From assembly GCA_022778745.1 (NCBI GenBank), contig JALFSR010000002.1:1-64000 (forward strand): DNA of 64,000 bases. Reading direction: 5' to 3'. The notes beneath the pieces were generated by a model. It saw nothing but the letters and a program-made list of their open reading frames with translations. It searched no databases and was not told the origin of the DNA. Numbering within the stretch: position 1 is the first letter of the stretch; the number at the start of each line of letters is the position of its first letter. This DNA comes from Clostridiales bacterium (GTDB lineage Bacteria; Bacillota; Clostridia; Lachnospirales; Lachnospiraceae). Positions 1 to 64,000 of this stretch are shown piece after piece. A program made the position numbers and the translations under genes.

Positions 1-2
1 CC

Positions 3-784
3 GAATGGAAGAAAAAAATTGTCCGTCTCCATTTAGAAGAAGGTCGCACCTACAAAAGCATTACCGCGGAATATGGCGTTTCCAAATCCAGCATCTCCAA
101 GTGGTATGCTGAATTCAGCGAAGAATGCCAAGCCAAAGCCGTTGCCGATCCGAGTAATCCAAACGAAGCAGAACTCATGAAGGAGAATCTGCGGCTCCGA
201 AGAGAGCTGGAAGAGGCACGAAAGGAGAACCTTTTCTTAAAAAAAGCGGAGGCATTCTTTGCGAAGGAAATCGATGAGAGGCTTATCGGTTCATAGAGGA
301 ATATCGGGATCTATTTGGTACACGCTGGCTTTTGGCTCGGTTGAAAATATATCCCAATGCTTATTACAACTACCGAAAACACCGGAAGGCGGATTATTAT
401 GCCCACAAATCGAAGATTCTGGATCAGATACAGGAAATTTGCCACGAACACAATGGAGTTGACGGTTAGCGGAGCATGACGGTCTATCTGGAGCGGAAAA
501 GTTACAGCTACAGCCCTGTGACCATCCATAAATATAGGAATACGGAATTGGGGCTTTGTTCGATTGTCCGTCGGAAGAAGCCGGATTATAAGCACGGGGA
601 ACCACATAAAGTGTTTGAAAACCAGCTGAAGCAGGATTTCACTGCGGATGAAATCAATCAAAAATGGTGTACCGATTTCACGCATCTTTTTTTGAAGAAC
701 CATGATGTGAGGTACAACTGCAGCATTATTGATCTCCATGACCGGAGTATTGTCGCCAGTATTACAGATAGGCATATCACGTGA
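3..784 (+). pseudogene. IS3-family transposase remnant (OrfA plus 5' part of OrfB)
   Basis: Frame 3 reads EWKKKIVRLHLEEGRTYKSITAEYGVSKSSISKWYAEF...KENLFLKKAEAFFAKEIDE (IS3 OrfA-like HTH and leucine zipper). The continuation EAYRFIEEYRDLFGTRWLLARLKIYPNAYYNYRKHRK is in a different frame, has an in-frame TAG at 467-469, and is truncated after DRSIVASITDRHIT at 784. The 5' end is outside the window. Confidence 0.85.
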
Positions 785-904
785 AGTGGTAAATTTATTT
801 TGGACACGGAGGGGGTAACTTTTAGACACAGATAATGTATAATTAAGTCTTGATTATTATTGTCTGTGAACATAGTTAACTTCCATGTGGACAGGAGGCT
901 TACC

Positions 905-1120
905 ATGAAATACACAAAAGAACAACGATTGGACATCGGCCGCAGAATTTATAACGGCGAAATCACGCGCTATCAAGCCGCAGAACAATACGATATCGGC
1001 GAACAAACTGCTCGGTCATATATGAGAATGTATCGAGATATTAATCCGTTACCGCCAAGGCATCAAAGTAATAAAGATCATTTGTCGGTAACAAAGCATT
1101 CCGCTTCGCCTGAACCATAA
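905..1120 (+). pseudogene. IS3-like OrfA (HTH), interrupted by in-frame TAA at 1118-1120
   Basis: MKYTKEQRLDIGRRIYNGEITRYQAAEQYDIGEQTARSYMRMYRD; the same frame continues after the TAA as NLESYEDMTKEELIHALIKARINESRLKK up to an A AAA AAG slippery heptamer at 1201-1207. Confidence 0.65.
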
Positions 1121-1293
1121 AACCTTGAATCCTATGAGGATATGACAAAAGAAGAACTAATTCACGCTCTGATTAAAGCACGTATTAATGAATCACGGTT
1201 AAAAAAAGGTTACGAAGTGAAGGGGGATGGTTCGATTATTCAATACAGCAACAAGAATACCAGGTAATTCTCGAATTATCAGGAGAGTTCCCC

Positions 1294-2115
1294 GTGAAGT
1301 TGCTCTGTGAAACAATGAACATCAATCGAAGCAGCTTTTATTATTGGAAGAAAACGCTTGGAAATCTATCTCCCAGAACCAGAGCTCTTATTAATAATAT
1401 TCCGCTTTTTCAAGAGTATCATTTGAAATATCCATCACATGAATACAACTGGTTAAACGCAAAAATTTGTTTGGACAAAGGAGTTATCCTGTCTGATCCA
1501 TACGCACACAAGTGTTGTAAAGCTGCCGGTATGAAAAGTAAGGCTAAGCACTATAAATACAAAAAGCCTGGTGTTCCCGGAAAGATCTTTCCGAATCTTC
1601 TTATGTCAGAACTACAGATTGATGGTCCGCTTCAGTGCATTGTGAGTAATATGACATCTTTCTACGTAAAAGGCATTTATTATGAGCTTACATTATATAT
1701 GGATCTCTGGAACAATGAGATTGTCAGCCATTCACTTTCGTCCAAACGAGGAGACCGTATGACATATATAAGTGGATTGGAAGATCTTCTTGAACTAAAG
1801 AAACAGCATTCGGAATATCAGATGATCCTTCATTCTGATCAAGGATCCGTGTATGCTTCAAAAGCCTATAATGATCTTCTTCCGATGTATGTTACAAGAT
1901 CTATGTCACGAGCCGGAACATCTACCGATAATGGTGCGATGGAATCTATTAACGGATGGATTAAAACAGAATTATTCATGGATTTCCATGTCACAGGTGG
2001 TAGGCCTGTTGAAACAGAAATCGATGAATATATTCAATTTTTTAATGGAGAGCGTCCAGTATATGCATTGAATTACCTGACGCCCAAACAATATCGTGAA
2101 TTATACGTAACTTGA
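1294..2115 (+). CDS. IS3-family transposase OrfB (DDE integrase core)
   Basis: HTH_21-like N-terminus (SSFYYWKK) and rve-like core (ELQIDGPLQCIVSNMTSF..., LHSDQGSVYASKAYNDLL, ...TDNGAMESINGWIKTELF). The frame is open upstream to the slippery site at 1201-1207, so synthesis probably uses -1 frameshifting. Confidence 0.8.
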   Translation: MKLLCETMNINRSSFYYWKKTLGNLSPRTRALINNIPLFQEYHLKYPSHEYNWLNAKICLDKGVILSDPYAHKCCKAAGMKSKAKHYKYKKPGVPGKIFPNLLMSELQIDGPLQCIVSNMTSFYVKGIYYELTLYMDLWNNEIVSHSLSSKRGDRMTYISGLEDLLELKKQHSEYQMILHSDQGSVYASKAYNDLLPMYVTRSMSRAGTSTDNGAMESINGWIKTELFMDFHVTGGRPVETEIDEYIQFFNGERPVYALNYLTPKQYRELYVT

Positions 2116-2370
2116 TCTGTTCATAGATTCGGATCAGGAGGCAAAAACAGACACCGCCATAGGCGGTCTGCCTTTGACATCCAGCCGGAAAGAATCGCTA
2201 CAATAGGAATACGACAGATGACCAAGTTGATCTGTTCATGAGTTCATACCGTCGGCATCAAATGTCCAGCAATTCTTGGAGCGATGTCAAAGATATCGTA
2301 CGACTTGTATAGTCGTACGATTTGAGTGACAATTTTTTTAAAATCGTGTCCAAAATATGTTGACTAGTGC

Positions 2371-2414
2371 AAAAAAATTACGCCCCCCTGCATAGACGTT
2401 GCTAGGGGGCGTAA
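2371..2414 (-). terminator. Intrinsic terminator for the minus-strand gene 2558-3607
   Basis: TTACGCCCCC...GGGGGCGTAA 10-bp stem at 2378-2414, with a T-run on the minus strand (A7 at 2371-2377 on plus). Confidence 0.7.
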
Positions 2415-2557
2415 AAAAAGGGGAGGATAAGTATTCTCATCATTTGTATCTGAAAAATACTTTTGTCGCTTGGAGGGGGAGTCCAATTGACGGTTCTTCA
2501 AATCTGCTTTTGAAGAACTATTTGTATTATGTGCATTTTATAAATAAGTATTCACGA

Positions 2558-3607
2558 TTAGGAAGCTTTTTTTCTATTTTTTTTCCGTAATTCTTTTTGC
2601 TCTGCTTTTATCTCTTTTATAATATGATCAACAAGCTCTTGATGTTCTTCTGAATACCCATAGAAAAATTTTGGATAACGGTTTGTAAGTTCTGTCAAAA
2701 TCTGCTCTACATCAGAAATTTTTTTATTTTTAAATGTGTAATTATCTCCTTTATTTGTAACGACATGGAGAGAATAGCGCATTTTTTTCTTAAATTTCCA
2801 TGTACGATGCAGCTGACTGTGTTTGTAAGTCCATAGTACAGAAGAAAGAGGAACGATTGCACTGACATCTTCTGAAAATTCAATTAAGTAATTTGGAGTC
2901 AATGCCATATTATTTGTGTGGATAATACAGCTATCCGTCAGCTCCTGCTCTACTTCTTTTATGATTTTAGATAACTTTCCATATTTTTTTAAATGGCGGC
3001 AGGCAGGAGACTCTAATGGATTGATAATATAAAGCAACATTCGCACGATAGAAAAGATACTGATGAAAAAGCAAATGATAAGTGCTGCAAATAAAATCCG
3101 TTCTATGAAAGGAAGATAGACGAGTGTATTAATGATATAAGGATCCGTGATTTCTAATAATCCGTCTTTATTCCAGTGTAATTGTTCTGCCATGACCGAT
3201 AAAATTTCATCGGTAGTTTCTGTAAATAAAACAGCACGTCCTGTTACAGTAAGATCATTTAACTGTGCCTCGGCAGGGAGTCCTGATACAGCAGGAAGAA
3301 TATAAAATCTGCAGTAAGCGTCTTCCAATTGGTAATAATAATGTCCAGTTAGCTCCCCGTTCAGCCAATAATCGTAGCCTGTATAATGCAAATTGACGTG
3401 TGAAGTCTGTACATAAGGATGGTCATGCGAAACCGATGCATAAAGGGGTTCAGATGAAGCTGCCGTCTGTAAATGCATATATTCAAAGATTGGCTGCTGT
3501 ACGGTTATAATAATCGTTAATAAAAGCAGACAAATAGGATAAATAATTTGTTTGCGCTGACTGTTACGGATATATTGTGCGATATTATTAGTAGTTATTG
3601 TTCCCAT
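2558..3607 (-). CDS. Hypothetical membrane protein (349 aa, about two TM segments)
   Basis: ORF with N-terminal TM (IIYPICLLLLTIIITVQ) and central TM (ERILFAALIICFFISIFSIVRMLLYI); no confident family. Confidence 0.7.
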   Translation of the reverse strand: MGTITTNNIAQYIRNSQRKQIIYPICLLLLTIIITVQQPIFEYMHLQTAASSEPLYASVSHDHPYVQTSHVNLHYTGYDYWLNGELTGHYYYQLEDAYCRFYILPAVSGLPAEAQLNDLTVTGRAVLFTETTDEILSVMAEQLHWNKDGLLEITDPYIINTLVYLPFIERILFAALIICFFISIFSIVRMLLYIINPLESPACRHLKKYGKLSKIIKEVEQELTDSCIIHTNNMALTPNYLIEFSEDVSAIVPLSSVLWTYKHSQLHRTWKFKKKMRYSLHVVTNKGDNYTFKNKKISDVEQILTELTNRYPKFFYGYSEEHQELVDHIIKEIKAEQKELRKKNRKKAS

Positions 3608-3759
3608 AAAACTCCTCCATGCTGCCGGTAAGGCAGCTCAAATAGTAACGAAAAAACTTGCAGTGCACTCACTTCATAATAAAGTGGAAATGGTTGTATT
3701 TCCATCTGTCGTTGTCTGAGAATCTGTGAACTGCGTATTGTATTTTATTTTGTCTTAAC

Positions 3760-3969
3760 ATCATTATATGATGTTGGGATCAAAAGATAGTTTGACCCCA
3801 TGATACCTACGGATTGCTCCGCACTATGTGTTCTCGCAATCCTAGAAACATTCGAAATTCACCCTAATCGGGCTACTTTCTCATGTTTTGCGGGTTCCAA
3901 AATCATGCTTTTTCATCTTTTTCATGCAAGCATGAAACGCATGACCTTTTGACCCTGGTATCATTATAT
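3760..3969. repeat. Candidate non-coding mobile or repeat element (~200 bp)
   Basis: 10-bp direct repeat ATCATTATAT at 3760-3769 and 3960-3969; just inside are imperfect inverted ends GGG(A)TCAAAAG / CTTTTGACCC. Internal perfect hairpin TTTCATGC-AA-GCATGAAA at 3920-3937. No ORF. Confidence 0.5.
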
Positions 3970-4063
3970 TAAAACAATGGACAAATATCAAGCTTGCAAT
4001 TATAACAATTTCTTGGTAACATATACAGGGTGATAGAGCTTTCGGCTCATGAAAGGAGAAAGA

Positions 4064-4816
4064 ATGGAAGCATACAGTAAATTTGCAGAGGTATATGATT
4101 TATTTATGCAAAATATTCCATATGAACAATGGTGTACGTATGTAACGGAATTACTGAATCAATATGGAATTGCAGATGGACTTGTATTAGAACTTGGCTG
4201 TGGTACAGGAACTTTAACGAAGCGTCTGGCATCAAATGGTTATGATATGATTGGTGTGGACTGTTCGGAGGAAATGTTAGAAGTTGCCATGGAAAAAGAG
4301 CGGACAAATCCACAAGGAATCTTATATTTATTACAAGATATGAGAGAGTTTGAGCTTTATGGTACAGTTCGGGCAGTAGTGAGTCTATGTGATTCGATGA
4401 ATTATCTGCTTGAGCTTGAAGATTTAGAGCAAGTATTCCGATTGGTAAATAATTATCTAGACCCACATGGAATTTTTATTTTTGATTTAAAGACAGATTA
4501 TTATTACCGAAATGATACGGGTGATCAGATTTTTGGTGAGAATCAGGAAGACAGCAGTTTTATATGGGAAAATTATTATTACGAGGAAGAGCGAATTAAT
4601 GAGTATGCATTGACGATCTTTACAAGAGAGCAGGGAAATTTATATCGCAAATCAGAAGAAACTCACTATCAGAGGGCATATGAGGTCAGCGAAGTTCAAG
4701 AGGCATTATCTAATGCAGGGATGGAATTTGTGACGGTATATGATGCATGTACGTATGAACCTCCAAGAAAAGATAGCGAGCGGATTTATATTATCGCAAG
4801 AGAATCAGGAAAATAA
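4064..4816 (+). CDS. Class I SAM-dependent methyltransferase
   Basis: Motif I LVLELGCGTGTLTKRLASNGYDMIGVDCSEEML; RBS AAAGGAGA before ATG 4064. Confidence 0.9.
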   Translation: MEAYSKFAEVYDLFMQNIPYEQWCTYVTELLNQYGIADGLVLELGCGTGTLTKRLASNGYDMIGVDCSEEMLEVAMEKERTNPQGILYLLQDMREFELYGTVRAVVSLCDSMNYLLELEDLEQVFRLVNNYLDPHGIFIFDLKTDYYYRNDTGDQIFGENQEDSSFIWENYYYEEERINEYALTIFTREQGNLYRKSEETHYQRAYEVSEVQEALSNAGMEFVTVYDACTYEPPRKDSERIYIIARESGK

Positions 4817-4834
4817 TAGAAAAGAGGGATTATT

Positions 4835-5716
4835 ATGGCAGATTATATGGTGCGTGCAACGGCAGGAAATCATCAGATTCGAGCATTTGCAGTTACAACA
4901 AGAGACTTGGTGGAATATGCGCGTGCATCTCATAATACAAGTCCAGTTGCAACAGCTGCATTAGGTCGTTTGTTGACAGCAGGTGTAATGATGGGTTCCA
5001 TGATGAAGAGTGAAAATGATTTACTGACATTAAAGATTCAGGGAGACGGTCCAATTGAAGCAATTACAGTAACTGCGGATTATGCAGGACATGTAAAAGG
5101 CTATGTCAATCATCCAGATGTCATACTTCCTCCAAATGCAAAAGGAAAATTAGATGTCGCAAATGCGATTGGAATTGGTGTGTTAAGTGTCATTAAAGAT
5201 ATTGGATTAAAAGAACCATATGTAGGACAAACGATTTTAGTGACAAGTGAGATCGCAGAAGATCTTACGTATTATTATGCAACATCCGAACAAACACCAT
5301 CTTCGGTTGCGCTTGGCGTTTTGATGAATAAAGACAATACAGTGCGTCAGGCAGGGGGATTCATTTTACAGTTAATGCCAGATGCTTCTGAAGAAGTAAT
5401 TAGTAAACTGGAACAACGAATCGGAAAGATTACATCAATTACAGCACTATTGGATCAAGGAATGAGTCCAGAAGATATCTTAGAAGAATTACTTGGAGAT
5501 ATGGAACTTGAGATTATGGACAAAATCCCAGTGCAGTTTCAATGTAATTGCAGCAAACAACGTGTAGAAGCAGCCATTGCAAGCATTGATCCAGCTGACA
5601 TTCAAGAAATGATCGATGATAATAAGCCAATTGAAGTGAATTGCCAGTTTTGTAATAAAAATTATGTATTCTCACCAGAAGAATTACAGGAAATGCTGAA
5701 TAAAAAAACAAAGTAA
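4835..5716 (+). CDS. hslO: Hsp33 redox-regulated chaperone
   Basis: Full-length Hsp33 with C-terminal Zn motif CNCS...CQFC. Confidence 0.95.
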   Translation: MADYMVRATAGNHQIRAFAVTTRDLVEYARASHNTSPVATAALGRLLTAGVMMGSMMKSENDLLTLKIQGDGPIEAITVTADYAGHVKGYVNHPDVILPPNAKGKLDVANAIGIGVLSVIKDIGLKEPYVGQTILVTSEIAEDLTYYYATSEQTPSSVALGVLMNKDNTVRQAGGFILQLMPDASEEVISKLEQRIGKITSITALLDQGMSPEDILEELLGDMELEIMDKIPVQFQCNCSKQRVEAAIASIDPADIQEMIDDNKPIEVNCQFCNKNYVFSPEELQEMLNKKTK

Positions 5717-5746
5717 AAACAACGAACAATAGTAATAAAAAACCAG

Positions 5747-5784
5747 AGGATGCCACATTGCAGGAAACAACGTGGCATCCTTTT
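5747..5784 (+). terminator. Intrinsic terminator after hslO
   Basis: AGGATGCCAC...GTGGCATCCT stem followed by TTTT. Confidence 0.8.
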
Positions 5785-5874
5785 ATATAATCTCATGTGA
5801 AACCAATACTTTATTCTTAAATAAAAGATAGAACATATTTATTTTAGGAAAAAAAGGTACGTGGTTGGATGAAA

Positions 5875-6075
5875 TTAAAGTTTGGTTACATTGACAGCCT
5901 GAGGTCCTTTAGCTCCTTCGATAATATCGAATTCAACAGATTCGCCTTCTTCTAAGGATTTGAATCCTTCCATGTTTAATCCAGAATAGTGAACAAATAC
6001 TTCTTTTCCAGATTCGCTAGAGATGAAACCGTAACCTTTTTGGTTGTTAAACCACTTAACAGTACCTTTGTTCAT
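5875..6075 (-). CDS. csp: Cold-shock protein (CspA/CspB family)
   Basis: [33 protein letters not shown]...; RNP1/RNP2 motifs; start at 6075 after a GGAGG RBS. Confidence 0.97.
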
Positions 6076-6130
6076 GTTATTACCTCCAAAATAAATAAAA
6101 AAATTATTGCGACAATAATCCGCTACGATA

Positions 6131-6159
6131 ACAATATCATACTTAATAAAAAATGTCAA
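6131..6159 (-). promoter_or_regulatory. Sigma-A-type promoter of csp
   Basis: Minus strand TTGACA-N17-TATTGT; leaves a 5' leader before the start at 6075. Confidence 0.65.
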
Positions 6160-6366
6160 CGAATAAAAAAACGATTTTACTATACTAAAATGGGATCAAG
6201 TAAACGGAATGCAGATATGGATAATACGTTGTACTGTTTTTTTGTATATATAAAATGTTTTTTTGTATATTAAAACAAAATAAAAAATAAGAAATACTTT
6301 ATGTGAAAAATACTAAATATATGAAATGATTTTTCTGAATTTTTGTGAAAAAGATCAAAACAAAAC

Positions 6367-6395
6367 TTGACAAAAAATATCTACTTTGATATAAT
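6367..6395 (+). promoter_or_regulatory. Consensus promoter of the Rrf2 regulator
   Basis: TTGACA-N17-TATAAT, exact consensus at 6367-6372 and 6390-6395. Confidence 0.85.
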
Positions 6396-6427
6396 ACAAA
6401 TAAAATACGAAAGTAGGAAGTGGGAAC

Positions 6428-6829
6428 ATGCTGATTACAAGAGAGACTGATTATGCATTGCGTATTGTTTTGGCTTTATCGTCTAATCGTTATATGACAG
6501 TGAGTGAAGTATGTAAACAAGAATTAGTACCGCAACAATTTGCCTATAAGATTTTAAAAAAGCTTGAGCAAGGCAAGATAGTAGAAATTATTCGAGGAAA
6601 TAAAGGTGGGTGCAGACTTTGCTGTGACTTGAATCAAATCACTCTTTATGATTTATTACAGATTGTTGGAGATCATGCAGAGATTTCGGCTTGTATGAAA
6701 TTTGGCTATGAATGCTCAAGAAGAAAAAAGAAAAAGTATTGTTCCATTCATCAAGAATTATGGGAGATTCAAAATACATTGAACGAAGAACTCAAACGTC
6801 ATACGATCGGTGAAATTGCAGAAAATTAA
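6428..6829 (+). CDS. Rrf2-family transcriptional regulator
   Basis: MLITRETDYALRIVLALSSNRYMTVSEVCKQELVPQQFAYKILKKLEQGKIVEIIRGNKGG; C-terminal Cys residues consistent with Fe-S ligands. Confidence 0.9.
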   Translation: MLITRETDYALRIVLALSSNRYMTVSEVCKQELVPQQFAYKILKKLEQGKIVEIIRGNKGGCRLCCDLNQITLYDLLQIVGDHAEISACMKFGYECSRRKKKKYCSIHQELWEIQNTLNEELKRHTIGEIAEN

Positions 6830-6953
6830 GTAAGAAGACTATTTTTTGTTTAATCTTTTTTATTGTTTGTTCCGTATTCACGTTACACTTGTATTAAAAG
6901 CTATATTAATGTATAATATAAAGAAAATATTTATACTCATGGAGGAAAAAAGA

Positions 6954-7895
6954 ATGAGTTTTCAATTACAAAGTGCACTTGCATTAGTCATTCCAGAGGG
7001 ACTTGATTTAACGCAGAAAATGTCAATTCCATCGTTGATTTGTGCAGGGCTAAATCTTTTACTTATTGTTGCGGTTCCGCTTATATTTTTTGTGTATTTG
7101 AGAAAATACGGAGCATTGGAGCTAAAGGGAATATTAGTTGGGGGATTAACGTATATTCTTATGAATAAAATCGTACTGAGTGTAGTATTGACGTTAGTCT
7201 TTATGATTCCAGCGATGCAGGTATATTTGAATACAAATTTGGGTCAAATGATTCAAGTTGCTTTTGCATTTATAATAGAATTTCTAGCGATTTTCTTTGG
7301 ATTGATGTGGATGAGAAGAAAGAGCTTAACATTCAATGATTGTCTTATGTTTTTATTTGGATATTCTTGTATTATTATTTTGACAGAGACAGTTGCACAG
7401 GCATTGGCGGTGTTTATTAACTGTATTTCTATTAATACGCAAGGATTAGAAACAATTTTTGCTCAAATTTCAGAAGCAGATGCGACTATGGCAGTTCAGG
7501 CATATAAAAGTGTATTAGAGGCAAGTCCAGCCGATTTTATGTTGGATGGAATTAATTGTGTGTTTCAATTTTTCATAAGAGTATGTAGTTGTATTTTGAT
7601 TTATGGAACATTAAGCCATAAAATAGGAAAACAAAATATTTTATTAACATTTATTGGTTTACTATTATATCATATTCCGATTGTAGCTTATACAACAGGA
7701 ATGATACAGTCTTCTCTTATTATAGAGGCAATGCTTGCCCTTGTAACAGGAGTTCTTGGATTCTATACGTCAACGGTATTGTCGAAAGAGTTAGGTGATG
7801 ATTTGAGAGATTTCCTTTCTGGAAAAATTAAAAAAAGTAAGTCAAACAAAAAACAGCCTCCAAAGATGCCAAAGATTGTTATGCCAAAAGATTGA
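6954..7895 (+). CDS. YhfC-family intramembrane protease-like membrane protein
   Basis: Multi-TM protein resembling the YhfC family; start at 6954 after GGAGG. Confidence 0.6.
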   Translation: MSFQLQSALALVIPEGLDLTQKMSIPSLICAGLNLLLIVAVPLIFFVYLRKYGALELKGILVGGLTYILMNKIVLSVVLTLVFMIPAMQVYLNTNLGQMIQVAFAFIIEFLAIFFGLMWMRRKSLTFNDCLMFLFGYSCIIILTETVAQALAVFINCISINTQGLETIFAQISEADATMAVQAYKSVLEASPADFMLDGINCVFQFFIRVCSCILIYGTLSHKIGKQNILLTFIGLLLYHIPIVAYTTGMIQSSLIIEAMLALVTGVLGFYTSTVLSKELGDDLRDFLSGKIKKSKSNKKQPPKMPKIVMPKD

Positions 7896-7939
7896 GTATA
7901 GTGAAGCGAATTTTAAATGTCTGCTTTACTGAATAAACA

Positions 7940-7971
7940 AAAATGGGATGTCGGTTTCGACATCCCATTTT
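7940..7971 (+). terminator. Intrinsic terminator
   Basis: AAAATGGGATGTCG-GTTT-CGACATCCCATTTT perfect stem. Confidence 0.85.
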
Positions 7972-8001
7972 GTGTTTGTTTAAAGAAAGGGAGGAGAGCT
8001 A

Positions 8002-8118
8002 ATGTCAAGTGCACCAGCCATCATACATATGAAAAAATATATTGAAAAACAAATAAGAGTAATAATCAATAATGAAATAATACGAAGAAAAATATATTTG
8101 TTCTTCATATCATTGTAA
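8002..8118 (+). CDS. Possible small protein (38 aa)
   Basis: GGGAGGAG RBS then ATG; MSSAPAIIHMKKYIEKQIRVIINNEIIRRKIYLFFISL. Not in the ORF track; no promoter seen. Confidence 0.25.
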   Translation: MSSAPAIIHMKKYIEKQIRVIINNEIIRRKIYLFFISL

Positions 8119-8132
8119 GGATAGTATAAAAA

Positions 8133-8157
8133 AAGAACATGAAAAAATCATGTTCTT
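8133..8157. terminator. Bidirectional terminator
   Basis: AAGAACATGA-AAAAA-TCATGTTCTT with a T-run on the minus strand (convergent with the gene at 8213-9013). Confidence 0.75.
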
Positions 8158-8212
8158 CTTGTAACTGTTTTTTGAATTTGATATGAACAGATTGTGAACA
8201 GCAAAAATTTTA

Positions 8213-9013
8213 TTAGAGAGCAATAAAGTTTGGTTTTCTTTGTTGGAACACAGTATAATAGCGAAAACCACATTCGGATAATAAGTCTGGAATTTTAGCA
8301 AAATCATAAGCAATATGTTCTGGTTTGTGGGCATCGGAACCGATTGTAATAATTTCTCCGCCGAGTTCACGATAGCGGGTCAAGAGAGCGCGTTCTGGAT
8401 TTGGCTCAGAAAGACCATATTTAAATCCAGCAGTATTGCATTCAATGCCTTTTCCTTTTTGAATTAATGTTTTTAAAATTTCATCTAAAATATCGGCATA
8501 GTCAATATAATGGTAGGGTTTTGTTTTGTCTGGGTGGTAGCGGATAATATAGTCGATATGACCATATACATCAAAGCAGTCAAATCGTTCAATATTTTTT
8601 AATGTATCTTCATAATAAGAAAAAATGCTCTGTTTTTCGCTGCGTCCTTCCCAAAACTGTGAATAATATGGATCCATATGTTGTACCATATGAGAAGAAC
8701 CAATAATAAAATCAAATGGATAAGCAGCTGCAAATAGAGGAAGTTTGTCAGTAAGATGTGGCTGAAGACCAATTTCAACCCCAATGCCGATGGAAATTTG
8801 ATTTGTATAAGATGCACGAAGCTGTTCCATATAAGCAGTATAAGAAGGAAGATCTAATTGAAACTCGTTTGGAGAGCAATAATCCATATCTTCGTGGTCA
8901 GTGAAGCAAATATAAGAAAGACCTTTTGCCAGGGCAGATTGAACTTGTTTTTCTGGCTTTGTATCAGAATCAGAAGAAAACGCAGTATGCGTATGACAAT
9001 CAGCAATAATCAT
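8213..9013 (-). CDS. PHP-domain histidinol-phosphatase (HisJ family)
   Basis: MIIADCHTHTAFSSDSDTKPEKQVQSA...TDHEDMDY...GSDAHKPEHIAYDF metal-binding motifs; start at 9013 after GAAAGGAG. Confidence 0.9.
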   Translation of the reverse strand: MIIADCHTHTAFSSDSDTKPEKQVQSALAKGLSYICFTDHEDMDYCSPNEFQLDLPSYTAYMEQLRASYTNQISIGIGVEIGLQPHLTDKLPLFAAAYPFDFIIGSSHMVQHMDPYYSQFWEGRSEKQSIFSYYEDTLKNIERFDCFDVYGHIDYIIRYHPDKTKPYHYIDYADILDEILKTLIQKGKGIECNTAGFKYGLSEPNPERALLTRYRELGGEIITIGSDAHKPEHIAYDFAKIPDLLSECGFRYYTVFQQRKPNFIAL

Positions 9014-9270
9014 AATAACTCCTTTCACAGTTGCCCGTTATAAATATCAGTTTCTCTGCCTATCATAGCGAAAGAATGATAAAATGTCCATAGTATAAAT
9101 AGTGAAAAACAGAGAAAATATAAAAAATAGAAGCTTTATCTTTACAATAAAAACGTTTTCAAGTACAATAAAATTAACTTGTTTTATACGTAGATTTTAT
9201 AAAAAATTTACAAACTTTACAACAAGGATAAATGTTAATCAAATACCATATTTTGGGAGGGAAAAAAGAA

Positions 9271-10959
9271 ATGTCGATAACAGACGTATCAAATTTGTTT
9301 ACGTTCTGTGGAGGGCTTGGAATGTTCTTATATGGCATGCATGTCATGTCTGATGGTATCCAACGCTCTGCAGGAGAAAAAATGAGGAACTTGTTAGGAA
9401 TTCTGACGAATAATCGTTTGACAGCAGTGCTGGTTGGAGCATTGATTACAGCAATTATTCAAAGCAGTGGAGCAACGACCGTTATGGTTGTAGGTTTTGT
9501 AAATGCAGGATTGATGTCATTGACACAGGCAGTGGGCGTTATTATGGGAGCAAATATCGGTACTTGTATCACTGCATGGATCGTATCAATGGAATCTTTG
9601 GGAGGAGCTTTTAAGGCAATGTCTCCGACTTTATATGCGCCATTTATCGTGTGCATCGGTGCATTTTTAATTATGTTTTCGAAGAAAAATGAAAAAAAAG
9701 ATATTGGAAATATTTTAATTGGTCTTGGTCTTTTATTCCTGGGACTTGATTTTATGAAGAATGGTGCTGGAGAATATACCGATCTTCCTATTTTTACGAC
9801 AGCATTTAGCTTATTTTCCTCTAATCCAATTCTTGGTATTGCGATTGGCGCGATCGTCACAGCAATTATGCAAAGTTCTTCCGCAGCTGTGGGAATTTTG
9901 CAGATGCTTGCCTCTACTGGGGGTGTCGTAACGACTGCATCGGCAGTTTATATTAGTTTAGGTTCTAACATTGGTTCTTGTGTTACAGCATTATTATCAA
10001 GTATGGGAACAACTCGTAATGCAAAGCGTACAGCAGTAATGCATTTGACATTTAATGTTGTTGGGACAATTTTATTTGGAACTATTTTGTATCTTATATT
10101 TACATTTAATCATTCTATTGCGGTTACAGGTATCAGCAGTGTTGGAATTTCTGTTTTCCATACAGTATTCAATATTGTCTGTACAATCCTTTTATTCCCA
10201 TTCGCAAAAGTTCTTGTTAAGATTTCTGGTATTGTAATACCAGAAGGAAAAGAAGAGGCAGATAGGGCAGAAACAGATAAAGCGCAACAGGAAGAAACAA
10301 CGGTTCTTCGTCATTTGGACAAGAGAATTTTAGAGTCTCCTGCATTTGCAGTGGAGGCAGTTTCAAGAGAGGTTGTACATATGGGAGAAGTTACATTGCA
10401 GAATACAAAACTGGCATTGGATGCAATTCGTACTTCTGACATAGAAAAGGTACAGCAAATTTATAAAACAGAAAAAACAATTAATAATTTAGAGAAGATG
10501 TTGACAGAATATCTTGTGAAAATAAATAATCTTTCCTTGACGGATCATCAGCATCTTGTCGTAAGTAATTTATTTTATACAGTAAACGATATTGAACGTG
10601 TCGGAGATCATACCGAGAATATTGCAGAGCAGGTGGAGTATATGATTAAAAATCAAGTGACGTTCTCTGGAACAGGTATGGATGATATTCAAAATATTGG
10701 TAATACAGCAGCTAGGGCATTCCGATACTCGATTCAATGTCGTGAGAAAAGCAGCAAAGATGCATTGCGAAAAGTAATTAATTTAGAAGATGATGTCGAT
10801 GCATTAGAAGAAGAACTTCGCGCAAAGCATATTCAAAGACTTTCAGCAGGAAAATGCGATCCATCTTCGGGTGTCATATTCTTAGATATTCTCGGTAATT
10901 TGGAGAGAATTTCTGATCATGCAACAAATATTGCAGGATATGTAAAAGATGAGATGTAA
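9271..10959 (+). CDS. Na/Pi cotransporter family protein with PhoU-like C-terminal domain
   Basis: NptA/YjbB repeats (QSSGATTVMVVGFVNAGLM; MQSSSAAVGILQMLAS) and PhoU-like helical domain. Confidence 0.93.
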   Translation: MSITDVSNLFTFCGGLGMFLYGMHVMSDGIQRSAGEKMRNLLGILTNNRLTAVLVGALITAIIQSSGATTVMVVGFVNAGLMSLTQAVGVIMGANIGTCITAWIVSMESLGGAFKAMSPTLYAPFIVCIGAFLIMFSKKNEKKDIGNILIGLGLLFLGLDFMKNGAGEYTDLPIFTTAFSLFSSNPILGIAIGAIVTAIMQSSSAAVGILQMLASTGGVVTTASAVYISLGSNIGSCVTALLSSMGTTRNAKRTAVMHLTFNVVGTILFGTILYLIFTFNHSIAVTGISSVGISVFHTVFNIVCTILLFPFAKVLVKISGIVIPEGKEEADRAETDKAQQEETTVLRHLDKRILESPAFAVEAVSREVVHMGEVTLQNTKLALDAIRTSDIEKVQQIYKTEKTINNLEKMLTEYLVKINNLSLTDHQHLVVSNLFYTVNDIERVGDHTENIAEQVEYMIKNQVTFSGTGMDDIQNIGNTAARAFRYSIQCREKSSKDALRKVINLEDDVDALEEELRAKHIQRLSAGKCDPSSGVIFLDILGNLERISDHATNIAGYVKDEM

Positions 10960-11226
10960 AATGTAATATTTTTGCAAAGCATAGAAAATAATTGTGCAAA
11001 TTGTTAATATATTTTAGTGTTTTTTTGTTTAATATGAAGAAATGTAAAAAATGAATAAATATTAAAGAAAACGCTTGCGTTTTTTGGATAAACAGAGTAG
11101 AATAAATAACGTAGTGATTATTATTTAACAATCTTATGGACAGACTGTTATTTTATAATTAATCTGATTTAAACTGTTATAAGCAGTTTATATAAACAAT
11201 TAAATTTCTTTAGGAGGAATGAAATC

Positions 11227-12243
11227 ATGGCAGTAAAAGTTGCAATTAATGGTTTTGGACGTATTGGACGTCTTGCATTCAGACAGATGTTTGGTGCAGA
11301 AGGATATGAGGTAGTAGCAATCAACGACTTAACAAGTCCTAAAATGTTAGCTCACTTATTAAAATATGATTCCGCACAGGGAAGATATGCTTTAGCAGAC
11401 AAGGTAGAAGCTGGCGAAGACTACATCATGGTAGACGGAAAGAAAATTACAATTTATGCAAAGGCTAACGCTGCTGAACTTCCATGGGGAGAAATTGGTG
11501 TTGACGTAGTTCTGGAATGTACAGGATTCTATACTTCTAAGGCTAAGAGCCAGGCTCATATTGATGCTGGTGCTAAGAAGGTTGTTATTTCTGCTCCAGC
11601 TGGAAACGATCTGAAGACAATCGTTTACAGCGTAAATGAAAATACATTAACAGCAGAAGATACAATTATTTCTGCAGCTTCTTGTACAACAAACTGCTTA
11701 GCTCCTATGGCTAAGGCATTAAACGATTACGCTCCAATTCAGAGTGGTATTATGACAACTGTTCACGCTTTCACAGGTGACCAGATGGTACTTGATGGAC
11801 CACACAGAAAAGGTGATTTAAGAAGAGCTCGTGCTGCTGCTGTTAATATCGTACCTAACTCTACAGGTGCTGCAAAGGCTATCGGTTTAGTTATTCCAGA
11901 ATTAAATGGTAAGTTAATCGGTTCCGCACAGAGAGTTCCAGTTCCAACAGGTTCCACAACTATCTTAGTTGCAGTTGTTAAGGGTGCAGACGTTACTAAG
12001 GAAGGTATCAATGCAGCTATGAAGGCAGCTTCTTCCGCTTCCTTCGGTTACACAGAAGAAGAATTAGTATCTTCTGATATCGTTGGTATCACATACGGTT
12101 CTTTATTCGATGCAACTCAGACAATGGTTACAAAGATTGACGAAGACTTATATCAGGTACAGGTAGTTTCTTGGTATGACAATGAAAACTCCTACACAAG
12201 CCAGATGGTTCGTACAATTAAGTACTTCGCTGAATTAGCTTAA
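11227..12243 (+). CDS. gap: Glyceraldehyde-3-phosphate dehydrogenase
   Basis: [21 protein letters not shown]...[15 protein letters not shown]. Confidence 0.98.
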
Positions 12244-12339
12244 TTTTCTTAAAAATTTTGCAAAGCCCATTTGCATTTGCGAATGGAAAACTCATATTAT
12301 TTAAAACATGATATCGAACGATATCAAAAGACCTACATG

Positions 12340-12365
12340 GGGTCCGGTCTATTTGGACCGGACCC
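12340..12365 (+). terminator. Hairpin/terminator between gap and pgk
   Basis: GGGTCCGGTC-TATTTG-GACCGGACCC followed by a T-rich tract. Confidence 0.7.
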
Positions 12366-12395
12366 TCAATTTATTTGAAAGGAGCATGTTTCGTT

Positions 12396-13589
12396 ATGCT
12401 TAACAAAAAATCTGTTGATGATATTAATGTAAAAGGTAAAAGAGTCTTAGTTCGTTGTGATTTCAACGTTCCATTACAAGATGGAAAGATTACTGACGAA
12501 AATCGTTTAGTTGCTGCTCTTCCAACAATTAAGAAATTAATTGCTGACGGAGGAAAGGTAATTCTTTGCTCTCATTTAGGAAAGCCAAAGGGAGAACCAA
12601 AGCCAGAATTATCCCTTGCTCCAGTTGCTGTACGTCTGTCTGAATTATTAGGACAGGAAGTAAAGTTTGCTGCAGATCCAGAAGTTGTTGGCGAAAACGC
12701 TAAAGCTGCTGTAGCTGCTATGAACGATGGTGATGTTGTTTTATTAGAAAACACACGTTATCGTAAAGAAGAAACAAAGAATGTAGATACATTTAGTGAA
12801 GAATTAGCTTCTTTATGTGATGTATTTGTAAATGATGCATTTGGTACTGCTCATCGTGCACACTGCTCTAACGTAGGTGTTACAAAGTATGTGGACACAG
12901 CTGTTGTTGGTTACTTAATGCAGAAAGAAATTGATTACTTAGGAAATGCTGTTAATAATCCAGTTCGTCCATTAGTTGCTATTTTAGGTGGATCAAAAGT
13001 TTCCTCTAAGATTTCTGTTATCAATAACTTATTAGACAAGGTTGATACATTAATCATTGGCGGTGGTATGGCTTATACATTTATGAAGGCAAATGGCGAA
13101 GAAATCGGTACTTCTTTAGTAGAAGATGATTACTTAGATTACGCTAAGGAAATGGAAGCAAAGGCAGAAGAAAAGGGTGTTAAGTTCTTAATCCCAGTAG
13201 ATACTGTAGTAGCAAAAGAATTTAAAAACGACGCTTCAAGTCGTATTGCAGAAAGAGGAGATATTCAGGCTGATGAAATGGGTCTTGATATTGGACCAAA
13301 GACAAGAGAATTATTTGCAGACGCTGTTAAGGATGCAAAGACTGTTGTTTGGAATGGACCAATGGGCGTATTTGAAATGCCAAACTTCGCACAGGGTACA
13401 ATTGCAGTAGCTAAGGCTTTAGCTGAAATCGATGGAACAACAATCATCGGTGGTGGTGACTCCGCAGCAGCTGTTAATATTTTAGGTTTTGGCGATAAGA
13501 TGAGCCATATCTCTACAGGTGGCGGTGCTTCTATGGAATTCCTTGAAGGAAAAGAACTTCCAGGCGTAGTAGCTGCTAACGATAAATAA
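12396..13589 (+). CDS. pgk: Phosphoglycerate kinase
   Basis: [25 protein letters not shown]-terminal [42 protein letters not shown]. Confidence 0.98.
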
Positions 13590-13676
13590 TCACTGAATGA
13601 ACGAAGCGCAGAGGCGCAGAGAGATATTTAGTGAACGAAATCCATTTATAAATTAATAATTAAAAGAGGTATCATT

Positions 13677-14426
13677 ATGCGTAAGAAAATTATTGCAGGT
13701 AACTGGAAGATGAATATGACACCTTCTAAGGCTGTTGCTTTAGTAAATGAATTAAAGCCATTAGTAGTAAATGATGAAGTAGATGTTGTTTTCTGTGTTC
13801 CAGCAATTGATATTATTCCAGCAATGGAAGCAGCAAAGGGTACAAATATTCAGATCGGTGCTGAAAATATGTATTTTGAAGATAAGGGTGCATATACAGG
13901 CGAGATTTCTCCAGAAATGTTAGTTGATGCAGGCGTTAAGTATGTAATTATCGGACATTCTGAGAGAAGAGAGTATTTTGCAGAAACAGATGAAACAGTA
14001 AATAAGAAAGTATTAAAAGCTTTTGAATATGGTATTACTCCAATTATCTGCTGTGGAGAATCTTTAACACAGAGAGAACAGGGCATTACAATTGACTGGA
14101 TTCGTCAGCAGATTAAGATTGCATTCCAGAATGTAACAGCAGAGCAGGCTGCAGCAGCAGTAATTGCTTATGAGCCAATTTGGGCAATCGGAACTGGAAA
14201 AGTTGCTACAACAGAACAGGCACAGGAAGTTTGTGCTGCAATTCGTGCTTGCATCGCAGAAGTTTACGATGATGCAACAGCAGCAGCTATTCGTATTCAG
14301 TACGGTGGAAGTGTCAGTGCAGCAAGTGCACCAGAATTATTTGCTCAGGCAGATATCGATGGTGGATTAGTTGGTGGTGCTTCTTTAAAGCCAGATTTTG
14401 GAAAGATTGTAAATTATAACAAATAA
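13677..14426 (+). CDS. tpiA: Triosephosphate isomerase
   Basis: [19 protein letters not shown]...VIGHSERR...[17 protein letters not shown]. Confidence 0.98.
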
Positions 14427-14594
14427 TTGACCGATGGAGAGACTGTTGCATCATTGTGTTTCTAAAATGGAGCAGCAGTCTTTCTTAATCGGAAAAATTA
14501 TCAAGCTCAAAACATCTTGCGAGAGCAAGAATCCCCGGAGATTAATTGATGGGGAATGTAACTGTAAATATTACAGATATTTGGAGGAACGATT

Positions 14595-16136
14595 ATGAGT
14601 AAGAAACCTACAGTTTTAATGATCTTAGATGGTTATGGATTAAATGACAAAATAGAAGGAAATGCAATTGCAGAAGCAAAGACACCAGTAATGGATCAGT
14701 TAAAAGCAGAATATCCATTTGTAAAAGGAAATGCAAGTGGCATGGCAGTTGGTCTTCCAGAAGGACAGATGGGTAATTCAGAAGTTGGTCATTTGAACAT
14801 GGGCGCAGGGAGAATTGTATATCAGGAACTTACAAGAATTACAAAGGAAATTCAGGATGGAGACTTCTTTAAAAACGAAGCATTCCAGGCAGCAATTGAT
14901 AATTGTAAGGCAAATAATTCTGCACTGCACTTATATGGTCTTGTATCCGATGGTGGTGTTCATAGCCATAATACGCATATTTATGCATTGTTAGAATTAG
15001 CAAAGAGAGCTGGATTAGAAAAAGTATTTATTCATTGCTTCTTAGACGGTCGTGATACACCTCCTGCTTCTGGCAAGGGCTATGTAGAACAGTTGATGGC
15101 TAAGTGCAAAGAAATTGGAGTTGGAATGGTAGCTTCCGTTATGGGTCGTTACTATGCAATGGATAGAGACAATCGTTGGGATAGAGTAGAATTAGCATAT
15201 CGTGCACTTCGTTATGGCGAAGGAAAGACTGCTGCATGTGGCGCATGTGGAATTCAGAATTCCTATGATGAAGGAAAGACAGATGAATTCGTTGTTCCTA
15301 CTGTAGTAGTAGGAGAAGATGGAAAGGCAGTTGGACCAATTCAGGATAAAGATTCTATTATCTTCTTCAATTTCCGTCCAGATCGTGCAAGAGAAATGAC
15401 ACATGTATTTTGTGATGATGAATTCACTGGTTTTGACAGAGGTTCTAAGCCAGATGTAACATATGTATGTTTTACTGACTATGATGCAACAATTCCAAAT
15501 AAATTAGTTGCATTCCATAAAGTAGAGATTACAAATACATTTGGTGAATTTTTAGCAGCTAATGGCTTAAAGCAAGCTCGTATTGCAGAGACAGAAAAGT
15601 ATGCACATGTAACGTTCTTCTTCAATGGCGGTGTAGAACAGCCAAACGAAGGCGAGACAAGAATTCTTGTAAATTCTCCAAAGGTTGCAACATATGACTT
15701 ACAGCCAGAGATGAGTGCATACACTGTTGCTGATAAATTAGTAGAAGCAATCAAATCTCAGGAATATGATGTTATTATTATCAATTTTGCAAATGCAGAT
15801 ATGGTAGGACATACTGGCGTAGAAGCTGCTGCAATCAAAGCAATTGAAGCAGTGGATGAGTGTGTAGGAAAGGCGGTTGCTGCAATTAAGGAAGTGGATG
15901 GACAGATGTTTATCTGTGCAGACCACGGTAATGCAGAACAGTTAATTGATGAGGAGACAAAAGCTCCATTTACTGCTCATACAACAAACCCAGTTCCATT
16001 TTTACTTGTCAACGCAGATCCTTCCTATAAGTTAAGAGATGGTGGATGTCTGGCAGATATTGCACCTACATTAATTGAACTGATGGGTCTGAAGCAGCCA
16101 GTAGAAATGACTGGAAAGAGTCTGTTAATAAAATAA
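14595..16136 (+). CDS. gpmI: 2,3-bisphosphoglycerate-independent phosphoglycerate mutase
   Basis: KPTVLMILDGYGLNDKIEGNAIAEAKTP...GNSEVGHLNMGAGRIVYQ...DHGNAEQL. Confidence 0.98.
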   Translation: MSKKPTVLMILDGYGLNDKIEGNAIAEAKTPVMDQLKAEYPFVKGNASGMAVGLPEGQMGNSEVGHLNMGAGRIVYQELTRITKEIQDGDFFKNEAFQAAIDNCKANNSALHLYGLVSDGGVHSHNTHIYALLELAKRAGLEKVFIHCFLDGRDTPPASGKGYVEQLMAKCKEIGVGMVASVMGRYYAMDRDNRWDRVELAYRALRYGEGKTAACGACGIQNSYDEGKTDEFVVPTVVVGEDGKAVGPIQDKDSIIFFNFRPDRAREMTHVFCDDEFTGFDRGSKPDVTYVCFTDYDATIPNKLVAFHKVEITNTFGEFLAANGLKQARIAETEKYAHVTFFFNGGVEQPNEGETRILVNSPKVATYDLQPEMSAYTVADKLVEAIKSQEYDVIIINFANADMVGHTGVEAAAIKAIEAVDECVGKAVAAIKEVDGQMFICADHGNAEQLIDEETKAPFTAHTTNPVPFLLVNADPSYKLRDGGCLADIAPTLIELMGLKQPVEMTGKSLLIK

Positions 16137-16466
16137 TAATAACAATAAGGGCGACTTTCGTTCTCGTAGATAGCAGTGAAAGAATACGTTGACAAAGTCG
16201 CTCGTTTTTTCACTGTATGGGAATCAGTGAAATTTTTTGTTTTGTCTGGTCATATAATAGGCAGTATTTTTGAAAGATTTTGAAAAGCGGTGAACGAAAA
16301 ATTTCAAAAATAATACGAATCCAATCAAAAGCATTCATAAAATTCAATCAAAATTTTGTGAAAAATCACTTGAATTAAAAAAGAGTGAGATAAAAATTAC
16401 ATCGGTTACGTCCGACTTTAGTCAACTAAAGAATTCTAAAAATGGAAGTATCCAATAAAAAGATTT

Positions 16467-16480
16467 TGAAAACGATAACA
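16467..16480 (+). promoter_or_regulatory. Catabolite-responsive element (cre) candidate
   Basis: TGAAAACGATAACA matches TGWAANCGNTNWCA at every position. Confidence 0.65.
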
Positions 16481-16654
16481 ATATTTGTATATTATACCTA
16501 TATATTTTAATGATTTACAGTGATAAAGTGAATTTGACAAAATACTTTCTCTATGATATATCTAAATTATCAGTTAGCCAGGTGGCACTGAAGTATCCAT
16601 TGACCAATGCGATGGAAATTCCAGAGCATTCATCAAAAAAGAGGAGTGTTAATT

Positions 16655-16882
16655 ATGATGTATCAGAAAAATATTCGTTTATCTCAAGAGTCTGTAGGAG
16701 AATTTGTAAATGCCGCTAGTAGATGCGATTTTGATATTGATGTCTGTTATGGACGCATCACTGTAGATGCAAAGTCTATTATGGGCGTTTTTAGTTTGGA
16801 CTTAAGCCACTGCCTGACTGTAAAATATCAAGGACAAGATGATAATTTTGAATGTGTATTAAACCGCTATGAGGTTGCATAA
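16655..16882 (+). CDS. HPr-family phosphocarrier-like protein, Crh-like (no catalytic His15)
   Basis: MMYQKNIRLSQESVGEFVNAASRCDFDIDVCYGRITVDAKSIMGVFSLDLSHCLTVKYQG...; Ser46-type KSIMG motif kept, LHARPA motif replaced by LSQESV. Confidence 0.85.
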   Translation: MMYQKNIRLSQESVGEFVNAASRCDFDIDVCYGRITVDAKSIMGVFSLDLSHCLTVKYQGQDDNFECVLNRYEVA

Positions 16883-16909
16883 TGAATACAAATCAAAATA
16901 CATCAAGAT

Positions 16910-17701
16910 ATGATGTATACTTATAAAATAGGTATTTGTGATGATGAACCGAACTTTTGTGAGCATTTGAAAAAGCTCTTAGCCGCATATCAGAAAGAAA
17001 GCAAAAACCAATTAGGAGTTCGAGTATTTCATCATGGAGAAGATTTATTAAATAGCTTTCCAAATGGAAAATGCCCTTATGATATCTTTCTATTGGATGT
17101 TGATGTTCCAGACGGAATGAATGGGGTGCAGACAGCAAAGAAGATAAGAGAGAAAAATCCAGATGTAATTATTATTTTCATAACGAATTATGAAAAATAT
17201 GCATTAGATGCATATCAGGTAGATGCGATTGATTATCTTGTAAAACCAGTACGATTGGAAGGAGTTCGCAGAGTAATGGCAAAAGCAATTATCCAAGTTG
17301 ATTATGTACTGGATTATCAAAAGTCAGCAAATCGGTATTTACCGATTATTGTGGATTATGACAAAGTAAACGTGGAAATTTCCAAAATTCTTTATATTGA
17401 AAAACGCCGAAATCAAAGCGTAATTCATACAGAAGATGGAGATTATTCCTGTTATGAAACTTTGTCTCAGTTATATGAAAAACTTGATAACAACAAATTC
17501 ATATATGTACATCAGGGATTTATTGTTCAATTTCCCAAAGTAAAGGAAGTAGAAAAAAACTGTGTTTATTTTGCGGGACATATTAGAGTTCCTGTAAGCA
17601 GAAAATATCAAAAAGAAGTACAAGAGAGATTTAAAGAACGCCTTTATCGTCTTAGGGAACAAATGTTAAAAAAAGAAGCTACAGTACCAAAAAAGAGATA
17701 A
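16910..17701 (+). CDS. LytTR-family response regulator (LytR/AlgR type)
   Basis: Receiver domain (GICDDEPNFCEHL, DIFLLDVDVPDGMNGVQTAKKIR, DAIDYLVKPV) and C-terminal LytTR domain. Confidence 0.93.
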   Translation: MMYTYKIGICDDEPNFCEHLKKLLAAYQKESKNQLGVRVFHHGEDLLNSFPNGKCPYDIFLLDVDVPDGMNGVQTAKKIREKNPDVIIIFITNYEKYALDAYQVDAIDYLVKPVRLEGVRRVMAKAIIQVDYVLDYQKSANRYLPIIVDYDKVNVEISKILYIEKRRNQSVIHTEDGDYSCYETLSQLYEKLDNNKFIYVHQGFIVQFPKVKEVEKNCVYFAGHIRVPVSRKYQKEVQERFKERLYRLREQMLKKEATVPKKR

Positions 17702-17708
17702 GAAATAG

Positions 17709-17748
17709 TTGCCGGACAGTAATTGTTTATTCAGTTACTGTTCGGCAA
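17709..17748 (+). terminator. Intrinsic terminator
   Basis: TTGCCGGACAGTAA...TTACTGTTCGGCAA stem followed by a T-rich tract. Confidence 0.8.
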
Positions 17749-17903
17749 TTTATTTATGTGAAGGCATGAGGTAAACTGGAATATTTGTATAAAAGTATAA
17801 GTAGGAATAAGATTATGCTAGACAGTTTTTTGAATATTTGATAAAATAAAAGAAAGATTCGTGAAAAATATTGCTGACAATGATTGGCAAGAGAGGAGTA
17901 TCT

Positions 17904-18953
17904 ATGGTTAAAAATTATAAGTGTCCAGGATGCGGTGCTTCCATGGTATATGATGAAGGTACGAATTGTATGGTATGTGAATATTGTGGTACAAAAGTTC
18001 CAGTAGAACAAGCAAAAGAGGAGTCAGAAGCATCAAAGAGACAAAGTTCAGAAACACAAAATATTCAGAGGCAGCAGATGGAAGGAGTAAAAGCATATCA
18101 TTGTCCAAATTGTGGGGCGGAGATTGTAACGGACGCTCATACTGCTGCCACATTTTGCAGTTTCTGTGGAAGTCCATCTATGATGGAAGATCGGCTGAGT
18201 GGATATTATGAGCCCAAATATGTTATTCCATTTCAAATAGATAAAGAACATGCGGTGGAATTGTTTCGTCAATGGACAAAAAAAGGAATCTTTACACCAA
18301 GAAGTTTTTCATCTCAGATACAACTTGATAAAATAACAGGAATGTATGTCCCATATTGGTTATATGATTATCAAGTTAGGACAAAAATGAGTGCGGAAGG
18401 AAAAAATATAAGAACAGAGATTCATGGTGATACCGAATATATTTATACAGATCATTATGATATTTATCGTGATGTAGAGATTGATTATAATCAAATACCC
18501 GTGAATGCTTCTAGTAAGATGTCAAAAGATAAAATGGAGAGACTAGAGCCATTTGATTATAAAGGAATGAAACAGTTTCAAATGCCATATTTGTCTGGAT
18601 TTCAGGCAGAAAAGTATAATCAAACGGAAAAAGAGCTTGAGCCAGAGGCAGAAGTACGGGCAAAACAGTTTGCTTATGAAGAAACGCGAGCGACGATTCA
18701 TGGATATGATGAAGTGGGTTCAGTACATAGTTCTTCCGATGCACAGAAAGAGCGTGCAGAATATGCGATGCTTCCGGTATGGATTTTAAATTATCAATAT
18801 AAAAATAAAGATTGTATGATTACATTGAATGGTCAGACTGGACGTTTAATTGGAAAATTACCGATTAGTACAGTGAAGGTGGCGGCAATATTTATTTGCT
18901 TAACAGCAACTATTTTTCTTCTTATTTTATTGTTAGGAGGGATAATCGGATGA
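17904..18953 (+). CDS. Zinc-ribbon membrane protein (TFIIB-type zinc ribbon)
   Basis: CPGCGASMVYDEGTNCMVCEYCG and CPNCGAEIVTDAHTAATFCSFCG double zinc ribbon; C-terminal TM. Confidence 0.85.
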   Translation: MVKNYKCPGCGASMVYDEGTNCMVCEYCGTKVPVEQAKEESEASKRQSSETQNIQRQQMEGVKAYHCPNCGAEIVTDAHTAATFCSFCGSPSMMEDRLSGYYEPKYVIPFQIDKEHAVELFRQWTKKGIFTPRSFSSQIQLDKITGMYVPYWLYDYQVRTKMSAEGKNIRTEIHGDTEYIYTDHYDIYRDVEIDYNQIPVNASSKMSKDKMERLEPFDYKGMKQFQMPYLSGFQAEKYNQTEKELEPEAEVRAKQFAYEETRATIHGYDEVGSVHSSSDAQKERAEYAMLPVWILNYQYKNKDCMITLNGQTGRLIGKLPISTVKVAAIFICLTATIFLLILLLGGIIG

Positions 18954-19774
18954 AACGTTTATTAAGAACAATAGTAATGCTTATTTGTGTATCATTATTC
19001 CTCTGTGGTTATTCAGGAAAAGAGACATATCTTGTTGATGAAGCAGATATATTTGGTGATAAACAGACGGAATTAGAAGATCAGGCAAGAGAGCTTTCTA
19101 GTAAATTAAATGCACAAATTGTTATTATAACATTAGATACAGAACAAGATGGTCAGGAATATGATGATATTGAACGGTTTGGGGAAGAATTTTACCAAGA
19201 ACATGGTTTTGGAGAAGAACAGGGTGGTGTAATGCTGCTGATTGATATGGGACAGCGAAAATATACTGTTGTTTATACAGGCGGATTACTGAACCACAGC
19301 TTAAATAGAGAGATTGCAGATGAAGTTGCAGTTGTCTTAAAACAAAACGACTATGTAGGAGCTGCAAAAAAATATTTGGAGTGTGTGGAAAAGTATGTGA
19401 CAGATTATGAAAATAGTAAGTCCGATTCCAATAATGTGGAAAATAATCTTCAATACGGTAATGAGCATGAATATAATGTAGAAAGAGAGGAGACAAATCC
19501 TGTTAAAGAAATTTTGATTCGCTTTCTTGCTGCAATGGTGATTGCTGGCATTATTGTAGTGATTTTGATTGTAACGAGAAATCATGATGCCAAACCGTCA
19601 GGGAATGTTTATATTGGAGAAAAAGGGGTCAACATATTAAGCAGAAAGGATCGATTTACTCATACAACTGTAGTGACTCGTAAAATAGAGAGGGAATCGG
19701 ATCATTCTGGTTCAAGTAGTTCAGAAAGTTCAGGTGGATCAGAAGATTCAGGAAGTGCTGGTGGTAGTTTTTAG
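18950..19774 (+). CDS. TPM-domain membrane protein
   Basis: YLVDEADIFGDKQTELEDQARELSSKLNAQIVIITLD...GGVMLLIDMGQRKYTVVYTGG; Gly/Ser-rich C-terminus; overlaps the preceding stop. Confidence 0.85.
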   Translation: MKRLLRTIVMLICVSLFLCGYSGKETYLVDEADIFGDKQTELEDQARELSSKLNAQIVIITLDTEQDGQEYDDIERFGEEFYQEHGFGEEQGGVMLLIDMGQRKYTVVYTGGLLNHSLNREIADEVAVVLKQNDYVGAAKKYLECVEKYVTDYENSKSDSNNVENNLQYGNEHEYNVEREETNPVKEILIRFLAAMVIAGIIVVILIVTRNHDAKPSGNVYIGEKGVNILSRKDRFTHTTVVTRKIERESDHSGSSSSESSGGSEDSGSAGGSF

Positions 19775-20068
19775 CTGAATCAGCAGTTCAGTCAGAGAAA
19801 GCAATTAGAAAGTAAAATGAATGTATTTTCAGAAAGCTTTCTGTCTATTGACAAAATATATGAAATTATGTATTCTATAAAATATATGAAATTTAGTAAA
19901 TTTTACAATACTATAATCAAAAAGTTGTGTATTTTCTAATTGTATGAAGATAGATGAGTTTTTGATGTAAAAATATAAGAAAGCAGCTCAAATAGGGAAG
20001 GCTTTGAATATTTTCAAATAGTATTTGAGAGATTATGATTAAGACGTCATAAGGAAAGGATGATCAAA

Positions 20069-20593
20069 ATGGAAAAAAAGAATCCAGTCGTAACAGTGGA
20101 GATGATGAATGGAGAAGTAATTAAAATTGAGCTTTATCCTGAAGTTGCTCCAAATACAGTTAATAATTTTATCAGTTTAGTAAAGAAAGGATTTTATGAT
20201 GGCGTAACCTTTCACCGTGTTATTGAAGGATTTATGATTCAAGGTGGTGATCCACAAGGAACTGGCATGGGTGGTCCTGGCTATTCGATCAAAGGAGAAT
20301 TCTTGCAGAACGGATTTCCGAACCAATTATCTCATACACCAGGCGTTATTTCTATGGCACGTACGATGGCACCAAATTCAGCAGGAAGTCAATTTTTCAT
20401 TATGCATAAGACATCTCCGCATTTAGATGGAGCATATGCTGCATTTGGAAAAGTAATAGAAGGCATGGATGTTGTAAATAAGATTGCAGAAGTTCGCACA
20501 GATTATCGTGATTGTCCAATGGAAGAACAAAAGATGAAAAAGGTAACAGTAGATACGTTTGGAGTAGATTATCCAGAACCAGAAAAATGCTAA
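20069..20593 (+). CDS. Cyclophilin-type peptidyl-prolyl cis-trans isomerase
   Basis: VTFHRVIEGFMIQGGDPQGTGMGGPGYSIKGEF; SAGSQFFIMHKTSPHLDGAYAAFGKV. Confidence 0.97.
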   Translation: MEKKNPVVTVEMMNGEVIKIELYPEVAPNTVNNFISLVKKGFYDGVTFHRVIEGFMIQGGDPQGTGMGGPGYSIKGEFLQNGFPNQLSHTPGVISMARTMAPNSAGSQFFIMHKTSPHLDGAYAAFGKVIEGMDVVNKIAEVRTDYRDCPMEEQKMKKVTVDTFGVDYPEPEKC

Positions 20594-20595
20594 TT

Positions 20596-20628
20596 AATAG
20601 AGGGCGCAGTGATATTGCACCCTCTATT
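20596..20628. terminator. Bidirectional terminator between convergent genes
   Basis: AATAGAGGGCGCA...TGCACCCTCTATT stem. Confidence 0.75.
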
Positions 20629-20631
20629 TCA

Positions 20632-21363
20632 TTAAAAATCACTCTTTAGCATATGTTCAATGATATGTTGTGTGTAGGAACCGGCAAACTTACGATCTTC
20701 TTTGCTTAATTGCTTGAGATAGATTGGTTTTCCAAATTCTACATAAATATGTTGCGGACGTATTTTCGGCATTTGTTTTTCAAAAATATTCATCGTTCCC
20801 CTCATGGCAACAGGAATGATCGGACATCCTGTTTTATCTGCCATTTTCAAACTTCCTTCTTTAAAAGGAAGAAGTTGTGTTTCATCGGCATTTTTATTGC
20901 GTGTCCCTTCTGGGAAAATCCATATGGAAACGCCATTTTTGATATAGTCGATTCCCTGAAGAATTGTTTTCATTCCTTCTTTTAAATTATCTCGGTCAAG
21001 AAATAGACAATATAATTTACGCATCCAATTACTCAAAAGAGGAACTTTTTCCATTTCTTTTTTTGCTACAAATCCAGTTAATCCAACTACATTAGTATAT
21101 CCGATTAAAATATCAAAGTAGCTTCTGTGATTACCGACGTATAGAACAGGAGTATCAGTTGGAATATTTTCTTTTCCTTTTACAGTAACTTTAACGCCTG
21201 CAATCCAGAGAATAAAGCGAAATATGGTTTGTACCATAGCAAGAGAAATGCGGTCTTTGCATGGTTTATTAAACTTTCCGATAATCCAGAGAATAATCTC
21301 TGCAATAATACCGATGATAAGATATAAAATGACAGTTAATGCAACAAAAATGAAACGAATCAT
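20632..21363 (-). CDS. plsC: Lysophospholipid (1-acyl-glycerol-3-phosphate) acyltransferase
   Basis: NHRSYFDILIGY (HX4D-type motif), FPEGTRNKNADE. Confidence 0.93.
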   Translation of the reverse strand: MIRFIFVALTVILYLIIGIIAEIILWIIGKFNKPCKDRISLAMVQTIFRFILWIAGVKVTVKGKENIPTDTPVLYVGNHRSYFDILIGYTNVVGLTGFVAKKEMEKVPLLSNWMRKLYCLFLDRDNLKEGMKTILQGIDYIKNGVSIWIFPEGTRNKNADETQLLPFKEGSLKMADKTGCPIIPVAMRGTMNIFEKQMPKIRPQHIYVEFGKPIYLKQLSKEDRKFAGSYTQHIIEHMLKSDF

Positions 21364-21411
21364 TGCTTTGCCTCCGATTTTTATAGTTATTTACAAGAAG
21401 AAGTATTCTTT

Positions 21412-23007
21412 TTAGCCTTGACTATTTTTATTTTTTAATGACTCAAGCAGTTCCATAGAGAAAGATGGAATCTCCTCAACAGGTTCTTCTTCTTTTTCAA
21501 CAACTTCTCCACGACCATATAAAAGAGTCATTTCTTTTAATTGTTTTTCCAATTCATTGCTCAGATGAGTAGGACGGAAACGGAATCCCCAGTTACCAGC
21601 GGCGACAGAAGGAGTATTCATACGGCAGTCATTACCAAAGCCAAGTGCATCTTGAATTGGGAAAATACAATAGTTTGCAGTGCTTGACATTGCAGTGCGA
21701 ATCATATCCATATGGATGCAGTTGCCATCTGTGCTGAGATAACGGCGCAGACGATCTCTTTGGGCTGGATTTAAATCTTCATAATACCAGCCAACAGTCG
21801 TTGGATTATCATGTGTACCAGTATAGCAAATACAATTGGATGTAGTGAAGTGGTGAGGAAGTAAATCATTGTCTTCCAGATCAGAAAATGCAAACTGCAG
21901 TACTTTCATACCTGGAAGGTTAAAGTCATCACGTAATTTCTCAACACCTTCTGTAATAATTCCAAGATCTTCTGCCCAAATTGGAAGATGTTTGCCGAAT
22001 ACTTCCTGTATGCGAGAGAATAAATCAGCACCTGGACCTTTGCACCAACATCCGTTTAATGCGGTTGTCTCACCGTATGGAATGGCAAAATATGCTTCAA
22101 ATCCACGGAAATGATCAATGCGCAGGAAATCAACAAATGAAAGCTGACCTTGAATTCGCTTCATCCACCAGTCAAAGTTTGTCTTCTTATGGTAATCCCA
22201 ATCATATAAAGGATTTCCCCATAATTGTCCAGTTGCGGAGAAATAATCTGGTGGAACTCCTGCGACAACAAGCGGATAACCTTTTGCATCTAATAAGAAT
22301 AATTCACGGTTTGCCCATACATCGGCACTGTCCATAGAAACAAAAATTGGAATATCACCAATAATTTTAATTCCCTTTGAATTAGCATATTCGCGTAATT
22401 GTTTCCATTGACGGAAAAATAAAAACTGAATGAATTTGTAGTAGGAAATTGAATCAGCTAATTGATTGGACCACTTTGCCTTTACTTCTGGAGTAGGATC
22501 TCGTAAGTCATCGTTCCATTCCAGCCAAGCCGCACCGCCATGAGCATCTTTTCCAGCCATAAACAATGCATAGTCATCAAGCCAGCTGGCTTCTTCTTTA
22601 CAAAATTGTTCATAATCTGCTTCTAAGGAAGTATTATAATGCAGAAGAAAATGCTGATGAGCAATTTTTAGTAATTCTGTCTTAACTGGAATTACATAAC
22701 CGTAATCAACATGATCTGGATTAAAGTTAGGTACTTTGAAAAAGTCAGGTCCAGCCAATAAGTTATCTTGAATTAATAATTCAGGGCTGATTAAAAGTGG
22801 CTGACCTGCGAATGCAGAAAATGCTTGGTAAGGAGAATCTCCATAACCAGTTGGCCCAAGAGGAAGGACTTGCCAAAGTTTTTGACCTGCGTTTACTAAA
22901 AAGTCAACGAAATCATAAGCGCCTTTTCCAAAGTCGCCAATTCCATAGCGGGATGGAAAGCTGGTCGGATGTGCCAAAATTCCAGAAAAACGTTCTTGTA
23001 CTTTCAT
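21412..23007 (-). CDS. malQ: 4-alpha-glucanotransferase
   Basis: RFSGILAHPTSFPSRYGIGDFG...LRIDHFRGFEAYFAIP...GTHDNPTTVGW. Confidence 0.97.
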   Translation of the reverse strand: MKVQERFSGILAHPTSFPSRYGIGDFGKGAYDFVDFLVNAGQKLWQVLPLGPTGYGDSPYQAFSAFAGQPLLISPELLIQDNLLAGPDFFKVPNFNPDHVDYGYVIPVKTELLKIAHQHFLLHYNTSLEADYEQFCKEEASWLDDYALFMAGKDAHGGAAWLEWNDDLRDPTPEVKAKWSNQLADSISYYKFIQFLFFRQWKQLREYANSKGIKIIGDIPIFVSMDSADVWANRELFLLDAKGYPLVVAGVPPDYFSATGQLWGNPLYDWDYHKKTNFDWWMKRIQGQLSFVDFLRIDHFRGFEAYFAIPYGETTALNGCWCKGPGADLFSRIQEVFGKHLPIWAEDLGIITEGVEKLRDDFNLPGMKVLQFAFSDLEDNDLLPHHFTTSNCICYTGTHDNPTTVGWYYEDLNPAQRDRLRRYLSTDGNCIHMDMIRTAMSSTANYCIFPIQDALGFGNDCRMNTPSVAAGNWGFRFRPTHLSNELEKQLKEMTLLYGRGEVVEKEEEPVEEIPSFSMELLESLKNKNSQG

Positions 23008-23017
23008 TAAGAACCTC

Positions 23018-24475
23018 CTATTTTTTCTTTTTTGTCATTTCATCTAACAGCTTGTTTTTCAGCTGATAAAGTTTATTTGAAAGGTCAATATGAACCTTAT
23101 GCGGATTGATGAGACGGCGTGTTTCTGGCCATAATGTCTCAAGTTCTTGTTTACAGTATGCCTGAATTTCCATTACGGATGGACTTTGATAAACACATTG
23201 ACCGTTAATGAAAATTGGAACAAGAAGTTCTTTTACCCAATAGCAGTTTGGCTCCAAATAAGTTCGTTTCCATGTATCAATTGGGTCAAACAGAGTTAAT
23301 GGTTGAGAACAGTCTATCTCTTCGTCAGCAAGACAGATTAAATCCGCAATAATTTTATTATTTGTACGGTCATAAATACGATAAATTGTTTTATTTCCTG
23401 GATTTGTTACTTTTTCTGTATTCTCAGAAAGCTTGATTTTTGGAATATAACGCTTTGTTTCCAAATCTTGAATCGCAGCAAGCTTATATACGCCGCCAAA
23501 TGCCGGACAGTCTTTGGAAGTAATCAAATTTGTTCCTACGCCCCAGGAGTTAATCGCAGCTCCTTGATTTTTCAAACTATTAATTAAATATTCATCCAAA
23601 TCACTCGATGCAGAAATAACTGCATCAGTAAATCCAGCAGCATCCAACATCTTCTTTGCCTCTTTGGATAAATAAGCAAGGTCGCCACTGTCAAGACGGA
23701 TTCCATAAAAAGTGAGCGGAATACCAGCATCCCGCATCTCAGAAAATACTTGAATTGCGTGAGGAACACCGGAACGAAGAGTATCATACGTATCGACTAG
23801 TAAAATACATGCCGATGGATAAAGCTGTGCATACGTGCGAAATGCAGAGAGTTCATCTGGAAAACTCATAATCCAGCTATGTGCATGTGTTCCTTTGACA
23901 GGGACATTAAACATCTGTCCAGCAAGAACATTTGATGTTCCGATACATCCTGCAATCATAGCTGCTCTCGCACCATAAATTCCAGCATCTGGTCCTTGCG
24001 CACGGCGAAGTCCAAACTCCATAACACCATCATTTTGTGCTGCATGGACAATTCGAGCCGTTTTTGTAGCAATTAAGCTTTGATGATTAATAATATTCAA
24101 TACTGCAGTTTCAATTAACTGAGCTTCCATAATTGGAGCAATTACTTTAACCATTGGCTCCTTTGGAAACATAACACTGCCTTCTGGAATCGCATAAATA
24201 TCTCCTGTGAAGTGATAACTTCTCAGATAGTCTAAAAAAGATTCCGTAAAAAATTCAGTATTTCTTAAATATTCGATGTCATCATAATTAAAAGAAAGCT
24301 CTTTAATGTACTGAATGATCTGATCCAAACCCGCACAAACTGCAAACCCGTTATCACAAGGATTTTTACGATAAAAGGCATCAAATACAACCCGTTCATT
24401 GTTGCCTTGCATAAAATATCCCTGCATCATAGTTAACTCATAAAGATCAGTTAATAAAGTAAGATTTCTGCTCAT
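23018..24475 (-). CDS. pncB: Nicotinate phosphoribosyltransferase
   Basis: LTLLTDLYELTMMQGYF...GLRRAQGPDAGIYGARAAMIAGCIGTSNVLA...IRLDSGDLAYLSK. Confidence 0.96.
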   Translation of the reverse strand: MSRNLTLLTDLYELTMMQGYFMQGNNERVVFDAFYRKNPCDNGFAVCAGLDQIIQYIKELSFNYDDIEYLRNTEFFTESFLDYLRSYHFTGDIYAIPEGSVMFPKEPMVKVIAPIMEAQLIETAVLNIINHQSLIATKTARIVHAAQNDGVMEFGLRRAQGPDAGIYGARAAMIAGCIGTSNVLAGQMFNVPVKGTHAHSWIMSFPDELSAFRTYAQLYPSACILLVDTYDTLRSGVPHAIQVFSEMRDAGIPLTFYGIRLDSGDLAYLSKEAKKMLDAAGFTDAVISASSDLDEYLINSLKNQGAAINSWGVGTNLITSKDCPAFGGVYKLAAIQDLETKRYIPKIKLSENTEKVTNPGNKTIYRIYDRTNNKIIADLICLADEEIDCSQPLTLFDPIDTWKRTYLEPNCYWVKELLVPIFINGQCVYQSPSVMEIQAYCKQELETLWPETRRLINPHKVHIDLSNKLYQLKNKLLDEMTKKKK

Positions 24476-24684
24476 AATTTTGCCTCATCATTATCTGGAA
24501 CGCTTCATAAAAGATAGAAATGATTCGTTCACGTAATAGTTTTCACTGGAGATTAAACAAAATACCCCAGACGACCTCTGATTAGTCACAAATGATAAAA
24601 TTATTTATGAATATGAGGTGTTTGTACATTTATTATAACATATCCTTAAAAATATGCAATGCGTATGAGCAAAATTTTATACTC

Positions 24685-25146
24685 TTACAGAGAATCATCG
24701 GCACATCGAATAGAAATATTGGAGAGACATGCACGGGCTTTTACATAAAGTTGAGGAATATCAGTATCCATATAACGTCCTGTCAATGCAGCGCAGTTTC
24801 CAAGAAATGACTGGCTTTCTAGTACAACATTTACATTGGAAGGTATTGTAATTGTTAATGCACTCATATAGGCATCACATGTTAGATAGGAAGTTTGTGC
24901 AAATTGTAAATTACTGATATCATACACGATGGCACTGCATGTTGCCTTTATGATTCCATTTTGAAAGAGTTCTGGTTCAAATTCAACGATAGTACGAGCT
25001 GATTTCTTTACTAATTGGCTATGACTGTAACCTGCTACAGGAACGGATTCTTTTAGCCGACTTTTTGTTAAAAAAGCAATGCTGGCTGCAGCAATTGCTG
25101 TAAAAGAAGAACAAAAAATGGCAAGTGTTCGCTTTCCCTTTTTCAT
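24685..25146 (-). CDS. Small membrane-anchored protein with a LiaF-C-like repeat pattern
   Basis: N-terminal TM, then SALTITIPSNVNVVLESQSFLGNCAALTGRY...PQLYVKARACLSNISIRCA, resembling the LiaF C-terminal beta-rich domain. Confidence 0.5.
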   Translation of the reverse strand: MKKGKRTLAIFCSSFTAIAAASIAFLTKSRLKESVPVAGYSHSQLVKKSARTIVEFEPELFQNGIIKATCSAIVYDISNLQFAQTSYLTCDAYMSALTITIPSNVNVVLESQSFLGNCAALTGRYMDTDIPQLYVKARACLSNISIRCADDSL

Positions 25147-25319
25147 ATTAAAATTTTCCTTTCCGTATTTATGATAATTTTAGTATGAGTGGATTTGGGA
25201 AAAAAGTCAAGATAAAAAGTTTGTAAAATAAAAGTAAAAAATCATCTGGAAAAATAGAATGCATTGTGATAACATAGAGTGATAAACACAGAGGAATAGA
25301 AGAAAGGGAGGAATCATTC

Positions 25320-26216
25320 TTGAAAAAATTGTTATTTATCTTCAATCCATTTTCTGGTAAGGGAAAAATTAAAAATAGTTTAAGTGAGATTATTTATTTA
25401 TTTAATAAAAATGGATATGAAATTACAATACAAGCGACTCAATGTAAGGGAGAGGCGACAACTATTGTAGAGAAAAAGGGAAAAGATTATGATTTAATTG
25501 TATGCAGTGGTGGAGACGGTACATTAAATGAAACAATATCGGGACTGATGAAGTTGGAGCAACGTCCCCCTATCGGTTATATTCCAGCTGGTTCAACAAA
25601 TGATTTTGGAGCAAGTATTGGACTGCCAAAAAACATGTTACGAACTGCTGAAATTATTATGAAAGGACAAGCAAACCCATATGATATCGGTCAGTTTGGA
25701 GATCAATATTTTGTTTATGTAGCTGCATTTGGAGCGTTTTCTGATGTGTCTTATATGACTCCGCAGCAGACAAAAAATTTAATTGGTCATCAAGCATACG
25801 TATTAGAAGCAATGAAGAAGATTGGCACGATTAAGCCAATTCATATGTTGATGGAATATGATGATCAAATCATAGAAGGCGATTACCTTTTTGGAATGAT
25901 TTCTAATTCAATAAGTGTTGGAGGAATTAAAGGATTAATTGGATACAATGTAAGCATGAATGATGGACTGTTTGAAGTTATGCTCGTAAAGCACCTAGAA
26001 AATCCGCTCGAATTCCCAATGATTTTATCCAATTTGCTTGCAAAAGAAAAAGATCCAAAATATATTACAACATTCCGCTGCTCCGCTATGAAGATTCATA
26101 GTGATCAGCCAGTCAATTGGACATTGGACGGTGAATTTGGAGGAGAACGTTGTGATACGAGTGTACTTATACATAAACAGGCAGTTTCAATTATTAGCGC
26201 GAATGTAGAAAAGTAA
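25320..26216 (+). CDS. Diacylglycerol kinase family lipid kinase (YegS/BmrU-like)
   Basis: KLLFIFNPFSGKGKIK...CSGGDGTLNETISGLM...PIGYIPAGSTNDFGASIGLP; TTG start after GGGAGG. Confidence 0.94.
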   Translation: MKKLLFIFNPFSGKGKIKNSLSEIIYLFNKNGYEITIQATQCKGEATTIVEKKGKDYDLIVCSGGDGTLNETISGLMKLEQRPPIGYIPAGSTNDFGASIGLPKNMLRTAEIIMKGQANPYDIGQFGDQYFVYVAAFGAFSDVSYMTPQQTKNLIGHQAYVLEAMKKIGTIKPIHMLMEYDDQIIEGDYLFGMISNSISVGGIKGLIGYNVSMNDGLFEVMLVKHLENPLEFPMILSNLLAKEKDPKYITTFRCSAMKIHSDQPVNWTLDGEFGGERCDTSVLIHKQAVSIISANVEK

Positions 26217-26252
26217 TTCGTTTAGATAACAATAAAAAAATAACATAAATAC

Positions 26253-26281
26253 TTTACAAATGAGGAATGCTATAGTATAAT
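26253..26281 (+). promoter_or_regulatory. rpoD promoter
   Basis: TTTACA-N17-TATAAT at 26253-26258 and 26276-26281. Confidence 0.75.
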
Positions 26282-26447
26282 ATTAATCTGTGGGAGTATG
26301 TTCTGATAAGAAAAAGGACAGAAATAATAGGAACGGTCTAAGCAGAGCCCGTTTTCTTTTTATAAATTGTCATAGGAATAAGAAAGCAAACAGACATATG
26401 AAAACAAATGTAGTGATGAAGCCTGCAAACAGAAAGGACAATGTGCA

Positions 26448-27563
26448 ATGGAAAAAGAGATTTTAAACGAACGTCTAGGAAAACTTGTCGAAATTGGAAA
26501 TGGAAAAAATAAAGCTCTGGATTTCAATGACATTAATGATTTCTTTATTGGTGAAGTGCTGACACCAGAAGAATGGGAATATGTTTATAACTATCTGGAA
26601 GCAAAAAAAATTGATGTACTTCGTCCAATGGATGAAGATATGGCAGCAGAGGATGCACTGTTACTGGACAAAGATATTGATTTTTCCTCAGAAGAAGAAG
26701 ATATTGATTTAGATGCCATTGATCTGTTAGAGGGTATCGGAACAGAAGATCCGGTGCGTATGTATTTAAAGGAAATTGGAACTGTACCACTTTTAAGCGC
26801 AGAGGAAGAATTGGATTTGGCGAAGAAGAAGGCAGAGGGCAGTACGTATGCAAAAGAACGTCTCATCGAAGCTAACTTACGTCTTGTTGTTAGTATTGCA
26901 AAGCGTTATACAGGAAGAGGTATGAGTTTTCTGGATTTGGTACAGGAAGGTAATCTTGGACTAATCAAAGGTGTTGAGAAGTTTGACTACACAAAGGGAT
27001 ATAAGTTAAGTACATATGCGACATGGTGGATTCGTCAGTCTGTGACAAGAGCATTAGCCGATCAAGCAAGAACGATCCGTGTGCCAGTTCATATGGTAGA
27101 AACGATTAATAAGATGTCTAAGATGCAGCGTAAACTGACATTGGACTTAGGTTATGAGCCATCTGTGACAGAACTTGCAAAAGCATTGGATATGTCTGAA
27201 GATAAAGTAATGGAGATTATGCAGATTGCCAGAGAACCAGCATCATTGGAGACACCAATCGGTGAAGAAGATGATTCTAACTTAGGTGATTTCGTAGCAG
27301 ATAATAATGCAGTTACACCAGAAGGTAATGTAGAATCTGTGATGCTTCGAGAACATATTGATGCATTGTTAGAGGATTTAAAAGAACGAGAACGTCAAGT
27401 AATTGTACTGCGTTTTGGTTTGGAAGATGGACATCCTCGTACATTAGAGGAAGTAGGAAAGGAATTTAATGTCACGAGAGAGCGCATTCGCCAGATTGAA
27501 GCGAAGGCATTACGCAAGCTTCGTAATCCAGTCAGAAGCAAACGAATTCGTGATTTCCTTTAA
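26448..27563 (+). CDS. rpoD: Primary RNA polymerase sigma factor
   Basis: [21 protein letters not shown]...[41 protein letters not shown]-terminal region 4 HTH. Confidence 0.98.
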
Positions 27564-27648
27564 GTAACATTTGAGTTGGGATTTCGCTCTGTATGATGCA
27601 GGAAAAGCAGTTCTTGCATCTGCAGTATGCGCTTATAGATTTAGTGGG

Positions 27649-27682
27649 AGGGGTACTTGAAGATGCATCTTCAAGTACCCCT
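27649..27682 (+). terminator. 34-bp perfect palindrome, terminator-like
   Basis: AGGGGTACTTGAAGATG|CATCTTCAAGTACCCCT, 17+17 with no spacer. Confidence 0.7.
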
Positions 27683-27756
27683 ATCGTTTCATTACTATTG
27701 GAGCGCAGCGAAGCGGATTTTGAATATACTGATTTAAAGAACAGTGTGGAGGGTTT

Positions 27757-28410
27757 ATGCAGAAAATAAATTATCAAAAACAATTGGAGAAGCAGTTAAT
27801 ACAATTAGAAAATGAGTCAGTAATACCAACGTTATTGCTTCATAGCTGCTGTGCCCCATGCAGCAGTTATGTATTAGAATACTTATCTAATTATTTTTCT
27901 ATTACAGTTTTTTATTATAATCCTAATATTTCACCAGAAGAAGAATTTAGAAAACGAGCAGAGGAACAAAAGAGACTGATTGAATCGATGCCATTAAAAA
28001 ATCCAGTTCACTGTATAGTAGGAGAATATGAGCCAGAACGATTTTATGAGTTAGCAAAAGGATTAGAGACCGTGCCAGAGGGAGGAGAAAGATGTTTTCG
28101 CTGTTATGAGCTTCGGTTGAGGGAATCAGCAAAGATTGCAAAGCAAAATCATTTTGATTATTTTACAACGACGCTTTCTATTAGTCCATTAAAAAAGGCA
28201 GATCGTTTAAATGAAATTGGGCATCAATTAGAACAAGAATATGGAATAAATTATTTATATTCTGATTTTAAAAAGAAAGATGGATATAAGCGTTCCATTG
28301 AATTATCACACGAATACCAATTGTATCGGCAAAATTACTGTGGATGCATTTATTCAAAGAAAGAGGCATTGATGAGAGAAAAGAAAGTTTTGGAGGAAAA
28401 GGAGTGTTAG
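27757..28410 (+). CDS. queH: Epoxyqueuosine reductase QueH
   Basis: LLLHSCCAPCSSYVLEYLS...RCFRCYELRL...YCGCIYSKKEA. Confidence 0.92.
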   Translation: MQKINYQKQLEKQLIQLENESVIPTLLLHSCCAPCSSYVLEYLSNYFSITVFYYNPNISPEEEFRKRAEEQKRLIESMPLKNPVHCIVGEYEPERFYELAKGLETVPEGGERCFRCYELRLRESAKIAKQNHFDYFTTTLSISPLKKADRLNEIGHQLEQEYGINYLYSDFKKKDGYKRSIELSHEYQLYRQNYCGCIYSKKEALMREKKVLEEKEC

Positions 28411-28419
28411 GGAAAGTCT

Positions 28420-31400
28420 ATGTGGAAGTATAGTGTAAAAAGACCATATACGGTTATTGTGGCTGTGCTGATGGTTTTAATATTAGGGGTTGTTTCGTGG
28501 ACAAAAATGACAACGGATTTGTTTCCATCGATCAGCCTTCCTTATATGGTTGTTATGACAACTTATCAAGGCGGAAGTCCAGAAGAAGTAGAGTTAATTG
28601 TAACAAAACCGATCGAACAAGTGATGGCAACACTGGATAATATTGAAAATATTACATCTGTCTCTTCACAAGGACAGTCTACTGTTATATTGGAATTTGA
28701 TGATTCTGTTAATATGGAGTCAGCGACGATTGACACGAGAGAAAAACTTGATTTAATTTCTGCTTATTGGAATGAATCAGTTGGAAATCCGATTATCACA
28801 AAAATTAGTCCAGATATGATGCCAATTATAACAGCGGCGGTCGATATGGAGGATAAATCAAGGGAAGAGTTAAGTCAACTTGTAAATGATGAATTGATAC
28901 CAAAATTAGAAGGAGTGAATGGTGTTGCGAGCGTATCCGTCAACGGAGATGTTGAAAAAGAAATTGAAGTGGTGATGGATCAAAAAAAGATTGACCGCAT
29001 TAATGAAAAAATGAAAAAAGTAGTGCAGGATCAGATGTCTGAAGCACGTAAGCAGTTAGAAGAAGCACAGAAACAATTAGATAGTGGAAAAACTGCATTA
29101 AACAGTCAATCAAGCTTATTTTCTGATGGCTCAATTGATTTAAGCCAGGGAATGCTGACTGGAAAATTAGAATTATTAAAATCAGAAATTCAAATGGCTC
29201 AGATGGAAAGTCAGTTACAAGAAAAGGGAGCAGAAATTCAGCAGATGGAGTTTGTTGTCACAGAGATGGAAAAAGTGCTGAATACGACAAAACAAGAAAT
29301 TGCAAAAAATGAAGCGACTGTGACAGCATTGGAGCAAGAGGCTGCTAAACTTAATGCAGAAAATGCAAAAAGGGAAGAAGAATTAAATCAAAAGAAGGCA
29401 GAGCTAGAAAAACAGATTGCAGAACTTCAAAAGCAATTAAAAGACAATGTGCAGAACATTCCAGATTCTAGTGATAAAAAAGATGCGAATGATAATGTGC
29501 AGGCAACAGCAAATCAAGGTACGATCGCTGCACAGCTTGAGACATTAAAGGCACAGCTTCAGCAAGTGATTGCAGATCAACAGGAACTTGCATTGAAAAA
29601 AGCATCCTATGAAGTAAAGAAGTCTGCGGCAGAAAGTGCGAGAGTAGCAATCAGCACTTCAAAAAATGTTGCAAGCCAGTTAGAAGCACAGTTGAATTTG
29701 ACGAGGACAGAACTAGAACAGGCAAAACAGGCATTAAATACAGCAAGACAGCAGATTCAAGACGGCGGAACAAAGATTACTGACAGTAAAGATAGTTTAA
29801 ATAAACAAGAAAAAGAATTAACGAAGCAGCAGCAGGAAGCACAAAAGAAATTAGAAGAAGCAACTGCCCAGATAAAAGAGGGAGAAAAGCAGCTTGAAGA
29901 ACAGAAAAAAGCGTTGGATCAAGCAGAAGAGAAAGCATTAGAGCAGGTAACATTAGATGGGAAAATCACAAATGAAGTGATTAGTTCTCTGTTACAGGCG
30001 CAAAACTTTAATATGCCTGCAGGATATATCAAAGAAGGCGATACGTCTTATTTAGTACGTGTTGGTGATAAAATTACAGATATTTCAGAGATGAAAAACT
30101 TATTATTGTTTGACCCAAATATGGATGGGATTGATCCGATTATGTTAAAAGACGTCGCGGATATTTCCTATACTGATAATTCTGCTTCCTCTTATGCAAA
30201 AGTTAATGGAAATAATGGTTTGATTTTGTCAATACAAAAGCAAAATACATATTCGACAGCAGAAGTATCGGATCAGTTAGCTGAAAAATTCAAACAATTA
30301 GAGGGAGAATATGAAAACCTGCATTTTACTGCACTGATGGATCAAGGAACTTATATTGATCTTGTCGTAGATTCTGTACTCAATAACTTGCTTATGGGCG
30401 GATGTCTGGCGATTATTATTTTGATTTTATTTTTAAAAGATATAAAGCCGACGGCAATTATTGCATGTTCCATTCCAGTCAGTGTCATATTTGCAGTTGT
30501 ATTAATGTATTTTTCGAATATTACATTAAATGTTATCTCACTTTCTGGATTAGCAGTTGGAGTAGGTATGCTTGTTGATAACTCTGTCGTTGTAATCGAA
30601 AATATTTACCGATTGCGCAGTAAAGGTGCGACCGTTATTCAGGCGGCAGTGTCTGGTGCTGCACAAGTGGCAGGCGCGATTACATCATCGACATTGACAA
30701 CAATCTGTGTATTCGTTCCTATCGTATTTGTAGAAGGAATGACGAAGCAGTTGTTTGTAGATATGGCATTAACGATTGCTTATTCGTTACTTGCAAGTTT
30801 AATCATTGCATTGACACTTGTACCAACAATGGCATCAGGAATGCTCAAACGAGCATCAGAGAAAAAACATCCTCTGTTGAATAAAATGATAAATGGATAT
30901 GACAGAATTATTCGTATTTGTCTCAAACGAAAAGCGATTGTTCTTCTGCTTGTAGTAATTATATTAATTGGAAGTGTTATTGCTTCTCTTTCTAGAGGTA
31001 CAGCATTTATGCCGGAATCTGACAGTAATCAGCTGACGGCGACATTAAAAATGCCAAAAGATGCAAAGATGGAAGATACAACAAAAACTGCAGATGAAGT
31101 GGCAAAACGAATACAAGAAATAGATGGAGTCAATACAGTTGGTGCTATGATGAGTTCTAATAGCTTGATGAGCGGTGGAGGAAGTGATATCCGTTCTGTT
31201 ACCTTTTATGTTGTACTTGATGAGAAAAAGAAAGATACGAGTCAAGAAATTGCAGCAAACATTCAAGAAGCATGTCAAGATATGGATGGAGAAGTGACTG
31301 CACAAGGTTCTAATATGGATATGAGTGCGTTGGGCGGCTCGGGAATTTCAGTGAAAGTATTTGGAGAAGATATTGATACATTGAAAAAGGCAGCGGATGA

Positions 31401-32454
31401 GATTGCAGAAATTGTGTCAAGTGTTGATGGAACAGAGGAAGTATCAAATGGCGTAAAAGACCCGACACCAGAACTGCGCATTGTGATTGACAAAGATAAG
31501 GCAATGAAAGAAGGTCTTACTGTTGCACAAGCATATATGGAACTAAAGACAAAATTAGCACAGCCAGGCTCTTCAACTAGTATTGAAAAAGATGGAGAAT
31601 CGTATTCCACAATTGTCTCATCTGGTGACGAAGCGATGACACGAAAGAAATTAAAAGAATATGAATTCACTGTTACACAGCCAGATAGTACAAACAAAAA
31701 AGTAAAATTAAAAGATATTGCAAAAATTCAGCAGACGGAAACGTTATCTTCTATTAACCGAGAGGCACAAAAGCGAACACTTACTGTGTCAGCATCGATT
31801 GCAGATGGATATAATATTGGACTTGTGAGCAGAGAATTAAATAAAGCATTGGAAGGGTATGAGCCGCCAGAGGGATGCAGCATTGAGATGTCAGGAGAGA
31901 ATGAGACGATTAATGAATCAATGAGCCAGTTAATGCAGATGATGATTCTTGGTATTGCAATGATCTATTTTATTATGGTAGCTCAGTTTCAATCATTTCT
32001 ATCACCATTTATCGTTATGTTTACAATTCCGCTTGCATTTACTGGTGGATTTTTAGGACTCTTCCTCACAGGCAACGAAGTAAGTGTTATTGCAATGATT
32101 GGATTTATTATGTTATCTGGTATTATTGTAAACAATGGTATTGTGCTTGTTGATTATATTAATCAGCTTCGCTTAGAAGGATGGGAACGAAGAGATGCTA
32201 TTATAGAAGCAGGAAAAACTCGTATGCGTCCAATTTTGATGACAGCAATCACGACAATACTTGGATTAATGACGATGGCAATGGGAATTGGAAATGGTGC
32301 TGATATGATGCAGCCGATTGCAATTGTCACTGTTGGAGGTCTGATTTATGCCACAATTATGACATTATTTGTTGTTCCGATTATGTATGATATTTTTGCA
32401 AAGAGAAAAATAAAATCAGTTGACAAACGAGAATTGGAAATATTAGAGGATTAA
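28420..32454 (+). CDS. RND-superfamily efflux permease with large coiled-coil insertion
   Basis: N-terminal MWKYSVKRPYTVIVAVLMVLILGVVSWTKMTTDLFPSISLPYMVV and GLAVGVGMLVDNSVVVIENIYR motif; 1344 aa. Confidence 0.95.
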   Translation: MWKYSVKRPYTVIVAVLMVLILGVVSWTKMTTDLFPSISLPYMVVMTTYQGGSPEEVELIVTKPIEQVMATLDNIENITSVSSQGQSTVILEFDDSVNMESATIDTREKLDLISAYWNESVGNPIITKISPDMMPIITAAVDMEDKSREELSQLVNDELIPKLEGVNGVASVSVNGDVEKEIEVVMDQKKIDRINEKMKKVVQDQMSEARKQLEEAQKQLDSGKTALNSQSSLFSDGSIDLSQGMLTGKLELLKSEIQMAQMESQLQEKGAEIQQMEFVVTEMEKVLNTTKQEIAKNEATVTALEQEAAKLNAENAKREEELNQKKAELEKQIAELQKQLKDNVQNIPDSSDKKDANDNVQATANQGTIAAQLETLKAQLQQVIADQQELALKKASYEVKKSAAESARVAISTSKNVASQLEAQLNLTRTELEQAKQALNTARQQIQDGGTKITDSKDSLNKQEKELTKQQQEAQKKLEEATAQIKEGEKQLEEQKKALDQAEEKALEQVTLDGKITNEVISSLLQAQNFNMPAGYIKEGDTSYLVRVGDKITDISEMKNLLLFDPNMDGIDPIMLKDVADISYTDNSASSYAKVNGNNGLILSIQKQNTYSTAEVSDQLAEKFKQLEGEYENLHFTALMDQGTYIDLVVDSVLNNLLMGGCLAIIILILFLKDIKPTAIIACSIPVSVIFAVVLMYFSNITLNVISLSGLAVGVGMLVDNSVVVIENIYRLRSKGATVIQAAVSGAAQVAGAITSSTLTTICVFVPIVFVEGMTKQLFVDMALTIAYSLLASLIIALTLVPTMASGMLKRASEKKHPLLNKMINGYDRIIRICLKRKAIVLLLVVIILIGSVIASLSRGTAFMPESDSNQLTATLKMPKDAKMEDTTKTADEVAKRIQEIDGVNTVGAMMSSNSLMSGGGSDIRSVTFYVVLDEKKKDTSQEIAANIQEACQDMDGEVTAQGSNMDMSALGGSGISVKVFGEDIDTLKKAADEIAEIVSSVDGTEEVSNGVKDPTPELRIVIDKDKAMKEGLTVAQAYMELKTKLAQPGSSTSIEKDGESYSTIVSSGDEAMTRKKLKEYEFTVTQPDSTNKKVKLKDIAKIQQTETLSSINREAQKRTLTVSASIADGYNIGLVSRELNKALEGYEPPEGCSIEMSGENETINESMSQLMQMMILGIAMIYFIMVAQFQSFLSPFIVMFTIPLAFTGGFLGLFLTGNEVSVIAMIGFIMLSGIIVNNGIVLVDYINQLRLEGWERRDAIIEAGKTRMRPILMTAITTILGLMTMAMGIGNGADMMQPIAIVTVGGLIYATIMTLFVVPIMYDIFAKRKIKSVDKRELEILED

Positions 32455-32455
32455 G

Positions 32456-32643
32456 TTACGGTAAACGCAAGCTTTATGAACAAATTGTAAACAGATAGTT
32501 CCCTGAGAAAATATAGAGGTTACTTTTGTTTAATCTCAAGATTTGTAAATATTTAAAGCTTAATTCAAGCTTATGTTTTTGTATTACTTCAACAAAAAAA
32601 GCCTTGATTTTTTGTCGAAAAGAGAGATATGCGTTTACCGTAA
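32456..32643. mobile_element. MITE-like element (188 bp)
   Basis: Perfect 14-bp TIRs TTACGGTAAACGCA (32456-32469) and TGCGTTTACCGTAA (32630-32643), flanked by direct repeats GGATTAAG (32448-32455 and 32644-32651); no ORF. Confidence 0.85.
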
Positions 32644-32661
32644 GGATTAAGTGGGAAAATC

Positions 32662-32690
32662 TTGACAGAATCAGGGGTTTCGTGTAAAAT
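32662..32690 (+). promoter_or_regulatory. Sigma-A-type promoter of the CorC/hemolysin-like gene
   Basis: TTGACA-N17-TAAAAT at 32662-32667 and 32685-32690. Confidence 0.75.
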
Positions 32691-32770
32691 ACTCTCAAAC
32701 TGTATCTATTATTATTTTATAATAAAATTGACACAGAAATAAAATAAATAAAAATGGAGAGTGATTTATT

Positions 32771-34066
32771 TTGGATTCGAGTGACGTCATACAATTGATT
32801 ATGTTGCTCATTTTATTAGCCTTTTCAGCAATCTTTTCTTCTGCTGAGACTGCGTTAATGACATGTAACCATATCCGCTTGCGTTCTATGTTTGATGAGG
32901 GAAACAAGAAGGCGGGAAAAGTATTGGATATGCTGGAAAACAACACTGACAAGATGCTGAGTGCGATTTTAATCGGTAATAACGTAGTAAATTTGTCAGC
33001 ATCCTCCCTTGCCACAATACTTGCGACAAAACTGCTTGGAAGCAGTGGTGCAGGTATTGCAACTGGAATTTTAACGTTACTTGTTTTAATTTTTGGTGAG
33101 ATTACGCCAAAATCTCTTGCTACGATATCTGCGGATAAGCTTTCATTGGCTTACTATGACTTTATCCATGCATTGATGGTTATATTGACACCTGCTATTT
33201 TCTTTGTGCGTATTCTTTCAAGAGGCTTATTACTCTTGTTAGGAGTTGATCCAGATGCGAAAGCGGAGACGATCACAGAAAGTGAACTGCGTGCGATGGT
33301 AGATGTGAGCCATGAAGAAGGTGTGCTTGAAAGTGATGAACGCAAGATGATTAAGAATGTATTCGATTTTGGAGATTCTCAGGCAAAAGACATTATGATT
33401 CCTCGTGTGGATGTTACGTTTATTCAAGTAGATTCAACATATGATGAACTTTTAGAAATATTCCAGGAAAATATGTTTACACGATTTCCTGTATATGAAG
33501 AAAGTACGGATGATGTGATTGGTGTCATTAATATGAAAGATGTATTGTTATATCGTCAAGGAACATCATTTTCGATCCGTAATTGTTTAAGAGAAGTTCA
33601 TTTTACGTACGAACATAGTTCTACATTAGAGCTGTTGCAAGAAATGAGAGAAACAGCATCCAATGTTACGATTGTGTTGGATGAATATGGCGCAACAGTT
33701 GGTATGATTACATTAGAAGACTTATTAGAAGAAATTGTTGGAGAGATTCGTGACGAGTATGACGGGGACGAAGTAGAGGCGATCCAGAAAATAAGTGATT
33801 ATGAGTATAGCATTGAAGCATCGATGAAACTGGATGATATTAATGATTATCTGGAATTGAAGCTTCAGTCTGAAGACTATGATACACTTGGAGGGTTTAT
33901 TATTGAACTGTTAGATCGACTTCCTCATGAAGGAGAGGAAATATCTTATCGCAATATGACGTTTAAAATTCTTCAGGTTGAGAAGAATAGAATTGATCGA
34001 ATACAGTTAACGATTCATCCAGAATTATCTGAGAATAAAGAGGAATACTTGGCATCAGAAAAATAA
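32771..34066 (+). CDS. Hemolysin/CorC (CNNM plus CBS) family transporter
   Basis: CNNM domain (AIFSSAETALMTCNHIRLRSM), CBS pair (DIMIPRVDVTFIQ..., VTIVLDEYGATVGMITLEDLLEEIVGEIRDEYD), CorC_HlyC C-terminus; TTG start. Confidence 0.95.
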   Translation: MDSSDVIQLIMLLILLAFSAIFSSAETALMTCNHIRLRSMFDEGNKKAGKVLDMLENNTDKMLSAILIGNNVVNLSASSLATILATKLLGSSGAGIATGILTLLVLIFGEITPKSLATISADKLSLAYYDFIHALMVILTPAIFFVRILSRGLLLLLGVDPDAKAETITESELRAMVDVSHEEGVLESDERKMIKNVFDFGDSQAKDIMIPRVDVTFIQVDSTYDELLEIFQENMFTRFPVYEESTDDVIGVINMKDVLLYRQGTSFSIRNCLREVHFTYEHSSTLELLQEMRETASNVTIVLDEYGATVGMITLEDLLEEIVGEIRDEYDGDEVEAIQKISDYEYSIEASMKLDDINDYLELKLQSEDYDTLGGFIIELLDRLPHEGEEISYRNMTFKILQVEKNRIDRIQLTIHPELSENKEEYLASEK

Positions 34067-34143
34067 AAGAAAAGCACTTTTCTTTTGACATATTTTATGG
34101 TATGATAGCTCAAGTGAGAATAAGTAAATAGGAGGAATGATTC

Positions 34144-34287
34144 ATGAAGAGAGTAAAGACTTTAACAACAAAGACTCTGAAAAATACAATGAAAAAAGGC
34201 GGATGCGGAGAATGCCAGACATCTTGCCAGTCAGCATGTAAGACTTCCTGCACAGTAGGAAACCAGAGCTGTGAAAATAACAAATAA
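34144..34287 (+). CDS. scfA: SCIFF (six-cysteines-in-forty-five) precursor peptide
   Basis: MKRVKTLTTKTLKNTMKKGGCGECQTSCQSACKTSCTVGNQSCENNK (47 aa, 6 Cys); RBS AGGAGG; immediately upstream of the maturase; absent from the ORF track because of size. Confidence 0.96.
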   Translation: MKRVKTLTTKTLKNTMKKGGCGECQTSCQSACKTSCTVGNQSCENNK

Positions 34288-34298
34288 TTTTTAGTAGG

Positions 34299-34322
34299 AG
34301 CCGAGGGGATTTCTCCTCGGCT
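34299..34322 (+). promoter_or_regulatory. Hairpin between scfA and scfB (attenuator or stabiliser)
   Basis: AGCCGAGG-GGATTTCT-CCTCGGCT stem in the precursor/maturase spacer, weak T-tract. Confidence 0.5.
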
Positions 34323-34335
34323 TTCCACTCGTATT

Positions 34336-35715
34336 ATGGAAAGGAGAAAAAAATTGATTCATCAATACAAGAATAATGGCTATAATATTGTGTTGGATAT
34401 TAATTCTGGTTCTGCACATGTAGTAGATGATGTCGTATATGATGTTGTGCCATTGTTTGAAACGCAGACAAAACAAGAAATTATTGATGCATTGTCTGAC
34501 CAGTATGAAAAAGAGGCAATAGAAGAAGCGTGGGAGGAAGTCAATACTCTAAAAAATGATGAGTTATTGTTCACTCCAGATATTTATAAAGATTATATCA
34601 TAGATTTTAAGAAAAGAAAGACGGTTGTAAAGGCACTTTGTCTGCATATTGCACATGATTGTAATTTAGCATGTAAATATTGTTTTGCAGAAGAAGGGGA
34701 ATATCACGGAAAAAGAGCACTGATGAGTTTTGAAGTTGGAAAAAAAGCATTAGATTTTCTGATTGCAAACTCTGGAAATCGCGTAAATCTTGAAGTGGAT
34801 TTCTTTGGTGGAGAGCCATTAATGAATTGGGATGTTGTAAAACGTCTTGTGGCATATGGTCGTTCTCAGGAAAAAATTCATAATAAGAAATTCCGTTTTA
34901 CATTAACAACAAACGGTGTGTTGTTAAATGATGAGGTGATGGAATTTTGTAATAAAGAAATGAGTAATGTTGTACTCAGTTTAGATGGAAGAAAAGAAGT
35001 AAATGATCAGATGCGTCCATTCCGCAATGGAAAAGGAAGTTATGATTTGATTGTTCCAAAGTTCCAAAAATTTGCAGAAAGCAGAAATCAGACGAATTAT
35101 TATGTTCGTGGTACATTTACAAGAGATAATCTTGACTTTTCTCAAGATGTAATTCATTTTGCAGATCTCGGATTTAAGCAGATGTCGATTGAACCAGTTG
35201 TAGGACTGCCAGAAGAACCATATGCGATCCGTGAGGAAGATCTTCCGACAATTATGGAAGAATATGATAAATTAGCAGTAGAGTATATCAAGCGTAAAAA
35301 AGAAGGAAGAGGATTTAATTTCTTCCATTTTATGATTGATTTAGAACAAGGACCATGTGTGGCAAAGCGATTATCGGGATGTGGTTCGGGAACCGAGTAT
35401 TTGGCAGTTACTCCGTGGGGAGATTTTTATCCATGTCATCAATTCGTAGGACGAGAAGAGTTCTTACTTGGTAATGTGGATGATGGAATTGTCAACAAGC
35501 CTTGCCAGAATGAGTTTAAACTCTGTAATGTTTATGCAAAAGAAAAATGCCAGAACTGTTTTGCAAAGTTTTATTGCAGCGGTGGATGTGCAGCGAATGC
35601 ATATCAGTTCCACGGTTCAATTACGGATGCATATGATATCGGATGTGAGATGCAGAAAAAACGAATTGAATGTGCGATTATGATTAAAGCAGCTTTGGCG
35701 GAAGAAGAAAATTAA
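34336..35715 (+). CDS. scfB: Thioether cross-link-forming SCIFF peptide maturase (radical SAM/SPASM)
   Basis: Radical SAM CNLACKYC; SPASM CGSGTEYLAVTPWGDFYPCHQFVG...CQNCFAKFYCSGGC; adjacency to scfA. Confidence 0.95.
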   Translation: MERRKKLIHQYKNNGYNIVLDINSGSAHVVDDVVYDVVPLFETQTKQEIIDALSDQYEKEAIEEAWEEVNTLKNDELLFTPDIYKDYIIDFKKRKTVVKALCLHIAHDCNLACKYCFAEEGEYHGKRALMSFEVGKKALDFLIANSGNRVNLEVDFFGGEPLMNWDVVKRLVAYGRSQEKIHNKKFRFTLTTNGVLLNDEVMEFCNKEMSNVVLSLDGRKEVNDQMRPFRNGKGSYDLIVPKFQKFAESRNQTNYYVRGTFTRDNLDFSQDVIHFADLGFKQMSIEPVVGLPEEPYAIREEDLPTIMEEYDKLAVEYIKRKKEGRGFNFFHFMIDLEQGPCVAKRLSGCGSGTEYLAVTPWGDFYPCHQFVGREEFLLGNVDDGIVNKPCQNEFKLCNVYAKEKCQNCFAKFYCSGGCAANAYQFHGSITDAYDIGCEMQKKRIECAIMIKAALAEEEN

Positions 35716-35734
35716 AAACAAGGAGAAAAGGGTA

Positions 35735-37906
35735 ATGAAAAAAAGAAATGCAATGATCTGCCTGATTGCAGTGCTGGCAGTGATTATTTTCATGGGCTAC
35801 ACCGCATTTTTGGGTTTAGGAAGTGATCAGTCAGGAAGTTTTTATGACATCAACCTTGGTTTGGATTTAAGAGGGGGAGTCAGCATTACATATCAGGCAG
35901 TAGGAGAAGAAACTCCTTCTGATCAGGATATGGAAGATACAAGAAACAAATTGCAAAAGCGTGTAGAAGGAAAATCTACAGAAGCACAGGTATATCGTGA
36001 AGGCAGTGACCGAATTACAATTGATATTCCAGGTGCGACCGATGCCAATGCAATTTTGCAGGAACTCGGTAAGCCAGGTTCCCTTATTTTCTGTACAGAT
36101 GCATCAGATGTACAAGGTACAAAAGTAATGGATGGTAATCAAGTGAAATCTGCACAGGGCGGTTCTCGGCAAAATACAGCAGGACAAGTTGAATACTTAG
36201 TTCAGCTTACATTAACACCAGAAGGACAGAAAGCATTTTCTGAAGCAACAGCAGAGCTAGCAAGTGAAAATAAGCCAATTTATATTATTTATGATGGAAA
36301 AGTAATCAGCGCTCCGGCAGTAAAAGATCATATTACTGGAGAAGTTTGCTCTATCGATGGAATGGAAAGTCTTGAAGCAGCAGAAGATCTTGCTTCTACT
36401 ATTCGTATCGGTGCGCTTCCAGTTGAATTAAAAGAACTTCGTTCAAATGTAGTTGGAGCAAAATTAGGAGAAGAAGCGGTTCAGACAAGCTTATTAGCAG
36501 GTGCGATTGGTCTTGCAATTGTATTTTTATTTATGATTATTATGTACCGCATCCCAGGTTTTGCTGCATCCATCGCATTAGTATTATATACTGGTACGAT
36601 TGTTGTATTATTAAGTGCATTCCGTCAGGAAATTACATTAACTTTGCCTGGTATTGCAGGTATTATATTAGGTATTGGTATGGCAGTAGATGCGAATGTT
36701 ATTATTTTCGCTCGTATTCGTGAAGAAATTGGAAAAGGAAGAGCCGTTGCGACAGCAATTGATGCGGGATTTTCAAAAGCATTGTCTGCGATTATTGATG
36801 GTAACGTTACGACATTAATTGCAGCAGCAGTACTTTATATTTTAGGTTCTGGTACAGTAAAAGGATTCGCGCAGACATTGGCGTTAGGTATCGTGCTGTC
36901 TATGATTACTGCATTGTTTATTACTAAGACATTATTAAAAGTATTTTATGCATTAGGAATTCAAGATGAAAAATTTTATGGAAAAACAACAAATATAAAA
37001 GTAATTAATTTCCTTGGAAAGAAAAATATTTGCTTCTGTTTATCCGCAGTTATTATTTTAGTCGGACTCGGAACGATGATTTACCATTCGATGAATGGAG
37101 ATGCATTTGCATACAGCCAGGATTTCAAAGGTGGTACATCCACAAGCGTAACATTTAATGAAGCATATGATGCTTCTCGTCTGGAAAAAGAAGTAAATCC
37201 AGTTATTGCAGAAGTAATTGGAAGTAATGATATTCAGGCTTCTCCAGTACAAAATAGTAACGAAGTTATTTTTAAGACGCCAGAATTAACATTAGAGCAG
37301 AGAACGAATTTATACAATACATTGACAGAGAAGTTTGGTGTGGATCAGAAATTAATCACAAACGAAAATATCAGTGCGACAGTCAGCAATGAGATGAAAT
37401 CTTCTGCAATTAAAGCAGTAGTAATTGCGACCATATTTATGTTATTATACATTTGGTTCCGATTCAAAGATATCCGTTTTGCATCCAGCTCTGTTATTGC
37501 ACTGCTTCATGATGTATGTGTTGTACTTGCTTGTTATGCAGTATTCCGTTGGTCTGTTGGAAATACATTTATTGCATGTATGCTTACGATTGTAGGTTAC
37601 TCAATTAATGCAACGATTGTTATTTTTGACCGTATTCGTGAGAATTTAAAGACAATGGGAAAGAAGGACAGTTTGCTTGATGTTGTGAATTTATCAGTAA
37701 GCCAGACATTATCCAGAAGTATTAACACATCCTTGACAACATTAGTAATGATAATTGTATTATTTATTCTTGGTGTAACATCAATTCGTGAGTTTGCATT
37801 GCCTCTGATGGTTGGTATTGTAACAGGTACGTATTCTTCTGTTTGCTTGGCAAGTGCATTCTGGTATGTGCTTACAACGAAATTTGAGAAAAAGAGTAAA
37901 AAATAA
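35735..37906 (+). CDS. secDF: Fused protein translocase subunit SecDF
   Basis: LGLDLRGGVSITYQ (SecD), GIGMAVDANVIIFARIREE, FKGGTSTSV and GYSINATIVIFDRIREN (SecF). Confidence 0.96.
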   Translation: MKKRNAMICLIAVLAVIIFMGYTAFLGLGSDQSGSFYDINLGLDLRGGVSITYQAVGEETPSDQDMEDTRNKLQKRVEGKSTEAQVYREGSDRITIDIPGATDANAILQELGKPGSLIFCTDASDVQGTKVMDGNQVKSAQGGSRQNTAGQVEYLVQLTLTPEGQKAFSEATAELASENKPIYIIYDGKVISAPAVKDHITGEVCSIDGMESLEAAEDLASTIRIGALPVELKELRSNVVGAKLGEEAVQTSLLAGAIGLAIVFLFMIIMYRIPGFAASIALVLYTGTIVVLLSAFRQEITLTLPGIAGIILGIGMAVDANVIIFARIREEIGKGRAVATAIDAGFSKALSAIIDGNVTTLIAAAVLYILGSGTVKGFAQTLALGIVLSMITALFITKTLLKVFYALGIQDEKFYGKTTNIKVINFLGKKNICFCLSAVIILVGLGTMIYHSMNGDAFAYSQDFKGGTSTSVTFNEAYDASRLEKEVNPVIAEVIGSNDIQASPVQNSNEVIFKTPELTLEQRTNLYNTLTEKFGVDQKLITNENISATVSNEMKSSAIKAVVIATIFMLLYIWFRFKDIRFASSSVIALLHDVCVVLACYAVFRWSVGNTFIACMLTIVGYSINATIVIFDRIRENLKTMGKKDSLLDVVNLSVSQTLSRSINTSLTTLVMIIVLFILGVTSIREFALPLMVGIVTGTYSSVCLASAFWYVLTTKFEKKSKK

Positions 37907-39054
37907 TGGCAAAATATACAATTTTAACAACTGACGGCAAGGCGAAACGTGCTGTGTATGAGACGGTACATGGTACAATTCAGACGCCTGTATTTATGAA
38001 TGTAGGAACAGTTGCTGCAATCAAAGGTGCTGTTTCTACTGCCGATTTACATGAGATCGGTACACAAGTAGAATTATCAAATACGTATCACCTGCATGTA
38101 CGTCCAGGTGATGAACTGATCCGCCAGTTAGGTGGTTTACATCGTTTTATGAATTGGGATAAACCAATTTTAACTGATTCTGGTGGATTTCAAGTGTTTT
38201 CTCTCACTGGTCTTAGAAAAATTAAAGAAGAGGGTGTTTATTTTAACTCTCATATTGATGGAAAGAAAATTTTCATGGGACCAGAAGAAAGTATGCAGAT
38301 TCAGTCTAATCTTGGCTCTACGATTGCTATGGCATTTGATGAGTGTCCTTCTTCTGTGGCAGAGCGCTCTTATATTCAAGCAAGTGTAGATCGTACGACA
38401 CGCTGGCTGCAGCGTTGTAAGGATGAGATGCAGCGCTTAAATAGTCTTGAGCAGACGATTAATAAGGAACAATTATTGTTTGGAATTAATCAGGGAGCTA
38501 TTTTTGAAGATATCCGAATTGAACATGCAAAGCGAATTGCAGATATGAATTTAGACGGATATGCAATCGGCGGTCTTGCAGTCGGAGAGACACATGAAGA
38601 GATGTATCGGATTTTGGATGCGGTAGTTCCATATTTGCCTCAAAATAAACCGACATATTTAATGGGAGTTGGAACACCAGCAAACATTTTAGAGGCAGTC
38701 GACAGAGGTGTTGATTTTTTTGACTGTGTATATCCATCCAGAAACGGACGTCACGGTCATGTATATACAAAGCAGGGAAAGAGAAATCTGTTTAATGCAA
38801 AATATGCTGCCGATGATCGTCCAATTGAAGAAGGGTGTAATTGTCCGACATGTCGAAACTACAGCAGAGCCTATATTCGTCATTTATTAAAAGCAAAAGA
38901 AATGCTTGGAATGCGGTTATGTGTACTGCATAATTTATATTTTTATAATAATTTAATGACTGAAATTCGCAAAGCCATTGACAAACACTGTTATAAAGAG
39001 TATAAAAATAATATGCTTGCCTCTATGGCAGCAGGAGATACAGGAGGAAAATAA
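37906..39054 (+). CDS. tgt: Queuine tRNA-ribosyltransferase
   Basis: NTYHLHVRPGDELIRQLGGLHRFMNWDKPILTDSGGFQVFSL; Zn motif CNCPTCR. Confidence 0.97.
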   Translation: MAKYTILTTDGKAKRAVYETVHGTIQTPVFMNVGTVAAIKGAVSTADLHEIGTQVELSNTYHLHVRPGDELIRQLGGLHRFMNWDKPILTDSGGFQVFSLTGLRKIKEEGVYFNSHIDGKKIFMGPEESMQIQSNLGSTIAMAFDECPSSVAERSYIQASVDRTTRWLQRCKDEMQRLNSLEQTINKEQLLFGINQGAIFEDIRIEHAKRIADMNLDGYAIGGLAVGETHEEMYRILDAVVPYLPQNKPTYLMGVGTPANILEAVDRGVDFFDCVYPSRNGRHGHVYTKQGKRNLFNAKYAADDRPIEEGCNCPTCRNYSRAYIRHLLKAKEMLGMRLCVLHNLYFYNNLMTEIRKAIDKHCYKEYKNNMLASMAAGDTGGK

Positions 39055-39055
39055 T

Positions 39056-39367
39056 ATGTTAACAGCTACAGCAGCTACAGCAGGCGCTCCAAATATGCTT
39101 TTATTGTTAGGATCATGTGTATTCTTTTTTATCATTATGTATTTCTTAACAATTCGTCCTCAGAAAAAGCAGGAAAAGGAGCATCAAGCGTTGCTCGACT
39201 CTCTTGAAGTGAACGATATTGTGTTAACATCTTCTGGTTTTTATGGTGTTGTAATTGACATCACAGAAGATACTGTTATTATTGAATTTGGTAATAACAA
39301 AAATTGCCGTATTCCAATGCAGAAGAGAGCAATTGTGCAGGTAGAAAAACCTGACGCAGAAGAATAG
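39056..39367 (+). CDS. yajC: Preprotein translocase subunit YajC
   Basis: LLLLGSCVFFFIIMYFLTIRPQKKQEKEHQALLDSLEVNDIVLTSSGFYGVV. Confidence 0.95.
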   Translation: MLTATAATAGAPNMLLLLGSCVFFFIIMYFLTIRPQKKQEKEHQALLDSLEVNDIVLTSSGFYGVVIDITEDTVIIEFGNNKNCRIPMQKRAIVQVEKPDAEE

Positions 39368-39413
39368 GGTTATCGTTTATTCGTTGATCTTATAATAAGC
39401 TAAGAACAAAAGA

Positions 39414-39478
39414 AACTATTACACAAAAGATACTGTAATGATTGGAAAGCAGTGGGATTGTGTAATAGTTCTTTTTTT
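39414..39478 (+). terminator. Intrinsic terminator after yajC
   Basis: AACTATTACACAA (39414-39426) / TTGTGTAATAGTT (39458-39470) then T7. Confidence 0.85.
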
Positions 39479-39622
39479 ATGGATTCTGGTAAATAAAAAA
39501 ACTAAAATTCACAAAATGCTATTTCAAAAAAGAATAATCAGTGGTATGATAGAGAAAAAATAAGGTGCTGGATGAAATAAGACATTTTTATAAAAAACAG
39601 CATGAATAATTTGGAGGGTATT

Positions 39623-40687
39623 ATGAGAATAAAGGCACCCAAAATATATCGCCAGGAAATTGGATTATTAGAAAAAATTGGAGAATATATTTATCCGTTA
39701 AGCGAACAGTTTTTTATTATTTGTGAAAAAAAAATTGCAGATCAAATTGGCAGCGAGATTCGAAAAAGTCTTGAAACGGCAGGAATTGAATGGAAGACTG
39801 TTGTATTTGAAGGTGTTTGTACAGAGAAACTTGCCATGCAGTATGCAGACGAGTGTATGGAAGCAGAATGCGGAGCGATTATGGGAATTGGAGGCAATGG
39901 AGTGCTTGATTTGGCAAAAGCAGTTGGACATTACGCACGTATTCCAATTGTAGTAGTTCCTACAGTAGCATCTTCCGATGCGCCATGCAGTTCAGTGGCA
40001 GCACTGTTTAGAAATCAACATTTTCATAAGCGTTTAAAAATTGGAAGATGTCCAGATATGGTTCTTGTAGATTCTGAAATTATTGCGAATGCACCATGCC
40101 GTTATCTTGCATCAGGAATGGCAGATGCACTTGCGACATATTTGGAGAATAAAATTTTATATGAATCAGAAATTGCAGGAAGAATTAAAAAAGGAACAAT
40201 TCCTGCGACTGTACGGGCACTCTCACGCGAATGTTATCATATTGTAATGGAATATGGAGAGAAAGCATTAAAAGATGTAGAAAACCATGTATGCACCGAA
40301 GATGTAGAAAAAGTAATTGAAGCAATTATTTATTTGAGTGGCATTGGTTTTGAAAATGGAGGATTGGCAGCAGCCCATTCAATTGCAAAAGGAATGACAC
40401 ATTTGGAAAATTTGGATTTGCTGCACGGTGAATGTGTTGCAGTTGGAATTTTAGCACAGATGGTGATGAATGGAGAAAAGCAGGAAGAAATCGAAAAGAT
40501 GAGAGCATTTTTGCGCTCGTTAAAGCTTCCAGTCTGCCTCTCCGATGTCGGAATAAAAGATGTAAAAGAAGCAGCAGAAATCATTGCAAAACCAGCAAAC
40601 TCTGCATATGTATCAAATTCTGCATTACCATTTTCAATGAGATATGAACTGATTGCAGGTGCATTAATGGTACTCGAAACAGAGTAA
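39623..40687 (+). CDS. Iron-containing alcohol / glycerol dehydrogenase family protein
   Basis: GldA-like fold (CGAIMGIGGNGVLDLAKAVGHYARIPIVVVPTVASSDAPCSSVA...LASGMADALATYLE); GGAGGG RBS. Confidence 0.85.
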   Translation: MRIKAPKIYRQEIGLLEKIGEYIYPLSEQFFIICEKKIADQIGSEIRKSLETAGIEWKTVVFEGVCTEKLAMQYADECMEAECGAIMGIGGNGVLDLAKAVGHYARIPIVVVPTVASSDAPCSSVAALFRNQHFHKRLKIGRCPDMVLVDSEIIANAPCRYLASGMADALATYLENKILYESEIAGRIKKGTIPATVRALSRECYHIVMEYGEKALKDVENHVCTEDVEKVIEAIIYLSGIGFENGGLAAAHSIAKGMTHLENLDLLHGECVAVGILAQMVMNGEKQEEIEKMRAFLRSLKLPVCLSDVGIKDVKEAAEIIAKPANSAYVSNSALPFSMRYELIAGALMVLETE

Positions 40688-40704
40688 AAGGAAAGTGAAA
40701 AAGA

Positions 40705-40992
40705 ATGGATACACGAGTGGCATTAATTGGAATTGTAGTAGAAGACAGTCATTCGATTAAGCAGCTGAATCAGATTTTGCATCAATATGGAACATATATT
40801 ATAGGACGGATGGGACTCCCATATCCAAAACGTCAGGTAAATATTATCAGCATTGCAATTGATGCTCCAGCCGATGTGATTAGTGCATTGGCTGGAAAGT
40901 TAGGACGACTTCCAGGCGTGAGTTCAAAGGCAGTGTATTCCAAACTGCCTGCACAACTAGAAGAAAGAGGGGATATGGAAACAAAATCATGA
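40705..40992 (+). CDS. TM1266-family putative iron-only hydrogenase system regulator
   Basis: RVALIGIVVEDSHSIKQLNQILHQYGTYIIGRMGLPYPKRQVNIISIAIDAPADVISALAGKLGRLPGVSSKAVYSK; precedes hydE. Confidence 0.9.
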   Translation: MDTRVALIGIVVEDSHSIKQLNQILHQYGTYIIGRMGLPYPKRQVNIISIAIDAPADVISALAGKLGRLPGVSSKAVYSKLPAQLEERGDMETKS

Positions 40993-42032
40993 AAGAATTG
41001 GTTGATAAACTACACGAAACACGTAAACTAGAAAAAAAAGAATGGGTACAGCTTATTCAAAACCGAAACGATAAACTGGATGAATATATTTTTGAAAAAG
41101 CAAGAAATGAGCGAGAACAATATTATGGAAATCAAGTATATATTCGAGGATTAATTGAATTTACGAATTATTGCAAAAATGACTGCTATTACTGCGGAAT
41201 ACGAAGAAGTAATAAGCGGGCAGAACGCTATCATTTGACAGAGAATCAAATCTTAGACTGCTGCGATATTGGGTATGAACTTGGTTTTCGTACATTTGTA
41301 CTGCAGGGTGGTGAAGATAGAAGTTATACAGATGAGACACTTGTTCATATTATTGAATCGATGAAGACACTTTATCCAGATTGTGCAGTTACACTTTCAA
41401 TTGGAGAGCGAAGCCATGAAAGCTATCGGGCATATTTTGATGCAGGAGCGGACCGATATTTACTTCGTCATGAAACTGCAAATGCGAATCATTACCGCAA
41501 GCTTCATCCAGAAGAACTAACATTGGAACATCGAATGCAGTGTCTTGCAGATTTAAAGCAAATTGGATATCAGACAGGCTGTGGGTTTATGGTAGGATCA
41601 CCGTATCAGACCGCTGAGACTTTGGCAGACGATATGGTATTTATACAGAATTTCCAGCCTCATATGGTAGGAATTGGTCCGTTTATTCCGCATCATCAAA
41701 CTCCATTTGCAGAGAAGGAAGGCGGAAGTGTAGAATTGACATTGACACTGCTTGGATTAATTCGTATTATGATACCAAATATTCTATTACCAGCGACAAC
41801 TGCACTTGGTACATTGCATCCAAGAGGAAGAGAACGAGGCATGGCAGCAGGAGCAAATGTTGTAATGCCAAATCTATCTCCAGTAGATGTAAGGAAAAAA
41901 TATTTACTATATGATAATAAAATCTGTACAGGAGATGAGGCGGCAGAAAGTCTTCAGCACTTAAAAGAGACGATGAAGGCGATTGGATATGAAGTCGTTA
42001 CAAGCCGTGGAGATTTTATATGTAAAGAATAA
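40989..42032 (+). CDS. hydE: [FeFe]-hydrogenase H-cluster radical SAM maturase HydE
   Basis: IEFTNYCKNDCYYCGIRRSNK (CX3CX2C); HydE/BioB-like body. Confidence 0.95.
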   Translation: MKELVDKLHETRKLEKKEWVQLIQNRNDKLDEYIFEKARNEREQYYGNQVYIRGLIEFTNYCKNDCYYCGIRRSNKRAERYHLTENQILDCCDIGYELGFRTFVLQGGEDRSYTDETLVHIIESMKTLYPDCAVTLSIGERSHESYRAYFDAGADRYLLRHETANANHYRKLHPEELTLEHRMQCLADLKQIGYQTGCGFMVGSPYQTAETLADDMVFIQNFQPHMVGIGPFIPHHQTPFAEKEGGSVELTLTLLGLIRIMIPNILLPATTALGTLHPRGRERGMAAGANVVMPNLSPVDVRKKYLLYDNKICTGDEAAESLQHLKETMKAIGYEVVTSRGDFICKE

Positions 42033-42109
42033 ACTGACAGGGAAGTATTTGTTATAAAAATAGTAAAATAACAAAAGATTCTGACCTATAAGAGAGGAGA
42101 AACAATAAA

Positions 42110-43528
42110 ATGGCAATTTACAATCCAGCTTCCTCAAAAGCAGAGGAATTTATTAATCATGAAGAAATTTTAGAAACATTGGCATATGCCGATCAAAACA
42201 AAAATAATGTACAATTAATTGATCAGTTAATTGAAAAGGCAAAGCTTCGCAAAGGTCTTAGCCACAGAGAAGCATCTGTACTTTTGGCATGCGAGATTCC
42301 AGAAAAAAATGAAGAAATTTATGCATTGGCAGAACAGATTAAAAAAGATTTTTACGGCAATCGTATTGTTATGTTTGCACCATTGTATTTATCCAATTAC
42401 TGTGTCAATGGATGTGTATACTGTCCATATCATGCAAAGAACAAACATATTGCTCGTAAGAAATTGACTCAGGAAGAGATCCGCAGAGAAGTCATTGCAT
42501 TGCAGGATATGGGACATAAGCGTCTTGCATTGGAGACAGGAGAAGATCCAATTAATAATCCAATTGAATATGTATTGGAGTCAATTAAGACAATTTATAG
42601 CATTAAACATAAAAACGGGGCAATCCGCCGTGTAAACGTTAATATTGCTGCTACAACTGTGGAGAATTACCGCAAGTTAAAAGAAGCAGGAATTGGTACT
42701 TATATTTTATTCCAGGAAACATATCATAAGGAAAGTTATGAAAAGCTTCATCCAACTGGACCAAAGCATGATTATGCTTATCATACAGAAGCAATGGACC
42801 GTGCAATGCAGGGTGGTATTGATGATGTTGGTGTTGGTGTATTGTTTGGTTTGGAATTGTATCGTTATGAATTTGCAGGTCTTTTAATGCATGCAGAACA
42901 TTTGGAAGAAGTATTTGGTGTTGGACCTCATACAATTAGTGTGCCTCGTATTCGTCGTGCAGATGATATTGATCCAAATGTATTTGATAATGGTATTGAT
43001 GATGATACATTTGCAAAATTAGTCGCATGTATTCGTATTGCTGTCCCATATACGGGAATGATTATCTCCACAAGAGAGAGTAAAAAGTGCAGAGAGCGAG
43101 TGCTTCATCTCGGTGTTTCTCAGATCAGCGGCGGTTCTCGTACAAGTGTTGGCGGTTATGTAGAACCAGAGGAAGAAGATTCTTCTCAGTTTGAAGTAAG
43201 TGACACAAGATCACTTGATGAAGTTGTTAAGTGGCTGATGGAATTAGGTTATATTCCGAGTTTTTGTACTGCATGTTATCGAGAAGGACGTACAGGAGAT
43301 CGTTTTATGAGTCTTTGTAAGAGTGGTCAGATTCAAAACTGTTGTCATCCAAATGCACTTATGACATTGAAAGAATATTTGGAAGACTATGCTCATCCAG
43401 AGACAAAAGCAGTTGGAGATGAGTTAATATTAAAAGAAATTTCAAATATTCCAAAAGAAAAAGTACGTCAGATTGTAGTAGAACGATTGGAAAAGATTGC
43501 AAACGGAGAAAGAGATTTCCGATTTTAA
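42110..43528 (+). CDS. hydG: [FeFe]-hydrogenase H-cluster radical SAM maturase HydG
   Basis: CVNGCVYCPYH radical SAM motif and C-terminal CTACYREGRTGDRFMSLCKSGQIQNCCHPNALMTLKEYLEDYA. Confidence 0.96.
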   Translation: MAIYNPASSKAEEFINHEEILETLAYADQNKNNVQLIDQLIEKAKLRKGLSHREASVLLACEIPEKNEEIYALAEQIKKDFYGNRIVMFAPLYLSNYCVNGCVYCPYHAKNKHIARKKLTQEEIRREVIALQDMGHKRLALETGEDPINNPIEYVLESIKTIYSIKHKNGAIRRVNVNIAATTVENYRKLKEAGIGTYILFQETYHKESYEKLHPTGPKHDYAYHTEAMDRAMQGGIDDVGVGVLFGLELYRYEFAGLLMHAEHLEEVFGVGPHTISVPRIRRADDIDPNVFDNGIDDDTFAKLVACIRIAVPYTGMIISTRESKKCRERVLHLGVSQISGGSRTSVGGYVEPEEEDSSQFEVSDTRSLDEVVKWLMELGYIPSFCTACYREGRTGDRFMSLCKSGQIQNCCHPNALMTLKEYLEDYAHPETKAVGDELILKEISNIPKEKVRQIVVERLEKIANGERDFRF

Positions 43529-43546
43529 TAAAAAGAAAGAACCAAT

Positions 43547-43571
43547 GGAGGGACAGAATTCCTGTCCCTCC
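43547..43571 (+). terminator. Hairpin/terminator after hydG
   Basis: GGAGGGACAG-AATTC-CTGTCCCTCC. Confidence 0.7.
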
Positions 43572-43660
43572 TTCTATATCATATAAGAGAAAGCAGCGAA
43601 GTGGATTTGGAATATCCGCTTTATCCATATAAATAAGAGTTCGTTTGGAGGAATTAGATT

Positions 43661-44884
43661 ATGGCAGGTTTAAATCAAGTACCAAGTGGAAATCGAGTAC
43701 ATATTGGCTTTTTTGGAAAGCGAAATGCAGGAAAATCAAGTGTAGTGAATGCTGTGACAGGGCAGAATCTGGCGATTGTATCCGAGACGAAAGGGACGAC
43801 GACGGATCCCGTACAAAAAGCAATGGAATTACTTCCAATTGGTCCAGTCGTTATAATTGATACGCCAGGAATTGATGATGAGGGAGAATTAGGTGTGCTG
43901 CGTGTGAAACGTACCTATCAGGCATTAAATAAGACAGATGTAGCGATACTTGTTGTAGATGCGCAGATTGGACTGGCGGCAGAAGATCGTGCTCTTGTTC
44001 AGCAGTTTAAAAATAAACAAATTCCATATATTGTTGTGTATAATAAGATAGATTTAGCAAAAGAGTCTTCTTTTGTATTTGAGTCACAGGAAGAAAATAA
44101 AATTGCAGTGAGTGCATTGACGAAAGAACATATTTATGAATTAAAAGAAATGATTGGGCACCTTGCAAAAAAAGAAAAACCAATATTTCCAATTGTAGAA
44201 GATTTAATTGAAAGAGGAGATATTGTTGTGCTTGTTATCCCGATTGATGCGGCAGCACCAAAAGGACGATTGATTTTGCCGCAGCAGCAGACCATTCGAG
44301 AGATTTTGGAATCTGGAGCAAGTGCAGTCGTGTGTCAGCCGAGTGAATTGGCACATACATTAAATAGTATGTCAAAAAAGCCAGCACTTGTCATTACAGA
44401 TAGTCAGGCATTTGGAGAAGTATCAAAAATTACTCCAAAAGATATTATGCTTACATCATTTTCGATTTTATTTGCCCGTCATAAAGGAAATTTGGAACGG
44501 GCAGTAAGAGGAGCTGTGATGATTGAACAGTTAAATGATGGTGATACTGTTTTAATTTCGGAAGGATGCACTCATCATAGACAGTGTGGAGATATCGGAA
44601 CAGAAAAACTGCCAGCATGGATACGAAATTATACAAAAAAAGATTTGAAATTTGTATTTACATCTGGAATAGAATTTCCAGATGATGTGACGATGTATCC
44701 GTTAATTGTCCATTGTGGAGGATGCATGCTAAATGAAAAAGAGATGAAATATCGCCAGCAATGTGCAGCAGATCAGCAGACAGCAATTACAAATTATGGT
44801 ATTATGATTGCTTATATACATGGAATCTTAAAAAGAAGTTTAGAAGTATTTCCAAACATTGCAAAATATTTAAACGAAGAATAA
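43661..44884 (+). CDS. hydF: [FeFe]-hydrogenase H-cluster maturation GTPase HydF
   Basis: GTPase GKRNAGKSSVVNAVTG, DTPGIDDEG; C-terminal cluster ligand motifs (HHRQCGDIG, HCGGCM). Confidence 0.96.
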   Translation: MAGLNQVPSGNRVHIGFFGKRNAGKSSVVNAVTGQNLAIVSETKGTTTDPVQKAMELLPIGPVVIIDTPGIDDEGELGVLRVKRTYQALNKTDVAILVVDAQIGLAAEDRALVQQFKNKQIPYIVVYNKIDLAKESSFVFESQEENKIAVSALTKEHIYELKEMIGHLAKKEKPIFPIVEDLIERGDIVVLVIPIDAAAPKGRLILPQQQTIREILESGASAVVCQPSELAHTLNSMSKKPALVITDSQAFGEVSKITPKDIMLTSFSILFARHKGNLERAVRGAVMIEQLNDGDTVLISEGCTHHRQCGDIGTEKLPAWIRNYTKKDLKFVFTSGIEFPDDVTMYPLIVHCGGCMLNEKEMKYRQQCAADQQTAITNYGIMIAYIHGILKRSLEVFPNIAKYLNEE

Positions 44885-44933
44885 ACAAGCGGCGAAGCAT
44901 AGCTGCAATGTCTGCATTCGATGAAAATAACAC

Positions 44934-44962
44934 TTGTCTGTGTATATAAATTGTGATATGAT
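44934..44962 (+). promoter_or_regulatory. Promoter upstream of the rfbFGH cluster
   Basis: TTGTCT-N17-TATGAT at 44934-44939 and 44957-44962. Confidence 0.6.
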
Positions 44963-44989
44963 GAAAAAAATATTGCACAGTAACATACA

Positions 44990-45024
44990 GGCGTGCAGCT
45001 TTAGAGACTGCACGCCGTTTTCTT
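44990..45024 (+). terminator. Terminator-like hairpin in the leader of the rfbF operon
   Basis: GGCGTGCAG-CTTTAGAGA-CTGCACGCC then GTTTTCTT, about 30 nt downstream of the predicted -10. Confidence 0.75.
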
Positions 45025-45187
45025 ATGCAGGTGAGTAGAGAAACCTTTTTGGAAAGGGATGACTTTTGAATTATTATATGTTACAATAAACGTGCAAAAA
45101 GCTCGGTCCATTAGGGGTAGGACATAAAATAATTTTTATAAAGATAGATTTCGTTGTTGAGAGATAACGTGAGAAAGGAAATATATT

Positions 45188-45958
45188 ATGAAAGTTGTAA
45201 TACTAGCAGGGGGATTTGGAACTAGAATTAGCGAAGAGAGTCATTTAAAACCAAAACCAATGATTGAAATTGGAGGAAAGCCAATTTTATGGCATATTAT
45301 GAAAGAATATTCTTATTATGGATTTAACGAATTTGTTATTTGCCTTGGATATAAACAGCATGTCGTAAAAGAATTTTTCTCTGATTATTTTCTGCATACG
45401 TCCGATATTACATTTGATCTTGCAAATAATAAGATGATTGTACACAACAACTTCTCAGAGCCGTGGAAAGTTACGCTTGTTGATACTGGCTTGAATACGA
45501 TGACAGGAGGTCGTGTAAAGAGAATTCGAGATTATGTAGAAAATGAACCATTTATGCTGACTTACGGAGATGGTGTGGCAGATGTAAATATCCCAAAATT
45601 GGTTGAATTTCATAAGAAGCATGGAAAGATTGCTACAATTACGACAGTGAATATAGGACAGCGGTTTGGAGTGATGGATATTGCAGAAAATGGGCAGATT
45701 CATTCATTCCGTGAGAAAAATGATGAAGATGGCAGTATGATTAATGGCGGTTATATGGTGATGAATCCAGAAGTATTTAATTATATTGAAGGAGACGATA
45801 CAGTATTCGAGAAAGAGCCATTGGAAAATCTTGCAAAAGACGGACAGCTAATGGCATATTATCACAAAGGATTTTGGAAGTGCATGGATACACAGCGAGA
45901 TAAGAAAAGCTTAGAAGAAATGTGGCAGTCCAACCATGCACCGTGGAAAATATGGTAA
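45188..45958 (+). CDS. rfbF: Glucose-1-phosphate cytidylyltransferase
   Basis: MKVVILAGGFGTRISEESHLKPKPMIEIGGKPILWHIMKEYSYYGFNEFVICLGYKQ. Confidence 0.97.
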   Translation: MKVVILAGGFGTRISEESHLKPKPMIEIGGKPILWHIMKEYSYYGFNEFVICLGYKQHVVKEFFSDYFLHTSDITFDLANNKMIVHNNFSEPWKVTLVDTGLNTMTGGRVKRIRDYVENEPFMLTYGDGVADVNIPKLVEFHKKHGKIATITTVNIGQRFGVMDIAENGQIHSFREKNDEDGSMINGGYMVMNPEVFNYIEGDDTVFEKEPLENLAKDGQLMAYYHKGFWKCMDTQRDKKSLEEMWQSNHAPWKIW

Positions 45959-46022
45959 TCGATATAGTTTAAAAAGAACAGCTGCCTGATAAGCAGAGCA
46001 AAACAAAAGAAGGGAGAAATCA

Positions 46023-47084
46023 ATGTTAGATTTGAACTTTTTTCAAGATAAGACGATATTAGTAACAGGACATACGGGATTTAAAGGTTCCTGGCTGTGC
46101 AAAATATTAGTGGATGCTGGTGCACATGTGACAGGATATTCGTTAGAGCCACCGACGAATCCAAATTTATTTACTCTTTCTGGAATAGAACAAAAGATGC
46201 ATTCCATTATCGGAGATGTGCGGGATCGTAGGCATTTGATGCAAGTATTTGACGAAGTGCAGCCAGAGATCGTTATTCATCTGGCAGCACAGCCGATTGT
46301 AAGAGAATCTTACAAAAATCCGGTGGAAACGTACGAGATAAATGTAATGGGAACGGTCAATATATTAGAAGCGGTGCGTCTGCATCCATCGGTGCGTTCT
46401 GTTTTAAACGTTACGACAGATAAAGTTTATTATAATCGCGAGTGGGAATGGGGATATAGAGAAGAGGATCCGCTTGATGGATATGATCCGTATTCCAATA
46501 GTAAATCTTGTTCTGAATTAGTGACGCATAGCTACAAATTATCATTTTTTAAAGACTGTGATCAGGCAGTATCGACGGCACGAGCAGGAAATGTAATCGG
46601 AGGCGGCGATTTTGCAGCAGATCGCATTATTCCAGATTGTGTTCGCGCAGCACGTGCAAAACAGCCAATGATTGTAAGAAACCCATATTCGACAAGACCA
46701 TATCAGCATGTGTTAGAACCATTAATGTTATATCTTACAATTGTACAAAAACAGTATGAAGATAGTAAATTTGCTGGTTATTACAATGTAGGACCAGATG
46801 ATAGTGATTGTTTGACAACGGGACATCTTGTTGATCTGTTTTGCGAAGCATGGGGAGATGGAATGATTTGGGAAAATCGTTTTGACGGTGGTCCTCATGA
46901 AGCGAACTTTTTAAAGCTCGATTGTTCGCGTGTAAAGCGTGTATTTGGATGGAGACCAACATGGGATGTAAAGAAAGCAATTGAGAAAACAGTAGAGTGG
47001 TCAAGAGTATGGATGAGCTGCGGTAATATTGAAGCATGTATGGAAGCACAAATACAACAATTTTTAGCGGAATTAAGAAAATAA
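46023..47084 (+). CDS. rfbG: CDP-glucose 4,6-dehydratase
   Basis: KTILVTGHTGFKGSWLCKILVDAGAHVTGYSLEPPTNPNLF; SDR catalytic motifs. Confidence 0.96.
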   Translation: MLDLNFFQDKTILVTGHTGFKGSWLCKILVDAGAHVTGYSLEPPTNPNLFTLSGIEQKMHSIIGDVRDRRHLMQVFDEVQPEIVIHLAAQPIVRESYKNPVETYEINVMGTVNILEAVRLHPSVRSVLNVTTDKVYYNREWEWGYREEDPLDGYDPYSNSKSCSELVTHSYKLSFFKDCDQAVSTARAGNVIGGGDFAADRIIPDCVRAARAKQPMIVRNPYSTRPYQHVLEPLMLYLTIVQKQYEDSKFAGYYNVGPDDSDCLTTGHLVDLFCEAWGDGMIWENRFDGGPHEANFLKLDCSRVKRVFGWRPTWDVKKAIEKTVEWSRVWMSCGNIEACMEAQIQQFLAELRK

Positions 47085-47192
47085 TTTTCTAATTTCAAAT
47101 GTATGAAATCACTAAGAAAGCAGCAAAGCGGATTGTGAATATCCGCTTTGTAAACAATCACGTTAATATTTGGAGATAGAGAGGAATACAAA

Positions 47193-48539
47193 ATGTTTGA
47201 ACAAATGAATGAAAAAGAAGCAAGAGAGCAAATTCTTTCTATGGTTGCTGCGTATTGCGATAAATATCATAATCAAAAAAAACCATTTGAGCAGGGACAA
47301 AGAATTCCATATGCATCTCGTGTCTATGATCATAGCGAGATGGTGAATTTAGTAGACAGCTCATTGGAATTTTGGCTGACATCCGGACGCTATACGGATC
47401 AGTTTGAAAAAGAGTTTGCTAACTATTTAAACGTTCCGTTTTGCTCACTTGTCAATTCAGGATCTTCTGCAAATTTGATTGCATTTATGACATTGACTTC
47501 TCCATTGCTTGGAGAACGTCAAGTAAAGCGTGGAGATGAAGTTATTACTGTTGCCGCAGGATTCCCGACGACAGTAACACCAGTGATTCAATATGGAGCA
47601 GTTCCTGTATTTGTGGATGTTACCATTCCACAGTATAATATTGATGTTACAAAGCTTGAAGAAGCATATTCGGAAAAGACAAAGGCAGTTATGATTGCAC
47701 ATACACTTGGTAATCCATTTGATTTAACAGCAGTAAAACAATTTTGTGACAGACATAATCTCTGGCTTGTAGAAGACAACTGTGATGCACTCGGTTCTAA
47801 GTACGAAATTGATGGGGAAGAAAAATTTACAGGAACGATCGGTGATATTGGAACATCCAGTTTCTATCCTCCACATCATATGACAATGGGAGAGGGCGGA
47901 GCTGTCTATACAAAAAATCCATTATTACATCGAATTATCCGTTCATTCCGTGACTGGGGAAGAGATTGTGTATGTCCGTCAGGAAGAGACAATCTTTGCG
48001 GACATCGTTTTGACAAACAATATGGAGAACTCCCAATTGGATATGATCACAAATATGTCTATTCTCATTTTGGATATAATTTAAAAGCAACTGATATGCA
48101 GGCAGCAATCGGATGTGCACAGATTGTAAAATTTCCTTCTTTTGTAGAACGAAGAATTCATAATTTCAATCGTCTCAAAGATGCATTGCGTGACTGTGAA
48201 GATCAACTTATTTTGCCAGAAGCGTGTCCAAATTCACAGCCAAGCTGGTTTGGATTTTTAATTACTGGCAAAGAAGGAGTAAGCCGTAATAAGGTCGTAC
48301 AATATGTTGAAAAACAAGGCGTACAGACTCGTATGTTATTTTCTGGTAATTTAATTAAGCATCCTTGTTTTGATGAGATGCGTGCTTCAAACCAAGGATA
48401 TCGTGTTGTTGGAAGTTTAGAAAATACAGATCGAATTATGAACGACACATTCTGGGTAGGCGTATATCCAGGTATGACAGATGAGATGATTGATTACATG
48501 GCTAAGATAATAAAAGAAGCAGTAAACAGCCAGATATAA
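47193..48539 (+). CDS. rfbH: RfbH/E1-type CDP-6-deoxy-hexulose 3-dehydrase (PMP-dependent, DegT fold)
   Basis: CSLVNSGSSANLIAFMTLTSPLLGERQVKRGDEVITVAAGFPTTVTP...SSFYPPHHMTMGEGG (His in place of the PLP Lys, as in E1). Confidence 0.95.
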   Translation: MFEQMNEKEAREQILSMVAAYCDKYHNQKKPFEQGQRIPYASRVYDHSEMVNLVDSSLEFWLTSGRYTDQFEKEFANYLNVPFCSLVNSGSSANLIAFMTLTSPLLGERQVKRGDEVITVAAGFPTTVTPVIQYGAVPVFVDVTIPQYNIDVTKLEEAYSEKTKAVMIAHTLGNPFDLTAVKQFCDRHNLWLVEDNCDALGSKYEIDGEEKFTGTIGDIGTSSFYPPHHMTMGEGGAVYTKNPLLHRIIRSFRDWGRDCVCPSGRDNLCGHRFDKQYGELPIGYDHKYVYSHFGYNLKATDMQAAIGCAQIVKFPSFVERRIHNFNRLKDALRDCEDQLILPEACPNSQPSWFGFLITGKEGVSRNKVVQYVEKQGVQTRMLFSGNLIKHPCFDEMRASNQGYRVVGSLENTDRIMNDTFWVGVYPGMTDEMIDYMAKIIKEAVNSQI

Positions 48540-48681
48540 GTTGAAAGCAGCAAAACGTATTCCGAATGTCTGCTGTGGTGCGGAATGAGCAGTCTCCCCT
48601 ACTTAAAGTGTGAAGAATGCTAAGTGGGGGAAGAACTTGATATGGTTAAATAATTGTATTTGAAGAAAAGGAAAGAAAAAG

Positions 48682-50508
48682 ATGAGGATAAAATTATCAA
48701 ACTATGTTTCACAGTTTTGTGTGGATTATGGAATTACAAATGTCTTTACTGTAACTGGAGGAGGGGCGATGCACTTAAATGATGCGTTTGGACATCAGAA
48801 GGGGTTGACATGTCTGTATCAGCATCATGAGCAGGCATGTGCCATTGCAGCAGAAAGTTACGCAAGAATGGATAACAAAATGGCGGTTCTCTGTGTCACT
48901 ACAGGACCAGGCGGAACAAATGCATTGACTGGTGTAGTTGGGGCATATTTGGATTCTATTCCTATGCTTGTTATTTCTGGACAAGTGCGTTATGATACAA
49001 CTGCTCGCTATACGGGATTAAATCTTCGAGCTGTAGGTGATCAGGAGTTTGATATATGTAAGGCTGCAGCATCGATGACAAAATATTGTGAGATGGTAAT
49101 AGAACCGAATAAGATTCGATATTGTCTGGAAAAGGCGATGTATATTGCATCGCATGGCCGTCCAGGTCCATGTTGGCTTGATATTCCAGTCAACGTCCAG
49201 GGCAGTTATATTGAGACAGAAGAATTAGAAGGATATTGTCCAGAAGAAGATTATGAAAAGGAACTTCCACCAGCAGTAGAGGATGAAGTGGCAGATGCGA
49301 TTATTGAAAAAATTCGTCAGGCAAAGCGTCCAGTATTTTATGCAGGTAATGGAATCCGTATTTCTGGCGGATACGAAAGTTTTCGTTTGGTAGTGGAAAA
49401 ATTAAATATTCCAGTTGTAACGACATGGGATGGCATTGATGAGATAGAGACAGATCATCCGCTTTATACTGGAAGAGGCGGAGGCATGGGGGATCGTGCT
49501 GGGAACTTTGCTGTTCAAAACAGTGACCTTGTTTTTGCAGTTGGCAATCGCCTTAGCATCAGACAAGTTGGATTTAATCATCACACATGGGCAAGAGAAG
49601 CGTATGTCATTGTAAATGATATTGACAAAGAAGAATTGAAGAAACCAACGATTCATGTCGATATGCCAATTTGGGCAGATGCAAAAGATTTATTGGAGAA
49701 ATTAGAAAAACGTCTTCCAGATGGGAAATTATTCCAAGGAGAGGAGTGGCTGAATGCCTGTCAAAACTGGAAAAAAACATACCCAGTGCTTCAGCCAAAG
49801 CATTTTAGTCAAAACAATGGATATGCGAATGTATATGCAGCGATTCATGCAATCAGCAGTAATCTTGATGAAGGACAAGTAACCGTAGTTGGAAATGGAT
49901 CTGCATGTGTAGTTGGAAGTCAAAGCTATATTATAAAAAAAGATCAGCGATTTATTATTAATTCAGCGATTGCCTCGATGGGATATGATCTGCCAGCTGT
50001 CATTGGTACAGCGATGGCATGGAAAGGAAAGAACATGGTCTGCATTACAGGTGACGGCAGCATTCAGATGAATTTACAAGAACTTCAGACAATCGTACAT
50101 CATCAAATGCCAATTAAGATTTTCCTAATCAATAACAGTGGCTATCATTCAATTCGTCAGACACAGCGTAATTTCTTTGGAGAGCCGCTTGTAGGAATCG
50201 GTGCAGACAGCAGAGATTTGAGTTTTCCGGATATGGAAAAATTAGCATGGGCATATGGTATTCCATATATGAGCGTGCATCAGAACAATGATTTAGATCA
50301 GGCAGTGAAAGAGACACTTGCAAAGAAAGGTCCTATGATCTGTGAGATTTTTGTAGATACAAAGCAAAATTTTGAACCAAAATCTACAACAAAACGTTTG
50401 GAGGATGGTACGTTAGTATCTGCTCCGTTAGAAGACTTAGCACCATTTTTAAGTAAAGAAGAACTCAAACAAAATATGTTTATTCCTCTTGTAGATGAAA
50501 TAAAATAA
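48682..50508 (+). CDS. ThDP-dependent acetolactate-synthase-like enzyme, candidate YerE-type acetyl transferase
   Basis: YQHHEQACAIAAESYARM, TTGPGGTNALTGVVGAYLDSIPMLVISGQV, ThDP motif GDGSIQMNLQELQTIVHHQMPIKIFLINN; position directly after rfbH. Confidence 0.85.
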   Translation: MRIKLSNYVSQFCVDYGITNVFTVTGGGAMHLNDAFGHQKGLTCLYQHHEQACAIAAESYARMDNKMAVLCVTTGPGGTNALTGVVGAYLDSIPMLVISGQVRYDTTARYTGLNLRAVGDQEFDICKAAASMTKYCEMVIEPNKIRYCLEKAMYIASHGRPGPCWLDIPVNVQGSYIETEELEGYCPEEDYEKELPPAVEDEVADAIIEKIRQAKRPVFYAGNGIRISGGYESFRLVVEKLNIPVVTTWDGIDEIETDHPLYTGRGGGMGDRAGNFAVQNSDLVFAVGNRLSIRQVGFNHHTWAREAYVIVNDIDKEELKKPTIHVDMPIWADAKDLLEKLEKRLPDGKLFQGEEWLNACQNWKKTYPVLQPKHFSQNNGYANVYAAIHAISSNLDEGQVTVVGNGSACVVGSQSYIIKKDQRFIINSAIASMGYDLPAVIGTAMAWKGKNMVCITGDGSIQMNLQELQTIVHHQMPIKIFLINNSGYHSIRQTQRNFFGEPLVGIGADSRDLSFPDMEKLAWAYGIPYMSVHQNNDLDQAVKETLAKKGPMICEIFVDTKQNFEPKSTTKRLEDGTLVSAPLEDLAPFLSKEELKQNMFIPLVDEIK

Positions 50509-50574
50509 GGGAAATTGAAGCAGCAGCTCATCGGTAAGCCGATATAGAGCGATTTGATAGAAAGGAGCGGTGGA

Positions 50575-51507
50575 ATGGATAAAATCACTCGTGCTGTGCT
50601 AACAGGAGCTACAGGAATGATTGGTGCGACGTTAGTACAGACATTATTAAAGGAAGGTGTGGAGGTATGGGCACTCGTGAGGCGTTCCTCCGCTCGGATC
50701 AGTCATTTGCCAGTCAATGACAAGCTGCATCTCATTGATACAGAATTGTCCGAATTAGAACAATTAACACAACATATGGAAAAACTGCCCCAAAAAGCCG
50801 ATGCATTTTTTCATTTAGGATGGGAAGGAACGTATGGTGTAAGCAGAAATGATGTCTATCTGCAGCATAGAAATATAAAATATACGTTGGATGCGGTGAA
50901 ACTGGCAAGTAGACTGAATTGTGAAGTGTTTGTAGGAGCTGGTTCTCAAGCAGAATATGGAAGATGTCATGACATCATTCATCCAACGACTCCAGCGTTT
51001 CCAGAAACAGGTTATGGAATAGGAAAATTATGTGCAGGTCAGATGAGTCGAAACCTATGCAGACAACTTGGAATTCGTCATATATGGGCAAGAATTTTTA
51101 GTGTTTACGGTCCAATGGATCAAGACTACACGATGGTAATGTCAGGTATTTATCAATTATTAAGAGGAGAACGTCCGCGTTATACAAAAGGAGAACAACT
51201 TTGGGATTATATTTATGCAGAAGATGCAGCAAAAGCATTGTATCTGGCAGCATGGAAAGGGACTGATCAAAGTGTATATTGTATTGGCAGCGGGCAGGTG
51301 CGTCCGCTAAAAGAGTATATTTTCGCAATTCGAGATGCAGTAGATGTCAATGCATCCATTGGATTAGGGGAAATTCCATATCCAGATGGACAAGTGATGT
51401 ATTTGCAGGCAGATATTAAGACATTGACAGAAGATACAGGATTTATTCCATCAGTTTCCTTTGAGGAGGGAATTCAAAAAACCGTTCAGTGGTGCAGAAA
51501 GAGATGA
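50575..51507 (+). CDS. NAD(P)-dependent epimerase/dehydratase (extended SDR), candidate YerF-like reductase
   Basis: AVLTGATGMIGATLVQTLLKEG and YGIGK (YxxxK) motif. Confidence 0.85.
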   Translation: MDKITRAVLTGATGMIGATLVQTLLKEGVEVWALVRRSSARISHLPVNDKLHLIDTELSELEQLTQHMEKLPQKADAFFHLGWEGTYGVSRNDVYLQHRNIKYTLDAVKLASRLNCEVFVGAGSQAEYGRCHDIIHPTTPAFPETGYGIGKLCAGQMSRNLCRQLGIRHIWARIFSVYGPMDQDYTMVMSGIYQLLRGERPRYTKGEQLWDYIYAEDAAKALYLAAWKGTDQSVYCIGSGQVRPLKEYIFAIRDAVDVNASIGLGEIPYPDGQVMYLQADIKTLTEDTGFIPSVSFEEGIQKTVQWCRKR

Positions 51508-51513
51508 GGAAAA

Positions 51514-52491
51514 ATGAAAACAATAAGTATTGTAGTTCCTTGCTATAACGAGGAAGAAAATGTAATACCGTTAAGCAAGGCGATTATACATGAATTTGAG
51601 ACAAAATTACAAAACTATAATTATGAGATTATTTTTATTGATAATGATTCCAAAGATCATACGAGAGAATATTTGAGAATGCTCTGCAAAGAAAATCCGC
51701 GCATACGAGCAATCTTTAACGCAAAAAATTTTGGCCAGTTTAATTCTCCATATTATGGTCTTTTGCAGGCACAGGGAGACTGTGCGATTTTAATGGCAGC
51801 AGACTTTCAAGATCCAGTTGAGATGATTCGTCCATTTGTAGATGGATGGGAAGAAGGATATAAAATTGTAATTGGTATTAAGACAAAGAGTAAAGAAAGC
51901 AAACTGATGTATTTCCTTAGAGGCTGTTATTATAAATTGATTAAAAAACTCTCTGATGTAGAACAGATCGAACAGTTTACAGGATTTGGTTTATATGATA
52001 AGAAATTTATTCAAGTACTGCAAAAACTGGATGATCCAACACCGTTTTTACGTGGAATTGTGGCAGAATTAGGATTTAGAAGAAAAGAAATTGAGTATAC
52101 ACAGCCGCAGCGGCGTGCAGGAAAAACGAGTAATAATTTTTATCGCTTGTTTGATGCAGCGATGCTTAGTGTTACTTCTTATACAAAAGTAGGATTGCGA
52201 GTTGCTACATTGCTTGGGATGTTCAGTTCCGTCGTGAGCATTTTGATTGCAATTGTATATTTAGTAATGAAGTTAGTTTATTGGGATCGATTTGCAGCAG
52301 GAATGGCACCCGTTCTAATCGGAATGTTTGTATTAGGTTCGATTCAGTTATTTTTCATTGGATTGATTGGAGAATATGTTTTGAGCATTAATGCACGTTC
52401 CATGCGTCGTCCGCTTGTTGTGGAGGAAGAACGCATTAATTTTGAAAGTGAGGAAGCAGCAGATGACAGAGGAAGTACAGAAAGCGATTGA
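51514..52491 (+). CDS. GT2 polyprenyl-phosphate glycosyltransferase (GtrB/DPM-like) with C-terminal TM pair
   Basis: ISIVVPCYNEEENVIPLSKAI...MAADFQDPVEMI; two C-terminal TM helices. Confidence 0.92.
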   Translation: MKTISIVVPCYNEEENVIPLSKAIIHEFETKLQNYNYEIIFIDNDSKDHTREYLRMLCKENPRIRAIFNAKNFGQFNSPYYGLLQAQGDCAILMAADFQDPVEMIRPFVDGWEEGYKIVIGIKTKSKESKLMYFLRGCYYKLIKKLSDVEQIEQFTGFGLYDKKFIQVLQKLDDPTPFLRGIVAELGFRRKEIEYTQPQRRAGKTSNNFYRLFDAAMLSVTSYTKVGLRVATLLGMFSSVVSILIAIVYLVMKLVYWDRFAAGMAPVLIGMFVLGSIQLFFIGLIGEYVLSINARSMRRPLVVEEERINFESEEAADDRGSTESD

Positions 52492-53347
52492 CCAAGTTCA
52501 CGCCGCACATATTATTATTATAAAAGAGATCGAACGAATTTGTAAAAAACATAATATTATGTTTTATATTGAAAGCGGTACGCTTTTAGGAGCAATTCGT
52601 CATAAACATGCGATTCCGTGGGATGATGATGCTGATACAGCAATGCTTCGCAGTGAGTTTGAAAAATTCCGCAAAGTAGTAAGAGAAGAATTATCGGAAA
52701 GATTTGTCTATGTAGAGCCAGCAGATATTGGAAATAACGCCATATTTGATTTTGTGCCGCGAATTATGATGTTAGATTCTAGCATTCAGCCAGACGATGA
52801 AGAACAGCAGTTTTATGGAAATGGAATAAATAACCATGTGTCGGTTGATATTTTTATTATTGATGATATGAATGACTGCGATTGGATGCATCTTATTTCC
52901 AGAGCATTGATTTTAATTTGCTATGGAATGGGAATGGGACATCGTTATCAATTAGATATGAATGAATATCATGGAGCAGCAAAAATTGTTGTGAAATTAT
53001 TGTCTGCGATTGGAGGTCATATTCCAGCAGAAAAAATTATTCAATGGTACGATAAGGCATCTCGTATGGGAATTGGAAAGAATAAAAAGAAACATCGTTG
53101 TTTTTATGGAAATTTCTTAATCCAAGATGTGGCACTTGTCTATGATAAGCGGTGGTTTAAAGAGACAGTGAATGTAACATTGGATGGAGCAGAATTCCCA
53201 GCACCAAAGGGATGGCATCGTGTATTAAAGACAATTTATGGTGATTATATGCAGCTTCCGCCAGAAGAAAAACGAGTGAATACTCATTGTAATCCAGATT
53301 ATGTAAAAATCTGGTATGACCCATCAAAGAAACAAAACAATGATTAG
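52463..53347 (+). CDS. LicD-family phosphotransferase
   Basis: FYIESGTLLGAIRHKHAIPWDDDADTAMLR motif; overlaps the GT2 gene by 29 nt. Confidence 0.93.
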   Translation: MTEEVQKAIDQVHAAHIIIIKEIERICKKHNIMFYIESGTLLGAIRHKHAIPWDDDADTAMLRSEFEKFRKVVREELSERFVYVEPADIGNNAIFDFVPRIMMLDSSIQPDDEEQQFYGNGINNHVSVDIFIIDDMNDCDWMHLISRALILICYGMGMGHRYQLDMNEYHGAAKIVVKLLSAIGGHIPAEKIIQWYDKASRMGIGKNKKKHRCFYGNFLIQDVALVYDKRWFKETVNVTLDGAEFPAPKGWHRVLKTIYGDYMQLPPEEKRVNTHCNPDYVKIWYDPSKKQNND

Positions 53348-53366
53348 TGAAAGAAAAGGCAGAAAA

Positions 53367-54584
53367 ATGAAACTTGATTCTATAAAGCGATTTGCGTTAG
53401 ACTTCTTATATGGAACAGTTGCTCTTATTGCATTAAATGGCATAATTACATTTCTCGTATATCCATTTATTAATCGAACACTTGGAAATGAGGCAAATGG
53501 ACAGGTATTGTTTTTTACAGCAATTATGGGTCTGATGGCTTCTGCCTTTGGTTCTGGAGTGAATTATGCACGTATGAAAATTTCTACTGTGCGGCATTCT
53601 GAAAATGGAGATTATAATTGTTTTTTACTTGCAGTAGCAATACTCGCAGTAATTATTACTATTGTCGCTTCTTTCATAAAAGGAAATAGTGCAGGTGCTT
53701 CAGTAATTTCAATTGCGATTTTAATTATTGTAACGGTTTTACGCTATTATGCAGATGTACAGTTTCGTTTGGATTTGAATTATAAGCGATTTTTCTGGTA
53801 TTATATTTTTATTACAATTGGGTATGTGATAGGAGTTTTTACATATCGTTGGACAAATTCTTGGACAATGATTTTCATTACAGGAGAATGTTTTGGACTG
53901 ATTTATGTCACAATTGTAGGAAATATTTTTAAACGACCATTTTTTAAACGATCCGATCATTTTGCAGAAAATACAAAAGTAATGTGGAACTTATCGTCGG
54001 CATATTTAATGTCTGATTTTGTATCTTATGCGGATCGTGTGATGATTCCGTTATTAATTGTAAATGGAGATGAGGCATCAACAATTTTTTATGTTTCTAC
54101 CTTATTAGGGAAAATGGTATCTTTATTATCAACACCGTTAAATGGTGTGATTGTTGGGCATTTATCAAGATATAAAGGAAAAATAACAAAAAAAATGTTT
54201 GCAGGAGTGACAGGAATATTGCTTGTATGTGCAGGTATATTTGTATGTGGAAGTGTAATTGGTTCTTATATTATTATTCCACTGATATACAATGCGGATG
54301 TCATGGAAGCAGCAAGTAAGTTGTTTTGGATTGCAAATGCTGGACAAGTATTTTTCTTTATTTCTAATACGATGATGGTAGTAGTGCTTCGTTTTGCAAC
54401 AGAAAAATATCAAATTTATATGGGAACAGCATATACAATATTATTTATTGTTATTATTATTCCATTTATGTTTCTTTGGGGGCTTTGGGGAATGGCAGCT
54501 GGATTGCTGATTATTAATATATTGAAGTTCTGTATTATTACAGGGCTAGGCTTTTATGCACTTGGGGAAAAGAAAGAGAAATGA
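53367..54584 (+). CDS. Polysaccharide flippase (MOP/Wzx-like)
   Basis: Multi-TM protein, N-terminal FLVYPFINRTLGNEANGQVLFFTAIMGLMASAFGSGVNYARMK. Confidence 0.85.
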   Translation: MKLDSIKRFALDFLYGTVALIALNGIITFLVYPFINRTLGNEANGQVLFFTAIMGLMASAFGSGVNYARMKISTVRHSENGDYNCFLLAVAILAVIITIVASFIKGNSAGASVISIAILIIVTVLRYYADVQFRLDLNYKRFFWYYIFITIGYVIGVFTYRWTNSWTMIFITGECFGLIYVTIVGNIFKRPFFKRSDHFAENTKVMWNLSSAYLMSDFVSYADRVMIPLLIVNGDEASTIFYVSTLLGKMVSLLSTPLNGVIVGHLSRYKGKITKKMFAGVTGILLVCAGIFVCGSVIGSYIIIPLIYNADVMEAASKLFWIANAGQVFFFISNTMMVVVLRFATEKYQIYMGTAYTILFIVIIIPFMFLWGLWGMAAGLLIINILKFCIITGLGFYALGEKKEK

Positions 54585-54597
54585 AAGGAAAGAGATT

Positions 54598-56430
54598 ATG
54601 AGACAGAAACGACCAGGGGGAATAGTGGCTGAAACATGGAATTATCTATGTTTCTGGGATTATCTTATTTTTTTAATATTAGCAGGAATATGTTTTTTTT
54701 CATTTCAACAAAGTGATTTATTGCATACAGCAGGTTGTTCGTACGGCTATCTAAATGGACATATTTTAGATTTTTATGATTATTGCGGCAATTATGGAAT
54801 TCATCCAAGTTATATGCCAAGTATGTATCTGATATTTGCGATATGGAATATTCCGATGAGACTGCTTGGTGTTGTGACGGTTCCAACAGATCAAATTCCA
54901 TTGATTGCAGTTATGTGGGCAAAGATTTTGCCATGTATTCTTTATATGCTGTCGGGCATTGTTATTTATGCGATTTGTATGGAAATCGGGATGGGACAAA
55001 AGAAATCCAAAATTTGTACATATGCCAGTCTGACGATGCCGATTGGATTTTATGCACAATTTATTTTTGGGCAGTATGATATTTTTATGGTATTTTGCAT
55101 ATTGGTCGGTGTGTACTTTTATTTAAAAAATAAAGATTTTTATTTTATATTTTGGTTTGGTATTGCAATTACATTTAAATACTCCGCTTTATTAATTTTT
55201 CTTCCGTTATTGCTGCTAAAGACAAAAAGCGAATGGAGAATTATTATGGGTTGTGTGGGTGCTGCCATTCCGTATGCAATTGAATTTTTGCTGTATAAAG
55301 GTAGTGAAGGATTTTCTAATTATGCGTTTGGAATCGGAAGCAGCGGAGATAATCCGACAGGATATATTTTCAATGCTGATATGTTTACAGGTTATCAGCT
55401 TGGGCATGTACAATTTCCAGTCAGTCTTGTAATTGTTGCGTTTGGAGTTATTTGTGCACTTGCATATTTCACAAGAGTGAGAGAAAAAAAAGAACAGATT
55501 AAATGGACATTTTATTTGTGTTGTCTTGTATGCTTCGTACTGTTTGGAATGGCAAAATGGCATCCGCAATGGCTGTTAATGGCAGTTCCTTTTTGGGTAA
55601 TTAGTGCATTTATTCATAAAGATACAAAGATTTTTATGATTATTGATTTGATTTTCATGTTGATCTTTACTATATTTAATGTCACGATGATACCGAATAA
55701 CGTCGATCAGGCAATGCTGAATTATGGTATTTTTGGTAAGTTGTTAGGTGGAGATATTGGAACAAAACTGAGCATGGCAAATATTATTGGAAAATTAGAT
55801 CCAACGATTTGTATTTCTATGAGTACAATGATTATGCTCGTATATGGACTGTTTAAACATCCAAAATATTGTGTGGATGATTTTTCTGCTCATGTAAATT
55901 GTATGGGATGGATTCGTGTACGATTCGTTGTCGGTGTAGCGATTTTTGTCGTTCCAGCATTTATGTGTATGTATGCTGCATTAACTGGAACAAAGCCAGC
56001 TTATCAAGTTACATCAAATGACGGCGGAGTGGTGATAGAGCAAAAAGATGATGCAGTGATACAGCAGTTTGTAAGCAGAGGAACAGTAATTGACCAAATT
56101 CAATTTCCAATTAGTGTAAGTGGACGTGCGAATCAAGCAGATTTAAGATTGACATTAAGAGAGCAGAAGACAAGAAAAGAATTGTACAGTGAGACGATGA
56201 ATGCTTCTGAATGGTGGGACGGCAAATTAGTTCAAGTATTTACTGACGATATTCCTGTAGAACAAGAGGAAGTCTATGAAGTAATATTTGAGGTAGAGCC
56301 ACGAGAACCACATACCGCACTTGTACTTCATAAAGATAGCAAGATGCCAACAAACAATGAAAAAGAAAAGGCAATTGTAAATGGAGAAGAACAAGATTAT
56401 CAGATTCAGATGGTAGTTTATCAGCAGTAA
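54598..56430 (+). CDS. GT-C-like multi-TM glycosyltransferase with C-terminal extracytoplasmic domain
   Basis: About 10 or more TM segments, then a ~140 aa soluble C-terminal region after the last TM (FVVGVAIFVVPAFMCMYAALTG). Confidence 0.65.
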   Translation: MRQKRPGGIVAETWNYLCFWDYLIFLILAGICFFSFQQSDLLHTAGCSYGYLNGHILDFYDYCGNYGIHPSYMPSMYLIFAIWNIPMRLLGVVTVPTDQIPLIAVMWAKILPCILYMLSGIVIYAICMEIGMGQKKSKICTYASLTMPIGFYAQFIFGQYDIFMVFCILVGVYFYLKNKDFYFIFWFGIAITFKYSALLIFLPLLLLKTKSEWRIIMGCVGAAIPYAIEFLLYKGSEGFSNYAFGIGSSGDNPTGYIFNADMFTGYQLGHVQFPVSLVIVAFGVICALAYFTRVREKKEQIKWTFYLCCLVCFVLFGMAKWHPQWLLMAVPFWVISAFIHKDTKIFMIIDLIFMLIFTIFNVTMIPNNVDQAMLNYGIFGKLLGGDIGTKLSMANIIGKLDPTICISMSTMIMLVYGLFKHPKYCVDDFSAHVNCMGWIRVRFVVGVAIFVVPAFMCMYAALTGTKPAYQVTSNDGGVVIEQKDDAVIQQFVSRGTVIDQIQFPISVSGRANQADLRLTLREQKTRKELYSETMNASEWWDGKLVQVFTDDIPVEQEEVYEVIFEVEPREPHTALVLHKDSKMPTNNEKEKAIVNGEEQDYQIQMVVYQQ

Positions 56431-56485
56431 AATAAATGGATGAGCCGATTTTTATCATACGCTTTTCCAAAAACTTCAAAAAAAG

Positions 56486-56514
56486 GTTGACAGTAAATTT
56501 TCGATATGTTACTA
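56486..56514 (+). promoter_or_regulatory. rpoB promoter candidate
   Basis: TTGACA-N17-TACTAT upstream of rpoB (GGTTGACAGTAAATTTTCGATATGTTACTATG). Confidence 0.6.
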
Positions 56515-56529
56515 TGATAAATGCACTAT

Positions 56530-56594
56530 TATGGCTGAGTATGCTTTTACACATAGTTTGCTGTAACACGTGACAATAGTACGGCTGAGTATGC
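56530..56594 (+). repeat. Tandem 15-bp direct repeat in the rpoB leader
   Basis: TATGGCTGAGTATGC (56530-56544) and TACGGCTGAGTATGC (56580-56594), 50-bp period. Confidence 0.8.
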
Positions 56595-56631
56595 CGTTCA
56601 ATTTTATAGAAAAACAGGGGTGAAACGTCAA

Positions 56632-59600
56632 ATGGAAAAAAGCAGAATCCGACCAGTGAAATCAGGGAAGAGCATTCGTATGAGCTATTCCAGGCAAAAA
56701 GAAGTATTAGACATGCCAAACCTGATTGCAATCCAGAAAGATTCCTATCAGTGGTTTTTGGATGAGGGATTAAAGGAAGTATTTGAAGATATCTCTCCAA
56801 TCGCTGATTATAGTGGACATTTAAGTTTGGAATTCGGTGGCTTCAGACTTTGTACTGATGAAATAAAGTACACAATTGAAGAGTGCAAAGAAAGAGATGC
56901 AACCTATGCTGCACCGCTGAAGGTTAAAGTAAAGCTTTATAATAAAGAAAAAGACGAAATTAAAGATCATGAAATTTTTATGGGTGATCTTCCATTAATG
57001 ACCGATACAGGTTCTTTTGTTATCAATGGTGCAGAACGAGTTATTGTAAGCCAGCTGGTTCGTTCCCCTGGTATCTATTATACAATTGCTCATGACAAGA
57101 TTGGTAAGAGACTGTTTTCCTCACAGGTAATTCCAAACCGTGGTGCATGGTTAGAATACGACACAGATTCCAATGACATTTTCTTTGTGCGTGTAGACCG
57201 TACTCGTAAAGTACCAGTTACCGTATTGATTCGTGCTCTTGGATGGGGAACAAACCAGGAAATTATAGATTTGTTCGGAGAAGAACCAAAAATTCTTGCA
57301 AGTATTCAAAAAGATACATCTGATAACTATCAGGATGGTTTGTTAGAATTATACAAGAAGATTCGTCCAGGTGAACCATTATCTGTAGACAGCGCAGCGA
57401 GCTTGCTGAACAGTATGTTCTTTGATCCAAGACGTTATGATTTGGCAAAGGTAGGACGTTATAAATTTAATAAAAAACTTCATTTTAAGAACCGTCTAAA
57501 CGGACATGTTCTTGCAGAAGATGTTGTGGATACTGAGACAGGAGAAATTATTGCAGAAGCAGGTACGGTATTAAACCGTGAATCTGCAACTGTGCTCCAG
57601 AATGCAGCTGTTCCATATGTTATGATTCAGACAGAAGAACGTGTTGTAAAAGTAATTTCAAACTTGATGGTTGATGCAGCAGAATATCTGGAATTTGATC
57701 CAGCAGAGGCAGGCATCCACGAATTAGTATTCTATCCTCTGTTAAAGCAGATATTAGAAGAAAATGAGACAGAAGAAGAGATCAAAGCTGCTATTCACAA
57801 AAATATGGCAGAATTGATTCCAAAACATATTACAAAAGAAGATATCATTGGATCTATCAATTATTGTCTCCATTTAGAGTATGGTATTGGTACAAATGAT
57901 GATATCGACCATTTAGGAAACCGTCGTATTCGTGCAGTTGGTGAGCTGCTTCAGAATCAGTATCGTATCGGTCTTTCCAGAATGGAACGTGTTGTAAGAG
58001 AACGTATGACAACACAGGACGTAGAAGGTATCACACCTCAGTCTTTAATTAATATTAAGCCAGTAACGGCAGCAGTAAAGGAATTTTTTGGAAGTTCTCA
58101 GTTATCACAGTTCATGGATCAAAATAATCCATTGTCTGAACTGACACATAAGAGACGTCTTTCTGCATTGGGACCAGGTGGTCTTTCCAGAGATCGTGCC
58201 GGATTCGAGGTTCGAGACGTTCACTACTCCCATTATGGAAGAATGTGTCCAATTGAGACACCAGAAGGTCCTAACATCGGTTTGATCAACTCTTTGGCTA
58301 CGTATGCAAGAGTAAATCCTTATGGATTTGTAGAAGCACCTTATCGTAAAGTAGATAAGACCGATCCAAAGAATCCAGTTGTAACGGATGAAGTTGTTTA
58401 TATGACAGCGGATGAAGAAGATGATTATGTAGTTGCACAGGCGAATGAGCCATTGGATGCAGAAGGTCATTTTATTCATAATAATGTATCTGGTCGTTTC
58501 CGTGAAGAAACTTCCGAATTTGAAAAGAAGCAGATCGACTACATGGACGTATCTCCAAAGATGGTATTCTCTGTAGCGACATCAATGATTCCATTCCTTG
58601 AAAATGATGATGCGAACCGTGCGCTGATGGGTTCCAACATGCAGCGTCAGGCAGTACCGCTTATGCTGACAGAAGCTCCAGTAGTTGGAACAGGTATGGA
58701 AGATAAGACAGCAGTAGATTCTGGTGTGTGTGTTGTCGCAAAGCATGATGGTATTGTAGAGCGTTCTGCATCAAAGGAAATCATTGTAAAATGCGATGAT
58801 GGAACAAAAGATAAATACTGCTTAACGAAGTTTGCAAGAAGTAACCAGAGTAACTGTTATAATCAGAAGCCAATCGTGTTCAAGGGAGAACGTGTAAAGG
58901 CAGGTCAGGTAATCGCAGATGGTCCTTCTACTTCTCAAGGTGAGATCGCTCTTGGTAAGAATCCACTGATCGGTTTCATGACATGGGAAGGTTATAACTA
59001 CGAAGATGCAGTATTGTTAAGTGAACGTCTTGTACAAGAAGATGTTTATACATCAATTCATATTGAAGAATACGAAGCAGAAGCAAGAGACACAAAGCTT
59101 GGACCAGAAGAAATTACAAGAGATGTTCCAGGTGTTGGTGATGATGCATTAAAAGATCTCGATGAGAGAGGTATTATTCGTGTCGGTGCAGAAGTTCGTG
59201 CAGGAGATATTTTAGTCGGTAAAGTTACTCCAAAGGGAGAAACCGAACTGACAGCCGAAGAACGTTTACTCCGTGCAATTTTTGGTGAAAAAGCAAGAGA
59301 AGTCCGTGATACTTCCTTGAAAGTACCTCATGGTGCATATGGTATTATTGTAGATGCAAAAGTGTTTACGAGAGCAAATAGTGATGAACTATCCCCAGGT
59401 GTTAATGAGACAGTACGTATTTATATCGCTCAGAAGCGTAAGATTTCTGTTGGTGATAAGATGGCTGGTCGTCATGGTAATAAGGGTGTTGTCTCCAGAG
59501 TACTTCCGGTAGAAGATATGCCATTCTTGCCAAATGGTCGTCCTCTGGATATCGTATTGAACCCTCTTGGTGTGCCTTCTCGTATGAATATCGGACAGGT

Positions 59601-60480
59601 ATTGGAAATTCATTTAAGTCTTGCTGCTAAGGCACTTGGATTTAATATTGCAACACCAGTATTCGATGGTGCAAACGAAGTTGATATCATGGATACACTG
59701 GATCTTGCAAATGATTATGTAAATACATCTTGGGAAGATTTCCAAGAAAAATATAAAGATATTTTGAAGCCAGAAGTGATGGAATATTTGGGAGAACATT
59801 TAGATCATAGGGAGTTATGGAAAGGTGTTCCGATTTCCAGAGATGGTAAGGTACGACTTCGTGACGGACGTACGGGAGAATATTTTGACAGCCCTGTTAC
59901 AATCGGACACATGCATTACCTCAAACTCCACCACTTAGTTGATGATAAGATTCATGCTCGTTCCACTGGTCCTTACTCCTTAGTAACACAGCAGCCACTC
60001 GGTGGTAAGGCACAGTTTGGTGGACAGAGATTTGGAGAAATGGAAGTTTGGGCTCTTGAAGCATATGGTGCTTCCTACACGTTACAGGAAATCTTAACAG
60101 TAAAATCTGATGATGTTGTTGGACGTGTAAAGACTTATGAGGCAATTATCAAGGGCGAAAATATTCCGGAACCGGGTATTCCAGAATCCTTCAAGGTATT
60201 GTTAAAAGAATTACAGTCACTTGGACTTGATGTTAGAGTGCTTCGTGATGACAATACAGAAGTTGAGATCATGGAAAATGTAGATTATGGTAATACTGAT
60301 TTCCGCTCCATTATGGAAGGCGATGACCGCCATTATAATGATGATGAATTCGGTGCTTATGGTTATACAAAGCAAGAAGTATCGGATGGTGAATTCGTTA
60401 ATATCGATGATGAAGATGACGACGATGATATATTAGATTTCGATGATGATTTTGATGATGACGATTACACCGAGGAATAA
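56632..60480 (+). CDS. rpoB: DNA-directed RNA polymerase subunit beta
   Basis: Full-length RpoB; start at 56632. Confidence 0.98.
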
Positions 60481-60498
60481 TAGAAGGGAGAGCCACAC

Positions 60499-63400
60499 AT
60501 GCCTGAAACAAATAATGAAACCTATCAGCCAATGACATTTGATGCAATTAAGATTGGTTTGGCTTCACCGGAAAAGATCAGAGAATGGTCAAGAGGCGCG
60601 GTAACAAAGCCAGAGACCATCAATTATAGAACATTAAAACCAGAAAAGGACGGTTTGTTCTGTGAGCGTATTTTTGGACCACAGAAAGACTGGGAGTGTC
60701 ACTGTGGTAAATACAAAAAAATTCGCTATAAAGGTGTAGTTTGTGACCGCTGTGGCGTAGAAGTTACAAAGTCTAACGTTCGTAGAGAGCGTATGGGACA
60801 TATTGAACTGGCAGCCCCAGTGTCTCATATTTGGTATTTCAAGGGAATTCCTAGCCGTATGGGTCTTGTTCTTGATGTATCACCAAGAACATTGGATAAG
60901 GTACTGTATTTCGCTTCTTATATTGTATTAGATGAAGGAAATACAAATCTTTCCTATAAGCAGGTTCTTTCAGAAAAAGAATATCGCGATGCAGTAGAAG
61001 AATGGGGCGAGGGTGCATTCCGTGTTGGTATGGGTGCAGAAGCAATCAAGGAACTGCTGTCAGCGATTGATTTAGAGCAGGATTCTTTAGAACTTAGAAC
61101 AGCATTGAAAGATGCTTCTGGTCAGAAAAGAGCTCGTATTATTAAAAGATTAGAGGTTGTGGAAGCATTCCGTGCTTCCGGCAACCGCCCAGAGTGGATG
61201 ATTTTGGATGCAATTCCAGTTATTCCACCAGATTTACGTCCAATGGTACAATTGGATGGTGGTCGTTTTGCGACATCAGACTTAAATGATCTCTATCGCA
61301 GAATTATTAACCGTAATAATCGTCTGGCACGTTTATTAGAGTTAGGTGCACCAGATATCATTGTTCGTAACGAAAAGCGTATGCTTCAGGAGGCAGTTGA
61401 TGCATTAATTGATAACGGAAGAAGAGGACGTCCAGTGACAGGCCCTGGAAACCGTGCATTAAAGTCTCTTTCCGATATGTTAAAAGGTAAGCAAGGACGT
61501 TTCCGTCAGAACTTACTTGGTAAGCGTGTTGACTATTCTGGACGTTCTGTAATTGTAGTAGGACCAGAATTAAAGATTTATCAATGCGGTCTTCCAAAAG
61601 AAATGGCAATCGAATTATTTAAGCCATTTGTTATGAAAGAGTTAGTTGCAAATGGTACAGCGCATAATATTAAGAGTGCAAAGAAGATGGTAGAACGTCT
61701 CCAGACAGAAGTTTGGGATGTATTGGAAGATGTTATTAAAGAACATCCAGTTATGTTAAACCGTGCTCCTACACTGCATAGACTTGGTATTCAGGCGTTC
61801 GAGCCAATTCTTGTAGAAGGTAAGGCAATTAAGCTTCATCCACTCGTTTGTACAGCGTTCAATGCGGACTTTGATGGTGACCAGATGGCTGTGCATTTAC
61901 CACTTTCTGTAGAAGCACAGGCAGAATGCCGTTTCCTTCTCTTATCACCAAACAACTTACTGAAGCCATCCGATGGTGGTCCAGTAGCCGTTCCTTCTCA
62001 GGATATGGTACTTGGTATTTACTATCTGACACAGGAAAGACCTGGTGTAAAAGGCGAAGGCAAGTTCTTTAAGAATGTAAATGAAGCAATTCTTGCTTAT
62101 GAAAACGAAGTAATTACACTGCATTCTAAGATTAAAGTGCGTGTGACAAAGGAAATGCCAGATAGAAGAACATTGTCTGGTATTGTGGAATCTACATTAG
62201 GACGATTTATTTTTAATGAGATTATTCCACAGGATCTTGGATTTGTTGACCGTACAATTCCTGGTAATGAATTAGTGCCAGAAGTAGATTTCTTAGTTGG
62301 TAAGAAACAGTTAAAGCAAATCTTAGAGAAAGTTATTAATACACATGGTGCAACTGCTACAGCAGAAGTATTGGATGCAGTTAAGGCAATGGGTTACAAA
62401 TATTCAACACGTGCAGCGATGACGGTATCCATTTCTGATATGACGGTACCTCCTCAGAAGCCAGAATTAATTAAGAAGGCACAGGATACAGTAGACTTAA
62501 TTGCAAAGAACTTCAAGCGTGGTTTCATCACAGAAGAAGAACGTTACAAAGAAGTAATTCAGACATGGCAGGAGACTGATAATATATTGACAAAGGCACT
62601 GCTTGATGGTTTGGATAAATATAACAATATTTATATGATGGCTGACTCTGGTGCCCGTGGTTCCGATAAGCAGATTAAGCAGTTAGCTGGTATGCGTGGT
62701 TTGATGGCCGATACAACAGGTCATACAATCGAACTTCCTATTAAGTCTAATTTCCGTGAAGGTCTGGATGTATTGGAGTACTTTATCTCTGCACATGGTG
62801 CTCGTAAAGGTCTGTCCGATACAGCACTTCGTACAGCCGACTCTGGTTATTTGACAAGACGTTTGGTAGATGTTTCTCAGGATGTTATTATCCGTGAAGT
62901 AGACTGCTGTGAAGGAAAAGAAATTCCTTATATGGAAATTAAGGCATTTGCAGACGGTCAGGAAACAATTGAAAGCTTACAAGATCGTCTGACAGGTCGT
63001 TTCATTGCAGAGACAATTACGGATCCAGATACAGGTGAAGTTGTAATTAAAGCAAATCATATGGTAACACCAAAGCGTGCTGCTGCGATTATGAAAGTAT
63101 TGGATAAGCTTGGAAGAAATTCCGTAAAGATCCGTACTGTATTGAGCTGTAAGTCTCATATTGGTGTTTGTGCGAAATGTTATGGTTCTAACATGGCAAC
63201 TGGTCAATCTGTACAGGTTGGTGAAGCAGTTGGTATTATCGCTGCACAATCCATCGGTGAACCTGGTACACAGCTTACAATGAGAACATTCCATACAGGT
63301 GGTGTTGCCGGCGGTGATATCACACAGGGTCTTCCTCGTGTCGAGGAACTTTTTGAGGCACGTAAACCAAAGGGTCTTGCAATTATTACAGAATTTGGCG

Positions 63401-64000
63401 GCGTTGCTACAATTAAAGATACAAAGAAGAAGAGAGAAATTATTATTACTGATCCACAGACTGGTAATTCTAAGACATATTTGATTCCTTACGGTTCCCG
63501 TATTAAGATTCAGGATGGTGCCGTACTCGATGCTGGTGATGAACTGACAGAAGGTAGTGTAAATCCACATGATATTCTGAAGATCAAAGGCGTTCGTGCT
63601 GTACAGGATTATATGATCCAAGAAGTACAGCGTGTATACCGTCTCCAGGGTGTAGAAATCAACGATAAGCATATCGAAGTAATTGTACGCCAGATGTTAA
63701 AGAAGATACGTGTAGAAGAAAGCGGCGACGGAGATGTACTTCCAGGCGTATCAATGGATGTCTTAGACTTCAATGATATGAACGATAAGTTAATCAGCGA
63801 AGGTAAGAAACCAGCAGAAGGAAAGCAGGTAATGCTTGGTATTACGAAGGCTTCTCTTGCAACAGATTCCTTCTTATCTGCAGCATCTTTCCAGGAAACA
63901 ACAAAGGTTCTGACAGAAGCTGCAATTAATGGTAAAGTAGATAAGTTGATTGGTCTGAAAGAAAATGTAATTATTGGTAAGTTAATTCCAGCAGGTACTG
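60499..64000 (+). CDS. rpoC: DNA-directed RNA polymerase subunit beta' (partial, runs off the window)
   Basis: ATG 60499: [31 protein letters not shown]...; [12 protein letters not shown] present; absent from the ORF track because no stop occurs in the window. Confidence 0.97.

Follow-up and report, generated by a model that had tools for sequence, protein, structure and literature searches.

A gene-less MITE, probably moved by an ISAs1 transposase, with constant spacing to predicted sigma-A promoters in a gut Lachnospiraceae bacterium

What moved a 186-bp element without genes into the space between two genes of a gut bacterium of the Lachnospiraceae, and what determined the exact position at which it came to rest? 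In the window (the whole stretch of DNA analysed, 64,000 nucleotides), a gene for an RND efflux permease of 1344 aa (28420..32454, + strand) is followed by one for a CNNM/CorC-type transporter of 431 aa (32771..34066, + strand), and a MITE lies between them at 32457..32642 (+). Its terminal inverted repeats (TIRs) are 13 bp long and perfect, with TACGGTAAACGCA at 32457..32469 (+) and the same sequence read on the minus strand at 32630..32642; this end motif also occurs on insertion sequences (IS) of the ISAs1 family. Outside them stand two copies of a 10-bp target-site duplication (TSD), AGGATTAAGT, at 32447..32456 and 32643..32652 (both +), the left of which includes the TAA stop codon of the permease (32452-32454), leaving the reading frame whole and the gene intact, as an earlier note on this DNA had seen. 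That note had described a TIR- and TSD-flanked insertion of 188 bp with 14-bp TIRs and an 8-bp TSD. The insertion is real and the sequences quoted are present (TTACGGTAAACGCA occupies 32456-32469 and recurs in reverse complement at 32630-32643, with GGATTAAG flanking either end), but the boundaries were set one base off at each end. Reading outward from TACGG...CCGTA, the flanks are A-GGATTAAG-T on both sides, which is AGGATTAAGT, and because the base preceding TACGG is C, A or G in other copies, the outer T/A is assigned to the TSD and not to the TIR.

The element has no coding capacity, its longest stop-free stretch being 55 codons, in agreement with the earlier reading. As single-stranded DNA it folds far better than shuffled sequences (z = -5.3), chiefly via its TIRs. 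An A/T-rich hairpin within it (32588..32619) reaches -11.7 kcal/mol as minus-strand RNA, and 3 of 200 shuffles fold equally well. No terminator-like site was found in the MITE, the hairpin not being a canonical terminator. A role as a regulatory RNA or terminator was considered and rejected, given a hairpin that mildly beats shuffles on one strand only.

The assembly of the same genome (2.43 Mb in 109 contigs) holds 13 segments of the MITE, 95 to 100% identical to one another (mean, 98.6%). Two pairs of segments (C92/C79 and C59/C103) are halves of single insertions, giving at least 11 insertion sites. Perfect TSDs at other copies are 9 or 10 bp long (AATTTTTACC, GATAGATGA, TTAATTAGA, GAAATTGAGC, and ATACAATGAA). 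The MITE was not found in 97 relatives, seven of them genomes of the same genus, and the permease-transporter junction lacks the element in two of these (G003 and G004). Their intergenic spacers are longer and diverged, so these junctions fall short of the base-exact empty sites that the earlier note had called for; the downstream promoter (AAAATCTTGACAGA...TGTAAAAT) is kept in both. Rather than single-copy and conserved at this site in all relatives, the state of affairs that the earlier note had set against its own reading, the MITE is recent and multi-copy. In being short, gene-less, flanked by TIRs and TSDs, present in near-identical copies, and likely to share only its ends with an autonomous element, it is like bacterial MITEs generally, and it is itself an ordinary kind of element.

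The parent had been said to be absent from the window, and the 14-mer TTACGGTAAACGCA indeed occurs nowhere else there, even with two mismatches allowed. A search of the own assembly for the TIR, likewise with two mismatches, returned the MITE copies, one remnant of an IS end, and matches at control level only; no intact autonomous ISAs1 element with exactly the MITE ends was found in this fragmented assembly, whose ISAs1 finds are that remnant and an element with different ends (L068). The remnant, at C66:20337-20349, is a surviving ISAs1-type end (CAGGGTAAACGCATGATTTTATGAATTCC) resembling the IS end of genome G036. Of 250 Lachnospiraceae genomes searched for YASGGTAAACGCA, two proved rich in it, G247 (59 matches) and G036, with zero matches of the control in each. 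The matches in G036 are IS ends at contig borders, where every contig breaks off some 75 bp inward of the IS end and the interior is missing from the bin. Those in G247 belong to a second gene-less family of Lachnospiraceae elements (L075-L087), which have CACGGTAAACGCA ends. They are like the MITE in their left ends of CACGGTAAACGCAAGCTTT and their many copies, but differ in their interior, many of them being longer. A scan of the collection with the IS-end pattern found none in viral contigs and, in genome contigs, only G036 and chance matches; the sole match in Clostridiaceae was discarded as lying at the start of a tyrosine integrase.

The way to a complete relative led through genome G099, where an ISAs1 transposase gene has its stop codon 24 nt ahead of the end CACGGTAAACGCA. 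This protein led to another Lachnospiraceae genome, G323, with a complete IS of 1186 bp (L134) that ends in CACAGTAAACGCA/CACGGTAAACGCA, the left end one base different, within a 10-bp TSD (ACTTAGTACT). Its transposase of 339 aa carries PF13808 and PF01609 and matches the ISAs1 model NF033564 at 3.2e-112 (374.8 bits, the cut-off being 70). The search for an IS with the same ends, which the earlier note had suggested, was thus rewarded. YASGGTAAACGCA or one-base variants of it occur on ISAs1 elements of G323, G099, and G326, and ISAs1 elements of Pseudomonas carry the end CAGGGCAATCGCATGA. Further ISAs1 elements, gathered by transposase and delimited by TIR and TSD only, terminate in sequences of this kind (CACGACAAACGCATGA, CAGGGTAATCGCTTA, and CAGGGCAATCGCATGA) and have 9- to 10-bp TSDs across four phyla (Bacillota, Pseudomonadota, Cyanobacteriota, and Actinomycetota), a TSD length without exception among the elements that could be delimited. 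By model score, the transposases of the elements sharing these ends belong to ISAs1. The family (NF033564; PF13808 plus PF01609) has ends of the form YAsGGtAAaCGCA (commonly CAGGG..CGCAtgA) and TSDs of 9 to 10 bp, like those of the MITE, and both CAGGG ends and a 10-bp TSD are recorded for a published member, ISArsp11 (PMC6305408). ISAs1 elements carry a transposase gene, whereas the MITE does not, and beyond the TIR the MITE and the IS share almost no sequence, save that the left end of the MITE extends to AAGCTTT, common to the G247 elements and the IS of G326. Because ISAs1 elements share its end type and TSD length, the MITE is most readily explained as a dependent of an ISAs1 transposase, a link drawn from these two likenesses. 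The earlier note had already called the element MITE-like and suggested mobilization in trans, a view that gains support from the multi-copy dispersal and from the ISAs1 elements sharing its ends.

The site is most informative in a respect that the first reading missed: the element lies at a precise distance upstream of a predicted sigma-A promoter. The promoter predicted to serve the transporter gene consists of a -35 box, TTGACA (32662..32667, +), and a -10 box, TAAAAT (32685..32690, +), with a spacer of 17 nt and 11 of 12 consensus matches; the -35 box, kept in G003 and G004, begins 9 nt from the TSD and 19 nt from the end of the element. At all six MITE sites with both flanks available, a predicted sigma-A promoter has its -35 box 8 to 9 nt outside the TSD, with 9 or more of the 12 consensus positions matched at this gap, compared to 2.5% for background positions in the same flanks. 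Among sites with one flank, 1 of 5 has such a match. Promoters here are predictions, being matches to the consensus, and the position-wise table of them, picked by score, is illustrative only; the spacing result is not circular, because ends and TSDs were called without reference to promoters. This fixed distance distinguishes the MITE from bacterial MITEs generally, and target choice is the part that specialists would not expect.

The same placement recurs in autonomous elements. A promoter stands at the fixed distance in 18 of 26 Lachnospiraceae ISAs1 cases (two of them from viral contigs) against a local background of 3.2% (binomial p ~1e-21), and other 4-nt windows of the same flanks give a mean of 1.0 and a maximum of 3 of 26. 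The distance from element end to -35 box is 17 to 19 nt, and the elements of G247 and G036, scored on one-sided flanks, peak at exactly 19 nt. In a one-contig genome (G389), all six delimited ISAs1 copies score at least 8. For elements from another family of the phylum (G711), taken together with a streptococcal satellite phage, the count at a threshold of 9 is 4 of 6. Outside Bacillota (Pseudomonadota, Cyanobacteriota, Actinomycetota, and phages; n = 10), the counts are 3 of 10 at a threshold of 8 and 1 of 10 at 9, a signal that is at most weak, and the claim is therefore restricted to Bacillota. On the transposase tree the promoter habit does not form a single clade; it appears on several divergent branches within Bacillota and is therefore not a quirk of one IS.

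Orientation is constrained as well. The promoter lies on the 3' side of the transposase gene in 20 of 20 scored Lachnospiraceae cases (p ~2e-6), although in two of them (L176 and L188) the match lies at a different spacing and could be fortuitous. Both sides are used by the ISAs1 of G711, whose two ends are nearly identical, and by the MITE with its perfect TIRs. The gap on the promoter side stays at 8 to 9 nt with 9-bp and 10-bp TSDs alike, a constancy that points to anchoring at the promoter-proximal joint.

We therefore propose, with a probability of roughly 0.88, that the MITE owes its movement in trans to a DDE transposase of the ISAs1 family, an enzyme that inserts just upstream of sigma-A promoters. 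The proposal builds on what is shown here (multi-copy dispersal, ends, TSDs, the family identity of IS sharing these ends, and fixed spacing to predicted promoters); from this we infer both that an ISAs1 transposase was the mover of the window MITE and that the spacing reflects recognition, at integration, of promoter DNA or of bound RNA polymerase. The transposase would recognize the end YAsGGTAAACGCA and act by cut and paste, with a stagger giving a TSD of 10 bp, sometimes 9 bp. A synaptic complex holding both MITE ends would dock at the promoter and join the ends to the two strands 9 to 10 bp apart, so that between the promoter-proximal edge of the TSD and the -35 hexamer there would be 9 nt, or in some cases 8, placing this edge at about -45 relative to the transcription start. 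Established promoter geometry places the alpha C-terminal domains of RNA polymerase on this region, and the simplest idea would be that the complex docks on polymerase or on the bent DNA that polymerase prefers. Only DNA upstream of about -55 would be replaced, and insertion would be nearly harmless because the promoter and both neighboring genes stay whole. At the window locus, the TSD would regenerate the stop codon of the permease, and the promoter of the CNNM/CorC-type gene would keep everything from about -45 downstream. If ISAs1 elements do target promoters, this would explain how at least 11 copies are tolerated in one genome.

An alternative hypothesis is that harmlessness alone accounts for the pattern, with insertion occurring anywhere and survivors remaining just upstream of promoters. 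Gene-breaking copies would indeed be purged, and several Lachnospiraceae ISAs1 elements, few in all, have no promoter match at the fixed distance. Tolerance would permit a broad range of distances, however, and the gap is held at 8 to 9 nt, as the contrast of 18 with at most 3 of 26 cases attests; nor would it make the same IS end face the promoter in every oriented case, or give different IS subgroups and the MITE a common spacing. We consider selection without targeting improbable.

Still less probable is that the MITE belongs to a Mutator-type ISLre2 element (p-MULT 3). Insertion next to promoters, of the sigma-A type in the case of ISLre2, has been described for p-MULT 3 (ISLre2 and TnGBS) and part of p-MULT 4 (PMC3942029), and the own genome has six UPF0236/ISLre2 matches. 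ISLre2 and TnGBS resemble the elements analysed here in their short, constant spacing above the -35 box and, as in the oriented ISAs1 cases, turn one particular IS end toward the promoter; a published link between asymmetry of their inverted repeats and orientation parallels the ISAs1/MITE pattern (PMC3942029). They differ in transposase family (by the models used) and in dimensions: p-MULT elements have inverted repeats of 18 to 39 bp with a conserved terminal C and duplications of 8 to 9 bp, with p-MULT 3 inserting 15 to 17 nt from the -35 box (PMC3942029), compared to 13 bp, 9 to 10 bp, and 17 to 19 nt here. No MITE-like end was found in the flanks of the ISLre2 genes checked in the own genome, and the MITE end motif is found on ISAs1 elements, contradicting an ISLre2 parent. 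ISLre2 was accordingly rejected as parent: its promoter habit fits, but its ends and TSD do not. Separately, one ISLre2-type transposase frame of 509 aa is open in this genome (L062, C106:15588-16781), with several broken copies elsewhere. Least credible of all is the 8-bp-duplication transposase family of the earlier note, to which the repetition of GGATTAAG on both sides had pointed, since that repeat extends one base each way to a 10-bp TSD, the six two-sided copies have TSDs of 9 to 10 bp, as fits ISAs1, and other copies vary at the base that had been counted into the TIR.

Having set these aside in favor of an ISAs1 transposase with promoter preference, we speculate further, and at somewhat less than even odds, that oriented, fixed-distance insertion upstream of sigma-A promoters may be a general, possibly ancestral property of ISAs1 in Bacillota, independent of the Mutator-type ISLre2/TnGBS elements, acting via promoter-bound RNA polymerase (the alpha-CTD region, about -40 to -60) or bent DNA, and inherited by MITEs that would seed the upstream edges of many promoters. 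No report of promoter targeting by ISAs1 was found in the open-access papers searched, and the fixed spacing is new as far as we could find, which falls short of proving that no report exists. A large IS survey found ISAs1 over-represented between convergent genes, and the passages of it that were retrieved contain nothing on promoters (PMC9208149). Both ISAs1 and ISLre2/TnGBS place the promoter-proximal strand-transfer point about 7 to 9 nt above the -35 box; if the proposal holds, two different transposase families have each found a way to insert without breaking anything, and comparing the two enzymes could reveal what is read, be it RNA polymerase, its alpha C-terminal domain, or the shape of promoter DNA. 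ISAs1 elements and their MITEs would then mark promoters in Bacillota genomes, and the transposase could be used as a promoter-tagging tool.

Some further observations were made in passing. In the own genome, the ISAs1 element L068 (605-2525, contig C59) has ends of TAGGGTTGTTTCA and an extra ORF of 192 aa, and it adjoins a predicted TTTACA-N17-TATAAT promoter lying 9 nt plus the 10-bp TSD away. At C66:20337-20372 (L013, 1477-1512), the ISAs1-type end is arranged head to head with a MITE end across a 10-bp spacer (AACTTTATGG), the kind of layout that a circle junction with abutted ends, or a pair of insertions into a single site, would give. One MITE copy (L005, C66:12833-13008) has its 9-bp TSD intact on both sides and a right end lacking exactly the outer 10 bases (GTTTACCGTA). 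Finally, the RND permease upstream of the window MITE (28420-32454) contains a coiled-coil-like stretch of about 320 aa rich in K, E, and Q (residues ~190-515), which the Pfam and NCBIfam models skip.
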